Below are positions 1 to 50,183 of a DNA stretch of 50,183 bases, one piece after another. Under the pieces are notes generated by a model that was not told the origin of the DNA, ran no database searches, and worked only from the letters and a program-made list of their open reading frames with translations. The DNA is from an uncultured bacterium (GTDB lineage Bacteria; Cyanobacteriota; Vampirovibrionia; Gastranaerophilales; Gastranaerophilaceae). The DNA lies in assembly GCA_948433295.1 (NCBI GenBank), contig CAOJDT010000005.1, positions 1-50,183 of the forward strand. The letters run 5' to 3'. Both the position numbers and the translations under genes were made by a program. Numbering within the stretch: the stretch's first letter is position 1; the number at the start of each line of letters is the position of its first letter.

Positions 1-2
1 AA

Positions 3-830
3 CTGCCATTAGGTGAGTCTGAGCAATACTCTGTAAAAACAACGGAAAAATCACTTAGCACGGTGGCTGATCCACATTACCCTGACACTAAAATGCAGGA
101 AGGCACGAGTAAGGGTAGAGGAAAATTCGGTTTCACCTTGGCAGAGGTTCTTATCACCCTCGGCATAATTGGAATTGTCGCGGCAATGACCATGCCGACG
201 TTGATTCAAAAATATAAAAAACAGGAAGCCGAAACAAGATTAAAACGTGCATATTCTATTTTAACGCAGGCTTTTACGCTTGCGGTTGCCAAAAATGGAG
301 ATAATGAAAACTGGGCAGAGTGGGATAATGCCGAAACTATTTTGCAAAAATATTTTGCCCCGGAAATTAAAGGTGCAAAAGTTTATTCAGCAGGGGAAAC
401 AGGTTTAAAGTCAATGTGCTATGACGGGAATTTCCCAAATTCCTATACCGATAGTGAAAATAAAGCCGCTCAGTATGGTTGGATGGATAAAGTTTATATG
501 TCAACTCCGTTTTTCGATAATATAACTTCATCAATAAAACTGTCCGATGGTATTTGTATAGGTCTAAATCCTGTACTTACAGATCCTATGTATTCGAAAC
601 GTATATTTGTCGATATAAACGGTAGTAATAAAGGTCCTAATATGGCAGGTTATGATTTATTTTTCTTTAAGATCATCGGTAATAAAATTGTTCCGATGGG
701 TTATAATTGGGCTAAGGATACACTATCTGATTCGTCGACAACAAACAGTTGTCATTTGGGTGCTTTACGTGGAGGGCTTTCTTGTGCCGCATATATAATG
801 TCACGGGGCTGGAAGATTACTTACTGGTAA
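3..830 (+). CDS. Prepilin-like protein (type II secretion/type IV pilin N-terminus), 5' end open at window edge
   Basis: A secreted or surface pseudopilin-like protein. The class III signal KFG|FTLAEVLITLGIIG is followed by one hydrophobic helix; Gly at -1 and Glu at +5 fit cleavage by prepilin peptidase. The globular part carries the family motif DING-x-NKGPN-x-AG-x-D-x-FFF and ends with Gly-Trp-Lys. The reading frame has no stop back to position 3. The first candidate start, GTG at 63, and ATG at 93 both lack a Shine-Dalgarno, so the true start is probably left of the window. Related genes nearby begin with a poly-G leader, and this one might too, but that part is not visible. The gene ends before a bidirectional terminator shared with rnhB. 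Function beyond the prepilin class is unknown. Confidence 0.85.
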   Translation: MPLGESEQYSVKTTEKSLSTVADPHYPDTKMQEGTSKGRGKFGFTLAEVLITLGIIGIVAAMTMPTLIQKYKKQEAETRLKRAYSILTQAFTLAVAKNGDNENWAEWDNAETILQKYFAPEIKGAKVYSAGETGLKSMCYDGNFPNSYTDSENKAAQYGWMDKVYMSTPFFDNITSSIKLSDGICIGLNPVLTDPMYSKRIFVDINGSNKGPNMAGYDLFFFKIIGNKIVPMGYNWAKDTLSDSSTTNSCHLGALRGGLSCAAYIMSRGWKITYW

Positions 831-840
831 ATTAACGTGT

Positions 841-871
841 AAAAGCGGGATGTCAATATTCCCGCTTTTTT
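841..871. terminator. Bidirectional intrinsic terminator
   Basis: The stem AAAGCGGGA / TCCCGCTTT is followed by T on one side and preceded by A on the other. It sits between the convergent prepilin gene and rnhB. Confidence 0.8.
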
Positions 872-1565
872 AAAATAAACTCAGTTGTTCTTGTTTTTCA
901 AAGTGTTTTCTCAAAAATGACGGGCGGTGATATTCGGTTAATCCGTATTTATCAATTGCCGCCAAATGTTCTTTTGTTAAGTATCCCGCATTTTTTGCCC
1001 AGCCGTATTGCGGGTATTTCGCGTCAAGTTCTTCCATGTACCTGTCACGAGTAACCTTTGCTAAAATGCTTGCCGCCGCAATTGACGATGATGTCGCATC
1101 GCCTTTCACAACCCAACGCTGAGAACACATGTCAAAATCTTTTATCATTTTGTTTCCATCAACTAGCACGAGGAATTTTGAATAATTTCCCTCTAACGCT
1201 TCTGTCAGAGACGCACGTTTTAAAACGTCTTCCACCGCCAGTTTCATAGCTTTTAATGAGGCATTAAGAATGTTTATTTCTTCAATTTCTTCTACGTCTA
1301 TGCAAACTGTATGGTTAACGGTTTCGTTTTTTATTATCTCGTAAAGCGTCTCGCGCTTTTTTTTAGAAAGCTGTTTGCTGTCGTTAAGTATGGATAATTT
1401 TTCGATTAATTCTCTGGAACGTTTTTCAAAAAATACTGCGCTTGCAAAAACTCCGCCTGCAGCAGGTCCTCTTCCTGCTTCGTCGGTTCCGATAATCTTG
1501 TGGTTTTTAAAATACAAATCGTACGCGAAAAGTTTTATTATATGCGAATCTTTTGTAAGTTCCAT
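870..1565 (-). CDS. rnhB: Ribonuclease HII
   Basis: Cleaves the RNA strand of RNA-DNA hybrids, including single ribonucleotides misincorporated in DNA. The 231-residue length is normal for the family. The signature GTDEAGRGPAAGGV holds the catalytic Asp28-Glu29, a further acidic residue lies in LVLVDGN, and the type 2 pattern KGDATSSSIAAASILAKVTRD is present in the middle. It begins directly after the rbgA stop codon and is the last gene of the rplS-rbgA-rnhB operon, a common bacterial order. Identification is secure. Confidence 0.97.
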   Translation of the reverse strand: MELTKDSHIIKLFAYDLYFKNHKIIGTDEAGRGPAAGGVFASAVFFEKRSRELIEKLSILNDSKQLSKKKRETLYEIIKNETVNHTVCIDVEEIEEINILNASLKAMKLAVEDVLKRASLTEALEGNYSKFLVLVDGNKMIKDFDMCSQRWVVKGDATSSSIAAASILAKVTRDRYMEELDAKYPQYGWAKNAGYLTKEHLAAIDKYGLTEYHRPSFLRKHFEKQEQLSLF

Positions 1566-2420
1566 TTATTCCTCCAAATCATCAAGAATAAATTTTCCGA
1601 TTTTTCCTTCTCTGAAATCTCTTAAAATATAAACGGCTGTTCTTGCTGTATCGGGTGAACCGCCTGAAATTAACCAGTTTCTTTTAATTGCAATATTTTC
1701 TAATGTAAGTTCTCCATCCGGCATTCCGTAATATTCTCTTATAATTTTCGGATATCTTTCATCCAACATATTAAGAAGTTCCTGCGCTACCGGTTCATTG
1801 GAATATGCGTTTTCTGATATAGAATTTACGAAAGCCAGTTTTTTAGCGGCTTCCTGATTATCCTGACGCATAGGAATAATTCCCGGGGTATCAAGAAGTT
1901 CAAGCTGCGGATTAATTCTAACCCATTGTTGTTGGCGTGTTACCCCTGCTTTTGCGCCAATCTTTGTTTTAGATGAACGGGTAAGTTTGTTTATGATACT
2001 TGATTTACCTACGTTTGGCATGCCTACAACCATTACGCGGGCGGGTCTTCTGAGAAGCCCTTTTTTCATAATAGCCTGAATTCGTGGCTCTGATAATTCA
2101 ACAGCTTTTTTAACGATTACATTCAGGTCTTTGGAATTTTTGGCATCACAAAGAAGTATTGGAGCGTTGAACTTTTCTTCCAATACTTTTATCCATTTTT
2201 TTAATTCGGAACGTTCGGTCAAATCGGATTTATTAAGTAAAATTAAACGGGGCTTGTCGCCTAACAGCCCCGTAATATTTGTGTAACTGCTTGATAACGG
2301 CAGTCTTGCATCGATAACTTCAATTACTGCATCCACTAAAGAAAGCTGTTCTTTAAGTTTTCTTTCCGCTTTCGCGATATGTCCCGGATACCAGTGTATA
2401 TGAAGCTTATCTTTTTTCAA
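1566..2420 (-). CDS. rbgA: Ribosome biogenesis GTPase RbgA (YlqF)
   Basis: A circularly permuted GTPase that acts late in assembly of the 50S ribosomal subunit. The order of motifs shows the permutation: NKSDL (G4) comes near residue 60, before the P-loop GMPNVGKSS (G1) and DTPGI (G3). The N-terminal HWYPGHIAKAERKL is typical of the family, and the 284-residue length fits. The start codon overlaps the end of rplS by 14 nt, so the two are probably translationally coupled, linking an assembly factor to a 50S protein gene. Confidence 0.96.
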   Translation of the reverse strand: MKKDKLHIHWYPGHIAKAERKLKEQLSLVDAVIEVIDARLPLSSSYTNITGLLGDKPRLILLNKSDLTERSELKKWIKVLEEKFNAPILLCDAKNSKDLNVIVKKAVELSEPRIQAIMKKGLLRRPARVMVVGMPNVGKSSIINKLTRSSKTKIGAKAGVTRQQQWVRINPQLELLDTPGIIPMRQDNQEAAKKLAFVNSISENAYSNEPVAQELLNMLDERYPKIIREYYGMPDGELTLENIAIKRNWLISGGSPDTARTAVYILRDFREGKIGKFILDDLEE

Positions 2421-2760
2421 TTTTTTCCTTAATTCTTGTTGCTTTACCTGAACGTTCTCTCAAGTAGTACAATTTAGAACGTTTAACGTCACCGCGTCTG
2501 ATAACAGTAATTTTGTCGATTCTTGGTGAGTGAATCAAGAATACACGTTCAACGCCAACACCTTGGAATACTTTTCTTACAGTGATAGTTTTGTTGATAC
2601 CTGCACCGTGTTTTTTAATGATAGTGCCTTCGAAAGCCTGAATTCTTTCTTTGTTACCTTCAACGATTCTTACAAACACTTTAACGGTGTCGCCCGGGTT
2701 TACTTCCGGAACTTCTTTTTCCATATAAGGTTTTTCTAATTCATCAATAATAGGGTTCAT
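2407..2760 (-). CDS. rplS: 50S ribosomal protein L19
   Basis: Structural protein at the 30S-50S interface. The 117-residue length and the motifs GDTVKVFVRIVEGNKERIQ, FEGTII and KITVIRRGDVKRSKLYYLR are diagnostic. It is first in the minus-strand rplS-rbgA-rnhB unit. The C-terminus is lysine- and arginine-rich, as expected for RNA binding. Confidence 0.98.
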   Translation of the reverse strand: MNPIIDELEKPYMEKEVPEVNPGDTVKVFVRIVEGNKERIQAFEGTIIKKHGAGINKTITVRKVFQGVGVERVFLIHSPRIDKITVIRRGDVKRSKLYYLRERSGKATRIKEKIEKR

Positions 2761-2908
2761 TTTACTTTTCCTTTATAATTTTACTTAATACTATTTATTA
2801 AATTCCTTAATCGGCTTTTGAATATTTTCCACAAAAATATACCGACGCACGTAAGTATCGTAATCGTAGTATAAACAAGAGAATTTTGCAAGCGGCTATT
2901 AATAAATG

Positions 2909-2936
2909 TTTACTATATTGAGGTTTATGCTAAAAT
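2909..2936 (+). promoter_or_regulatory. Candidate sigma70-type promoter
   Basis: TTTACT, a 16-nt spacer and TAAAAT lie upstream of the small ORF and the secreted protein at 3110. The expected start point, about 2943, falls on the ATG of the small ORF. Either that ORF is leaderless or the stretch is the 5' leader of the gene at 3110. Confidence 0.35.
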
Positions 2937-2942
2937 TTAAGT

Positions 2943-3095
2943 ATGAAAAGTTTTATTGATAATATTTTAAAGAATAAGAAAAAGAAAAAATCTCTGTGCG
3001 ACACGAGAAACATGGGTGTGAATATTGATAAAAACGAATATTATGAAATAAAACTTTCAAATTCCGCACACCCTGAAAATTTCGAAACAAAATAA
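2943..3095 (+). CDS. Possible small lysine-rich protein (50 aa)
   Basis: Open frame of 50 codons beginning MKSFIDNILKNKKKKK and ending HPENFETK, 14 nt before the next gene on the same strand. No convincing Shine-Dalgarno precedes the ATG. A promoter-like sequence immediately upstream would make the mRNA nearly leaderless. I do not recognise a family. It may be a real small protein or part of the leader of the following gene. Confidence 0.3.
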   Translation: MKSFIDNILKNKKKKKSLCDTRNMGVNIDKNEYYEIKLSNSAHPENFETK

Positions 3096-3109
3096 GGATT
3101 TTAAAGGAT

Positions 3110-3559
3110 ATGAAAAAGTTATTGCCGCTGATTTTGCTGTTATGTTTGGCTTTGCCGGTCTGCTCTGAAGTAACAAACGAAAAACAAAAAAAAGATGATA
3201 ATATTTTGAGGGGAATTATTAATTCTGATGCTGGGCGTTTGTCAAAACATCAGACTTCTTTTAAGGAAGATTATTCTCTTTTTAAAAGAGATGATAAAAA
3301 TTCTATTTTTATGCAACTTACCTCATTAGAGAAAAAATACAAAAAGAAAAACGATGAAAAATCTCAATTGAATCTTTCATATATTGCAAAAGCGAAAGAT
3401 TTGTATTTGTTTTTGTCGGAGTATCCATCAGAATTAACCATGACATCTGATTTTGTGAATGAGTTTAATTCTAAAATTATTTTTATCACTGATTCTGATT
3501 ACGATTCTCTCGATGAAGATTTAACGATGATTATATCCGTGATTAATGTTTATAAATAA
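3110..3559 (+). CDS. Small secreted protein of unknown function
   Basis: A 149-residue protein with a clear Sec signal peptide: MKK, then a leucine-rich core, then ALPVCSE around residue 20. A Cys at the end of the core could make it a lipoprotein, though LPVC is a poor lipobox. The mature part is charged and lysine-rich with no motif I recognise. AAAGGA lies 5-10 nt before the ATG. It is followed by a strong terminator. Confidence 0.7.
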   Translation: MKKLLPLILLLCLALPVCSEVTNEKQKKDDNILRGIINSDAGRLSKHQTSFKEDYSLFKRDDKNSIFMQLTSLEKKYKKKNDEKSQLNLSYIAKAKDLYLFLSEYPSELTMTSDFVNEFNSKIIFITDSDYDSLDEDLTMIISVINVYK

Positions 3560-3565
3560 GCATAA

Positions 3566-3600
3566 TAAAAGACAGGATAAAATAATTATCCTGTCTTTTA
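3566..3600. terminator. Intrinsic terminator
   Basis: Perfect stem AAAGACAGGATAA / TTATCCTGTCTTT followed by T-rich sequence, just after the stop codon of the secreted protein. A truncated copy of the tRNA-Leu 3' end follows at once. Confidence 0.8.
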
Positions 3601-3603
3601 ACT

Positions 3604-3617
3604 TGGGCATGAAGAGA
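3604..3617 (-). repeat. Duplicated 3' end of tRNA-Leu
   Basis: The bases TGGGCATGAAGAGA here equal the last T-arm and acceptor bases of the intact tRNA-Leu at 3795-3808. Both copies directly follow a hairpin terminator. The roughly 190 bp between the copies is less AT-rich than its surroundings. The layout resembles the direct repeats left by an element inserted at a tRNA 3' end, but no integrase is present. Confidence 0.6.
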
Positions 3618-3757
3618 CTGTCTTGCTCGTTCGCGTTTAACGGGTCTGCGGATTTTCTTTTCACAAGCTTTGCTTGCTCCAAAGAAAACTCCTCCGCCCT
3701 CAGCTCACTCGCGCCGAACTCCAACAAGGAGTTCTCATCAATATTCATACAAAATAA

Positions 3758-3791
3758 AACAGACAATAACAAAAGTCATTGTCTGTTTTAT
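3758..3791 (-). terminator. Terminator of tRNA-Leu
   Basis: On the minus strand the tRNA is followed by the stem AAACAGACAATGAC / GTTATTGTCTGTTT and then a T-rich run. Confidence 0.75.
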
Positions 3792-3794
3792 ATT

Positions 3795-3873
3795 TGGGCA
3801 TGAAGAGATTCGAACTCCCACGCGTTAGCACTAGTTCCTAAGACTAGCGTGTCTACCATTCCACCACATGCCC
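3795..3873 (-). tRNA. tRNA-Leu (anticodon UAG)
   Basis: A 79-nt cloverleaf: acceptor GGGCATG / CATGCCC with discriminator A, anticodon stem CTAGT / ACTAG around the loop CTTAGGA (anticodon TAG), an enlarged variable arm (TGCTAACGCGT) as expected for a class II leucine tRNA, and T-loop TTCGAAT. CCA is not encoded. Upstream on its own strand lie several partial copies of its 5' end. Confidence 0.93.
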
Positions 3874-4176
3874 GTATTTAGTTGTCAATTGTCGGATTCT
3901 GTGGAGGAATGGTAGACTGTGTCTACCTCCCTCCAAATTTTGATATTTAATCAAAATTCGGAGTCCTTACCACATGCCCGTATTTATTAAGGTTTCAAAG
4001 AACCCTTGAGCGCGTCTACCCCTCTCAAAAATCGATACTAAATCGATTTTTTCGGCAGAGTACCACATGCCCGTATTTAGTTGTCAATTGTCGGATTCTG
4101 TGGATGAATGGTAGACCGTGTCTACCTCCCTCCAAATTTTGATACTTAATCAAAATCCGGAGTCCTTACCACATGT
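3874..4176 (-). repeat. Array of partial tRNA-Leu 5' copies with inserted hairpins
   Basis: Reading the minus strand, the tRNA-Leu 5' sequence GGGCATGTGGT recurs near 3978, 4070 and, with one change, 4176. In each copy a hairpin follows GTGGT (for example GAATTTTGAT / ATCAAAATTT, or AAAATCGAT / ATCGATTTT), then GGTAGACAC or GGTAGACGC from the D-arm. The first and third copies are nearly identical over about 105 nt and end in CAATTGACAACTAAATAC. They also hold an inverted D-arm fragment, giving the perfect stem GGTAGAC / GTCTACC. None can form a full tRNA. No ORF covers the stretch. Confidence 0.75.
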
Positions 4177-4243
4177 CCATCGTTTCTTTAAAAACGCTAC
4201 TTTATTAATCTATATTAATCTTTACGGAATGTCAAGCGTTTTG

Positions 4244-5542
4244 TTATCTGCCTACGCAATAGTATTCAAAGCCTCTGCGAGACATTCTCTCTGCATCATA
4301 TTGATTTCTTCCGTCAAAAATTATCGGATTTTTCATAAGTCCTTTTACCTTGTCAAAATCTGGTCTGCGGAATTCGTTCCATTCTGTCAATAATAACATA
4401 CAGTCAGCGCCATCAATTGCATCATACGCATTTTGAGCATAGGTTATTTCATCGCCCCAGATTTCTTTTGCAAGGTCAAACGCTTTAGGGTCATAAGCTT
4501 TTACCTTAGCGCCAAGTGTCAGTAATGCGTTTATTATTGTTATGGAAGGAGCCATGCGCATGTCGTTTGTTTTTGGCTTAAATGCAAGACCCCAAACTCC
4601 AAATGTCATACCTTCAATATTTGATTTGAATCTTTTTAGTATTTTGTTAATAAATATAACTCTCTGTTCTTTATTAACTTCATCGGCAGCTTCAAGAAGT
4701 CTGTAGCCGCAGTTGTTGTCTTTTGCTGTTTTTAAAAGTGCTTTTACGTCTTTCGGAAAGCAGCTTCCGCCATAACCCAGTCCCGGGAATAGAAATTGGG
4801 AACCGATACGTTTATCTGCACACATTCCGATTCTGACCATTTCTGCGTTTGCGCCTACGGCTTCGCAAATATTTGCAATTTCGTTCGCATAGGATATTTT
4901 TACGGCAAGAAATGAATTTGCCGCATATTTTGTCATTTCAGCGGATTTTACATCCATGATTATTACAGGGTTACCTGTTCTCAAAAACGGTGCGTAAAGT
5001 TCCTGCATAATTTCTGTGGCTCTATGTGAATTTGAGCCGATAACAACGCGGTCAGGTTTTAAAAAGTCATCAACGGCAGCACCTTGCTTTAAGAATTCAG
5101 GGTTTGAAACAACATCAAAGTCGTGGTCTGTATATTGTTTTATAATTTGCGTAACTCTTTCTGCCGTGCCTACAGGTACTGTGGATTTATCAACAATAAC
5201 TTTATAACCGTTAATGGCTTTTCCTATACTTTCCGCAACTGCCTCGACATATTTTAAGTCAGCGGCACCGTCTTCGCTTTGAGGAGTTCCTACTGCGATA
5301 AAGCATACTTGAGATTTTTCAACTGCATATTTTAAGTCGGAAGAGAATTCCAAACGTTTTTCATCAACATTAACTTTAATGAGTTCTTCCAGACCCGGTT
5401 CATAAATAGGAACGATACCCTGTTCAAGCATTTCAAGTTTTTTTGTATCATTATCAACGCAGATTACGTTGTTGCCCATTTCGGCTAAACATGTTCCGGC
5501 TACCAGTCCTACATATCCGGTTCCTATTACACAAATTTGCAT
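4244..5542 (-). CDS. ugd: UDP-glucose 6-dehydrogenase
   Basis: Oxidises UDP-glucose to UDP-glucuronate with two NAD+, supplying precursors for surface polysaccharides. The 432-residue protein starts with the Rossmann motif GTGYVGLVAG. The catalytic Cys lies in GYGGSCFPKD near residue 260, and FGVWGLAFKPKTND marks the C-terminal UDP-binding domain. It is divergent from the MsbA-like exporter, with 115 bp between them. Cytoplasmic. The protein could belong to the wider UDP-glucose/GDP-mannose dehydrogenase family, but the similarity pattern favours Ugd. Confidence 0.94.
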   Translation of the reverse strand: MQICVIGTGYVGLVAGTCLAEMGNNVICVDNDTKKLEMLEQGIVPIYEPGLEELIKVNVDEKRLEFSSDLKYAVEKSQVCFIAVGTPQSEDGAADLKYVEAVAESIGKAINGYKVIVDKSTVPVGTAERVTQIIKQYTDHDFDVVSNPEFLKQGAAVDDFLKPDRVVIGSNSHRATEIMQELYAPFLRTGNPVIIMDVKSAEMTKYAANSFLAVKISYANEIANICEAVGANAEMVRIGMCADKRIGSQFLFPGLGYGGSCFPKDVKALLKTAKDNNCGYRLLEAADEVNKEQRVIFINKILKRFKSNIEGMTFGVWGLAFKPKTNDMRMAPSITIINALLTLGAKVKAYDPKAFDLAKEIWGDEITYAQNAYDAIDGADCMLLLTEWNEFRRPDFDKVKGLMKNPIIFDGRNQYDAERMSRRGFEYYCVGR

Positions 5543-5657
5543 CTCTTTTTCTCCTCTTAACTTGTCTATTATCTTAACATAAAGTTGATAATTTTGTAAA
5601 ATATATTTTTTTATGAGATAATCTTATATAAGTTGATTAGAGAATAGGGAGCTGTTT

Positions 5658-7520
5658 ATGGATTATATATTGAAGAATACCGTTTCTAAAGACGCTTTTA
5701 AGTACGGATTTTTGTTGAAAAAGATTTATCCTTATATAAAACCTGTCATGGGCAGAGCATTGTTGAATTTGTTTATTGCTATTCCTCTGGGATTACTTGA
5801 CGGTATTGTAGCGTTATCGTTGAAGCCTTATCTGGATTTGGTTGTAAACGGCGACCCTAAGGATACGTTTGTACTTTTTGGCATGGATATTCCGATTCAG
5901 GCTACTTTAGCTGCGATAATTCCATTCGGTATTGTCCTTTTTGCATTATTTCAGGGAGTTTTGAAATATGTAAGTAACTATTTGACGGATTGGACGGGGC
6001 AAAAAGTTTCTAACTCTTTGAAGGTTGATTTGTTTAAAAAACTCACAAGACTTGATCCTCAGTTTTATGATGTGAATTCTTCGGGATTAGTTTTGACAAG
6101 ATTTTTGTCAGACCCCGATGCTGCATCTAAAAGTATTATTGAAAGCTTAAAATCATTTATCGCAACATTTTTCGGGTTAGTCGGGCTAGTTGCCGTTCTT
6201 TTGTATAACTCTTGGCAGCTTGCGATTATCGGATGTACAATTATGGCGATTGCGATTACGCCTGTTGTATTTATAAGAAAAAGAATTAAAAAAGTTTCTA
6301 ATGCCACAATGGTTGTCGGCGGAAGCATGACAACGAACTTTAACGAAACTTTCGGTGGGCACAAAATTATTGCGGCTTATAATTTACAGGATAAACAAAA
6401 TCATAAGTTTGAAAGTCAGATTCATCAACAATTTGACCTTGCAATGTCTTTGACAAAACGTGTAGGATGGATGTCTCCTATTATGTATTTTGTATGTTCA
6501 ATAGGCATTGCGCTTGTCATGGCTTACGGAAACCACCTTATTTTAACGGGTCAGATGACAGCCGGAAGCTTTGCATCATTTGTAACCTCATTATTGCTTT
6601 TGTATAAACCGACAAAAACTCTCGGTAATACACTTACTAATTTGCAGGGAACTTTTGTTGCAATGGGTCGTGTATTTGAACTGTTTGCACTTGAACCTGC
6701 TATTTCTTCATTACCGAATGCTGAACAACTTACAGGTTTGGATAGAGGTATTGAATTTAAGAACGTTAATTTTGAATATGAAAAAGATGTACCTGTTTTG
6801 AAAAACTTCAATCTTTCGGTTAATAAAGGAGAGACAATTGCGCTTGTCGGAAATTCGGGCGGAGGTAAGAGTACGGTTGTGAATCTTATTCCGAGATTTT
6901 ATGATGTCAAATCGGGCTCAATTTGTTTTGACGGAGTTGATATAAGAAAATTTGATTTGGATTCTCTCCGTTCACAAATTTCATTTGTATTCCAGGATAA
7001 TTTTCTGTTCTCCGGCACTATCAGAGAAAATATTATGATGGGTAATGAAAATGCTACGCAGGGTGAACTTAATCGGGTTATTGAAATGGCTCATCTTGAT
7101 GAATTCATAGATTCTCTTGAAAACGGACTGGATACGCCTGTTGGCGAACGTGGAACGACATTGTCGGGCGGTCAGAGACAGAGGGTTGCAATCGCAAGAG
7201 CCATGCTTAAAAATGCACCTATTGTCATATTAGATGAGGCAACTTCTGCCCTTGATAATAAATCTGAGGCAATTGTTCAAAAAGCACTTGATAATCTTAT
7301 TAAAAACAAAACGGTTTTTGTTATTGCACACAGGCTTTCTACTATTAAGAATGCCGACAGAATTGCCGTAATCAACGAGGGCGAACTTGCCGAACTCGGA
7401 AGCCATGAGCAATTGATGGATATTCCTAACGGTATTTACCGAAAACTATACGAAATGCAGTTTAAATCGCAGGATGATGCGTATTATTCTGATTCAATGG
7501 AAGAAGCTAGAGGTTATTAA
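5658..7520 (+). CDS. ABC exporter, MsbA-like lipid/multidrug transporter
   Basis: A 620-residue half-transporter with a fused membrane domain (about residues 30-340) and ATPase domain (370-600). Visible motifs are Walker A GNSGGGKST near residue 397, signature LSGGQRQRVAIARAM near 501, Walker B IVILDEATSALD near 522 and an H-loop IAHRLSTI near 555. It most resembles the MsbA family that flips lipid A-core in Gram-negative cells, but substrate cannot be read from sequence. A small gene follows 3 nt downstream and is probably co-transcribed. The ATG is preceded by AGGGAG. Confidence 0.93.
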   Translation: MDYILKNTVSKDAFKYGFLLKKIYPYIKPVMGRALLNLFIAIPLGLLDGIVALSLKPYLDLVVNGDPKDTFVLFGMDIPIQATLAAIIPFGIVLFALFQGVLKYVSNYLTDWTGQKVSNSLKVDLFKKLTRLDPQFYDVNSSGLVLTRFLSDPDAASKSIIESLKSFIATFFGLVGLVAVLLYNSWQLAIIGCTIMAIAITPVVFIRKRIKKVSNATMVVGGSMTTNFNETFGGHKIIAAYNLQDKQNHKFESQIHQQFDLAMSLTKRVGWMSPIMYFVCSIGIALVMAYGNHLILTGQMTAGSFASFVTSLLLLYKPTKTLGNTLTNLQGTFVAMGRVFELFALEPAISSLPNAEQLTGLDRGIEFKNVNFEYEKDVPVLKNFNLSVNKGETIALVGNSGGGKSTVVNLIPRFYDVKSGSICFDGVDIRKFDLDSLRSQISFVFQDNFLFSGTIRENIMMGNENATQGELNRVIEMAHLDEFIDSLENGLDTPVGERGTTLSGGQRQRVAIARAMLKNAPIVILDEATSALDNKSEAIVQKALDNLIKNKTVFVIAHRLSTIKNADRIAVINEGELAELGSHEQLMDIPNGIYRKLYEMQFKSQDDAYYSDSMEEARGY

Positions 7521-7523
7521 TTT

Positions 7524-7856
7524 ATGACTCATTATATAATAAAAAAATGGATAGAACCTTATGTGCTTTTGGAAAAGTTAAAGTCGAATTATGATATGAA
7601 AGATTACACTTTTGACGGATTTTCAAAGATTTCTGTTAAGCAAGATTTCTTTAAGCAGTTGAAAAAAGAAAATACTTTCGGGCTGTATATGAAAAACGTT
7701 AATAAGTATTATCTTTTCTCAGGCGTTACTCCATTAAACCTTGAGAATTTATTCGGATTTGGTGCTGAGGATTATGAGGTTACCGATGATTCTGAAAAGC
7801 CTTTGAGTATGGTTGATTCAGCTAAGGCTGAAGCGGGAATTTTAATTTTTAGTTAA
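7524..7856 (+). CDS. Hypothetical protein downstream of ABC exporter
   Basis: 110 residues, no signal peptide or membrane segment, with a mix of aromatic and charged residues. I do not recognise a domain. It begins 3 nt after the exporter stop codon and so is likely translated from the same mRNA; the downstream part of AGAAGCTAGAGG may serve as its Shine-Dalgarno. Confidence 0.7.
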   Translation: MTHYIIKKWIEPYVLLEKLKSNYDMKDYTFDGFSKISVKQDFFKQLKKENTFGLYMKNVNKYYLFSGVTPLNLENLFGFGAEDYEVTDDSEKPLSMVDSAKAEAGILIFS

Positions 7857-7928
7857 TATTTGTTAATATTAGGCAATTTTTTATCTCAAAAATCCTTTAT
7901 ATAAATACAGGGGATAAGGGGGATAAAA

Positions 7929-8729
7929 TTGTTCAGTCCGATTAAAGGTTCAACATATATCCAAAATAATTATTTCAACGCAGGCATGACGCAAACTCCA
8001 AACTGCGGATGTAATAATTTTTACGGTAATTCCGTATTTGGAATGGGCTTTAATTCTTTTATGCCTTCTTATCCAACTGTTGCATTTCCTTCTTTCAATT
8101 TTGCTATGCCGTCTTTCTACTGTAATCCTTACGGCGGATACAGCATGTACAGCTTTGCAATGTTGAACAGAATGATGGATATGTTCACAATGATGAATTC
8201 TTTGCAGGCAACTGCTAATCTTACTAATAATTTTGTAAATTCATTCTCTACAATTACTTCAAGCCGCAGAAATCCTTCAACATCATCATCTCAAGCAGCA
8301 TATTCGGTTAGAAATGCTAATATTAATACCAATACAAACCTGACAAGCCTCAGAGAAGCCGGTTATAACGCTTCAAAAGGCGGTGCACTTGCTAAAGCTG
8401 TTGCAAATAATGCTATAGGATTTTCAAATCAATGTGCCAGATATGTAAGATTTGCGCTTGACAGAACCGGTTTGGGCACCGGTGCAAGAGGTGACGGTTA
8501 TCAATACAGCAGCATTCTTTCTCAAAACCCTAATTTTAAAGAAATCTCTACTCAGGGATTGAACCTTTCATCATTACCTGCGGGCTGTGTGCTCGTTTAT
8601 GACAGAGGGGTTGCAGGTTACAGCCGTCAATACGGGCATGTCGAAATTACTCTCGGAAACGGTCAGGCTGTAAGCGATGGCGTTACAAATAATATCAGAA
8701 ACGGCGCAAGAGTATTTGTTCCGGTCTAA
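7929..8729 (+). CDS. CHAP-like cysteine hydrolase with low-complexity N-terminus
   Basis: The C-terminal part, about residues 155-266, looks like a CHAP/NlpC-type amidohydrolase. Candidate catalytic Cys169 lies in SNQCARYVRF, and His237 in YGHVEITLGNGQAVSDG; such domains cut peptidoglycan peptides or amide bonds. The first 100 residues are rich in Met, Phe, Tyr and Asn, without a normal signal peptide, so the export route is unclear. The TTG start is chosen because AGGGGG lies about 6 nt before it. The 3' end overlaps coaE by 4 nt, convergently. Confidence 0.75.
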   Translation: MFSPIKGSTYIQNNYFNAGMTQTPNCGCNNFYGNSVFGMGFNSFMPSYPTVAFPSFNFAMPSFYCNPYGGYSMYSFAMLNRMMDMFTMMNSLQATANLTNNFVNSFSTITSSRRNPSTSSSQAAYSVRNANINTNTNLTSLREAGYNASKGGALAKAVANNAIGFSNQCARYVRFALDRTGLGTGARGDGYQYSSILSQNPNFKEISTQGLNLSSLPAGCVLVYDRGVAGYSRQYGHVEITLGNGQAVSDGVTNNIRNGARVFVPV

Positions 8730-9289
8730 ATTTCAGATAAAAATCGGTTAACGGAACTTTCAAGCTCTGAAATTGTGCCGTTATTGAAAATTACATAATC
8801 ACACAGGTCTTTTTTCATGTCCTGTGACATTTGCGACTGCATTCTTAGCTTCGCATATTCTCTCGAATAGTTATTCCTCGAAATTAAGCGTTCCTCACGT
8901 GTTACGTCATCCGTATAAATAAGAAGAGCTTTATCAAATAAATCTCTCATATCGGCTTCAAAAAGAAGCGGAATTCCGACAAATACAAATTTTTCATCAC
9001 AGTTTTTTTGAAAAAATTCAGAGATTTTACGACGAATTTGCGGATGAATTATTTCTTCAAGTTGTCTTTTTAAAATGTCATTGCCGAAGACTTGCTGTCC
9101 GAGTTTTTCCCGTGAAACTTTTCCGTTTTTAACACAATTCGGAAACGCTGTTTTTACCTCTTCAATTTCGTCCAGTAAAGCATGTGCAACCTTATCGGTA
9201 TCCAGAACCTTATAACCTTTCTCTTCCAGAAGTTTTTGCACGGTAGATTTACCCGAGGCAATATTTCCGGTTAGTGCGATTTTAAGCAT
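8726..9289 (-). CDS. coaE: Dephospho-CoA kinase
   Basis: Phosphorylates dephospho-CoA in the last step of coenzyme A synthesis. The P-loop GNIASGKST lies at residues 8-16, followed by the DTDKVAHAL motif, a central HPQIRRKI and FVGIPLLFEADM. The length of 187 is slightly short but within the family. It overlaps the upstream pseudouridine synthase gene by 8 nt and is last in a three-gene overlapping operon. Confidence 0.95.
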   Translation of the reverse strand: MLKIALTGNIASGKSTVQKLLEEKGYKVLDTDKVAHALLDEIEEVKTAFPNCVKNGKVSREKLGQQVFGNDILKRQLEEIIHPQIRRKISEFFQKNCDEKFVFVGIPLLFEADMRDLFDKALLIYTDDVTREERLISRNNYSREYAKLRMQSQMSQDMKKDLCDYVIFNNGTISELESSVNRFLSEI

Positions 9290-10016
9290 CTTTCGAAATC
9301 CTGTTTAAAAAGTTTCGGAGTTCTTTTATTTGCTGCGGTTTAAGAGGTTTTACGTCTCCGCGTTTTAAACCTTGAATGGAAATTGTCGCATGTTGAATAC
9401 GTTTTAAAGATTTAACTTCGTATCCGACGAATTCAAACATTTTTCTGATTTGGCGGTTCATGCCTTGATACAGTGTAATTTGCATTGTCGTTTTGTTGCT
9501 TTCAGCCTCAAGAACTGTAATGTCTGCGTAAGCGATTTTGCCTTTTTCAATTTCAACGCCGTTTGCAAGTTGTTCAAGTTCGTGCTGATGGATTCTTCCG
9601 CCTATAGAAACAAGATAAACTTTAGGAACTTTGATTGACGGATGGGTGAGTTCATTTATTAAATCTCCGTCGTTTGTAAGTATTAAAAGTCCGGTAGAAT
9701 CTTTATCCAAACGTCCGACAGGTTTTAAATGCTGCATTGTTTCTGGCAAAAGGTCGTAAATTGTTTTTCTGCCTTTTTCGTCATCTGCAGTTGTAATGTA
9801 GCCTGCGGGTTTGTAGAATTTGTAATATTCATGTTTTACCGGATGAATAAGTTTTTTATCCACAAAAACTTTATCTTTCGGCTGAACCGTGAAGCCGAGT
9901 TCGGTTACTTTTTTACCGTTAACGAGAACTCTTCCGGCTTCAATAAGTTCGTCGGCTTTTCTTCTTGAACATAATCCCGAGGATGCTATGTATTTATTTA
10001 AACGAGTGCCGGACAT
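9282..10016 (-). CDS. rluB: 23S rRNA pseudouridine synthase, RluB/RsuA family
   Basis: Converts uridine to pseudouridine in ribosomal RNA. An S4 RNA-binding domain fills residues 3-60 (RLNKYIASSGLCSRRKAD). The catalytic Asp is in GRLDKDSTGLL (Asp104), and GMNRQIRKMFEFVGYEVKSL is the family C-terminal motif. The 244-residue length fits RluB better than RluE or RluF, but the exact target uridine is not certain. It overlaps both neighbours, thioesterase (19 nt) and coaE (8 nt). Confidence 0.9.
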   Translation of the reverse strand: MSGTRLNKYIASSGLCSRRKADELIEAGRVLVNGKKVTELGFTVQPKDKVFVDKKLIHPVKHEYYKFYKPAGYITTADDEKGRKTIYDLLPETMQHLKPVGRLDKDSTGLLILTNDGDLINELTHPSIKVPKVYLVSIGGRIHQHELEQLANGVEIEKGKIAYADITVLEAESNKTTMQITLYQGMNRQIRKMFEFVGYEVKSLKRIQHATISIQGLKRGDVKPLKPQQIKELRNFLNRISKDA

Positions 10017-10423
10017 TTTAAACTCTCCTCAAAAGATTTTGCCAGAACTTCGGGCATTCTGCGGTAAAGTTTTCCGCCGGTATTTGATATTGCAACAACA
10101 TCAACTTCCGCTTCAATAAACTTCTTTCCTGTTTCTTTTGAAATAATTGATTGTTTGAAAGTTACAGAAAGTCCGTTGAATTTTGAAATTTCTGTTTCGA
10201 TGATGATTTCATCATTGAGTTTTGCCGACATTTTATATCTTACATTCAGGTTTGTAACGGGAAGAACAATATCCTGTTCAACAAGTTCAATAAGGTTGTG
10301 TCCCATCATTTCGCAAAGATAAACCCTGCCCATTTCAAGCCATCTTAAATAAGAACCATGCCAAACAACGCCGTATGCGTCGGTATCCGAATAAAAAACT
10401 TTTTGTTCAAATGTATGTTTCAT
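9998..10423 (-). CDS. Acyl-CoA thioesterase, YbgC/4-hydroxybenzoyl-CoA type
   Basis: A hot-dog fold thioesterase of 141 residues. The family motif YSDTDAYGVVWHGSYLRWLE at residues 11-30 includes the catalytic Asp and His. Such enzymes hydrolyse acyl-CoA or acyl-ACP esters in the cytoplasm; in proteobacteria YbgC is linked to the Tol-Pal envelope system, but no tol genes are here. It is first in the operon with rluB and coaE. Confidence 0.88.
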   Translation of the reverse strand: MKHTFEQKVFYSDTDAYGVVWHGSYLRWLEMGRVYLCEMMGHNLIELVEQDIVLPVTNLNVRYKMSAKLNDEIIIETEISKFNGLSVTFKQSIISKETGKKFIEAEVDVVAISNTGGKLYRRMPEVLAKSFEESLKCPALV

Positions 10424-10548
10424 AAACTAATTATAGCACGGGCGAGAGGTTTATGACGAATCTGTTTTGTTTTGTAACAATATTAGTAAATTTAGCAATA
10501 AATTTAACTTTTGCGTTTTAATTTATATGTAGAAGTATAGGTGTTTGT

Positions 10549-11373
10549 GTGATTTCTGTACAAAGTTATAATAATCTTTATAATTATCAATCCAACAAAG
10601 CGACAGCTTTTGGTCAAAATCCTTATACACCGCAATATCAGGATAATAATCGTGATAATACTGGAAAGCTTTTAGCTTCGGCAGGGTTATTGCAGGTTTT
10701 ATCTTCGGGCTTGAATAAAGCTTCCGAGTGGCTTGGTCATAAGCTTGTTACGGGAAAAGAGTTTACTTCTGCCGAAAATGTTCAAAAAGTCGTCCATGAC
10801 ATGTGTAAAAACAATAAGCTTGATATAGAAGTCGGACTTATTGACAGAAATAATCTTCACAGTGCAATAAATCGTTACGGACAAGAATTTGCAAATGATT
10901 TGGCTGTAGTTGCGGACGGGCAAAACGCATTTTACCATGACGGAAAGAAATTTGCTGTTGCTCCAAAATCAAAGCCCGCACTTCTTCCTCATGAACTAGG
11001 GCATGCCGTAAATGCAAAAAACGGTTTTCTCAGAGCTCTCCAAAAATCAAGACGTTACGCTGTTTTTGCACCTGCTGCAGCTGTTTTGCTGAGTAATTCA
11101 ATTCCGTCGTCTAATGACGGTAAAAAGAATTTTATTGAAAGAAATGCAGGTATTCTGGGCTTTTGCGCATTTCTCCCTACGATTATAGAAGAGGGAATTG
11201 CATCTCTTCGCGGAATAAAGCAGTCAGCAAAAACTCTCGGAAAGTCCGTTAAACTTGGAGCATTAAAACGAAATTACGCATTGGCATGGGCAACGTACCT
11301 GCTTTCAGGCATAGGTCTTGGTATTGGTACAAAGTATGCAATCGTAGAAGACAAGCTTAGAAACGGTCGTTAA
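10549..11373 (+). CDS. Putative membrane zinc metalloprotease (HELGH)
   Basis: A 274-residue protein with the zinc-binding motif LLPHELGHAVNA near residue 147, and a downstream IIEEGIASL that could give the third zinc ligand, as in M48-type peptidases. Hydrophobic stretches after the motif (around residues 170-185, 200-215 and 240-262) suggest membrane insertion. The N-terminus is rich in Asn, Gln and Tyr and contains ATAFGQNP. I do not recognise a named family; the protease reading is inferred from the motif order. The GTG start lies after a weak TAGGTG. Confidence 0.65.
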   Translation: MISVQSYNNLYNYQSNKATAFGQNPYTPQYQDNNRDNTGKLLASAGLLQVLSSGLNKASEWLGHKLVTGKEFTSAENVQKVVHDMCKNNKLDIEVGLIDRNNLHSAINRYGQEFANDLAVVADGQNAFYHDGKKFAVAPKSKPALLPHELGHAVNAKNGFLRALQKSRRYAVFAPAAAVLLSNSIPSSNDGKKNFIERNAGILGFCAFLPTIIEEGIASLRGIKQSAKTLGKSVKLGALKRNYALAWATYLLSGIGLGIGTKYAIVEDKLRNGR

Positions 11374-11393
11374 AAAAAATTTTAATAAAACTC

Positions 11394-11422
11394 TTGACTG
11401 AAAAAAATGTTTGGGTTAAAGT
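11394..11422 (+). promoter_or_regulatory. Strong sigma70-type promoter for tRNA-Pro transcript
   Basis: TTGACT at 11394-11399, a 17-nt spacer and TAAAGT at 11417-11422. Transcription would start near 11429, about 140 nt before the tRNA. Confidence 0.7.
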
Positions 11423-11428
11423 AAAGAA

Positions 11429-11569
11429 GCGCGCTGAACAAGTCGCTTGAAAATCAAATAACCTTCGGGATGCGGCAAGACTCCGCTTTTAGATTAAGTA
11501 TCGAAAAGGAGGAGGAAGGTAGCGAAAGTTATCGAGTCAGCTCGAAAAATTGAAAATTTTATATACTGT
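11429..11569 (+). ncRNA. Structured leader or small RNA upstream of tRNA-Pro
   Basis: This stretch has no ORF and can fold. GCGG / CCGC closes a loop near 11474-11493, ACCTTC at 11461 can pair with GAAGGT at 11515, GGTAGC-GAAA-GTTATC makes a GNRA-capped stem, and CGAG-TCAG-CTCG follows. A promoter lies just upstream, and no terminator separates it from the tRNA. I could not match it to 6S, SRP or a known riboswitch. It may be an independent small RNA processed from the tRNA precursor, or simply a long tRNA leader. Confidence 0.4.
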
Positions 11570-11646
11570 CGGGATGTGGCGCAGCTTGGTAGCGCACCTC
11601 GCTTGGGACGAGGGGGTCGCATGTTCGAATCATGTCATCCCGACCA
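11570..11646 (+). tRNA. tRNA-Pro (anticodon UGG)
   Basis: Cloverleaf of 77 nt including an encoded CCA. The acceptor is CGGGATG / CATCCCG with A73, the anticodon stem is CCTCG / CGAGG around the loop CTTGGGA (anticodon TGG), and the T-loop is TTCGAAT. A strong terminator follows. Confidence 0.96.
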
Positions 11647-11650
11647 TTTA

Positions 11651-11680
11651 AAAAGAACCTTATCGTAAGGTTCTTTTTTT
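11651..11680 (+). terminator. Terminator after tRNA-Pro
   Basis: Stem AAGAACCTTA / TAAGGTTCTT followed by seven or more T. Confidence 0.9.
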
Positions 11681-11700
11681 ATTGGATTTTTTACAATTCA

Positions 11701-11729
11701 TTGACTTGCCGTTTATTTTATATTAATCT
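11701..11729 (+). promoter_or_regulatory. Candidate promoter for yidC-queA
   Basis: TTGACT, a 17-nt spacer and TAATCT, about 45 nt before the yidC start. Confidence 0.45.
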
Positions 11730-11773
11730 TTTATAGAAAGATTTTACACTTTATAAGAGAGGATTAGGGAAAC

Positions 11774-12868
11774 GTGGACTTTGTAGGATTAACTATTGAT
11801 ATATTGAAATTACTTGCTTCCTGGGTAGGAAGTTACGGATTGGCAATCGTTGTTTTGACGATTATTGTAAGAGCGGCATTGTGGCCGTTGAACGCTTCTC
11901 AGCAACGTTCTATGAAAATGATGCAAACATTACAGCCAAAATTAAAAGCCATTCAAGACAGATATAAATCAAATCCGCAAGTAATGCAGCAAAAAATGAT
12001 GGAGTTTTATAAAGAACACAAATTCAATCCGATGGGCGGATGTTTACCTTTGTTGATTCAGATGCCTATTTTCATTTTGTTGTATTCAGCATTGATGAAC
12101 CCTGCATTTATTCAGGCTGCGGGAAATTCTAAATTTTTGTTTATAAATCGTCTTGATACAACGCTCCGTGCAAGTGCAGGTATTTCTAATGACGGCGTGA
12201 TGGGGACTTCTAAATATGACACTTTCCTTCCGGGTAAGGTTGCAAAAGTTTATCTTCCTGACGAAGTTTTGGAAAACGTTAAGATTACTAAACCTAAAAA
12301 TGCTCTTGCCGTTCAAGGTGAAATCGTTCCGGGTGAAAATATTGATTTTAAAATGAGTCTTGACCATCTTGATTTGAAATTCAGTCAGCTTGATAAAATC
12401 GAAAAAGCCGAAATCACCGTTACAGACCTGAATACAAAAGAAATGGAAGATATTACCTTCACTCGTCAGGGAGATTTGTTGATTGCTTCTGTGCCGACTG
12501 TTGAAATGAAAAAAGAATTCCATTGGGATATTCTTGCCTTGATTGTTCTTTTCGGTGTAACAATGTGGCTTTCGCAAAAACTTATTATGTCGGCTAATAA
12601 AAACAAAGATGCCGTTGACCCTACTCAGGAAGCTATACAAAAATCAATGAGTACGTTCATGCCTATTATGATTATCGGTACTTTTGTAATTGTTCCGATT
12701 CCTGCGGGTGTGTTTATCTACCTGATTGTAAGTAACGTAATTCAGGTTTTACAAACTCTTATTATTAACAAGCAGCTTGATATGGAAGCAGCTTCCAAAA
12801 AAGTTAACGCGAATGATGGCTCAAGAGTTATTGAAGCCGAGATTGTTGACGATAAGGATAAGAAATAA
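11774..12868 (+). CDS. yidC: Membrane protein insertase YidC
   Basis: Inserts and folds inner-membrane proteins with or without Sec. The protein has 364 residues. The first helix (residues 8-32) is followed by the charged cytoplasmic hairpin with LQPKLKAIQDRYKSNP, then the core GGCLPLLIQMPIFILLYSAL. A domain of about 120 residues separates the second and later helices, which start at FHWDILALIVLFGVTMWLS. It lacks the long N-terminal periplasmic domain of proteobacterial YidC, and the short form is typical of cyanobacterial relatives and Gram-positives. The GTG start follows TTAGGGA. queA begins 2 nt after its stop. Confidence 0.96.
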   Translation: MDFVGLTIDILKLLASWVGSYGLAIVVLTIIVRAALWPLNASQQRSMKMMQTLQPKLKAIQDRYKSNPQVMQQKMMEFYKEHKFNPMGGCLPLLIQMPIFILLYSALMNPAFIQAAGNSKFLFINRLDTTLRASAGISNDGVMGTSKYDTFLPGKVAKVYLPDEVLENVKITKPKNALAVQGEIVPGENIDFKMSLDHLDLKFSQLDKIEKAEITVTDLNTKEMEDITFTRQGDLLIASVPTVEMKKEFHWDILALIVLFGVTMWLSQKLIMSANKNKDAVDPTQEAIQKSMSTFMPIMIIGTFVIVPIPAGVFIYLIVSNVIQVLQTLIINKQLDMEAASKKVNANDGSRVIEAEIVDDKDKK

Positions 12869-12870
12869 TA

Positions 12871-13914
12871 ATGTTGTTATCGGAATTTGATTATGAATTG
12901 CCGGAAGAACTGATTGCACAGCTTCCTGCCGATAAACGCGAAAATTCAAGAATGCTTGTACTGAATAGAGACAAGCATTCCGTTTCTCATAATCATTTTT
13001 ACGATATAGTTGATTTGATAGAGCCGAATTCGCTTCTGGTTCTTAATAACACCAAAGTCCTTCCCGCGCGTCTTTACGGTACAAAAGAAACAGGAGCAAA
13101 GATTGAAATTTTTCTTTTGAAACAAAAGGATAATAATATCTGGGATGTACTTATCAAGCCTTCTAAACGTGTTAAGGCAGGTACAATTATAAAAATCAGC
13201 GATGAGTTGTCCGTAGAAGTCTTAAATCGTCTTGAAGATGACGGAGAGTGGCTTGTAAAACTTTTATATGAAGGTAATATCCTCGAAGTTCTCCACAGAA
13301 ACGGAAATATTCCGCTTCCTCCTTATATTGAAAGAAAATTGCAGACAGATGATATCAAAAAACTCGACTTTGAACGTTATCAGACAGTTTATGCCAAAGA
13401 CGAAGGGTCTGTTGCCGCACCTACTGCAGGATTGCATTTTACACAGGAAATTCTGCAAAAATTAAAGGATAAAGGTGTCGAAATAGCTTATGTAACATTG
13501 AATGTTGGATTGGGGACTTTTCGTCCCGTAAAATGTGACAATATTCTTGAACATAAAATGCACTCCGAGACTTTTGAAATCACAAAAGAAGCCGCAGATG
13601 CAATAAATGATGCAAAAGCTAAAGGAAAAAAGATTATTGCAGTAGGAACAACTACTGTGAGAACTCTTGAAACCGCGTATCAACAATTCGGTAAGATTTG
13701 TGAATGCCATAGCGCGTCGGAACTTTTCATTTATCCTCCGTATGAGTTTAAAGTAATAGATAATCTTATAACAAATTTTCACCTTCCGAAATCAACATTA
13801 TTAATGCTTGTGAGCGCTTTGGCGGGAAAAGAATTTATTTTTGAGGCATATAAAGAAGCAATCACGAATAAGTACAGATTTTTCTCATACGGTGACTGCA
13901 TGTATATTTGTTAG
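12871..13914 (+). CDS. queA: S-adenosylmethionine:tRNA ribosyltransferase-isomerase
   Basis: Transfers and rearranges the ribosyl group of SAM onto 7-aminomethyl-7-deazaguanine in tRNA, making epoxyqueuosine. The 347-residue length and the motifs FDYELPEELIAQLPADKRE, LVLNNTKVLPARLYG, VAAPTAGLHFT, LNVGLGTFRPV and FHLPKSTLLMLVSA are diagnostic. It is tightly linked to yidC. Its presence implies that the cell makes or salvages queuosine. Confidence 0.97.
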   Translation: MLLSEFDYELPEELIAQLPADKRENSRMLVLNRDKHSVSHNHFYDIVDLIEPNSLLVLNNTKVLPARLYGTKETGAKIEIFLLKQKDNNIWDVLIKPSKRVKAGTIIKISDELSVEVLNRLEDDGEWLVKLLYEGNILEVLHRNGNIPLPPYIERKLQTDDIKKLDFERYQTVYAKDEGSVAAPTAGLHFTQEILQKLKDKGVEIAYVTLNVGLGTFRPVKCDNILEHKMHSETFEITKEAADAINDAKAKGKKIIAVGTTTVRTLETAYQQFGKICECHSASELFIYPPYEFKVIDNLITNFHLPKSTLLMLVSALAGKEFIFEAYKEAITNKYRFFSYGDCMYIC

Positions 13915-13981
13915 TATTGAAATTTTTTGAAAAATAATATATAATAAAATTATAGAAAATATAGAGGAGATAATAATAAGT

Positions 13982-14740
13982 ATGAAAAATCAAGTATATT
14001 CAGGCATTTGCGGGGGGGGGGCAACAACTTTAAGCTCCTCTAAAAAGTTTTTCGCATTCTCGTTGGCGGAAGTTTTAATCACCCTAGGCATCATTGGAAT
14101 CGTTGCGGCAATGACATTACCGGCTTTAATTCAGAAGCATCAGAAACAAGAAGCAACTGCTCGATTGAAGAAATTTATTACAACTATGGAGCAGGCGGTT
14201 TTGTTTGCCGAAGCTGAAAATGGCACAAAAGCTTATCAATGGTCAGGGAGGAGTAGGGATTATCAGGATGAACTTAATGATAATCCTCAATTAGTGCATG
14301 ATAAAACGTATGCTTATTGGAATAAGTATTTTGCACCTTATGTAAAAGCTCTTAAAGTTGAAAAGGGGCAGTATATACCGCAGGAAGAGGATGAGGACGT
14401 TAGTAAGAGTACAAGTACAAAAGTTTATTTAACTGATGGTTCAACCCTCGATATGCATTTCGGTAACTGTATAGATTTGAAATTTGATATAAACGGTGAT
14501 AGATTACCTAACGAAAGCGGTAAAGACCAATTTTTATTTTTTATGCCTACAACTTATACCTATTATAACGAAGATGCTTCGGAAATTGCAAGGAATAAGT
14601 CTTTTGCTCCTGCCTATATGCCTATATTAAATACTCGCGATAAGGCTATGGATTATTGTAAAAATAGAGGTCCTCAATTTTGTGCTGCCTTGTTGCAGCA
14701 TGACAACTGGGAATTTAAGGATGACTATCCTCGCTGGTAA
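13982..14740 (+). CDS. Prepilin-like protein with poly-G leader, in frame (ON)
   Basis: The ATG follows GAGGAG by about 8 nt. The leader MKNQVYSGICGGGATTL contains a run of ten G (14012-14021) that keeps the frame open to FFA|FSLAEVLITLGIIG, the prepilin cleavage site and helix, with Ala at -1. Any change of one G either way hits a stop soon after the tract. The mature part carries FDINGDRLPNESGKDQFLFF and ends DNWEFKDDYPRW, like the DING-type paralogues in this window. The tract is in the part expected to be removed by prepilin peptidase. Exact role unknown; pilus, pseudopilus or surface display are possible. Confidence 0.85.
   Translation: MKNQVYSGICGGGATTLSSSKKFFAFSLAEVLITLGIIGIVAAMTLPALIQKHQKQEATARLKKFITTMEQAVLFAEAENGTKAYQWSGRSRDYQDELNDNPQLVHDKTYAYWNKYFAPYVKALKVEKGQYIPQEEDEDVSKSTSTKVYLTDGSTLDMHFGNCIDLKFDINGDRLPNESGKDQFLFFMPTTYTYYNEDASEIARNKSFAPAYMPILNTRDKAMDYCKNRGPQFCAALLQHDNWEFKDDYPRW
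14012..14021 (+). repeat. Poly-G tract, 10 G
   Basis: Ten consecutive G starting 30 nt after the A of the ATG, within the coding leader of the prepilin gene. This tract is in frame. Confidence 0.95.
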
Positions 14741-14772
14741 TTAATTTATGTTCATGGTAAAATAAAATCAAG

Positions 14773-16293
14773 ATGAACTTAGATAGCGCGATAGATGGTT
14801 TTTTATCCCCAATAGCCGATAAGATTTCAGGGATTATATTCAGCCACGTGACAATACACGGGGTTCGTGTTGAATTTCTTATCGCTCTTCTTGTGTGCGC
14901 TGCAATTTATTTTACGATTCGTACGCGGGCAATCGGTATCTGGGGTTTTAAACACGCTCTTAAATTAATTACAAAAAATTACGAACATAAAGATATTATT
15001 GTTAAAAAGAAAAAAGGAGAAGTCTCTTCTTTTCAAGCTTTGACAGCAACGATTTCGGCATCGGCAGGTATCGGTAATGTAGCGGGTTCTGCGGCTGCGG
15101 TTTCTGTCGGCGGTCCGGGTGTAATTTTTTGGATGATTATTGCAGGCTTTCTTTCTATGGCGTTGAAGTTTGCAGAAGTTCTTCTCGGTTTAAAGTTTAG
15201 ACAATTTAATAAAGACGGTTCTGTAGCAGGCGGTCCGATGTATTACATTCAGGCAGGACTGAAAAATCACAAGGTCTTGGGTAAGTTTGCGCCTCATTTG
15301 GCAAAAATTTATGCTGTATGCTGTATTTTTGCTATGATAGGCGGTTGGAATTTGTTCCAGATTAATGCCATGACTACTCAGATTACGGAAGTTACAGGCG
15401 GGGAAAACAGCTTCTTCGCGAATCAAAGTTGGCTTTTGGGCTTGATTGTTGCTGTTATTACTTATTTTACGATTATTGGCGGAATCAAGGCTATAGGTAA
15501 GTTTACCTCAAAAGTGACTCCTGTTATGTGTACGCTTTATGTCGCATCGGCATTTGTAATTTGTTTGATGAATATTCATCATTTGCCGCATACGGTTCAT
15601 GTAATTATTACAGAAGCCTTTAAGCCACGCGCTATGGAAGGCGGTATGTTTGCGTGCATGCTCTGGGGATTCAGGCGTGCGATGTTTGCGAATGAATCAG
15701 GGTTAGGGACGGCTCCTATTGCTTTTTCTGCCGTTAAAACAAGCAAGCCTGTTGCGCAGGCATTTATTGCCATGCTTCAACCTTTTGTTGATACCGTAAT
15801 TGTCGGTTCTGCAACTGCATTCGTAATCGTTGTAAGCGGAGTATATTTGCAAAGTAACGGGCTTGCGGGCATAGAATTAACTTCAAAAGCATTCGCTACT
15901 GTTTGTCCTTTCTTTCCTATTTTGTTAACGTTTATGGCAAGTTGTTTTGTACTTTCAACAATGCTTTGCGGCTCATATTACGGAATTAAAGGCTGGACAT
16001 TCCTTTTTGGTGATACAAAATTGACAACGAGGACTTTTCAGGTTATATATTGTATATTCATAGTTGTAGGTTCTGCCATGAACTTCAAAAGTATTATAAA
16101 CCTTTCGGATGCGTTTACTTTGTTTTTGGCGGTGCCGAATCTGATAGCAGTTTTCATACTTTCGGATGTTGTTATGAAAGAATTGAAGCGCTATTGTAAA
16201 AAATATAATGTTGGGCTATTTAAAAATAATAACGAAAAAGAGGAGAGAGAAAATGAAGAGTCAATGCCTGGAGATTGTAAGACAAAAGTGTGA
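14773..16293 (+). CDS. Sodium:alanine symporter family (AGCS) transporter
   Basis: Imports alanine or glycine with sodium across the inner membrane. The 506-residue protein has about ten hydrophobic helices. Family motifs include ISASAGIGNVAGSAAAVSVG, GGPMYYIQAGL and FANESGLGTAPIAFSAVKTS. The C-terminal tail after residue 475 is charged and overlaps the start of the next gene by 41 nt, suggesting one transcript. The start ATG has only weak ribosome binding sequence (AATAAAATCAAG). Confidence 0.94.
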   Translation: MNLDSAIDGFLSPIADKISGIIFSHVTIHGVRVEFLIALLVCAAIYFTIRTRAIGIWGFKHALKLITKNYEHKDIIVKKKKGEVSSFQALTATISASAGIGNVAGSAAAVSVGGPGVIFWMIIAGFLSMALKFAEVLLGLKFRQFNKDGSVAGGPMYYIQAGLKNHKVLGKFAPHLAKIYAVCCIFAMIGGWNLFQINAMTTQITEVTGGENSFFANQSWLLGLIVAVITYFTIIGGIKAIGKFTSKVTPVMCTLYVASAFVICLMNIHHLPHTVHVIITEAFKPRAMEGGMFACMLWGFRRAMFANESGLGTAPIAFSAVKTSKPVAQAFIAMLQPFVDTVIVGSATAFVIVVSGVYLQSNGLAGIELTSKAFATVCPFFPILLTFMASCFVLSTMLCGSYYGIKGWTFLFGDTKLTTRTFQVIYCIFIVVGSAMNFKSIINLSDAFTLFLAVPNLIAVFILSDVVMKELKRYCKKYNVGLFKNNNEKEERENEESMPGDCKTKV

Positions 16294-16885
16294 AAGCTGC
16301 AAAGGCTGTGCGCTTGCAAAAACCAGAAATAATGTAGTATTTTCTGACGGAAATCCGTCTACTGCGAAAATTGTTTTAATCGGGGAAGCTCCGGGTGAAA
16401 TGGAAGATGAAATGGGCATGCCTTTTGTAGGTCGTGCAGGTCAATTGTTGGATGAATTCCTCGCAGAAGCAGGTATTTCTCGTCAAAACGATTTGTATAT
16501 CATTAATACTGTAAAGTGCAGACCGCCTGAAAACAGAGTTCCTACTGATGAAGAAAAATCATCTTGCCGTAAGTTCTTGGACGCTCAAATTGATATTATC
16601 AAACCTGATGCTATTGTTCTTTGCGGTGCAACTGCGTTGAAATCGTTTGTTGAACTTGATAAAAAACAAACAATTTCAAAAGTTCGCGGAAAATGGATGT
16701 CTGTGACTGTTGACGGTGTTGAATACAAAGCCATGACAATTTTCCACCCGTCATATCTTTTGAGAAACCACTCTATGGAAGAAGGTTCACCAAGAAGACT
16801 TATGCAGCAAGATTTAGCAGAAATCAAAAATTCTGTTCTTGCAGATAAAGTTATTTCTGAAACAAAAGAATTAGTGTTTGCATAA
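16253..16885 (+). CDS. Uracil-DNA glycosylase, family 4 (iron-sulfur)
   Basis: Removes uracil from DNA at the start of base excision repair. The N-terminal Cys pair CESCKGCALAKTR, with later Cys in VKCRPPENR and SSCRKFLD, supplies a 4Fe-4S cluster. The active-site motif GEAPGEMEDEMGMPFVGRAG and the C-terminal FHPSYLLRN fit family 4. I chose the ATG at 16253 because GAGGAG lies 8 nt upstream; this gives 210 residues and starts just before the cluster-binding Cys. An upstream in-frame start at 16208 would add 15 unlikely residues. Confidence 0.93.
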   Translation: MKSQCLEIVRQKCESCKGCALAKTRNNVVFSDGNPSTAKIVLIGEAPGEMEDEMGMPFVGRAGQLLDEFLAEAGISRQNDLYIINTVKCRPPENRVPTDEEKSSCRKFLDAQIDIIKPDAIVLCGATALKSFVELDKKQTISKVRGKWMSVTVDGVEYKAMTIFHPSYLLRNHSMEEGSPRRLMQQDLAEIKNSVLADKVISETKELVFA

Positions 16886-16901
16886 AAATATATGAATATT
16901 A

Positions 16902-16934
16902 AAAATCGAGTCTGAAATTTTCAGGCTCGATTTT
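16902..16934 (+). terminator. Intrinsic terminator
   Basis: Stem AAAATCGAGTCTGAAA / TTTCAGGCTCGATTTT with one mismatch, after the uracil-DNA glycosylase gene. Confidence 0.8.
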
Positions 16935-16999
16935 ATTATGGGATTGCATGTGTATAAAATAAATGTTATAATGGAGAGGTACTTATCATTTTTATAAAG

Positions 17000-17030
17000 A
17001 GATTCTTCGGGCGTAGCCCTCAGAATGACA
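17000..17030. repeat. Interspersed palindromic repeat (TGTCATTCTGAG type)
   Basis: On the minus strand it reads TGTCATTCTGAGGGC then TACGCCCGAAGAATCT, an imperfect hairpin of a kind found dispersed in many bacterial genomes. It ends 35 nt before the start of a poly-G prepilin gene. Relatives beginning TGTCATCCTGAA lie inside argS and inside another prepilin gene. Confidence 0.65.
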
Positions 17031-17064
17031 TGATGCATGAATTCAAATAAAACTGGAGGAAATT

Positions 17065-17827
17065 ATGAAAACGCTTGATATGACTGTATTTGCGGGGGGG
17101 GGGGCGGAACTCCTCTAAGGTAAGAGGCAATTTTGAAGAGCCGATATTTGATTCAGGACATCTTAAAAAAGTTGCCTTCACTTTAGCCGAGGTTCTAATC
17201 ACCCTCGGCATAATCGGAATTGTCGCGGCGATGACTATGCCGACGCTGATTCAAAAACATCGAAAAAGTGTTGTGGAAACTTCACTCAAGAAATTTTATA
17301 CAACAGTTAATCAGGCAATAAATTTGTCAATTGTTGAAAATGGTGAAACTAAATACTGGAAATTTCCGCCTGCTAATACTCCTGCAGATATTGAACAGTT
17401 TTATGATAAATATTTTAAAAAATATATAAAAGCCGTCAAAACAGAGCAGTATTCTGCTAATAATGCTTTTGTTGTGTATTTTTCAGATGGATCAGGTGTT
17501 AAAATAAGGAGCACCGGACAAGATTGGTACTATTGCCTAAAAGGGAAGGACCTGAAAAAAGCCTGGTCAACCGGTAAAAACTGTTTTTTATTTGGTTTTT
17601 ATCCTAATTATCCTTCATACGGTAACCCTTATACCGTAAAAAACTTTCGTAACAAAGGTGTAGAACCTTATATTTCCGGTTCAAAGGCTACTGTTGGTAA
17701 AGATGAAGATGGAAATCCTATTATGGAATACGTAACAGAAGAAAATATCCATAAAACGACCAGTTATGCCAAAATGATTCAGTTAAACGGTTGGCGTATT
17801 CCGGAAAATTATCCGATTAAGTTTTAA
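17065..17827 (+). CDS. Prepilin-like protein with poly-G leader, out of frame (OFF) as written
   Basis: The ATG at 17065 has a good GGAGGA 4 nt before it. Translation through the 11-G run (17094-17104) gives MKTLDMTVFAGGGAELL and then a stop. With ten G the frame would continue as MKTLDMTVFAGGGRNSSK and reach KVA|FTLAEVLITLGIIG and the rest of the gene. The only start in the long frame is a TTG at 17090 without ribosome binding sequence. The mature part belongs to a second subfamily: a Cys-containing middle (YCLKGKDLKK, NCFLFGFYP) and the end LNGWRIPENYPIKF, close to the gene at 25785. The 3' end overlaps the next gene by 11 nt, convergently. Confidence 0.8.
17094..17104 (+). repeat. Poly-G tract, 11 G
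   Basis: Eleven G starting 29 nt after the A of the ATG at 17065. Ten would join the start to the prepilin frame; nine or eleven lead to early stops. Confidence 0.95.
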
Positions 17828-19085
17828 TTCTTTCCATCTGTGCGTTAACAATGCCCGGTTCAAGTTCTGAGCCTGTTACAAGTCTTCTGAAAGCGTATTG
17901 CGCTTTCGGGAGACAGTATGCAAGCAAGAAACTGCTTATCCCAACGTTTGCAAGAATGTTAAATGTTTTGACATTTTTAGCTCGTTTTGCAAATTTTTCT
18001 ACGGATTTTGAATCAATTGCTGATTTTGCAAACTTTTCGATATCTTGTTTGAATTCGGCAAGCTTTTTGATATTTACATATTCTCTCGGATCGCGAATTC
18101 CGTTTTTCAGCATTTTGACTTTTTCAAATTTGTTTGCATATTTGACAAATAAGCTGTCAGGATTGTTATCTACAAATTCCAGCAAATCTTTTGCACTGTT
18201 TGATTTTGGAAGTTCCAACGTTCCTTCTTTTATTTTTTTGATAAATTCTTTGTCTGCAAGCATAAGCGGATCAAGTGTTTTTCCTGTAATTTTATTTAAA
18301 ACTTTTTCCAATTGTTTTGGTGCCACAAAGTTCAAATACATCATGCCAGCCATTTTGAATGCCAAATCTTTTGCTTCATTACGGTTACCGTCGGCGCCTT
18401 TTCTTGCTGTAGCAACCCGACCTACAGCATATCCGCCGTCAATTATCATCATTTTTTGAAGCGTTGTCATGTTAGCAATGGTTTCTGAAATATTTCCGGT
18501 AAAAGACAGTTTGAAATCTTTAATTTTTTTCTCAAACGGATTATTTGTTTGTGCTTTTTGTTGGTTTTGTTTTTTTAGTTCTGCAATCTTTTTCGCAGAC
18601 GATGCAAAAATCATTTTAGGCAGTATAAAACCTATAAATGCTGCAGGAATAAGTGTTGCTGCAGCAAATTTTCCTGCAACCATTTTTTTGTAAGTTTCTT
18701 TCTGAGATTTAAAATACATTTTTTTCAAATCGTTAAGGATTTCATCAGAAACTTTTCCGTTAAACTTTTTGAGATTATATTTTAAACCCTGAAATTCTTC
18801 TTCTTTGAAAAGTTTTATATTAATATTAGGGTTAAAACCGGATTTTTTAATAAGTGCATTAGCTATTTTTTCTACAAGCGGAATTCCGCCGAGCCAGACT
18901 GCAGAACCGGCATATTCATCAAGAAATCGTTCTCTGGTTGCGAGCGCTTGTATTTGCTTATCGTTTTCGTTTTCTTTGTAGGTTAAATAAACCTTTGACG
19001 GAACTTCAATTCCGCAATCTCTGACCAGTAGGGGATATATGCTGCTATTATTGCCGATGGCTGATATTATATTTGTAAATGACAT
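17817..19085 (-). CDS. Putative membrane protein of unknown function
   Basis: 422 residues. A hydrophobic segment near residue 160 (LIPAAFIGFILPKMIFA) and another near 390-405 (NVGISSFLLAYCLPKA) may span the membrane; between them lies a lysine-rich region. I do not recognise any domain. The start ATG is preceded by a region with two large hairpins (19099-19161 and 19185-19225) that could act on its mRNA. It may be lineage-specific, since it has the composition of native genes here. Confidence 0.7.
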   Translation of the reverse strand: MSFTNIISAIGNNSSIYPLLVRDCGIEVPSKVYLTYKENENDKQIQALATRERFLDEYAGSAVWLGGIPLVEKIANALIKKSGFNPNINIKLFKEEEFQGLKYNLKKFNGKVSDEILNDLKKMYFKSQKETYKKMVAGKFAAATLIPAAFIGFILPKMIFASSAKKIAELKKQNQQKAQTNNPFEKKIKDFKLSFTGNISETIANMTTLQKMMIIDGGYAVGRVATARKGADGNRNEAKDLAFKMAGMMYLNFVAPKQLEKVLNKITGKTLDPLMLADKEFIKKIKEGTLELPKSNSAKDLLEFVDNNPDSLFVKYANKFEKVKMLKNGIRDPREYVNIKKLAEFKQDIEKFAKSAIDSKSVEKFAKRAKNVKTFNILANVGISSFLLAYCLPKAQYAFRRLVTGSELEPGIVNAQMERIKT

Positions 19086-19098
19086 TTGTAAAATTCTC

Positions 19099-19161
19099 CA
19101 ATTCTTTTAATTTGTACTGACTTTTCACGCGGGGTTCCTGAAAAGACTGTTAAAAGAATTG
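19099..19161. promoter_or_regulatory. Long stem-loop upstream of the 422-aa gene
   Basis: The perfect arms CAATTCTTTTAA and TTAAAAGAATTG enclose an inner stem CTTTTCA / TGAAAAG with the loop CGCGGGGTTCC. It lies 14-76 nt before the minus-strand start codon, so it would be in the 5' untranslated region of that gene. It could be a regulatory leader or an upstream terminator. Confidence 0.45.
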
Positions 19162-19184
19162 AACCTATAAAATTAAAAATCGCG

Positions 19185-19225
19185 CATCATCAATTCTACA
19201 GCCTTTTCAGGTTGATATGATGATG
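19185..19225. repeat. Second imperfect inverted repeat
   Basis: The arms CATCATCAA and TTGATATGATGATG can pair with a 2-nt bulge. It lies between the divergent genes at 19085 and 19324. Confidence 0.35.
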
Positions 19226-19323
19226 TAAATGCAATTTTAAGGTAAAATTATTATTCATATTTCTGTTACTATGTTAGCAGATAAAAATATTTTTTCAAGT
19301 GTATTTGTGATAAAATTTAATAT

Positions 19324-20325
19324 ATGAATAAGAAAAAGATTTTTGCTTTAGCTATAACACTGATATTGTTGGGATTTATATTTTATAAAATAAACTGGGC
19401 TGAACTTTTACAGACATTTAAGTCTTTTGATTTTAAAAACATTTGGCTTATTTTGCCATTGTATGTTTTAACACTTTATATACGAGGCATTCGTTGGAAA
19501 GCTCTTCTTTTAAATGATTCTAAGTATTCATCACTTCATCTGGGGGAAGTTTTTACGGTCGGAAGTATGTTGAATGTTTTTTTACCGGCACGTGCAGGTG
19601 ATGTATATAGAGCTTATTATTTAGGCTCAGTAAAAAATGAAAAGAAGATGAAGGTCTTTGGCTCGATAATTTTAGAGCGTACACTTGACGGAGTAAGTGT
19701 ATTTTTTATGTTGTTGGCTGCAATTTTATTGTATTGCAGGGAGCAGTGGATTTTGAATATTGCATATCTCATCGGTGTTATTTTTATCGGGAGTCTTATT
19801 GCATTTTATATTATATTTAAATTTAATAAAATAGATTTAATTTGTAACGGGCTTACAGGGCTTGTAAATAAACTTCCGCAAAAGTTTTTTGTTCGTATAG
19901 TTTTTGCTGTCGAAAATATTTGTAAGCATATAAAATCCTTTATGGAGGGATTTGAAGTCCTTGATTATCCGAAATATTGTTTTATTGCAATTTTAACAAG
20001 TATTATTATTTGGGGAATTGAAGCTTATGTTGCATTTTTGATTGTTGACAGCTTCTCTCTGGGTTTAGGATTTTCTGCCGGATTATTTGTGTTGAGTTTA
20101 ATTTCTTTTTCTACAATGATTCCTTCAACATCGGTATTCCTTGGTCCTTATCAGGTTGCATATATTATGGCGCTCGGAATATTTAGTATTGAAAAATCAA
20201 CTGCTCTGGCTATTTCTACCGTGCATCAAACTTTATTGATGATAATGCTTACTGTCATCGGAGGTTTTTATCTGTTGAAGTTTAATATTTCTATTAAAGA
20301 TATTGAAAAATCAAATTCTGATTAA
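19324..20325 (+). CDS. Lysylphosphatidylglycerol synthase TM-region family protein (YbhN-like)
   Basis: A 333-residue protein with about eight membrane helices, including residues 7-22, 40-57, 118-134 and 145-165. The patterns YIRGIRWKALL, FLPARAGDVYRAY and ILERTLDGVSVF place it in the YbhN/UPF0104 family. The family includes the flippase-like part of MprF, but no lysyl transferase domain is attached here. Members are thought to move lipids or lipid-linked sugars. Start has no strong ribosome binding site. The end overlaps the next gene by 4 nt, convergently. Confidence 0.88.
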   Translation: MNKKKIFALAITLILLGFIFYKINWAELLQTFKSFDFKNIWLILPLYVLTLYIRGIRWKALLLNDSKYSSLHLGEVFTVGSMLNVFLPARAGDVYRAYYLGSVKNEKKMKVFGSIILERTLDGVSVFFMLLAAILLYCREQWILNIAYLIGVIFIGSLIAFYIIFKFNKIDLICNGLTGLVNKLPQKFFVRIVFAVENICKHIKSFMEGFEVLDYPKYCFIAILTSIIIWGIEAYVAFLIVDSFSLGLGFSAGLFVLSLISFSTMIPSTSVFLGPYQVAYIMALGIFSIEKSTALAISTVHQTLLMIMLTVIGGFYLLKFNISIKDIEKSNSD

Positions 20326-21080
20326 GTTAAATCTTTGCTGAAATAACCGGTTAAAAATTTTATACCTTCACAAATTTCTCTGAATGTATAATTCTCGCTC
20401 TTTTTTTCTTTTGTATCATAAAGTCTTATTTTATTTTGTAGCAAATTAACATTTTCAATTGTGAAACAGTGCCAATTTGTCAGAGGAAATTTTGTTCCCA
20501 TGCTTGTTCCTGCTACGAAGTTAAATTCTCCTTCGGAATTTTGCATTTGTTTAAAAAGTTCAAAGGTCTCGTGTTTTTTTGAATTAAGAGTCAATCTGAT
20601 GGATTTTTCATTAAGTGATACAGGTTTTTTTCCTGTAAATATATTCATAAAGTGTGATGGTAAATTATATTCAAACGGTTCTACAGACTTGGCTAATCTT
20701 GAAAATAAATTTTTCATAAAAAAGTTTTCACGAATAATTTTGTTCATTGCGATTTCAACAGCTTTTTGTGCATCAACTGCCGAATTTGGCTGAACATATA
20801 TTGGATTAAAAAATTTATCTGTTAGTTCAAGATTTTGGATTTCTTTTTCTGTGATAAAAATATCTTTGGGTTGTGAGTATATGTTTTCGAAGTGTATTTT
20901 ATATTCCTGTGTTTCTAAATTTCTTTGAATATTTTTTTGCAGAATTTGTCTGCCTTTTTCGGTTCTCGTCAATGCGTTTAATGTAGATGTAAGATAACAA
21001 TCGGAAAATATTTGACGTGATTTTTGAAGGTTTATTATTTCTTCTGTGGATATAGGGGTAAAATTTTTTGGCTTAATCAT
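20322..21080 (-). CDS. Putative calpain-like (papain-fold) cysteine protease
   Basis: 252 residues, no signal peptide. The segment SDCYLTSTLNAL (Cys28) resembles the calpain active-site helix, where the usual form is GDCWLLAAL. NWHCFTIENV (His204) followed by IRLYDTKEK (Asp222) would supply the other catalytic residues. The order and spacing fit a C2-type papain fold, but this is motif reading only and the protein could be an inactive relative. It stands alone between a YbhN-like gene and a prepilin gene. Confidence 0.55.
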   Translation of the reverse strand: MIKPKNFTPISTEEIINLQKSRQIFSDCYLTSTLNALTRTEKGRQILQKNIQRNLETQEYKIHFENIYSQPKDIFITEKEIQNLELTDKFFNPIYVQPNSAVDAQKAVEIAMNKIIRENFFMKNLFSRLAKSVEPFEYNLPSHFMNIFTGKKPVSLNEKSIRLTLNSKKHETFELFKQMQNSEGEFNFVAGTSMGTKFPLTNWHCFTIENVNLLQNKIRLYDTKEKKSENYTFREICEGIKFLTGYFSKDLT

Positions 21081-21146
21081 AATTATATTAAGTTAGAATA
21101 TAAAATTTTTTGCTAAAATATGCGGTTTTTTTAACCCGCTTTTGAT

Positions 21147-21854
21147 TTAAAGTTTATTAAAATAATCTTTTTTAGTCATTGCTTTGTAAGTGCATGCGAT
21201 TCCGTTCAATCTCTCAATAGACGTTTTTGAACAATATTTGCTTAAATCAGTGTAATATGTTCCTTCTGCACCCATTGGAATTAATTTACCACTGTCATTC
21301 ATTATTTGAAATGTAAACAGGTCTTTTCCCCAGGCATTTGGTTTTTTGTTTACTCCGTTGACATCGACAGTCAGAAAGAAATTTCCTGTGCCTGTGTTTG
21401 AGCCTTTGTCATCTTCAATCATCAGGATAATACCGTCATTTAAAATATATTGACCGTCATCAAAAAAATATGCAGGCGCATATTTAGTTTGATTAAAGTT
21501 TTTATAAACTTTAGAAATGTAGGTTTCATCGCCTTCGCTAGTTCTTCCGAAGCATGACTCGTAACCGCAATCTTTAGTAATTTTTAAATATTTTTTATAA
21601 TTTGTTGTAAATTGTCTATTTCCGTAATTCTCACGTTTTGCAGGGTAACCTTGTTCTGCTTCAAGTCTTTGGAGTGCCTGAGTCAAAATTGAATATGATT
21701 TTAATAGAGCTGTTCTGTTTTCTGCACCGTTGATTTTGTTTATTAGAGATGGCAACGTCATAGCAGCTATAGCCCCGATAATTCCAAGTGTTATTAATAC
21801 TTCTGCCAGCGTAAAGCCGAGTTTTTCGGTGTAATTTCTTTTTGTGTTTTTCAT
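21147..21854 (-). CDS. Prepilin-like protein, ordinary leader
   Basis: The ATG at 21854 follows AAGGAGG by about 4 nt, giving the leader MKNTKRNYTEKLG|FTLAEV with Gly at -1; an upstream in-frame codon at 21869 lacks a site. No poly-G tract is present, unlike four of its paralogues. The mature part has a DVNG-x-NKKPNAWGKDLF motif and Cys pairs (DCGYESCF), as in the other DING-type proteins. It ends CTYKAMTKKDYFNKL. The role in pilus or secretion assembly is inferred only from the N-terminus. Confidence 0.88.
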   Translation of the reverse strand: MKNTKRNYTEKLGFTLAEVLITLGIIGAIAAMTLPSLINKINGAENRTALLKSYSILTQALQRLEAEQGYPAKRENYGNRQFTTNYKKYLKITKDCGYESCFGRTSEGDETYISKVYKNFNQTKYAPAYFFDDGQYILNDGIILMIEDDKGSNTGTGNFFLTVDVNGVNKKPNAWGKDLFTFQIMNDSGKLIPMGAEGTYYTDLSKYCSKTSIERLNGIACTYKAMTKKDYFNKL

Positions 21855-21976
21855 AAACCTCCTTAACATATCTTAAAATTGTGTTCAATTATTTTTATTA
21901 TGATAATTATATATTAACATAATAACATATCCATTTGAAAATATCAATATATTAACAAACCATTTATAATGAAACA

Positions 21977-22219
21977 ATGGGTATAAATATTGATATTGAT
22001 TCAAAAACGGATATAAACGAACTTGTTAGGCTTTTGCTTTTCAGAAATAAGATTACAATTGCAGAATTGGCAAGGAGAATGAGTGTTTTAAGCGGGAAAG
22101 AATATTCCAGGTTTAACGTTCGTGCAAAAATTGAGAAAGGCTCTCTGAGATTTTCTGAAATGATTCTGATATGTGAGATTTTGGGTTATAAAATAGATAT
22201 AAAAGAAAGCGGGCTGTAA
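21977..22219 (+). CDS. Small helix-turn-helix (XRE-like) protein
   Basis: 80 residues. The stretch ITIAELARRMSVL then KIEKGSLRFSEMILICEILG has the layout of a Cro/CI-type helix-turn-helix, so DNA binding is likely. The gene is monocistronic, divergent from the prepilin gene at 21854, and its stop lies inside its own terminator stem. It could regulate the adjacent prepilin gene, which is speculation from position. Confidence 0.65.
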   Translation: MGINIDIDSKTDINELVRLLLFRNKITIAELARRMSVLSGKEYSRFNVRAKIEKGSLRFSEMILICEILGYKIDIKESGL

Positions 22220-22232
22220 AACCCGCTTTTTT
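22206..22232. terminator. Bidirectional terminator
   Basis: Stem AAAGCGGG / CCCGCTTT followed by T, between the small HTH gene and the convergent proS. Confidence 0.85.
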
Positions 22233-22233
22233 G

Positions 22234-23967
22234 TTATTTGATATTTTTAACGATTTCGATTAAGTGTTCTGTGGCTGTTTCCGGTGTAACCTTTTCGATT
22301 TCGCCGGTTTCACGAGTTTTGTATTCTACAAAACCTTCGGTAATTGTTTTTCCAACGGTTACGCGATACGGGAAGCCGATTAAGTCTGCGTCTTTAAACT
22401 TAACCCCCGCACGTTCGTCACGGTCATCAAGAACGACTTCCACGCCTGCTTTTTTAAGGTCTTCGTACATTTTTTCGGCAACCTGCATTTGTAATTCGTC
22501 TTTGATGTTAACAGGAACGATTACAACGTGGTAAGGCGCGATTGAAATAGGCCATTTAATACCGTTTTCATCATAATGAGCCTCAACTGCGGCTGCGGCT
22601 GTTCTTGAAATTCCGATACCGTAGCAGCCCATAATGTACGGATGCGATTTTCCGTTCTGGTCAAGATAAACGGCGTTCATCGGTTTTGAATATTTTGTAC
22701 CGAGTTTGAAGATGTTACCTACTTCAATACCTTTGGTAACTTTTAACGGTTTTCCGCATTCAGGACAAAGTTCTCCTGCTTCAACAAGACGGATATCTGC
22801 ATATTTTATTTCATCAATACCTAAATCGCAGAGATTTGCACCCACAAGGTGTTTGTCTGTTTGATTAATTCCTACAACGAAATTCTTCATATCTTTTACT
22901 GTTTCATCAGCAATAATCGTGATTCCGTCCATTCCGTTCGGACCGATAAATCCCGGAACAGCATCAAACCCTTTTTCTGCCATAAGTTCGGCGATTTCTG
23001 CAGAAGATGCGATTCTGATATCAATTCCGCCGGCAGCGTTCATTAATTTTGTTTCTTCAACGGCTTTGTCTGCACGGATTAAAGCTATTACAGGCTTTTT
23101 ATCAACAATGTAGACAAGTGATTTTAAAATCAATGTTGAAGGAATATTTAGAAATTCGCTTAACTGTTCAATCGAATGAGTTTCTGGAGTGTCTATAACT
23201 TTTGTTTCTTTAAAGTAATCTTTGCCGTCAACAACAGCTTCAGGTAATTTTGAAACCGCGTGATTAGAGTTTGCAGAGTAATCGCATTCGCAGTAGAAAA
23301 CGTCATTTTCTCCTGCATCCGTATCAGTAATTACCATAAATTCATGCGAAACGCTTCCGCCGATTGCGCCTGAATCTGATTGAACCATTTTTGTATCAAG
23401 TCCGCAGCGTTCGAAAATTCTTTTGTAAGCCTTCGCCATATTTTGATATTCTTTATCCAGACCTTCTTCAGATGTATCAAAGCTGTATGCGTCTTTCATA
23501 ATGAATTCTCTGCCACGTAAAAGCCCGTATCTCGGACGGACTTCGTCACGGAATTTAGACTGGATTTGATATAAGTTAACAGGCATTTGTTTGTAAGATT
23601 TCAACCCGTCACGTGCGATTGCCGTAATAATTTCTTCGTGAGTAGGGCCGAGACACATAACTCTGTCGTGGCGGTCTTTCAATCTCATTAATTCTCTGCC
23701 GTAAGCTTCCCATCTGCCTGATTCTTCCCAAAGTTCTTTTGGTTGAACAAAAGGCATCAAAAGTTCCTGAGCGCCGGCTGCGTCCATTTCTTCTCTAACG
23801 ATTGTTTCAACTTTTCTCAAAACTCTCCACATCAATGGAAGATAGTTATAAACGCCTGATGTGAGTTTTCTTATATAACCCGCTCTTGCAAGCATTTTGT
23901 GCGAAATAACTTCCGCATCGGACGGAAACTCTCTCAGGGTTTGTACAAATAATTTCGACATTTTCAT
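22234..23967 (-). CDS. proS: Prolyl-tRNA synthetase
   Basis: Charges tRNA-Pro. It is the bacterial long form of 577 residues, with class II motifs RPRYGLLRGREFIMKDAYSF and GCYGIGISRTAAAAVE, an inserted YbaK-type editing domain in the middle (about 220-400) that clears mis-acylated Ala-tRNA, and an anticodon-binding domain from about 475 (ISIAPYHVVIVPVN). Near the editing domain are Cys in FYCECDYSAN and CPECGKPL that may bind zinc. The matching tRNA-Pro is 10 kb away. Confidence 0.98.
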   Translation of the reverse strand: MKMSKLFVQTLREFPSDAEVISHKMLARAGYIRKLTSGVYNYLPLMWRVLRKVETIVREEMDAAGAQELLMPFVQPKELWEESGRWEAYGRELMRLKDRHDRVMCLGPTHEEIITAIARDGLKSYKQMPVNLYQIQSKFRDEVRPRYGLLRGREFIMKDAYSFDTSEEGLDKEYQNMAKAYKRIFERCGLDTKMVQSDSGAIGGSVSHEFMVITDTDAGENDVFYCECDYSANSNHAVSKLPEAVVDGKDYFKETKVIDTPETHSIEQLSEFLNIPSTLILKSLVYIVDKKPVIALIRADKAVEETKLMNAAGGIDIRIASSAEIAELMAEKGFDAVPGFIGPNGMDGITIIADETVKDMKNFVVGINQTDKHLVGANLCDLGIDEIKYADIRLVEAGELCPECGKPLKVTKGIEVGNIFKLGTKYSKPMNAVYLDQNGKSHPYIMGCYGIGISRTAAAAVEAHYDENGIKWPISIAPYHVVIVPVNIKDELQMQVAEKMYEDLKKAGVEVVLDDRDERAGVKFKDADLIGFPYRVTVGKTITEGFVEYKTRETGEIEKVTPETATEHLIEIVKNIK

Positions 23968-24044
23968 AGTGATAATTCCTCATATTATAATTTTATGAGT
24001 TTATTTTAACATGCTGAAAATTTAAAAGAAACAATCACGGTTTA

Positions 24045-24968
24045 TTATGAGATTTCTTCAAGTTCTTCTATGATTTTGTCTTGCGGAACCGAAAGCGTCT
24101 CCGAATATTGCATTGCAAGGTTAAGTTCTTTGCGGCATTCATCAAAGTTTCCGATTTTTTTACTTATTTGTGCGCTAATGTAATAAATGTCACCATTGTC
24201 AGAGAATTCTTCAACAGCGCGTTGAGCGATGACTTTTGCTTCATCATAAAGTCCCTGCTTTGCCATTATTTTAATATAATTTATATAGGCTTCCAAATCT
24301 TTCGGATTGTATTTTAAGGACTGTTCGAGTTTGTAGATGGCTTCTTCGTAATAACCGTTTTCAAAGTCTATTACGGCAAGGTTATAATATGCCCAGCTGT
24401 AATCAGGCGAAATTTCAAGAACTTTCTTAAACTGTTCTGCCGCTGCTTGAGAGTCCCCCATTTCTTTCAAGATGTTGCCTATATAAAAATGGGCGTATAA
24501 GTCGTCATCATTAATGTCTATTGTACTTTGAAAGTTCATCATTGCGCCGATTAAGTCGCCTTTTTTAAGCTGACATATTCCTAGGTTGAAATAAGAATTT
24601 GAATCGTCAGAATCTTTTTGCAAAACTTTTTCAAAACATTCTATACCGTTATCAAACTCTTTCAATTCTGTATGAACCAGTCCCAAATTATAATAGGCGT
24701 CAGTTTCTTCGGGCGAAATTTCAATCGCTTTTTTATAAGAATCTTTGGCTTTTTCAAAATTCCCGAGTTTTTCATAAACTATTCCGATGTTATAATACAG
24801 TCTTGCATCTTCGGGAAAATATTTCGTCAGCCACATAAAATGTTGTAAAGCTTCTTTTGTAAATCCGTTATCAAGCAAAAGTACTGCCAGTTCGCGGCGA
24901 GCCTGAAAGTTTTCGCCGTCATTATGAAGTATTTCCTGTAATTCCTGTATTTTTTCAAGGTTACTCAT
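24045..24968 (-). CDS. Tetratricopeptide repeat protein
   Basis: 307 residues made of about eight TPR units, for example AYYNLGLVHTELKEFDNGIE and SYFNLGICQLKKGDLIGAM. No signal peptide or other domain is seen, so it is probably a cytoplasmic scaffold for protein-protein contacts. It is single, between proS and a secreted protein gene. Confidence 0.9.
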   Translation of the reverse strand: MSNLEKIQELQEILHNDGENFQARRELAVLLLDNGFTKEALQHFMWLTKYFPEDARLYYNIGIVYEKLGNFEKAKDSYKKAIEISPEETDAYYNLGLVHTELKEFDNGIECFEKVLQKDSDDSNSYFNLGICQLKKGDLIGAMMNFQSTIDINDDDLYAHFYIGNILKEMGDSQAAAEQFKKVLEISPDYSWAYYNLAVIDFENGYYEEAIYKLEQSLKYNPKDLEAYINYIKIMAKQGLYDEAKVIAQRAVEEFSDNGDIYYISAQISKKIGNFDECRKELNLAMQYSETLSVPQDKIIEELEEIS

Positions 24969-25062
24969 ATTTGAATCATAACAATTTTTGTTACTTTATG
25001 CAACATATTGCATTTATTTTATATTTATTTAGAATAGTAGTAATAAGAGGGAGGATTCTATT

Positions 25063-25737
25063 ATGAAATTAAAATTGTTTACTATAATTCTGTCAATGAT
25101 GTTGCTTGCACAGACGGCTTTCGCAGCCCCGTTTAACGCTAACGCAAAAACGAAACGAATTCCTGCGGGAACGAAGTTTCAACTTCAAATGCTTAATCCC
25201 GTAAGTTCAATAAATTCTGTGGGAAAAGATTTTTCCGCAATTTTAATGAATGAACAAATGAATGATAATGATGTTATTCTTCCGTCAGGTTCGCTTGTCA
25301 GAGGTTCAATTAAAAATATTGTTCCAGCAAAAAGACTTTCAAAAGGTGCGATTTTGTATCTTGATTTTGACCATGTGGTTACTCCGACAGGAAGACAGGT
25401 TCCATTGAGTTTGAATATAGTTGGACGTGCGGATATGACTTATGATGGAGGAATCACTACTACAAGAGGTTATGGTGATGCAGTAAAAGAAAATTGGGAC
25501 AGGACAAAAGAAATTACCTCAAATGCTGTTGAGTGGGGTAATGATATTGTAAACGATGGTGCCGCAAAATATGTTACGGTTCCGTTAAGTGCTGTAGGTG
25601 GCGCAGTCGGCGGCGGTGTTTATTTTGTTGTTGACAGTATCGCTGATTTGTTCAGAAAAGGTAAGGATGTTCAGCTTTATACAAATGAAGTCCTGAATGT
25701 TATACTCACTGAGCCTGTTGATGTTCCTGTTTTATAG
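25063..25737 (+). CDS. Secreted protein with VirB10/TrbI-like beta-barrel pattern
   Basis: 224 residues with a Sec signal peptide (MKLKLFTIILSMMLLAQTAFA, about 21 residues, cut at AFA|AP). The pattern RIPAGTKFQLQMLNPV, then VILPSGSLVRGSI, then GAILYLDFDHVVTPTGRQVPL resembles the short beta strands seen in VirB10/TrbI-type domains, but the match is weak and no type IV secretion genes lie nearby. A glycine-rich hydrophobic stretch (SAVGGAVGGGVYFVVDSI) follows. GGGAGG precedes the ATG. Confidence 0.7.
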   Translation: MKLKLFTIILSMMLLAQTAFAAPFNANAKTKRIPAGTKFQLQMLNPVSSINSVGKDFSAILMNEQMNDNDVILPSGSLVRGSIKNIVPAKRLSKGAILYLDFDHVVTPTGRQVPLSLNIVGRADMTYDGGITTTRGYGDAVKENWDRTKEITSNAVEWGNDIVNDGAAKYVTVPLSAVGGAVGGGVYFVVDSIADLFRKGKDVQLYTNEVLNVILTEPVDVPVL

Positions 25738-25741
25738 AATA

Positions 25742-25775
25742 AAAAAAAGACCGCTTTTTCAAGCGGTCTTTTTTT
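25742..25775. terminator. Bidirectional terminator
   Basis: Stem AAAAAGACCGCTT / AAGCGGTCTTTTT between the secreted protein and the convergent prepilin gene. Confidence 0.9.
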
Positions 25776-25784
25776 GTGGCTTTT

Positions 25785-26676
25785 TTAAAATTTCAGCGGA
25801 TAGTCGTCAGGTATACGCCAGCCGTTAAGCTGAATTATTTTTGCGTAACATTTTTGAGTATAAAGGTCTTTTTCTGTTGTATAAAGAAGTTTTCCATTCT
25901 CGTCTTTTAAGTCTTTGCCGTCATCACCTTTGGCAACAGTATTCACGTAGGGTTCTATTCCTTTATTAATAAAATTTTTACCGGAATAATACTTTTCTTC
26001 ACCATTTGTCATTACGGGATAAAAGCCAAAGCTGAAACAACGCGTACCGTTGGTTCCGGTTTTAGTTAAATCTTTCGCATTTATGCAATAGCTCCAATCA
26101 TGCCCATGATGATATATCATTGCTCCCGAGCCGTCAGAAAAATATATGGCAAATCTTAACTTTCCATTTGCATTAGTAATTTTGTCTGTTTTTAAAACTT
26201 TGACATATTTTTTCAAGTATTTGTTAAAAAAAGCTTCTATATCATTGGCATTATCCGCGTCGCCGAAAGTCCAGTATTTAGTCTCTCCGTTTTCAACAAC
26301 TGACAATTTAATCGCCTGATTCATATTGGTGTAAAACTTTTTTAAAGATGTTTCGACAACACTGCGTCTGTGTTTCTGAATCAGTGTCGGCAAAGTCATA
26401 GCAGCTACAATTCCTATTATGCCAAGAGTGATAAGGACTTCTGCTAAGGTAAAAGCTTGTCCGCGCTCAGGCACTTCAGGATGACATAATTGTTCATTCT
26501 CTTGTGCGTTTTTTAATTTCAAAAAGACATTTGTCTTCAAAAACGCTTTCAAATTTTTCGTGTGTTTTGTAATTATTGTGCAAAGTGTTTTGTCAAAAAT
26601 CGCTCCAGAGTAGAGCTGCGGCTCAGCCGTGCCCCCCCCCCCCTGTCGGGAATCCTTTCATAGTCTGTGTTTTCAT
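25785..26676 (-). CDS. Prepilin-like protein with poly-G leader, out of frame (OFF) as written
   Basis: The ATG at 26676 follows AAGGAG. With 12 G the product is MKTQTMKGFPTGGGGHG and a stop. With 11 G the frame stays open through about 60 more codons to GQA|FTLAEVLITLGIIG. The only starts in the long frame, such as the TTG at 26552, have no ribosome binding site. The mature part is a close relative of the gene at 17065 (KYWTFGDAD, YCINAKDLTK, LNGWRIPDDYPLKF). The leader just before the cleavage site contains CHPEVPERG, encoded by an interspersed repeat. Ala is at -1. Phase variation is the simplest reading; a length error in the tract is the alternative. Confidence 0.8.
26466..26486 (-). repeat. 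Interspersed repeat (TGTCATCCTGAA) inside prepilin leader
   Basis: The coding strand reads TGTCATCCTGAAGTGCCTGA, giving CHPEVPE just before the prepilin cleavage site. It is a shorter relative of the palindromic repeat in argS. Confidence 0.55.
26632..26643 (-). repeat. Poly-G tract on minus strand, 12 G
   Basis: Twelve C on the plus strand, starting 33 nt into the prepilin frame of the ATG at 26676. Eleven would restore the frame; ten or twelve do not. Confidence 0.95.
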
Positions 26677-26724
26677 GCTGTTCTCCTTTTTTATAGCGGT
26701 GTACAAACGTACACCGCTGTCTAG

Positions 26725-28485
26725 TTACATTCTTTCAGGTGCGGTTACGGCAAGTAAGTCAAGCGCATTGTTGAGAACTTTCTTAACCGCAACAACGAGC
26801 GAAAGTCTTGCTTTCATCATTTCTTTATCATCTGAAATTACGCGATTTGCGTTGTAGAACGAATGGAATTCTCCTGCGAGTTCCTGCACATAACGGCAAA
26901 TAGTGTAAACCTGTCTTGTTTCCGCAGATGTTTTAATCATTGATTTGTATTCTTCCAGTTTCAAGATTAATTTTTTAGCGGTTTCCAGAGTCGGAAGAAT
27001 TGTTTCGGCTTTGTAGTTATTAATTAATTCGTCAAATTCTGATTTTAAAAGCGGTGCAGGTGTTTTTTTGCCTGTTTCCGTGTTAATTTTTTCTTCGGTA
27101 GCATTTCTCAGAATAGAACAAGCTCTAGCATGTGCGTATTGAACATAGAATACAGGGTTTTCGTCACTGTTTGTTTTTGCAAGTTCTATATCAAAATCGA
27201 GAGTTGTGTCGATGTTTCTCATTGACATCCAGAAACGTGTTGCATCAACGCCGACTTCATCAATCAAATCATCAAGGGTAACCATGTTTTTACGTTTACC
27301 CATACGGACTTCGTTTCCGTCTATAAGAAGGTTTACAAGTTGACCGAGAAGAACTTCAAGTTTATCAGGGGCATATCCGAGTGCTTCAATTGAGGCTTTT
27401 ACACGCGCAACATAACCGTGATGGTCTGCACCCCAGATATTAATAAGTCTGTCAAATCCGCGTTCAAGTTTGTCAATATGATAAGCGATATCGGCAGTCA
27501 AATAAGTGTTTGAACCGTCTGCTTTTTTGATTACTCTGTCTTGGTCGTCTCCGTAATCCGATGATTTGAACCAGTCTGCGCCGTCTTTTTGATAAATTTT
27601 ACCACTTGCTTTTAATTTGTTAACACATTCATCAACTTTTCCTGAATTGTGAAGCGTTAATTCGGAATAAAACTTATCAAAATGTACGCGGAAATTATCC
27701 AAAAGTGCTTTTTGCAAATCTTCCATTTCTTTTTTTGCAAAGTCGCTGAGGATTTTTGTATCAATTAATTTAGCCTCATCAAGTGTTAATTGAGATCCTG
27801 AAACAAGTTCAGGATGACAAGCCTGTACCTTTTGAATAAATTTTTTCGCAACAGGAATCAGGTAATCTCCGGGATAGAAATTTTTTCTTTCAACTTCATC
27901 TGTAGGGAAATCAATATCTTCGCCGAGTTCCTGACGAATTCTTATAGCAAGCGAATTCCCGAGTTTATTGATTTGCGAACCCGCATCATTAATATAAAAT
28001 TCCTGATAAACTTCATGTCCGTAGAATTTCAAAAGGTTTGCAAGAACGGAACCCATTGCAGCCCAGCGTCCGTGACCAATGTGGAACGGACCTGTCGGGT
28101 TAGCCGAAATGTATTCAAGAAGAATTTTTTCTGTTTTAACATTTTCGGGTTTGCCGTAATTTTTATCTTTTTTGAAAATTTCTTCTATTGCGTTCACAAG
28201 AAGATTTTTGCCGGATTTGAAGTTGATGAATCCTGCAACAACAGTGTATTCGTTGTCTTCTTTATTAACGTATTCAACAATAGCATTGGCAATCATAGGC
28301 GGAGCGATTTTTGCGTTTCTTGCAAGTGATGAAACGTTAATCGCAAAATCGCCGAAGTCTGCATTTTTAGGACGTTCGGTAGAAAGCGTGCCTCTTGTGT
28401 ATTCGGTCATTTGTCCGAGTTTGTTATCTTTGATTGCTTTTTCAATAGCAGTTTCAATTTCGTTTAAAAAATAATCTTTAATCAT
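26725..28485 (-). CDS. argS: Arginyl-tRNA synthetase
   Basis: Charges tRNA-Arg. It is a class I enzyme of 586 residues, with an N-terminal Add domain (1-85), the HIGH motif in NPTGPFHIGHGRWA near residue 135, and a KMSKS-like GKRKNMVTLDD. A DALR anticodon-binding domain runs from about 475 to the end, RMTAPER-type residues closing the protein. Residues near 225-233 read CHPELVSGSQ, encoded by a palindromic repeat inserted in frame; other ArgS proteins do not need this stretch. The two tRNA-Arg genes lie about 4.4 kb downstream of its start. Confidence 0.97.
   Translation of the reverse strand: MIKDYFLNEIETAIEKAIKDNKLGQMTEYTRGTLSTERPKNADFGDFAINVSSLARNAKIAPPMIANAIVEYVNKEDNEYTVVAGFINFKSGKNLLVNAIEEIFKKDKNYGKPENVKTEKILLEYISANPTGPFHIGHGRWAAMGSVLANLLKFYGHEVYQEFYINDAGSQINKLGNSLAIRIRQELGEDIDFPTDEVERKNFYPGDYLIPVAKKFIQKVQACHPELVSGSQLTLDEAKLIDTKILSDFAKKEMEDLQKALLDNFRVHFDKFYSELTLHNSGKVDECVNKLKASGKIYQKDGADWFKSSDYGDDQDRVIKKADGSNTYLTADIAYHIDKLERGFDRLINIWGADHHGYVARVKASIEALGYAPDKLEVLLGQLVNLLIDGNEVRMGKRKNMVTLDDLIDEVGVDATRFWMSMRNIDTTLDFDIELAKTNSDENPVFYVQYAHARACSILRNATEEKINTETGKKTPAPLLKSEFDELINNYKAETILPTLETAKKLILKLEEYKSMIKTSAETRQVYTICRYVQELAGEFHSFYNANRVISDDKEMMKARLSLVVAVKKVLNNALDLLAVTAPERM
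27792..27818 (-). repeat. Palindromic repeat inserted in frame in argS
   Basis: The palindrome ATCCTGAA-ACAAG-TTCAGGAT, preceded by GAG and followed by GACA on the plus strand. It encodes HPELVSGS in ArgS. It is the best copy of the family also seen at 17000 and 26466, comparable in behaviour to the palindromic elements known in Rickettsia genes. Confidence 0.75.
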
Positions 28486-28528
28486 CTTTTTCTCTCCTGT
28501 AAGATTATTTTAGCATAAACAAAATGAT

Positions 28529-29261
28529 TTATTTGTACAGATATTTCATATCTCCGTGTTGAAGAATGTATGAAGCATAATTCCAGCCTGAATCTGAGGC
28601 CTCATCTCCTTTATGAGGCATAACTCTGTTTTTAAGCAGAACAAAGCTAAAAACATCTTTGCCTATTACATTGGGTGAATTTTTTCCGTTTATGTCAAGC
28701 CAAATTAAACCACATACATTTTGGTATCCGCCATCTGTTACGGTGCAATTTGTTCCGCTTGTCCTAAGCCACAGGTAACTCCCGTCAGCAAGTATCATTT
28801 TGTAATATTGAGTTGATTGGTCATAACTATTCCAAAGTGTACCATTAAATAATTTATAGTTTTGAGGTGCGATGCAGCCGCTTTCCGAACCGCAATCTTT
28901 AGAGATTTTCAGATAAGGTTTTAAATATACGGCAAGTTTATCTGCTTTGCCAAAGTCTTCATCTTCCTCTTTTTCGCTAAGAAAATTCCATTCGTCTACA
29001 TAACCGTTATCTTTAATTGCCATTAAAAGAGCCTGATTAATCACAGAATAAAATTTTTTAACCTTTGTTACGGTTACTCTTTCCTCATTTTTTTGTATCA
29101 ATGTCGGCAGTGTCATAGCTGCAACCACTCCTATAATACCCAGAGTAATCAAAACCTCTGCCAAGGTAAATGCAGGAATTGATTTGCGCTTAATGCTTGT
29201 CAGGAGGTTATCCGAGCCCCCCCCCCCCTATCGGGAATTCAATCATAGTCTTGTTTTTCAC
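28529..29261 (-). CDS. Prepilin-like protein with poly-G leader, out of frame (OFF) as written
   Basis: The GTG at 29261 follows TGGAGGA by 7 nt. With 12 G it yields MKNKTMIEFPIGGGGLG and a stop. With 11 G it continues as GGGGSDNLLTSIKRKS to IPA|FTLAEVLITLGIIG. The only long-frame start (TTG at 29164, within FTLAEV) would remove the leader and cleavage site, so it cannot give a normal prepilin. The mature part carries LDINGKNSPNVIGKDVFSF and a Cys pair (DCGSESGC), so it is DING-type. The leader up to the tract is closely similar to that of the gene at 26676. Confidence 0.82.
29217..29228 (-). repeat. Poly-G tract on minus strand, 12 G
   Basis: Twelve C on the plus strand, starting 33 nt into the frame of the GTG at 29261. 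Eleven would restore the prepilin frame. Confidence 0.95.
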
Positions 29262-29361
29262 GGTATATCCTCCATTAATTATATTTCTAGTATAGCATGT
29301 TTTTATGATTATATCAACATTTTAAATTTATCAATTTTTCTTTTTGTAATATAATAATTTT

Positions 29362-30729
29362 ATGATTAATATTGAGAACATAATCGAGCGCTTGCGCGAA
29401 ATAATGGATGATGAAACAACCGAACAGCTTCAAGAAGAGTTGAACGGTTATCACGTTGCGGATTTGGCGGATATCTTTCAAGAATTGAAGCCGGAAGAAC
29501 GTTTGGAATGTTTTAAGCTTCTCGATGTTGAGAAAGCCGCTGATTTAATGGAGTATTTACCCGCACAAATTCAGGTTGAACTTTTAAGCGATATTGATGA
29601 AGAAGTGGCGTCAAAGATTCTTACGAAACTTCCGCACGATGCTGCAGCTGACGTTCTCGGTGATATGGAAGAAGATGAGAGTGAAACTTATCTGGATAAG
29701 TTGCCTCACAAGTTTTCCGAAGAGGTCAGAGAACTTTTGACATATAACGAAGACACTGCGGGCGGGATTATGAACCCTGTTGTGCTTACCGTAAATTCGG
29801 ATATGAGTGTTCAGGATGTCTTAAATCATATTAGAATTAAGGCTGAACAGGATAACATGGAACTTTATTACGTTTACGTTACGGATAAACAAAATCACCT
29901 TCTTGGTGTTGTTTCGCTGCGTAAACTTTTGACTTCACCTATCAATCAAAAAGTAGAAGATATCATGATTTCTGATATCGTTAAACTTCATGTTGACGAC
30001 TACAGCGATTATATTACCGATGAATTCATGAAGTATCAATATAACGCTCTTCCCGTTGTGGATTTGTATAACCGTCTGAAAGGGATGATTACGTGGGATG
30101 ATGTTCATGATTTGTTCGAAGAAGAAACAACCGAAGAGATTTACCAATCTTCCGGTATTTCGACCGAAGTCGTTGATGAAGATGAGATTCTTTCGGGTAA
30201 CGTATTTAATGCAATCCGTGCAAGAACGCCGTGGCTGTTTATCACATTATTGGGCGAATTTGTTGCGGTAAATGTAGCGCATTACTATGAACATACACTT
30301 ACTGCCTTGCCGATAATTGCGATTTTTATGCCGTTACTTGCAGGCTTGGGCGGAAATATCGGAACGCAAAGTATTACTCTTATGGTTCGTGGTCTTTCTA
30401 CAGGTCAGGTAACTTTGAGTTCTGCTGTTCATCATATATTAAGAGAAGCGTTTATCGGATTCTTAATCGGCGGATTTTTCGGGATTCTCGTAACTTTTGC
30501 CACATGGGGCTGGCAGCATAATGTCGAATTGGGGATTGTGGTAGGCGTCGCAATGGCGATAAATATGACTATGGCTACTGTAATCGGTACGTTTACTCCG
30601 TTTGCGTTAAAATCAATTAATGTGGATCCTGCCGTTGCGTCAGGACCCGTAATCGCAACAACAATTGACGTTGTAGGACTGGCTGTTTATTTTACGCTTG
30701 TTTCGCTGTTCTTGGTTCATGTATTTTGA
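29362..30729 (+). CDS. mgtE: Magnesium transporter MgtE
   Basis: A magnesium channel in the inner membrane. The 455-residue protein has the standard order: N-domain (to about 130, with LADIFQELKPEERLECFKLL), two CBS domains (about 135-255), and five membrane helices with the pore motif PLLAGLGGNIGTQSITLMVRG near residue 325. Acidic residues in the cytoplasmic domains close the channel when magnesium is high. A 633-nt intergenic stretch is not present; an AT-rich promoter region of about 100 nt precedes it. Confidence 0.97.
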   Translation: MINIENIIERLREIMDDETTEQLQEELNGYHVADLADIFQELKPEERLECFKLLDVEKAADLMEYLPAQIQVELLSDIDEEVASKILTKLPHDAAADVLGDMEEDESETYLDKLPHKFSEEVRELLTYNEDTAGGIMNPVVLTVNSDMSVQDVLNHIRIKAEQDNMELYYVYVTDKQNHLLGVVSLRKLLTSPINQKVEDIMISDIVKLHVDDYSDYITDEFMKYQYNALPVVDLYNRLKGMITWDDVHDLFEEETTEEIYQSSGISTEVVDEDEILSGNVFNAIRARTPWLFITLLGEFVAVNVAHYYEHTLTALPIIAIFMPLLAGLGGNIGTQSITLMVRGLSTGQVTLSSAVHHILREAFIGFLIGGFFGILVTFATWGWQHNVELGIVVGVAMAINMTMATVIGTFTPFALKSINVDPAVASGPVIATTIDVVGLAVYFTLVSLFLVHVF

Positions 30730-30810
30730 TAAAATACATAATTTATTGTATGGTTTGATTATGGTTTTATATTAAAATATTTCTATTAGAAGAGAGTAAA
30801 GGATCTTTTT

Positions 30811-32157
30811 ATGTCTATACATGATGAAATTAAAGAGTATAAAACTCAGGAAAATTCAAGAAGAAACGATTATATTGAGAGAATGAAACAACATCAGCGA
30901 GAACAGGAGGCATTTGTTCGTGCTGTTATAATTATGTTTATCATCTTTGTTTGTGTAATCGGCGCTATATTTATTTTTGCTGGAAGCGGTGATTTGTTGA
31001 AAAAATATTTGGGCGAAAATTCTTTTGTTACCAAAATTTTTAACTCTGCAAATAAAGATAATGCACATAAAGAAAAAGCCGAATTCTCTTGGCCGTTCGG
31101 ACCTAAAAAACAAAACATTTTGTTCCTCGGCGTTGATGCGAGCGGAAATGATAATGATTTGTGGACAGGTACACGTTCCGATACAATAATATTGTTTAAT
31201 ATTGACCCTAAAACCAAATCTGTGAATGCAATTTCTATTCCGCGTGACAGTAAAGTTTATCTTCCCGATAACAACGGAGTTCAAAAAATTAACGCTGCCC
31301 ACGCTATCGGCGGTATAGGAATGACTATCCGCACAATTGAAGATATGTTGGGTATTCGTATTGACAGATATGTTATAGTTCACGATGATGCGGTTAAGGC
31401 TATTGTTGATGCGCTGGACGGGGTTAACGTATATGTGGAAAAACCTATGAGATACCACGATTATGCAGGTAAGCTTCATATTAATCTTGAGAAAGGTGAA
31501 CACAGGCTTAATTCAGAACAGGCTGTCGGATATCTGAGATTCCGCCATGACCCTCTTGGTGATATTGGCAGAACTCATCGACAACAATGGTTTTTGCGAG
31601 GATTGATGCAGGAATTCCACAAGCCTGAAACTGTTGCAAAAATTCCTGAAGTAATAAACGTTACAAAAAAATATGTTAAAACAAATATGTCACTCTACGA
31701 GCTTTCTCAGTATGCAGCTCTTGTAAAACATATTGATATGGATAAAATTGAAATTGCTACCCTTCCGGGTTCTCCAAATAAAAAAGGTTACATAAGCTAC
31801 TGGATTGTCGACCCGCAAAAATCTCAGGAAGTCGTTAACAGGCTTGTCTACAGAGAAAAAGTTCAGCCTGATGAAAATACGGCTATGTCTGCAGGTATTA
31901 TGTATGCTCTATCAAAAGAATCAGAAGCAATGGCTTTGAAAGCTGAGTTGGAAGAGTTCGGTATAAATGTTAAATGTACCGGAAATCTTGCAAAAACCCA
32001 TTCTCAATTTATAGCACATTCAAATAAAGTTACAAATGAATATTATAACTGGTTGAAAAAGAAAACGCCTTCTGTCGCAGGCTATCAGTTTGTTTATGAA
32101 CCAATTAACTACTTTTGCGGTGAAACTGATTTTACCGTTGTTGTTACAGGTCAATAG
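30811..32157 (+). CDS. LytR-CpsA-Psr (LCP) family protein with LytR_C domain
   Basis: LCP enzymes transfer lipid-linked glycopolymers to peptidoglycan outside the membrane. A cytoplasmic N-terminus and one helix (about residues 36-58) anchor the protein. The LCP domain (about 100-270) holds LGVDASGND, SDTIILFNIDPK, ISIPRDSKVYLP and YLRFRHDPLGDIGRTHRQQW. A LytR_C domain closes the protein (about 355-448). 448 residues. No teichoic-acid genes are nearby. GTAAAGGA precedes the ATG. Confidence 0.95.
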   Translation: MSIHDEIKEYKTQENSRRNDYIERMKQHQREQEAFVRAVIIMFIIFVCVIGAIFIFAGSGDLLKKYLGENSFVTKIFNSANKDNAHKEKAEFSWPFGPKKQNILFLGVDASGNDNDLWTGTRSDTIILFNIDPKTKSVNAISIPRDSKVYLPDNNGVQKINAAHAIGGIGMTIRTIEDMLGIRIDRYVIVHDDAVKAIVDALDGVNVYVEKPMRYHDYAGKLHINLEKGEHRLNSEQAVGYLRFRHDPLGDIGRTHRQQWFLRGLMQEFHKPETVAKIPEVINVTKKYVKTNMSLYELSQYAALVKHIDMDKIEIATLPGSPNKKGYISYWIVDPQKSQEVVNRLVYREKVQPDENTAMSAGIMYALSKESEAMALKAELEEFGINVKCTGNLAKTHSQFIAHSNKVTNEYYNWLKKKTPSVAGYQFVYEPINYFCGETDFTVVVTGQ

Positions 32158-32244
32158 ACAAAATCGTGACAATATGTTATAATCGTAAAAAGAAATGAGG
32201 TTGGAATGGACAAACTTTTTATAAACTTCAATGGAGGTATTTCT

Positions 32245-32808
32245 ATGCTATTGACAATTGTTGCTATAGTTCTTATTGTTTTCTCATACAGTTTTTATGT
32301 TTCACTGGTGAGAAAGAAAAATAAAGCTAAAGAAGCTTTTTCAGGGATTGATGTACAACTTAAAAAACGTTACGATTTGATATCTAATGTTCTTTTTATA
32401 GCAAATAAATTTATGGAACACGAAAGAGGCTTGTTGGAAGATATTACAAAACTTCGTGCACAAGCTGCAAAAATGCCTGCAGAACTCGGAAGTGTTAAAG
32501 AAAAATTAGATTTAGATAACTTAATAAGCGGTAAAATGGGACAATTGTTTGTTTCTGTAGAAAATTATCCGCAATTAAAATCGGATCAAACAATGATTAC
32601 TGCTATTCAAACTTACAATGAACAGGAAGAACATATTGCCGCTGCAAGAAGATTCTATAACTCTGCGGTTTTAGAATTGAATAATGCTGTTGAAATTTTC
32701 CCCGGCTCATTAGTTGCAGCTATGATTAATATAAAACAGCTTCCGTTCTTTGAAGTTACAAATGAATCTGAACGTGCTTCTGTTAATGCCGCAGATTTTA
32801 TGAAATAA
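32245..32808 (+). CDS. lemA: LemA family protein
   Basis: A small membrane-anchored coiled-coil protein of unclear function. One N-terminal helix (residues 1-20) precedes KNKAKEAFSGIDVQLKKRYD, the family motif. The rest is helical and ends with the LemA pattern AARRFYNSAVLELNNAVE and PFFEV. I chose the ATG at 32245 because GGAGG lies 8 nt upstream and the helix starts at once, giving 187 residues. The in-frame ATG at 32206 would add 13 residues and also has a weak GAGG site. Confidence 0.93.
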   Translation: MLLTIVAIVLIVFSYSFYVSLVRKKNKAKEAFSGIDVQLKKRYDLISNVLFIANKFMEHERGLLEDITKLRAQAAKMPAELGSVKEKLDLDNLISGKMGQLFVSVENYPQLKSDQTMITAIQTYNEQEEHIAAARRFYNSAVLELNNAVEIFPGSLVAAMINIKQLPFFEVTNESERASVNAADFMK

Positions 32809-32816
32809 AATTATTG

Positions 32817-32844
32817 AAAAGCGGTTTTTTAAGCCGCTTTTTTT
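32817..32844 (+). terminator. Terminator after lemA
   Basis: Stem AAAGCGG / CCGCTTT followed by T. Confidence 0.8.
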
Positions 32845-32865
32845 ATGCTAAAATAAATTTATTAA

Positions 32866-32939
32866 GCGTCTGTAGCTCAGTTGAATAGAGTGTCGCTCTC
32901 CGAAGGCGAAGGTCGCGGGTTTGACTCCCGCCGGACGCA
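32866..32939 (+). tRNA. tRNA-Arg (anticodon CCG)
   Basis: Acceptor GCGTCTG / CGGACGC with A73, anticodon stem TCGCT / GGCGA around the loop CTCCGAA (anticodon CCG), T-loop TTTGACT. CCA is not encoded. A second arginine tRNA starts 6 nt downstream. Confidence 0.93.
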
Positions 32940-32944
32940 TATAT

Positions 32945-33018
32945 GGCTTTGTAGCTCAGTAGGATAGAGCGACGGTTTCCTAAACCGGTGGTCGTGGGTT
33001 CGACTCCCACCAAGGTCA
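32945..33018 (+). tRNA. tRNA-Arg (anticodon CCU)
   Basis: Acceptor GGCTTTG / CAAGGTC (two G-U pairs) with A73, anticodon loop TTCCTAA (anticodon CCT), T-loop TTCGACT. It follows tRNA-Arg(CCG) closely, so both are probably cut from one transcript. Confidence 0.93.
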
Positions 33019-33019
33019 T

Positions 33020-33053
33020 TACAGCAGAGATAAACAAAATTTGTCTCTGCTGT
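33020..33053 (+). terminator. Terminator after the tRNA-Arg pair
   Basis: Stem ACAGCAGAGA / TCTCTGCTGT with a 13-nt loop, followed by a T-rich stretch. Confidence 0.75.
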
Positions 33054-33128
33054 ATTATTTAGCTTTGTTAAAATTTTGCCAGTTTTCTAAAAATGTCTTA
33101 ATATAAAAAAATAATATTTGGGGGAAGT

Positions 33129-34622
33129 ATGAAAATTTCAAAAATAAATCTATTAGTGCTTGGAATTACAGGTTTAATTCTATTTTTAATCTCGGCTTTC
33201 ATTATTGCTATAATGATTTTTGTTCCGAAAACAGAATTTGCCTTTCCGGGTGCAGAAGGATTTGGTGCCTATGTTCAAGGGGGAAGAGGCGGTGTTGTTT
33301 ATCATGTAACGACTCTTGAAGATTCTGATAAGCCTGGTACATTGCGCTACGCTGTTTCTCAATCTGGCAGACGAAATGTCGTTTTTGATGTTGCGGGCGT
33401 AATTGCTCTTAATTCACCTCTTGAAATTAATCATGATTTTATCACTATCGCAGGGCAGTCTGCGCCCGGCAAAGGTATTTGTATTAAAAATTATCCGTTA
33501 ATTATTAATGCTGATAATGTTATTATCAGATATTTAAGATTTCGTCCCGGAATTGGAACAAATACATCTGCTCTTATAGCAAAATACAGACAACGAATTT
33601 TAATTGACCACTGTTCTTTCAGTTGGTCTACAAATCAGAACGTAATTTTGCAAGGGAATGCTCTTTTGACTATGCAATGGTGTATTATCAGTGAAGCTCT
33701 TAATAAAACCGATGCAGGGTATAACGGAGCAGGGGCAAAACTGGGCGGGTTGTCATCTTCGTTTCATCATAACCTTTTTGTAAGTAATTCAAGACAAAAT
33801 CCTTATTTTGATAACATGCTTTTAGATAACAGTTCAATTTATCAGCTTGTGGATTTCAGAAACAATGTTATCGTAAACTGGGAAGATAATTCCTCTCAAG
33901 GAACAATGCAGGGCAGCCTTAATATGGTAAATAACTATTATAAGAGCGGACCTGCCACAACTATTCCTGTTAAAAGTCAAATTATAAGAATTCATGAGGA
34001 TTTAAATAAAGTAAAATCAATTCCTAAAACTCCAAGTTTATATTTGTATGGTAATTTTGTTTATAACAATCCGCTTCATACAAATGATAACTGGATGGGG
34101 GTTTATCCTAATCAGCAGGATATTAAGGAAGGCAAAAATCCTTATCTTTCATGGCGTCAGTTTTTCCATGCCCCGGTTACTCTTCATACTGCAAATCAAG
34201 CTTTTAAAAATGTTTTGCAATATGCAGGAGCATCAAAAGAACGCGATGATGTTGATAGCAGGCTTGTGCAAAGTATTAATAATAATCATTTTAATCTCAA
34301 AGGTTCCAAGGGCAGTCTTGCCGGAATAATTGATATTCCTACTGACGGAGGGGGGTACAATTATCCTGCAGTTAAGGGAGGTTTGAAGGACTCAGATGGG
34401 GACGGAATTCCTGATAAATGGGAGAGATTGCATGGGTTAGATTCTAATAATCCAAAGGATTCAGGTTACTTTAATCTTATTAATAAAGATTACACAAATC
34501 TTGAAGTTTATCTGAACAGTCTTGTTTCTGATATTACTAACAGGCAGAATTCAAGACCGGTTCCGTCAAGAGATTCGTTCTGGCTTGCCATGTTGAAGAT
34601 GGTTAATTTCCTTAAAGATTAG
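33129..34622 (+). CDS. Membrane-anchored pectate lyase-like protein
   Basis: 497 residues. An N-terminal helix (about residues 8-31) without a clear cleavage site anchors it outside the membrane. AFPGAEGFGAYVQGGRGG begins the fold, and GTLRYAV, ITIAGQSAPGKG, NVIIRYLRFRPG and ILIDHCSFSWSTNQNV give the right-handed beta-helix of the pectate lyase superfamily. Near residue 420, DSDGDGIPDKWE is a calcium-binding loop of the thrombospondin type 3 kind. It may cut pectin or another polyuronic polymer; activity needs testing. GGGGGA precedes the ATG. Confidence 0.9.
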   Translation: MKISKINLLVLGITGLILFLISAFIIAIMIFVPKTEFAFPGAEGFGAYVQGGRGGVVYHVTTLEDSDKPGTLRYAVSQSGRRNVVFDVAGVIALNSPLEINHDFITIAGQSAPGKGICIKNYPLIINADNVIIRYLRFRPGIGTNTSALIAKYRQRILIDHCSFSWSTNQNVILQGNALLTMQWCIISEALNKTDAGYNGAGAKLGGLSSSFHHNLFVSNSRQNPYFDNMLLDNSSIYQLVDFRNNVIVNWEDNSSQGTMQGSLNMVNNYYKSGPATTIPVKSQIIRIHEDLNKVKSIPKTPSLYLYGNFVYNNPLHTNDNWMGVYPNQQDIKEGKNPYLSWRQFFHAPVTLHTANQAFKNVLQYAGASKERDDVDSRLVQSINNNHFNLKGSKGSLAGIIDIPTDGGGYNYPAVKGGLKDSDGDGIPDKWERLHGLDSNNPKDSGYFNLINKDYTNLEVYLNSLVSDITNRQNSRPVPSRDSFWLAMLKMVNFLKD

Positions 34623-34647
34623 ATATAAATGTGTAAAATGTTTGCAT

Positions 34648-34680
34648 AAAAAAAGCTCTCTTTATAAGAGAGCTTTTTAT
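34648..34680. terminator. Bidirectional terminator
   Basis: Stem AAAAGCTCTCTT / AAGAGAGCTTTT between the pectate lyase-like gene and thyX. Confidence 0.9.
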
Positions 34681-34687
34681 TTTGTTA

Positions 34688-35377
34688 TTATCTTGTCTGC
34701 ATTCTGCCACATGACTTGTCTTCATCGCAGAATCCGAGTCGTTCGCATTTTGGAACCAGATATGGTTTAAGCCAAGGTTCTTCTTTTATGAGTTCATCGC
34801 ACATACTTTTTACAAGTGTTCTGATTTCATATTGTGCTCTTGTGCAAAGTCTTAAATTTGCCAGATGAATCATTTCTCTGAGGTTCAAACTTGCAACCAT
34901 AGAGCTTGCTGCCGCATTTGGAAGCACAAAACGTGCGTCTTCTGCCGGAATTCCAGCATCTACAAATTCCTGATATTGCTCTGCAATTTTGCTCATAAAT
35001 TTCACATATTTTGTTTTTAATTCCTCGTTACGTTCAATTGTAGGCGGAATAATATAGTCAAACTGACCTTTTTCTTTTACATATCTTTGTGATTTTTGAG
35101 AAAACGACATATGTCTGTGGCGAACAAGTTGGTGTGTACACGCACGAGATACATTTGAGATTGCGAAGCTTATCTGAATGTGTTCTATTGTCGAATAGTG
35201 ACCGGAAGAAATCACACGTTCAATGAGTTTTAGCATTTTTTCGCTGTCGTCTGTGCTGTTGTAAATATTTATCGGATAATCTGCACTGTAGCATGTTCTG
35301 CAAGCCGTATAAACTGTTTTTAGCATATTTTCCGGTTTTGAAATTAAATTTACAACCGGTTTGTTATTTCCTTCCAT
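34688..35377 (-). CDS. thyX: Flavin-dependent thymidylate synthase ThyX
   Basis: Makes dTMP from dUMP using FAD and methylenetetrahydrofolate, replacing ThyA. The diagnostic motif RHRHMSFSQKS, of the RHRx7S form, is at residues 86-96. Other family motifs are STIEHIQISFAISNVSRACT and REMIHLANLRLC. The 229-residue length is normal. The last residues contain extra Cys (CERLGFCDEDKSCG). It is 34 nt downstream of the unknown gene at 35816 on the same strand. Confidence 0.96.
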   Translation of the reverse strand: MEGNNKPVVNLISKPENMLKTVYTACRTCYSADYPINIYNSTDDSEKMLKLIERVISSGHYSTIEHIQISFAISNVSRACTHQLVRHRHMSFSQKSQRYVKEKGQFDYIIPPTIERNEELKTKYVKFMSKIAEQYQEFVDAGIPAEDARFVLPNAAASSMVASLNLREMIHLANLRLCTRAQYEIRTLVKSMCDELIKEEPWLKPYLVPKCERLGFCDEDKSCGRMQTR

Positions 35378-35411
35378 CTTTCCTCCGAATCATTTAAATT
35401 TTATATCCTGC

Positions 35412-35816
35412 TTAAGATTTTTTTGACAGATTATCTGCCATATTAAATACCGAAAGCCATCTGTTAATAAACGGCTCGTATGCTTTTGAACTTTCCATAT
35501 CTTTTGTCCAGTCAAATACGTTTAATCTTTTGTTATGTGTTTTTATGAAAAGTATAATGCTGTTATCTTTTATAGATACTCTTACTGATTTTGTTTTGAA
35601 GGTTTTTTTTATGTTTTCCAGAAGCGAGAAAAACACTGGAGTAAGAGCGTTCGGCGGATTGGTTTTACTTATAAAAATAAGCGAAACAATACCCTCAATC
35701 GCAAGAACAAATCTCTTCTTATTAAATTGTTTAATTTTCGGTGAAATATTTGTTGAAAATTCGTTTTTGAATTCATTTTTTATTTCTACCGCACTTTTAT
35801 CAATAGAATTGAGCAT
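35412..35816 (-). CDS. Hypothetical protein upstream of thyX
   Basis: 134 residues without signal peptide or membrane segment; lysine-rich, with a hydrophobic middle (FVLAIEGIVSLIFIS). No domain recognised. It shares strand and close spacing with thyX and with rpmE upstream, but a terminator separates it from rpmE. Confidence 0.6.
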   Translation of the reverse strand: MLNSIDKSAVEIKNEFKNEFSTNISPKIKQFNKKRFVLAIEGIVSLIFISKTNPPNALTPVFFSLLENIKKTFKTKSVRVSIKDNSIILFIKTHNKRLNVFDWTKDMESSKAYEPFINRWLSVFNMADNLSKKS

Positions 35817-35822
35817 AATAAA

Positions 35823-35855
35823 ATAATACCACTTTTCATTTGAAAAGTGGTATTA
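35823..35855 (-). terminator. Terminator after rpmE
   Basis: Perfect stem AATACCACTTTTC / GAAAAGTGGTATT with a 4-nt loop, followed on the minus strand by T. Confidence 0.85.
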
Positions 35856-35879
35856 TGTAAATATTTCTTAATAAAACAA

Positions 35880-36080
35880 TTACTTATTGCCGTAACGTTT
35901 GTTGAATCTTTCAACTCTACCTTCAGAGTCAAGAATTTTTTGTTGACCTGTATAGAACGGGTGGCAAGCGTTACAAATTTCAACTGTGATGTTTTCGGTT
36001 ACCGAACCAGTTTCGATTTCGTTACCGCAAACGCATTTAATAACTGTTTTCTTATAATCAGGGTGAATTCCTTGTTTCAT
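35880..36080 (-). CDS. rpmE: 50S ribosomal protein L31
   Basis: 66 residues from the ATG at 36080, which follows GAGGTT; a longer frame starting upstream adds only 11 unlikely residues. The Cys residues at 16, 18, 36 and 39 ([19 protein letters not shown]) are those of the zinc-binding form of L31, which stores zinc and is replaced by another form under zinc starvation. Monocistronic. Confidence 0.97.
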
Positions 36081-36321
36081 TTTTAACCTCTTTCTTTGTT
36101 TCCAAGATTCCAAACTTGAAAAATTTACATTCGACTAATATTATCATACAACAGAAATATAAAAGTGCAAGATATTATTGCAAAACAAAACAAAAAGTTT
36201 GTATTCATCTGTTTGCATGAGAAAGTCGGTTCAATATTATATAAAAAGTTGATGTGTTATTTTATTTGTTCAAGCATAATAAAAATGTTATCAGTACAGT
36301 ATTTACAGGTGGTTGTTTAAT

Positions 36322-36495
36322 ATGAATTTGCACGAACAATGTTTGCTCCGCTATCTTAAAAATCCGGATGAACTTTTATATTCTACAGAAATTCTTAAGT
36401 TAAATAATATTATTCTTGAAAAACGTTTTCTCGTAAAAAATTTTGTTGCCAAATCTTCTAATATCAATTATACTGATAATGTAGATTTGGGATAA
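36322..36495 (+). CDS. Small hypothetical protein upstream of diguanylate cyclase
   Basis: 57 residues from the ATG at 36322, preceded by AGGTGG. It begins MNLHEQCLLRYLKNPDELLY and has no recognised domain. It ends 6 nt before the diguanylate cyclase start, so the two are likely one operon. Alternative TTG start at 36313. Confidence 0.5.
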   Translation: MNLHEQCLLRYLKNPDELLYSTEILKLNNIILEKRFLVKNFVAKSSNINYTDNVDLG

Positions 36496-36501
36496 TTTAA
36501 T

Positions 36502-38283
36502 ATGCTGAAGAAAATTTTATATACTATTTGGTTATTTTTGTTTTGCGTAATTATTGTTCTTGCTTTCGGAAGTGCAAATTTTAACGCATTTATCAATGTT
36601 ATTGAAAATAGAACTTTTGATTTACGCCAAAATATTCTGGTTAAAAGCGGAATAAAAAAACACAATGATAATATTCTTATAGTTGCGGTTGACGACGCCA
36701 GTTATGAGTATATTCTTGATAATTACGGAGAATGGCCGTTGTCCAGAGATGTTTATGCTAAGGTTGTCGACTTTTTGGAAACTCAAAAACCCGTTAGTAT
36801 AGCTTTTGATTTGATGTTTGTTAAGTCAATGAAAAGTGCGAAAGAAGCTGATGAAGCATTAATTAATGTATTTAAAAAATATGACAATGTTTTTACTGCC
36901 ATGAATTTTGATAATCAGCCAGAATCGTTGCGTGTTCGTCCGGAATTGCCTGAAAAACTTTCCGTAAATGTTGAAAATTACTCAAATAGCGTTGATTTTT
37001 CGGAACTGACATATTTTAACTGCCGTCCGATTCTTGAAGGAATATTGAATTCTACTTCCAATATAGGCATGATAAATGTTTCGCGTGCAGAAGACGGAAT
37101 TCTTAGAAGAATGCCGCTATTATTGAAATATCGTGATAAATTTTATCCGCAGTTAGGTTTAAAAATCGGGCTGGATTATCTTAAAAAATCAGAAAATATA
37201 CAAGTCGATAAACTGATTTTGGACGGAAATTCAAACCTGCGTCTCGGAAATAGAAGAATTTTTATGGACGACAACGGAAACGCTATTTTGAACTGGTACG
37301 GCGAGTCAGGGACTTATGAATATATTCCGCTTTACAAGCTTATAAGAATCGTAAAAGGCGAAATTAAAAACGAATACGACTTTAATAATAAAATTATATA
37401 TTTCGGAACTACAGCCTCAAGCCTTTTTGATATCAAAACGGTTCCGGTAAGCAGAATTTATCCCGGTGTTGAAGTTCAAGCTACTTACGTAAATAATATT
37501 ATTGACAATAACTTTATACATAAACAGAATAAAGCTCTTACTGTTGTATACGGAATATTGCTGGCTGTTTTGACAGTTGTGATTATTATGGGTGTTAATT
37601 CTGCTTTTGTTGCCTCACTTTCTTCATTTTCGTTGTATTTGATTTATGTTATTGGCGCTTATTTTGCATTAAAATTTAATAATTGCTGGGTTGATATCGT
37701 TTATCCGCTGCTTCTTGCATTGACGGCATTTATATCTGCATTTGTCGTAAAGTATTTCATTAAATCAAGAGACTTTGAACAGCAATACAAACTTGCTACA
37801 ACGGACGGTTTGACTGAACTATACAATCACAGATATTTTCAGGAGCAAATGAAACGTCAGGTTGATCAGTGTAAACGTTACGAAACAGAATTTTCAATGA
37901 TAATTCTTGACATTGATTTCTTTAAAAAATTTAATGATACATTCGGGCATCAGGCGGGTGACGCTGTTTTGAGACAGGTTGCGCAGACTTTGAAACGAAA
38001 TGTTCGTGCTACGGATATTGTGTGTCGTTACGGTGGTGAAGAAATGAGTATTATTTTGCCGAATACGGGTAAAGATGTTGCGTATTCTACCGCTGAAAAG
38101 ATTTGTAAAAGAGTTTCTGACAGAAAGTTTAAACTTGGTAATGATAAGGAAACTTCGGTTACAATCAGTCTTGGAGTGTCAACCTTCCCGTATGACGGTG
38201 ACGAGTCCGCAAAACTTATTGAAGCGGCTGATAAACGCTTATATAACGCAAAAGAAAATGGCAGAAATCAGGTAGGAAAGTAA
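36502..38283 (+). CDS. CHASE2-GGDEF diguanylate cyclase
   Basis: Makes cyclic di-GMP in response to an outside signal. A first helix (residues 5-25) leads to a periplasmic CHASE2 sensor domain (about 40-340, starting RTFDLRQNI and with VAVDDASY). Three helices follow (about 345-425), then a GGDEF domain (from about 440). The active site is GGEEM near residue 510, a functional variant, and RATD eight residues before it matches the RxxD inhibitory site for product feedback. 593 residues. Cyclic di-GMP often controls type IV pili, but no direct link to the prepilins is shown. Confidence 0.95.
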   Translation: MLKKILYTIWLFLFCVIIVLAFGSANFNAFINVIENRTFDLRQNILVKSGIKKHNDNILIVAVDDASYEYILDNYGEWPLSRDVYAKVVDFLETQKPVSIAFDLMFVKSMKSAKEADEALINVFKKYDNVFTAMNFDNQPESLRVRPELPEKLSVNVENYSNSVDFSELTYFNCRPILEGILNSTSNIGMINVSRAEDGILRRMPLLLKYRDKFYPQLGLKIGLDYLKKSENIQVDKLILDGNSNLRLGNRRIFMDDNGNAILNWYGESGTYEYIPLYKLIRIVKGEIKNEYDFNNKIIYFGTTASSLFDIKTVPVSRIYPGVEVQATYVNNIIDNNFIHKQNKALTVVYGILLAVLTVVIIMGVNSAFVASLSSFSLYLIYVIGAYFALKFNNCWVDIVYPLLLALTAFISAFVVKYFIKSRDFEQQYKLATTDGLTELYNHRYFQEQMKRQVDQCKRYETEFSMIILDIDFFKKFNDTFGHQAGDAVLRQVAQTLKRNVRATDIVCRYGGEEMSIILPNTGKDVAYSTAEKICKRVSDRKFKLGNDKETSVTISLGVSTFPYDGDESAKLIEAADKRLYNAKENGRNQVGK

Positions 38284-38286
38284 ATC

Positions 38287-39249
38287 TTATAGCGGCAAAA
38301 GCAAATTTAATGTTTTGAAAATATTATCGTAATTTTCTTCCATAACAAGAATACTTCTGATTTTTGCTGCATTTTTGATTCCGGCTATATAATAAGGATA
38401 GAATTTTCGGAAAAATTTCATCCCGACTTTTTCGCCGCGAAGTTTAATTTCTTCGTCAAGATGCCATTTAAGCAATGCGATTTTTTCTTCAAGAGTCGGT
38501 TCAGGCAATTTTTCTCCCGTTTGAAGGTAATGTTCTATGCGGTAAAGGAGAGTCGGATTTCCGAGTACGCCTCTTCCTATTGCAACGCCGTCCGCACCTG
38601 ATTGGTCCAGGCATTCGATTGCCGAATCAATTGAGGTTACATCCCCGTTTGCAAACACGGGTACATCAATATTTTCTTTTAATTTTCTGATACTCTTCCA
38701 ATCTGCGGTTCCCGAATAGAATTGAGAGCGGGTTCTTCCGTGGATTGTAATAAATTCGGCACCGGCTTCCTGCATTTTTTGTCCGAATTCAACGAAGTTC
38801 AATTCATCAAAAGTATATCCGAGGCGGAATTTTACGCTCACGGGTTTATCGGTACCGTCTTTTACCGCACGTACCAGATCTGCCGCAAGTGACGGATTTC
38901 TCATTAATGCACAGCCGTCCTGACCTTTGACTACTTTATTGACCGGGCAGCCCATATTTATATCAATCATATCTGCCATTGGTGAAAGATATTCTGCGGC
39001 GGATTTCATTAAATGCGGCTTATGTCCGCTAATCTGGTATGATATCGGAGAATGGTTTTCGTCGCGTTCGACAATATCTCCGCCTTTTACCTGTGCAAGA
39101 AATTCAGAACTTATCATTTCGGTTGTCAGAAGACAGCTTTTTGAATATCTTCTGATAAGGCTTCTCAGTACGTAATCCGTTATTCCTGCCATAGGGGCAA
39201 GCGAAACCCTGCTTTGGATAAGTGTTTGAATTTTTTTGCTATTTGACAT
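38287..39249 (-). CDS. dusB: tRNA-dihydrouridine synthase (DusB-like)
   Basis: Reduces uridine in the D-loop of tRNA using FMN and NADPH. 320 residues: LAPMAGITDYVLRSLIRRY at the start, INMGCPVNKVVKGQDGCALM with the catalytic Cys113, GRTRSQFYSGTADW and FANGDVTSIDSA. The class DusB is the usual one outside proteobacteria. Its start overlaps the end of the TPR gene by 11 nt. Confidence 0.96.
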   Translation of the reverse strand: MSNSKKIQTLIQSRVSLAPMAGITDYVLRSLIRRYSKSCLLTTEMISSEFLAQVKGGDIVERDENHSPISYQISGHKPHLMKSAAEYLSPMADMIDINMGCPVNKVVKGQDGCALMRNPSLAADLVRAVKDGTDKPVSVKFRLGYTFDELNFVEFGQKMQEAGAEFITIHGRTRSQFYSGTADWKSIRKLKENIDVPVFANGDVTSIDSAIECLDQSGADGVAIGRGVLGNPTLLYRIEHYLQTGEKLPEPTLEEKIALLKWHLDEEIKLRGEKVGMKFFRKFYPYYIAGIKNAAKIRSILVMEENYDNIFKTLNLLLPL

Positions 39250-41350
39250 AATCTTTTAACTCTTCAATGCGTGCTTTTGCGTAGGTTTTATATTCATCTT
39301 CGGGAGCATTCGAATTTATGTACGCGTTATAGTAATTGAATGCTTCCTTATATTTTTCGAGCGTATCGTAATCTGCCGCAATCATATAATTAAGGATTGG
39401 GAAATCGTTTGCGTTCAGCGAAAGTGCTTTATTGAAATCACTTATAGCCTCGGTTAATTTTTTCTGCGCGTCATAAATCATGCCCCTGTAATAGAATGCG
39501 TATGCGTTTTTGTCATCAGTTGAAATAACTTTATTTAAAAGCGCAAGACTTTCGTCATATTTTTCGGCTTCGTAGAATTCGATTGCATCATTCAGTGCTG
39601 TTGATTTATTTTGTTCCTGAATTTGAGCGAGAAGTTCTTTTGCCTTTTCGTTATTTTTGTTTAATATCAGAGCTTTATTTAACCAACTTTCGGAATCCAC
39701 ATATCTTTCCGAATCTGCATAGAGCGCAGCTATATAATATGCAATTTCAGAATCGGTAGGTTTTAAAATAAGCGCCTGTTTGTAATATTCTATAGCCATG
39801 TTCGTATCATTCAGGTTTTGATACGCCGAGGCAACCGCAATCATTGTATCTGCAGTAGGCGGTTTGATTTTCAGATATTCATCAATGGCATTTTTATAAT
39901 CTTTATTATTATAAAAATCAGCCGCTTTTGTCAGTTTTTTATTGAGTTCGCCTTCGGTGATAGAATTTAATGTTGCGGCAATCTGGGTATTATTCGGAAA
40001 TTTCATTTTTGCCGAATTAAGTGTATTTATTGCAGCTTCATAATTATTGTTCTGGTTTTGTGCTATTGCAAGGTTAATATACACTTCGCCTGTTTTATCG
40101 GACTTTAAAATTTCATCATAAAGCGCGATTGCATCATTAACTTTATTTTGTTTATGAAGGGTCAGCGCGTAATCATAAAGCATGCCTGACATATCAGCAC
40201 CGTTAGAATTTTTCTTAACGTAATCAATATATTGAGCGATAGTCATGGAATTTTTTACGCTTTCAAAAATTCCGTTTTTGGCTTCTGTATTAGCCGGATC
40301 GAGAGCAAGAACCTTTTTGTAAGCTGCCTGAGCCTCTTTTGTATTTCCAAGAGCCGCAAGTGATTGCGCTTTGTATAAATTTGCGTTAAGGTTATCAGGA
40401 TGGAGAATCAGAATCGAATCATAAGCTACGATTGCTGTTTTATAATCCTCTTTTTGCTGATAAAGAGTTCCAACGTTAATTCTTGTGTTAATATTTGACG
40501 GGTCAAGCTGTTCGGCTTTTTTGTAATATGTAAGAGCCTCATCAAATTTGCCCTGTTTTTGCAGAATTGCGCCGAGGTTTGATGTTAAATCAGCATCCGA
40601 CGGATTTGCTTCAAGTTTCTTTTTATAAATTCTTTCTAACGAATAAAGTACATCTTTATTATCAATACTTTTTGAAAGAATGTAATTGTATTCTTCCACG
40701 GCAGCTTCTTCCTGATTAAGTTTGTCCAGAAGTTTTGCGTAAGACAATCTCAGCGGAATATCCGTCGGCGCAACAGAAATCGCTTTTCTGTAATATTCTG
40801 CGGCTTTCGGGTCATTGCCAAGAAGTTTCATTATATCACCTACTTGTTCATAACTGTCTTTTATTAACTCCTTGTCGCCAATTGATTGATTGAATTCATA
40901 AGCCGCTGCTGCAAAATTCCCTTCTGCACGTAGTTGTTTTGCAGTGTCATAGCGTGATTGAGGACTTGTGTTGAATTTTAAAACGCTCAGACATTTGCTG
41001 AGATTATTGGATACAGGGACTATTCCTTGCGCAGAGCTTTTTGCCTGATTCGCGTTGGGATAATACATCATGTAAAAAAGCGCACTTCTATAATCATCTG
41101 CGGCTTTTTGCCAGTTTTTTTCATTATTTGCGTAATATGCACCTCTTGCAAGGTAGGAATTTATAAGACCGATTCTGGCAGAATTATCAAGGTAATTTAT
41201 TCTGAGCGCGTTTTTAAATTCGGTAATTGCGCCCGAATACTGATAATTAGACAGGTATTGCTGTCCGAGGTTAAAATGCTCTTTAAAATCTGCAAAAGCA
41301 GGCTGCATTAACGCAAGGATACTTATTAAAACTATAGCGGATTTTTTCAT
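39239..41350 (-). CDS. Large exported TPR protein
   Basis: 703 residues. The ATG at 41350 was chosen because GAGGG lies 8 nt upstream and it directly starts a signal peptide (MKKSAIVLISILALMQPAFA). The longer frame from 41377 has no such site. The rest is about 17 TPR units, for example AEYYRKAISVAPTDIPLRLS and DEALTYYKKAEQLDPSNI. It would be a periplasmic or outer-surface scaffold. It is upstream of dusB in the same operon. Confidence 0.9.
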   Translation of the reverse strand: MKKSAIVLISILALMQPAFADFKEHFNLGQQYLSNYQYSGAITEFKNALRINYLDNSARIGLINSYLARGAYYANNEKNWQKAADDYRSALFYMMYYPNANQAKSSAQGIVPVSNNLSKCLSVLKFNTSPQSRYDTAKQLRAEGNFAAAAYEFNQSIGDKELIKDSYEQVGDIMKLLGNDPKAAEYYRKAISVAPTDIPLRLSYAKLLDKLNQEEAAVEEYNYILSKSIDNKDVLYSLERIYKKKLEANPSDADLTSNLGAILQKQGKFDEALTYYKKAEQLDPSNINTRINVGTLYQQKEDYKTAIVAYDSILILHPDNLNANLYKAQSLAALGNTKEAQAAYKKVLALDPANTEAKNGIFESVKNSMTIAQYIDYVKKNSNGADMSGMLYDYALTLHKQNKVNDAIALYDEILKSDKTGEVYINLAIAQNQNNNYEAAINTLNSAKMKFPNNTQIAATLNSITEGELNKKLTKAADFYNNKDYKNAIDEYLKIKPPTADTMIAVASAYQNLNDTNMAIEYYKQALILKPTDSEIAYYIAALYADSERYVDSESWLNKALILNKNNEKAKELLAQIQEQNKSTALNDAIEFYEAEKYDESLALLNKVISTDDKNAYAFYYRGMIYDAQKKLTEAISDFNKALSLNANDFPILNYMIAADYDTLEKYKEAFNYYNAYINSNAPEDEYKTYAKARIEELKDYVK

Positions 41351-41459
41351 TCTGTAAGCCCTCATTTTCAACACCATTATTTTAATACAAGAACATGCAA
41401 TTGTATATCCGATTAGCCTTAAACTCTTTTACATTTTAATAATTATTAATGTTTTAAAT

Positions 41460-41906
41460 TTATTTAGAGTGTTTTTTTATTAATCTCGGAAGCCAATCAG
41501 CAAGAGTTTCGTTGAATTTTTTTATGTATTTTTCTTGTATGATTTTGCAAGCATAAGTTCCTGTGGAATAAAAAGCAAAATCTTTATCGTTTTTAATATA
41601 CATAATTTCAAATTCTTGAATTTCTTCACCTTTTTTAGTTAATCGAACTTTATTCCAGGCAGAATTGTTGTATAAAAATTCAAATTCTTTGTTGCCGTTT
41701 TTAACTTTTAAGGAGACCGGTTCCGGAGTAAGTTTGTTGTAATGTTTATGCGCAAGTTCGGTTACTTTAATAATATTTGTCTGATTTTCTGGAGTAACTA
41801 TAACTTTTGGTGCAATTAATTTCCCCAGAGCATTGTCAAATTTAGCTAACCAATTTCCGTTGAAGTTCGGTTTGTAAACCGATGGGGTGTGTGTATCTAT
41901 TTTCAT
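41460..41906 (-). CDS. Hypothetical protein
   Basis: 148 residues, no signal peptide. The start reads MKIDTHTPSVYKPNFNGNW; the rest is lysine- and asparagine-rich with no recognised domain. AGGATTAGGA precedes the ATG. Monocistronic between the TPR and recR units. Confidence 0.65.
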   Translation of the reverse strand: MKIDTHTPSVYKPNFNGNWLAKFDNALGKLIAPKVIVTPENQTNIIKVTELAHKHYNKLTPEPVSLKVKNGNKEFEFLYNNSAWNKVRLTKKGEEIQEFEIMYIKNDKDFAFYSTGTYACKIIQEKYIKKFNETLADWLPRLIKKHSK

Positions 41907-41995
41907 ATTCCTAATCCTGTTTTCAATAAATTTTAATATGCTGAAATTTTAAATACAAGTTCATTTGATATTTTGTTAAGGATTAGGTCTTGATT

Positions 41996-42592
41996 TTATA
42001 TTTCTCTTCTTCCTTCAATTGCGCGGGCGATTGTTATTTCGTCCGCGTATTCCAAATCAGCACCAACAGGCAATCCGAATGCAATTCTCGATATTTTGAT
42101 TCCGAACGGTTTTATCAGTTTGCTTAAATAGAGGCTGGTGGCTTCACCTTCGACTGAAGGGCTCAATGCAAGAATAACTTCTTTTACATCTTCATCGGTC
42201 AACCTTGTAAGCAGTTCTTTTATGCGTATATCATCCGCACCGATTCCGTCCATTGGAGAAATCAGTCCTTGTAATACGTGGTAAAGACCTTTAAATTCGT
42301 TTGTTTTTTCAATAGCTATTAAGTCTTTTGTTTCCGCAACAATACAGATTGTTGAGCGGTCGCGTTTTGTTGATTGGCAAATTTCGCAAGGACTTGTTGA
42401 AGAAAGGTTAAAACAAATCTCGCAGGTGCGGGTGTTTTCCTTTGCTTCAACTATAGCCTGCGCAAATTTCTGCACTTCACTCATTGGCATTCTGAGTAAA
42501 TAAAATGCCATTCTTTGAGCAGATTTCGGTCCCACTGACGGAAACTTCTGAAAGTGTTCTATTAGTGTTGCTATTGATTTCGGGTATATCAT
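41996..42592 (-). CDS. recR: Recombination protein RecR
   Basis: Works with RecO and RecF to load RecA on gapped DNA. 198 residues: helix-hairpin-helix (FPSVGPKSAQRMAFYLL), zinc finger Cys57, Cys60, Cys69 and Cys72 (TCEICFNL, CEICQ), and a Toprim domain (ICIVAETKDLIAIE, ALSPSVEGEATSLYL). Its start overlaps the stop of ybaB in TAATG, so translation is coupled. Confidence 0.98.
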   Translation of the reverse strand: MIYPKSIATLIEHFQKFPSVGPKSAQRMAFYLLRMPMSEVQKFAQAIVEAKENTRTCEICFNLSSTSPCEICQSTKRDRSTICIVAETKDLIAIEKTNEFKGLYHVLQGLISPMDGIGADDIRIKELLTRLTDEDVKEVILALSPSVEGEATSLYLSKLIKPFGIKISRIAFGLPVGADLEYADEITIARAIEGRREI

Positions 42593-42909
42593 TAGAAGTT
42601 AAGACCCGGAATATTTAATCCGCCTGTTGCTTGTTTCATTTTTGCTTCCATTTCTTTTGAAGCTTTATCATTTGCTTGTTTGATAGCAACAGCAATAACG
42701 TCTTCAAGTGTTTCTGCTGTGTCTGCGTCTATTGAAAGAGATTGCGCATCCAATTTAATAGATTTGAATTTACCTTGTCCGTCGCAAACGATTTTTACTG
42801 CGCCGCCTGCTGATTCACCTGTTATTTCCATTTTTGCAAGTTCTTCCTGTGAAGCTTTTAATTTAGCTTGCACATTTTGAGCCTGTTTCATAATTTGCAT
42901 TAAATTCAT
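42592..42909 (-). CDS. ybaB: YbaB/EbfC family nucleoid-associated protein
   Basis: 105 residues, a DNA-binding dimer. Family features: MNLMQIMKQAQNVQAKL at the start, GAVKIVCDGQGKFKSIKLD in the middle and a glycine-rich end. The ybaB-recR pair is a common bacterial arrangement; dnaX, which often precedes it, is absent here. Confidence 0.96.
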   Translation of the reverse strand: MNLMQIMKQAQNVQAKLKASQEELAKMEITGESAGGAVKIVCDGQGKFKSIKLDAQSLSIDADTAETLEDVIAVAIKQANDKASKEMEAKMKQATGGLNIPGLNF

Positions 42910-42973
42910 AAATATACTCTCCTTAGTCTGTAAAAAACTTGTGCTCTACACTGAGATATTATACAATAAAAAT

Positions 42974-43759
42974 ATGAAGAGTAAAACTTATGTTTCACAA
43001 TCGTTAAAGAACGGCAAATTAATGAGGTGGACTTATATGCCTCTAAAGGTTTTTGTTGCTCCGATGAAGTTTTACTCAAAGCAGGGCGAGGATTACAAAT
43101 ACCGCCAGATGGTAAGGCAGGCATGCGAAGAGTGGCAGACTGCTACAAAGGGCAGAGTTTCTTTTACTTTTGTTAAAACTCTTCTTGAATCAAATGTTAA
43201 TGTTGATTGGAAACGTGTTGAAAGAAAAGCGTTGGGACATTGTCTGTTTTCGTTTGACGGCGCAAACAGGCTTTACGGTGCAGAAGTTTCAATAGGGCTG
43301 ACTGACGGATATGTTCATGGGGATTACGGTGATGAAAACGAGGTTTATCACACTATTCTTCACGAAATCGGGCATGCGATAGGACTCGGACACAGCCCTT
43401 ATAAAACAGATATTATGTATACGCCTCATCAGCGTGGAATTCACAGGGTTTCTGAGGGGGATGTTCTTACCGTAAACTGGCTTTATAAACTGCCGCAGGG
43501 AGCAACTGTTTCAGAGATTGCTTCTCAATATTCTATGGGCGGTTCTGATATTGATGAAATTATTTATAAAGTCATGAACAGAGATACTCCAAGTCAGTTT
43601 GAAAAGGTTAAAAGTCAGGTTGAAATTCCTCAGAGGGATTTGTTGGACGAACAGGAAAATATAGCCTTGTTAAGAAAATATCACATGGCGCTGCAGAATG
43701 TTACGCTTTCTGATGATATGCGTAAATTCTTTCTTAACAATAAGAGGGATAAACGATGA
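42974..43759 (+). CDS. Matrixin-like (M10) zinc metalloprotease without signal peptide
   Basis: The ATG at 42974 gives 261 residues. The zinc motif HEIGHAIGLGH at 130-140 matches the metzincin consensus HExxHxxGxxH, and a Met-turn lies in DIMYTPHQ (Met148). The N-terminal 25 residues are basic, not a Sec signal, so the protein may be cytoplasmic or exported by another route. After the catalytic domain a helical tail follows. It overlaps the formyltransferase-like gene by 4 nt, suggesting one operon. Target unknown. Confidence 0.82.
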   Translation: MKSKTYVSQSLKNGKLMRWTYMPLKVFVAPMKFYSKQGEDYKYRQMVRQACEEWQTATKGRVSFTFVKTLLESNVNVDWKRVERKALGHCLFSFDGANRLYGAEVSIGLTDGYVHGDYGDENEVYHTILHEIGHAIGLGHSPYKTDIMYTPHQRGIHRVSEGDVLTVNWLYKLPQGATVSEIASQYSMGGSDIDEIIYKVMNRDTPSQFEKVKSQVEIPQRDLLDEQENIALLRKYHMALQNVTLSDDMRKFFLNNKRDKR

Positions 43760-44685
43760 AAGTTGTAATTATCGGATGCGGTGATATGCTTTCAAATCTG
43801 ATTAGGGGCGCTCTATTAAGCGGGGCTGAGATTGTTGGAGTATTAAGATATGAGAGGCTGAGGTTCTCGCCGTTCCGATTGTTTTTTCACGATTTTTTGA
43901 AAAGTTCGACCGAACTTACTCTTATGAAAAAAAATAAAATTAAGGATTTATCTTTTAAATCAGCGAATTCGGAAGAGTTCAGGCAGTTTTTAATTAAGCA
44001 GAATGTTGATATTCTTCTGGTCGGAACATGGAAGGAAAAACTTAAAAAAAATATTATTGATGTACCGGTAGTCGGAACAGTTAACGTTCATCCGTCGCTT
44101 TTACCAAAATACAGAGGACCGAATCCTTATTTGCAGACTATTTTGCATGGCGAAAATAAATCAGGTGTAACATTTCATTTGATGGACGAAGATTTTGATA
44201 CAGGTGCTATTCTTGCGCAAAAGGAAGTCGAGATTCTTGAAGGTGATACCGGTAAAGAATTAAAAAATAAAACAGTATTTCAGGCTCGTTTGTTATGCGC
44301 GGATTTGTTGGAAAAGCTTGCGTCGGGATTGGTTATCCCTCTTGCGCAAAATGAAGCTGATGCGACTTATTTCCATAATGTTAAGCCCATAGATATGACT
44401 CTGGATTTTTATAACGAAACCGCAGATGAAATTTTGCGGAGAATCAGGGCGTTTCATCCATGGCTGCCTGTTTATTTGCAGTATAAAACTGTATTTTTTA
44501 AAGTAAATTCATACAAAGCGGAAAAGTCCGAATTACAAGGTAATCCTGGAGAATTTCTCGCAAAAGATAAGGATTCACTGACCGTTGCCGCAAAAGACGG
44601 CTGCGGAATTAAAATGAACGGATTGCGACTTTACGGATGTCCTTTGCTGACAAGATTGGTAATTGCTCTGATGAAACTCGGGTAG
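43756..44685 (+). CDS. Formyltransferase family protein (Fmt-like)
   Basis: 309 residues with the N10-formyltetrahydrofolate hydrolase/transferase fold. NVHPSLLPKYRG carries Asn110 and His112, and DEDFDTGAIL carries Asp148, the usual catalytic set. Its N-terminus (VVIIGCGDMLSNLIRG) and the segment HPSLLPKYRGPNPY differ from the common Fmt form, so it may formylate Met-tRNA or an amino sugar. The second domain is present (about 205-309). No def gene is adjacent. Coupled to the matrixin gene by 4 nt overlap. Confidence 0.85.
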   Translation: MKVVIIGCGDMLSNLIRGALLSGAEIVGVLRYERLRFSPFRLFFHDFLKSSTELTLMKKNKIKDLSFKSANSEEFRQFLIKQNVDILLVGTWKEKLKKNIIDVPVVGTVNVHPSLLPKYRGPNPYLQTILHGENKSGVTFHLMDEDFDTGAILAQKEVEILEGDTGKELKNKTVFQARLLCADLLEKLASGLVIPLAQNEADATYFHNVKPIDMTLDFYNETADEILRRIRAFHPWLPVYLQYKTVFFKVNSYKAEKSELQGNPGEFLAKDKDSLTVAAKDGCGIKMNGLRLYGCPLLTRLVIALMKLG

Positions 44686-45409
44686 GTTGTTGATTGCAGT
44701 ATTTTTTACCGTCCCAACTCAGGTCGTTGCAGTGAAGATATTCCATGTTTTCGTTATAAAGAACCCATGCCGCACAGCCAAAACCCGCTTTTTTAATACA
44801 TTTTTCCTTAAAAAATTCGTTTCCGTATTTAGCGGGTGCGCCCGAGGGGATTATAGAGTTTTTAAACAGATAGAAATAGAAAAAGTCGATTCCGACTTTA
44901 TTTGGAGGTTTTGAACCGTTAATATCAACGTAGATTTGTCCGAAATCGCTGTATGAACCCGCTGAAGATGTATTAAACATTACTATTGTTCCGTCTGTAA
45001 GAATTAATGCCGAGCGGTCGGGCAGATTATTCCAGTTGACGTAATTTGAACCGTCAATGTTTTTGTATGTAATATTAGGGTAGCAACCTCTGCCGTTTTC
45101 ACAAATTTTAAGCGTTTTTAAATGCGGTGCAATTTTGTTTAATAATACTTTTTCGCCTCCGTCTCCGGCTGTCATTGAAATTCCCCAATCTTCAATGGAG
45201 CCTTCTTGCGATAAGGCTTTCAAAAATGCTTGTTGTAAAACAGAATACGTTTTTTTCAGTTGTTGCGTTCTTGTTTTTTCGTTTAACTTAGGCACAACAG
45301 TCTGTATAGTCATTGATGCAATTATTCCGATAATTGCAAGTGTAATCAGGGTTTCTGTCAGGGTAAATGCGGTTTTCTTAGAACCTGAAATCTCTTTCGC
45401 CTTTTTCAA
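44609..45409 (-). CDS. Prepilin-like protein overlapping hydG
   Basis: The start lies inside the end of hydG. A TTG at 45409 (MKKAKEISGSKKTA|FTLTETLITLAIIG) gives a 14-residue leader and has GAGG upstream; a TTG at 45427 is the alternative. It is likely translated by coupling with hydG. Ala is at -1 and Glu at +5. The mature part carries VDINGSKPPNKVGIDFFYF and Cys pairs (CENGRGCY, CIKKAGFGC), so it is DING-type, but it is the most divergent paralogue and has no poly-G tract. Its 3' end overlaps the formyltransferase gene by 77 nt, convergently. Confidence 0.8.
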   Translation of the reverse strand: MKKAKEISGSKKTAFTLTETLITLAIIGIIASMTIQTVVPKLNEKTRTQQLKKTYSVLQQAFLKALSQEGSIEDWGISMTAGDGGEKVLLNKIAPHLKTLKICENGRGCYPNITYKNIDGSNYVNWNNLPDRSALILTDGTIVMFNTSSAGSYSDFGQIYVDINGSKPPNKVGIDFFYFYLFKNSIIPSGAPAKYGNEFFKEKCIKKAGFGCAAWVLYNENMEYLHCNDLSWDGKKYCNQQPTRVSSEQLPILSAKDIRKVAIRSF

Positions 45410-46796
45410 TTTTTTCCAAATCCTCAATAACTGTCTCTTTTATTGTTTTATTATCCAGAGTATTCAGTTCTTTTTTGATAAGATTGTTTCCGATATTTTT
45501 GGTGTCTTCGGAAGCATAATCTTCCAGATACTCTTTCAGGGTAATTATTGCGTTAGGATGACAGAAGTTTTTGATTTGCTGTTGTTTGCAGACTTCCATA
45601 AATCTGTCACCTGTTCTTCCTGCTCTGTAGCATGCCGTACAGAAGCTTGGCACATAGTCCATTTCCATAAGCCATTTTATAACTTCATCCAACGGACGTC
45701 TGTCTGATACATCAAATTGTGCGGAGTTTTCATCTTCCGGCATAGGGTTAAAATATCCGCCGACGCTTGTTTTTGAACCGCCGCTGATTTGTGAAATACC
45801 AAGATGGAGGAGTTTTTTTCTGCATTCTTCCGATTCTCTTGTTGAAATAATCATGCCTGTATAAGGTGTTGCAATTCTGATACATGCAACGATTTTTGCA
45901 AAAATTTCATCATCAATACCGTTATCAAAAGATTCAGGGTCGATGTCGTCTGCCTTTTTGATTCTCGGAATACTGATTGTATGCGGTCCCACACCGTAAA
46001 CGGCTTCAAGGTGTTCGGCATGCATTAAGATTGCCGCAAATTCATATCTGTAGGATTCCAATCCAAACAAAACTCCGAGCCCTACATCATCAATTCCGCC
46101 CTGCATTGCTCTGTCCATGGCTTCCGTGTGGTAAGCGTAATTATGTTTTGGTCCCGTAGGGTGAAGCGTTTCGTAACTTTCTTTGTTATAAGTTTCTTGA
46201 AAAAGAATATATGTTCCGATTCCCGCTTCATGAAGTTTTTTGTAATTTTCAACGGTTGTTGCAGCGATATTTACATTTACGCGGCGGATTGAACCGTTTT
46301 TGTGTTTAATTCCGTAAATTGTTTTGATTGATTCAAGAACGTATTCAATCGGGTTATTAACAGGATCTTCGCCAGTTTCAATTGCAAGTCTTTTGTGTCC
46401 CATATCTTGAAGCGCAATGACTTCATTTCGGATTTCTTCCTGAGTAAGTTTTTTGCGCGGAATATTAGTATTCTGTTTGTGATAAGGGCAGTATACACAG
46501 CCGTTAACACAATAATTTGAAAGATAAAGAGGGGCGAAAAGTACGATTCTGTTTCCGTAAAAATCTTGTTTGATTTCGTTTGCCAGAGTGTAGATTTCGT
46601 CAATTTTTTCAGGAACTTCGCATGCCAGCAACACGGATGCTTCTAGATGCGTAAGCCCTTTTTTCTCTCTTGCTTTTTCAAGAATAGAATCTATAAGTTC
46701 AATATTATTTTTATTTTTTTCGGCATAATCAATTGTCTCAAGAACTTCTTTATGAGAAATAAATTCTTCTGCTTTGGTAGATTTCGGATTATACAT
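45378..46796 (-). CDS. hydG: [FeFe]-hydrogenase H-cluster maturase HydG
   Basis: A radical SAM enzyme that splits tyrosine to supply CO and cyanide ligands for the hydrogenase active site. 472 residues. The radical SAM motif CVNGCVYC (Cys96, Cys100, Cys103) is followed by the barrel. The C-terminal CTACYRAGRTGDRF and a later Cys412 give CX2CX22C, the HydG-specific auxiliary cluster motif absent in ThiH. Partner genes hydE, hydF and the hydrogenase are not in this window. Its 3' end overlaps a prepilin gene. It implies fermentative hydrogen metabolism. Confidence 0.93.
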   Translation of the reverse strand: MYNPKSTKAEEFISHKEVLETIDYAEKNKNNIELIDSILEKAREKKGLTHLEASVLLACEVPEKIDEIYTLANEIKQDFYGNRIVLFAPLYLSNYCVNGCVYCPYHKQNTNIPRKKLTQEEIRNEVIALQDMGHKRLAIETGEDPVNNPIEYVLESIKTIYGIKHKNGSIRRVNVNIAATTVENYKKLHEAGIGTYILFQETYNKESYETLHPTGPKHNYAYHTEAMDRAMQGGIDDVGLGVLFGLESYRYEFAAILMHAEHLEAVYGVGPHTISIPRIKKADDIDPESFDNGIDDEIFAKIVACIRIATPYTGMIISTRESEECRKKLLHLGISQISGGSKTSVGGYFNPMPEDENSAQFDVSDRRPLDEVIKWLMEMDYVPSFCTACYRAGRTGDRFMEVCKQQQIKNFCHPNAIITLKEYLEDYASEDTKNIGNNLIKKELNTLDNKTIKETVIEDLEKIEKGERDFRF

Positions 46797-46848
46797 CTTT
46801 TTACTCCCTCTTATAACTATGTTAAGTCCCTGAAAATAAAAAGTAAAG

Positions 46849-47901
46849 CTAAGAAATTACCTTGCCGCCGCCAAGAAGATGTCCGTCATTCAGGTCATAG
46901 AATACGCCCGCCTGACCTGCCGTAACCGAACTTACGGGTTCATAAAAATCTATTTTTGCACTTTTATCTGACAATGTTACATGTGCTTTTTGTGAATGCA
47001 TGTTGTATCTGATTTTTACCATTGCATCAAATTCTTTTTCTTCTAAATCGTAAGAAAGATGCAAATCTTCTACGATAAGCGATGTTTTAAAATTGTCTTC
47101 ATTTTTTCCGAGATAAACAATATTTTTTTCGGCATCAATGTCGATTACGTAAAGCGGGTAAGGTGCAGCAATTCCTATACCCTTGCGTTGTCCGATTGTA
47201 TACTGATAACTTCCGTCATGTTCGCCGAGTTTTTTACCTGAATTTATATCTATAAAATCGCCCTTTTTCAGCCCTAATTTATTTATAAGATATTTTTTTG
47301 CAGTATCAGGTTTTTGAATAAAGCAAATGTCCTGACTTTCTTTCGATGATTTTGGCGGAAGGTCGTAATCATAAGCCATTTGCCTTACTTCATTCTTTTC
47401 GTAATGATAGAGCGGAAATACTGTTTTTGAAAGTTCCCTTTGCCCCAGTCTGTAAAGAAAATAAAGCTGATCTTTGTGTTCGTCTTTCGCAGGATAAAGT
47501 TTATAAATGCCGTTAATGTTTTTTATATCCGCATAATGCCCCGTTGCATAAACGTCTGCCCCGCATTCGTTTATCGCATAATCAAAGATTTCGCCCCATT
47601 TGAAAAATTCGTTGCAAACTATGCATGGGTTTGGCGTTTCACCTTTTGCGTATGCGTTTTCAAAGTAATTAATAACTTTTTTTTGAAAATTTTTACTGAC
47701 ATCAAGAATATGAAGTCTAATACCGAGTTTATCCGCAACTCTCTGTGCGTTTTCGCAAATCCTGTCGGCGGCATCCCCGCAGACCATTCTGCCCGTGATT
47801 CCTTCGACTTCATAACCTTGTTGTTGTAACAGAAGTGCCGTAACCGAACTGTCGACTCCTCCGCTCATTGCTACTATTGCTTTTTTCTTTTTCGTTTCCA
47901 T
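46849..47901 (-). CDS. mnmA: tRNA-specific 2-thiouridylase MnmA
   Basis: Puts sulfur on U34 of tRNAs for Lys, Glu and Gln. The PP-loop SGGVDSS is at residues 13-19. The catalytic Cys93 lies in NPCIVCNEFFKWG and the second, Cys193, in SQDICFIQ. C-terminal beta-barrel with TGQAGVFYD near the end. I chose the ATG at 47901 because METKKKKAIVAMSGG matches the family start; the frame is open 10 codons further upstream, without a better site. Confidence 0.96.
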   Translation of the reverse strand: METKKKKAIVAMSGGVDSSVTALLLQQQGYEVEGITGRMVCGDAADRICENAQRVADKLGIRLHILDVSKNFQKKVINYFENAYAKGETPNPCIVCNEFFKWGEIFDYAINECGADVYATGHYADIKNINGIYKLYPAKDEHKDQLYFLYRLGQRELSKTVFPLYHYEKNEVRQMAYDYDLPPKSSKESQDICFIQKPDTAKKYLINKLGLKKGDFIDINSGKKLGEHDGSYQYTIGQRKGIGIAAPYPLYVIDIDAEKNIVYLGKNEDNFKTSLIVEDLHLSYDLEEKEFDAMVKIRYNMHSQKAHVTLSDKSAKIDFYEPVSSVTAGQAGVFYDLNDGHLLGGGKVIS

Positions 47902-48023
47902 AATTCGCAGTGTAGCACAAAGATATTTCACATAATATTAAGATTTATTTCTTTGGCTGTTAAAAATCTCAGGTTTGAAGTATTATAAAAGTAGTAAAGA
48001 CCATAACTTTGGAGATGAAAATT

Positions 48024-49091
48024 ATGACTCAAAATAAAGATAAAGTAGTAGGAATTCCCCGCGCAATGTCGTTTTATCACAATTATCCGTTCTACCACGG
48101 ATTTTTTACTGCGCTCGGTATCAAAATCGTTTTATCTGACGTGACAACCAAACAAACCCTTTCAAACGGTTCTGCTCTTGTTGTTACGGAAACATGTCTT
48201 CCTATCAAAATTTATGTCGGTCATGTTCTTAATCTTCTTGATAAAGGTATTGATAAAATCTTTGTTCCGTCAATTCAGTCAGTTGATTACAAAATCTATA
48301 ACTGTTCAAAAATTCGCGGACTCCCGGATTTAATCAGAAATGTCGTAAAAAGAGACTTTACACTTATTGAACCGACTCTCGATAAATCCGAAAAAAATCA
48401 AGGACTATATGAGTTTCTTAAAGAAGCTGCGGCTCCGTTCGGGATTACTGATGAAAAAGTTATTAAAGAAGCCTCAAAAGCAGGATGGAGAACTTATAAT
48501 AACTTTCATATCATGTCTAAGTCCGGCATGAGTTATAAAAAAGCTATGAACTATGCGCTTCAGGGTAAAGTTTTTATTGAAAATAATAATAAAGAATATC
48601 CGATTTCTGTTGCGCTTGTGGCTCACGGTTATAATATTTACGACGAGCGTGCTTCCATGAAAATTATTGATAAACTTGAAAGCATGGATGTTCAAGTCCA
48701 CACTTCATTACAGCTTTCGAACGAACAAATGGTTGAAGGTATTAACGCCCTCGGAGAAAAGTTATACTGGGCAAACGAATTTGAAATGACAGGTACCGCG
48801 GGGCATTATCTTAAAGATAACAAAATTGACGGGATAATTGCTTTGAACGCATTCGGCTGCGGTCCTGATTCGTTGATGGTTGAAAGAATTTCCAGACGTG
48901 CAAAACAATTTGCTAAACCTGTTCTTCATCTCACGGTTGATGAACAAACCGGTGAAGCAGGGTTTATTACAAGGTTGGAAGCATTTGTGGATATGCTTTT
49001 CCGTAAAAAACGCGCAACCATTATTAATAAAATTGATATTAACAGTAAAAGCGAATATATTCCGAATACAAACTTTATAGAGACAAAATAG
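48024..49091 (+). CDS. Acyl-CoA dehydratase activase-related protein (DUF2229)
   Basis: 355 residues from the ATG at 48024, which has GGAG 9 nt upstream; a TTG at 48009 is an alternative. The end LHLTVDEQTGEAGFITRLEA and the segment NAFGCGPDSL match the DUF2229/CoA-activase related family found in anaerobes, where larger fusions also carry the ATPase activator part. Conserved Cys in TETCLPIKI, YNCSKIRG and FGCGP suggest an iron-sulfur cluster. No dehydratase genes are nearby, so substrate is unknown. It precedes the methyltransferase-like gene by 15 nt on the same strand. Confidence 0.82.
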   Translation: MTQNKDKVVGIPRAMSFYHNYPFYHGFFTALGIKIVLSDVTTKQTLSNGSALVVTETCLPIKIYVGHVLNLLDKGIDKIFVPSIQSVDYKIYNCSKIRGLPDLIRNVVKRDFTLIEPTLDKSEKNQGLYEFLKEAAAPFGITDEKVIKEASKAGWRTYNNFHIMSKSGMSYKKAMNYALQGKVFIENNNKEYPISVALVAHGYNIYDERASMKIIDKLESMDVQVHTSLQLSNEQMVEGINALGEKLYWANEFEMTGTAGHYLKDNKIDGIIALNAFGCGPDSLMVERISRRAKQFAKPVLHLTVDEQTGEAGFITRLEAFVDMLFRKKRATIINKIDINSKSEYIPNTNFIETK

Positions 49092-49106
49092 AATTGGAGG
49101 ATATTT

Positions 49107-49821
49107 ATGACTAATCAAGTGGTAACCCCGATTTCGGGGGGGGGGGGCGTCGTTGTTCTTTGAATTTAAGTACTTAAAAAGCCGCTTTAAAGTCTTTAGA
49201 AAAAAATGCAAACAGTTGATAGATCAAAATAGAAAGACTCCGTATCAGTTTCCTATTATTATGACAGATAGTGAAAAGATGTTTTTTAAAGAAAATCTTG
49301 CAGGGGTTTCAAATTATTTGGAATTCGGCTCGGGGGGTTCTACGTTTCTGACTTTGTTGAACGGAAATATTAAACGCCTTGTTTCTGTGGAATCGGATGC
49401 AGGATGGTTGGATTATCTCAGAAAATGGCGTCTCATTTCTGATAATGAAAATAAAACCTTATTTTTTAATTCTGTATATATTGGAAAAGTGGGAGAATGG
49501 GGCGTTCCGCAAGAAGAAGATAAAAAAGAACTGTTTCCGAATTATTCTGCTGATGTGTTTAATACTTATAAAGATAATGATTTAATCTTTATTGACGGAC
49601 GTTTTCGAGTTGCTTGTGCTTTGCAGGCAGTTCTTAATTCTAGCCAGGGTACTAAGATTTTAATACATGACTATACTGACCGACCAGAATATCACTGTAT
49701 AGAGACTTTTTTAGATGTTGTTAAAACAGTTGATACTATGGTTTTATTTAAAATAAAAGATAATATAAATATTGATGATGTCAAAGATTTGTACGATGAA
49801 TATAAATATAATTCTAATTAA
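49107..49821 (+). CDS. SAM-methyltransferase-like protein with poly-G leader, out of frame (OFF) as written
   Basis: The ATG at 49107 follows TTGGAGGA. With 12 G it gives MTNQVVTPISGGGGVVVL and a stop. With 11 G it continues as GGGASLFFEFKYLKSR into the full frame. A TTG at 49153 is the first start in the long frame but has no ribosome binding site. The body has a class I methyltransferase-like pattern: YLEFGSGGSTFL (motif I), LVSVESDAGWLDYLRKW, LIFIDGRFRVACAL and ILIHDYTDRPEYHC. The substrate is unknown; surface glycan or protein modification would fit a switchable gene. About 230 residues when in frame. Confidence 0.75.
49136..49147 (+). repeat. Poly-G tract, 12 G
   Basis: Twelve G starting 29 nt after the A of the ATG at 49107. 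Eleven would join the start to the long frame; ten or twelve lead to early stops. Confidence 0.95.
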
Positions 49822-49827
49822 CAATAT

Positions 49828-49861
49828 AAAAACCCGATTATTATTCATAATCGGGTTTTTA
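49828..49861. terminator. Bidirectional terminator
   Basis: Stem AAAACCCGATTA / TAATCGGGTTTT between the methyltransferase-like gene and the convergent rpsU. Confidence 0.9.
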
Positions 49862-49874
49862 TAATTTTTAAATC

Positions 49875-50048
49875 TTAAACTTTTCTTTTACGAGCTGCTT
49901 CAGATTTACGTTTTCTTTTAACGCTTGGTTTTTCGTATCTTTCACGTTTTTTAACTTCGGAAAGGATACCGGCTTTTTGAATTTTTTTCTTGAAACGTCT
50001 GAGTGCGCTTTCAATTGATTCGTTTTCGCCAACTTTAACTTCTGCCAT
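49875..50048 (-). CDS. rpsU: 30S ribosomal protein S21
   Basis: 57 residues, [19 protein letters not shown] at the start, then a lysine- and arginine-rich body ending AARKRKV, which is the S21 pattern. AAAGGTGGT precedes the ATG. S21 helps base pairing between mRNA and 16S rRNA during initiation. Monocistronic, ending in the shared terminator. Confidence 0.97.
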
Positions 50049-50173
50049 TTATATTCACCACCTTTCCTAATCTTGTATTTGCGTGTAATCTAATTATATA
50101 TCGAAAATTTTTAAAATTCAAGTGCTATTGATGTTTAGAATTATTTTTGATAAGCTTAAAAAGGAGGTTGTTT

Positions 50174-50183
50174 ATGGATATGC
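50174..50183 (+). CDS. Start of a gene cut by the window edge
   Basis: The ATG at 50174 follows a perfect AAGGAGG by 6 nt, and the first codons read MDM. Only ten bases are visible; the product cannot be named. Confidence 0.6.

Follow-up and report, generated by a model that had tools for sequence, protein, structure and literature searches.

Candidate default-OFF poly-G phase variation in the predicted cleavable leaders of a prepilin repertoire in Gastranaerophilaceae

In gonococci, the tip adhesin PilC has a signal peptide of the conventional type. Homo-guanine tracts lie in the signal-peptide region of gonococcal pilC and CTCTT repeats in the leader region of opa (PMC5354566), and Campylobacter jejuni carries 18–39 phase-variable genes per genome, with 81 in one strain (PMC6321876). 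The class III leader, for its part, lies on the cytoplasmic side of the membrane, has no fixed length and has Gly or Ala as its last residue (PMC10191384). We focus here on an uncultured bacterium of the family Gastranaerophilaceae in which long G tracts lie in prepilin leaders of this class. We put at about three chances in four the reading that these are default-OFF prepilins, phase-variable through slipped-strand changes in a homopolymer, with the switch placed in a cytoplasmic, cleavable leader.

The window, by which we mean the whole stretch of 50,183 nucleotides analysed, corresponds to contig C5 of genome G000, which comprises 131 contigs and 1.96 Mb. Its G+C content is 36%, and matches to G8 number 22 against 0.16 expected from shuffles. 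Five G tracts of 10–12 G each are present; four lie in prepilin genes and the fifth precedes a methyltransferase-like gene. The features are as follows:

13982..14740, + strand: prepilin gene 1, in frame (ON) as assembled; ATG at 13982, leader 13982–14056 (25 aa), F+1 at 14057, N_methyl match
14012..14021, + strand: G10 tract of prepilin gene 1, ON at 7, 10 or 13 G
17065..17827, + strand: prepilin gene 2, off by +1; ATG at 17065, F+1 at 17177, ON leader 37 aa, DUF6613 match (5.6e-18)
17116–17118, + strand: stop that ends the OFF peptide of prepilin gene 2, MKTLDMTVFAGGGAELL
17094..17104, + strand: G11 tract of prepilin gene 2, ON at 10 or 13 G
25785..26676, − strand: prepilin gene 3, off by +1; ATG at 26676, F+1 at 26453, ON leader 74 aa, OFF peptide MKTQTMKGFPTGGGGHG, DUF6613 (1.6e-19) and N_methyl (1.6e-4) matches
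26632..26643, − strand: G12 tract of prepilin gene 3, ON at 11 or 14 G
28529..29261, − strand: prepilin gene 4, off by +1; GTG start at 29261, F+1 at 29170, ON leader 30 aa, OFF peptide VKNKTMIEFPIGGGGLG, N_methyl match
29217..29228, − strand: G12 tract of prepilin gene 4, ON at 11 or 14 G
49107..49821, + strand: non-prepilin gene with the leader and tract layout of the prepilins, off by +1; G12 at 49136–49147, methyltransferase-like (3cvo_A, E=7.6e-20)

All four prepilin tracts lie between an SD-led start codon and a predicted prepilin-peptidase site, A^F[ST]LAEVLITLGIIG (A^F[ST]LAEV), the motif at which prepilins are cleaved and methylated, which in these four genes is reached from the tract in one frame. 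As assembled, only the gene with the tract at 14012 (G10) is in frame; genes 2–4 are one base too long and encode 17-residue peptides. The initial annotation had placed a tract in the leader of "all four prepilins", which is right for the four tract-bearing genes (G10–G12), but the window holds seven prepilin genes, and the other three (Pfam N_methyl at 120–191 on the + strand and at 21756–21818 and 45308–45382 on the − strand) show no tract in the assembled sequence. The tract does code for glycines, as had been proposed, G runs giving glycine in every frame. The lengths offered as restoring the frame, 10 or 13 G, apply to the tracts at 14012 and 17094, but those at 26632 and 29217 need 11 or 14. 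The ON leaders of 25, 37, 30 and 74 residues come close to the 24–80 that had been given, and a change that keeps the frame would add or remove a single leader glycine and leave the predicted mature pilin unchanged, in agreement with the original proposal.

The methyltransferase-like gene at 49107–49821 is without the prepilin cleavage motif, so the annotation's argument for neutrality does not apply there. Just upstream of prepilin gene 2, at 16995–17040, lies an apparent dispersed repeat (TTCTTCGGGCGTAGCCCTCAGAATGACA). Close homologues of the 14012 prepilin occur in Candidatus Gastranaerophilales MAGs. A low-confidence AlphaFold2 model of this prepilin, built from four sequences, has residues 1–26 at pLDDT <50 and a helix at 28–85, as expected for a prepilin; comparison of the model with the PDB gave no match at E <= 0.001 and, at a mean pLDDT of 67.7, is uninformative.

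Genome G000 as a whole has 141 Pfam N_methyl matches and 116 maximal tracts of G>=9. The contigs that we analysed, those bearing listed prepilins or tracts and some further small ones, contain 133 prepilin motifs, 55 with a tract in an open leader, 42 tract-free and 36 cut by contig ends. Of 55 analysable tracts in G000, 51 lead into a prepilin. In the 52 tract genes that could be analysed fully, the ON leader has 17–165 residues (median 59), and among the tract-free prepilins 32/42 have an ordinary leader of <=12 residues with an SD site. The tract-bearing leaders are long for prepilins, as the annotation had it, even against most tract-free ones of G000. In each tract-bearing prepilin that we analysed, the tract comes before the cleavage site, which the annotation had stated for the four in the window. 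The residue before F+1 is Ala in 29 of the 52 and Gly in 23, Glu is present at +5 and a hydrophobic stretch follows; by motif, then, these are class III prepilin leaders, and they fall outside the conventional Sec/signal peptidase I definition. A single prepilin peptidase gene, intact, is found in G000 (one PF01478 match), and its ORF has both catalytic Asp residues (VTD...GEGD) as well as the CPKC/CYFC pairs of the methylase domain.

The best homologues elsewhere (L221 and L222, 66% and 62% identical in alignment) have leaders of only 4 to 5 residues, MKGRA^F and MKNKG^F, and align from F+1 onward, directly at FTLAEV. The tract leader is therefore best read as an addition placed before an old gene. 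Behind the tract, four genes still have an SD and an ATG placed four codons upstream of F+1 (MKKA^FTLAEV), and an SD-led ATG of any kind stands behind the tract in 7/52 genes of G000, which may be partly independent of the tract. Many G000 contigs break at tract leaders, and several end in runs of about 50 G (among them L104 at 17983–18034, L131, L155 and L166), which are probably a sequencing artefact; the repertoire counts are consequently lower bounds.

Unrelated pilins have leader DNA in common. Leader identity and mature-pilin identity correlate at about −0.01, leaders that are >85% identical stand before pilins that are 27% identical at the median, and bases in shared 20-mers make up 53% of the post-tract leader against 2% of the mature part. 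These comparisons suggest spread or conversion of the removable leader among unrelated pilins, along with uptake of dispersed repeats that lengthen it. Short repeats common to several genes lie within many long leaders. A hairpin behind the tract (e.g. CTGACTGAGTCAG) is found in several G000 leaders only and belongs to the shared leader sequence. Behind many tracts, at 10–20 nt, there is also a CTCCT-like sequence complementary to the SD (13982–14100 and other contigs), with a perfect 8 bp match at 14012. Across the tract, SD and anti-SD of the same gene pair only marginally better than those of different genes do (13/200 and 6/200 permutations, weak statistics), and no such own-gene excess was found in G033, G058 or G015.

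If tract length drifted freely, each frame would be expected to hold about one third of the genes. In G000, 45/52 genes, all keeping an open prepilin frame of at least 100 codons as a condition of the count, are off by +1, five are ON and two are off by +2. The congener G007 has 18/21 off by +1 and none ON, and G033, from another genus (g22), has 17/20 off by −1 and three ON. Such dominance of one OFF phase in three genomes argues against simple random slippage. The phase is shared by leader types with 9, 11 and 12 Gs, so what is locked is the frame and not the length. ON genes have the usual OFF length minus one in G000 and plus one in G033. All three phases are present in G130 (ON 2, off1 8, off2 6) and G068 (2, 3 and 4), which belong to other genera.

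A stop within <=4 codons behind the tract, in the OFF frame in which the gene is read as assembled, occurs in 36/52 genes of G000 against 13.9 in codon-shuffled sequence, in 20/21 of G007 against 5.5 and in 17/20 of G033 against 5.7, and in each of the three 0/500 shuffles reached the observed count; the leader copies are not independent, however, so that these shuffle results, like the phase counts, overstate the evidence and exact probabilities come out too small. No clear excess of stops was seen in the third frame behind the tract in G000, G007 or G033. In G007 the stops at this position are TAG (9), TGA (4) and TAA (3), a change of codon identity which indicates that the stop is kept and not the sequence. 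In G015, the majority phase as assembled differs from the phase in which stops are enriched. The proposal that the tract forms a neutral on/off switch is borne out in part, but three of the four window genes are OFF as assembled, and genome-wide nearly all copies share an OFF phase with a stop behind the tract, which simple neutral switching does not predict. Both neutrality of the switch and cleavage of the leader are things that we infer, the latter from the motif and the presence of the peptidase.

As to tract length itself, copies in the same context have 10/11 and 11/11/12 G in G000, 9/10/11/11 in G015 and 9/12 and 11/12 in G068, where two neighbouring, near-identical leaders have G12 and G10; these lengths are assembly consensus calls from one genome per species. 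Differences of this kind favour real slippage. A comparison of orthologous tracts between G000 and G007 yielded no clear one-to-one pairs, the pilins being too diverged. Loss of MutS was considered as a cause of tract instability and rejected, two MutS-family genes being present.

We propose the following sequence of events. Translation would begin at the SD-led ATG, usually about 29–36 nt before the G9–G13 tract, and with a tract of ON length the ribosome would continue into the prepilin frame. PilD should then cleave at A/G^F[ST]LAEV, and the leader should be lost together with its glycines, so that any ON length (n, n+3) would give an identical mature pilin. With a tract that is one base off, the ribosome would in most genes reach the stop just behind the tract, and no pilin would be made. 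In G000 and G007, the usual state is one G too many, which would leave most of the tract-bearing repertoire OFF, with single genes turned ON by losing one G; in G033, the usual state is instead one G too few. As parts of this scheme we infer that tract lengths vary within a population, that genes in the ON state are expressed and that long leaders, of 25–165 residues, are substrates for PilD. Selection for a mostly silent repertoire, one step away from ON, may have kept the single OFF length. A stronger version, in which the locked phase is itself functional, appears doubtful to us, if worth considering: the tract-bearing prepilins of each lineage would be held at one out-of-frame length with a guarding stop and be expressed only through slippage at the G run (of DNA in a set direction, of RNA or of the ribosome), a "default-off" code for dozens of pilins.

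The constancy of the offset within G000, G007 and G033 could also be explained by programmed recoding, in which the assembled length is the normal one, the prepilin is made from it when RNA polymerase slips, or the ribosome shifts frame, at the G run, and the stop limits the unshifted product. Conservation of a stop 1–3 codons behind the tract while its codon identity changes would fit such a mechanism, as would the 21/52, 18/21 and 16/20 genes of the three genomes in which no start codon separates the tract from the cleavage site. Recoding would, on the other hand, call for a constant offset and no in-frame copies, and we find in-frame copies in six of the seven genomes, an offset of opposite sign in G033, both signs within G130 and within G068, and copies in the same context that differ in tract length; we thus regard it as unlikely. 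The same lack of start codons weighs differently on the idea that the tract is part of a small ORF further upstream and that the prepilin starts at its own codon behind it, which would make the frame irrelevant. The four genes with an SD and ATG before MKKA^FTLAEV, and the SD-led ATG in 7/52 more generally, are what one would expect of an internal start, but no in-frame ATG, GTG or TTG lies between tract and cleavage site in those 21/52 genes, which include the ones with tracts at 14012, 17094 and 29217, nor in 18/21 and 16/20 in G007 and G033, so that only a few genes could be served and the idea is highly improbable as a general account.

It is slightly less probable still that the tracts are truly all in frame and merely shifted by homopolymer errors in sequencing or assembly. 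The short-read style of the assembly, the contig ends at tracts and the G50 runs at those ends invite this explanation, but the shift is +1 in G000 and G007 and −1 in G033, leader types with 9, 11 and 12 Gs share one phase, and the stops are enriched in the very frame that is read at the assembled length, which errors cannot create. Slipped-strand variation of default-OFF prepilins remains our preferred reading, as the simplest account.

Among relatives, the pattern of ATGA, 20–42 nt and G9 is found in 86/146 sampled genomes of the family and in 33/41 genera, some of the matches being chance or non-prepilin elements. Genomes of the class outside the family have 0–3 matches, like the reversed control, whereas family genomes have up to 75 with a control of <=5; the arrangement is confined to one family within the class as sampled. 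In G130 (L375–L394), Ser precedes F+1 in 14/16 tract-bearing prepilins, which is unusual for substrates of prepilin peptidase. In G063 and G025, the G tracts stand behind repeated elements that carry different leaders (ATGAGGCTGAAACCCGCATGAATAGTGCATTTGC-G12 and ATGAAATGGCAGATGTAGAGATTAAAAACGGACAAGC-G10), with no prepilin downstream where this was checked (G063), and they may be another kind of repeat; the G063 tracts were excluded.

If our reading is correct, a poorly studied family of gut bacteria, non-photosynthetic relatives of cyanobacteria, has one of the larger switching repertoires of surface structures known, built by adding a removable and freely mutable leader. There may be almost no constraint on the length or sequence of a leader that is discarded in the cytoplasm, and this would explain both leaders of up to 165 residues and the leader pieces shared by unrelated pilins. 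The locked OFF phase and its guarding stop also open to direct testing the idea that contingency loci can have a default state under selection. Our literature search returned nothing that joins phase variation and Gastranaerophilales and, with Melainabacteria, only flagellin work mentioning both.

PilE1 and PilE2 of Streptococcus sanguinis are not known to carry a tract. They resemble the prepilins described here in having a class III signal peptide and in being processed by PilD (PMC5389465, PMC10191384), but there a leader of 18 aa counts as very long (PMC5389465), against 17–165 aa here. Campylobacter contingency loci are similar in that many poly-G tracts lie within ORFs, mostly of 9–10 G in a draft-genome set (PMC6321876). 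They affect other classes of gene (pili are absent from the text of PMC6321876), their tracts are not tied to a cleaved leader, and the proportion ON in the draft set is close to that of neutral drift (PMC6321876), unlike the locked phase seen here. Neisseria opa likewise forms a multigene surface repertoire with a leader-located switch for each gene; it differs in having a pentamer repeat, about 11 genes and outer-membrane proteins as products, and no locked OFF phase is mentioned in the passages considered from PMC5354566. The closest parallel is N. gonorrhoeae pilC, where poly-G in the removed part of a pilus protein turns the gene ON or OFF by frame shift (PMC5354566); in our genes removal would follow from the position of the tract. 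There are two pilC genes as against dozens of genes here, and the targets here are prepilins, with class III leaders that would stay in the cytoplasm. Given the leader-located repeats of opa and pilC, the principle is not new; what appear to be new, against the literature searched, are the switching of prepilins, the placement of the switch in a leader that would not pass through the membrane, the number of such genes per genome, the locked phase with its guarding stops and the lineage.
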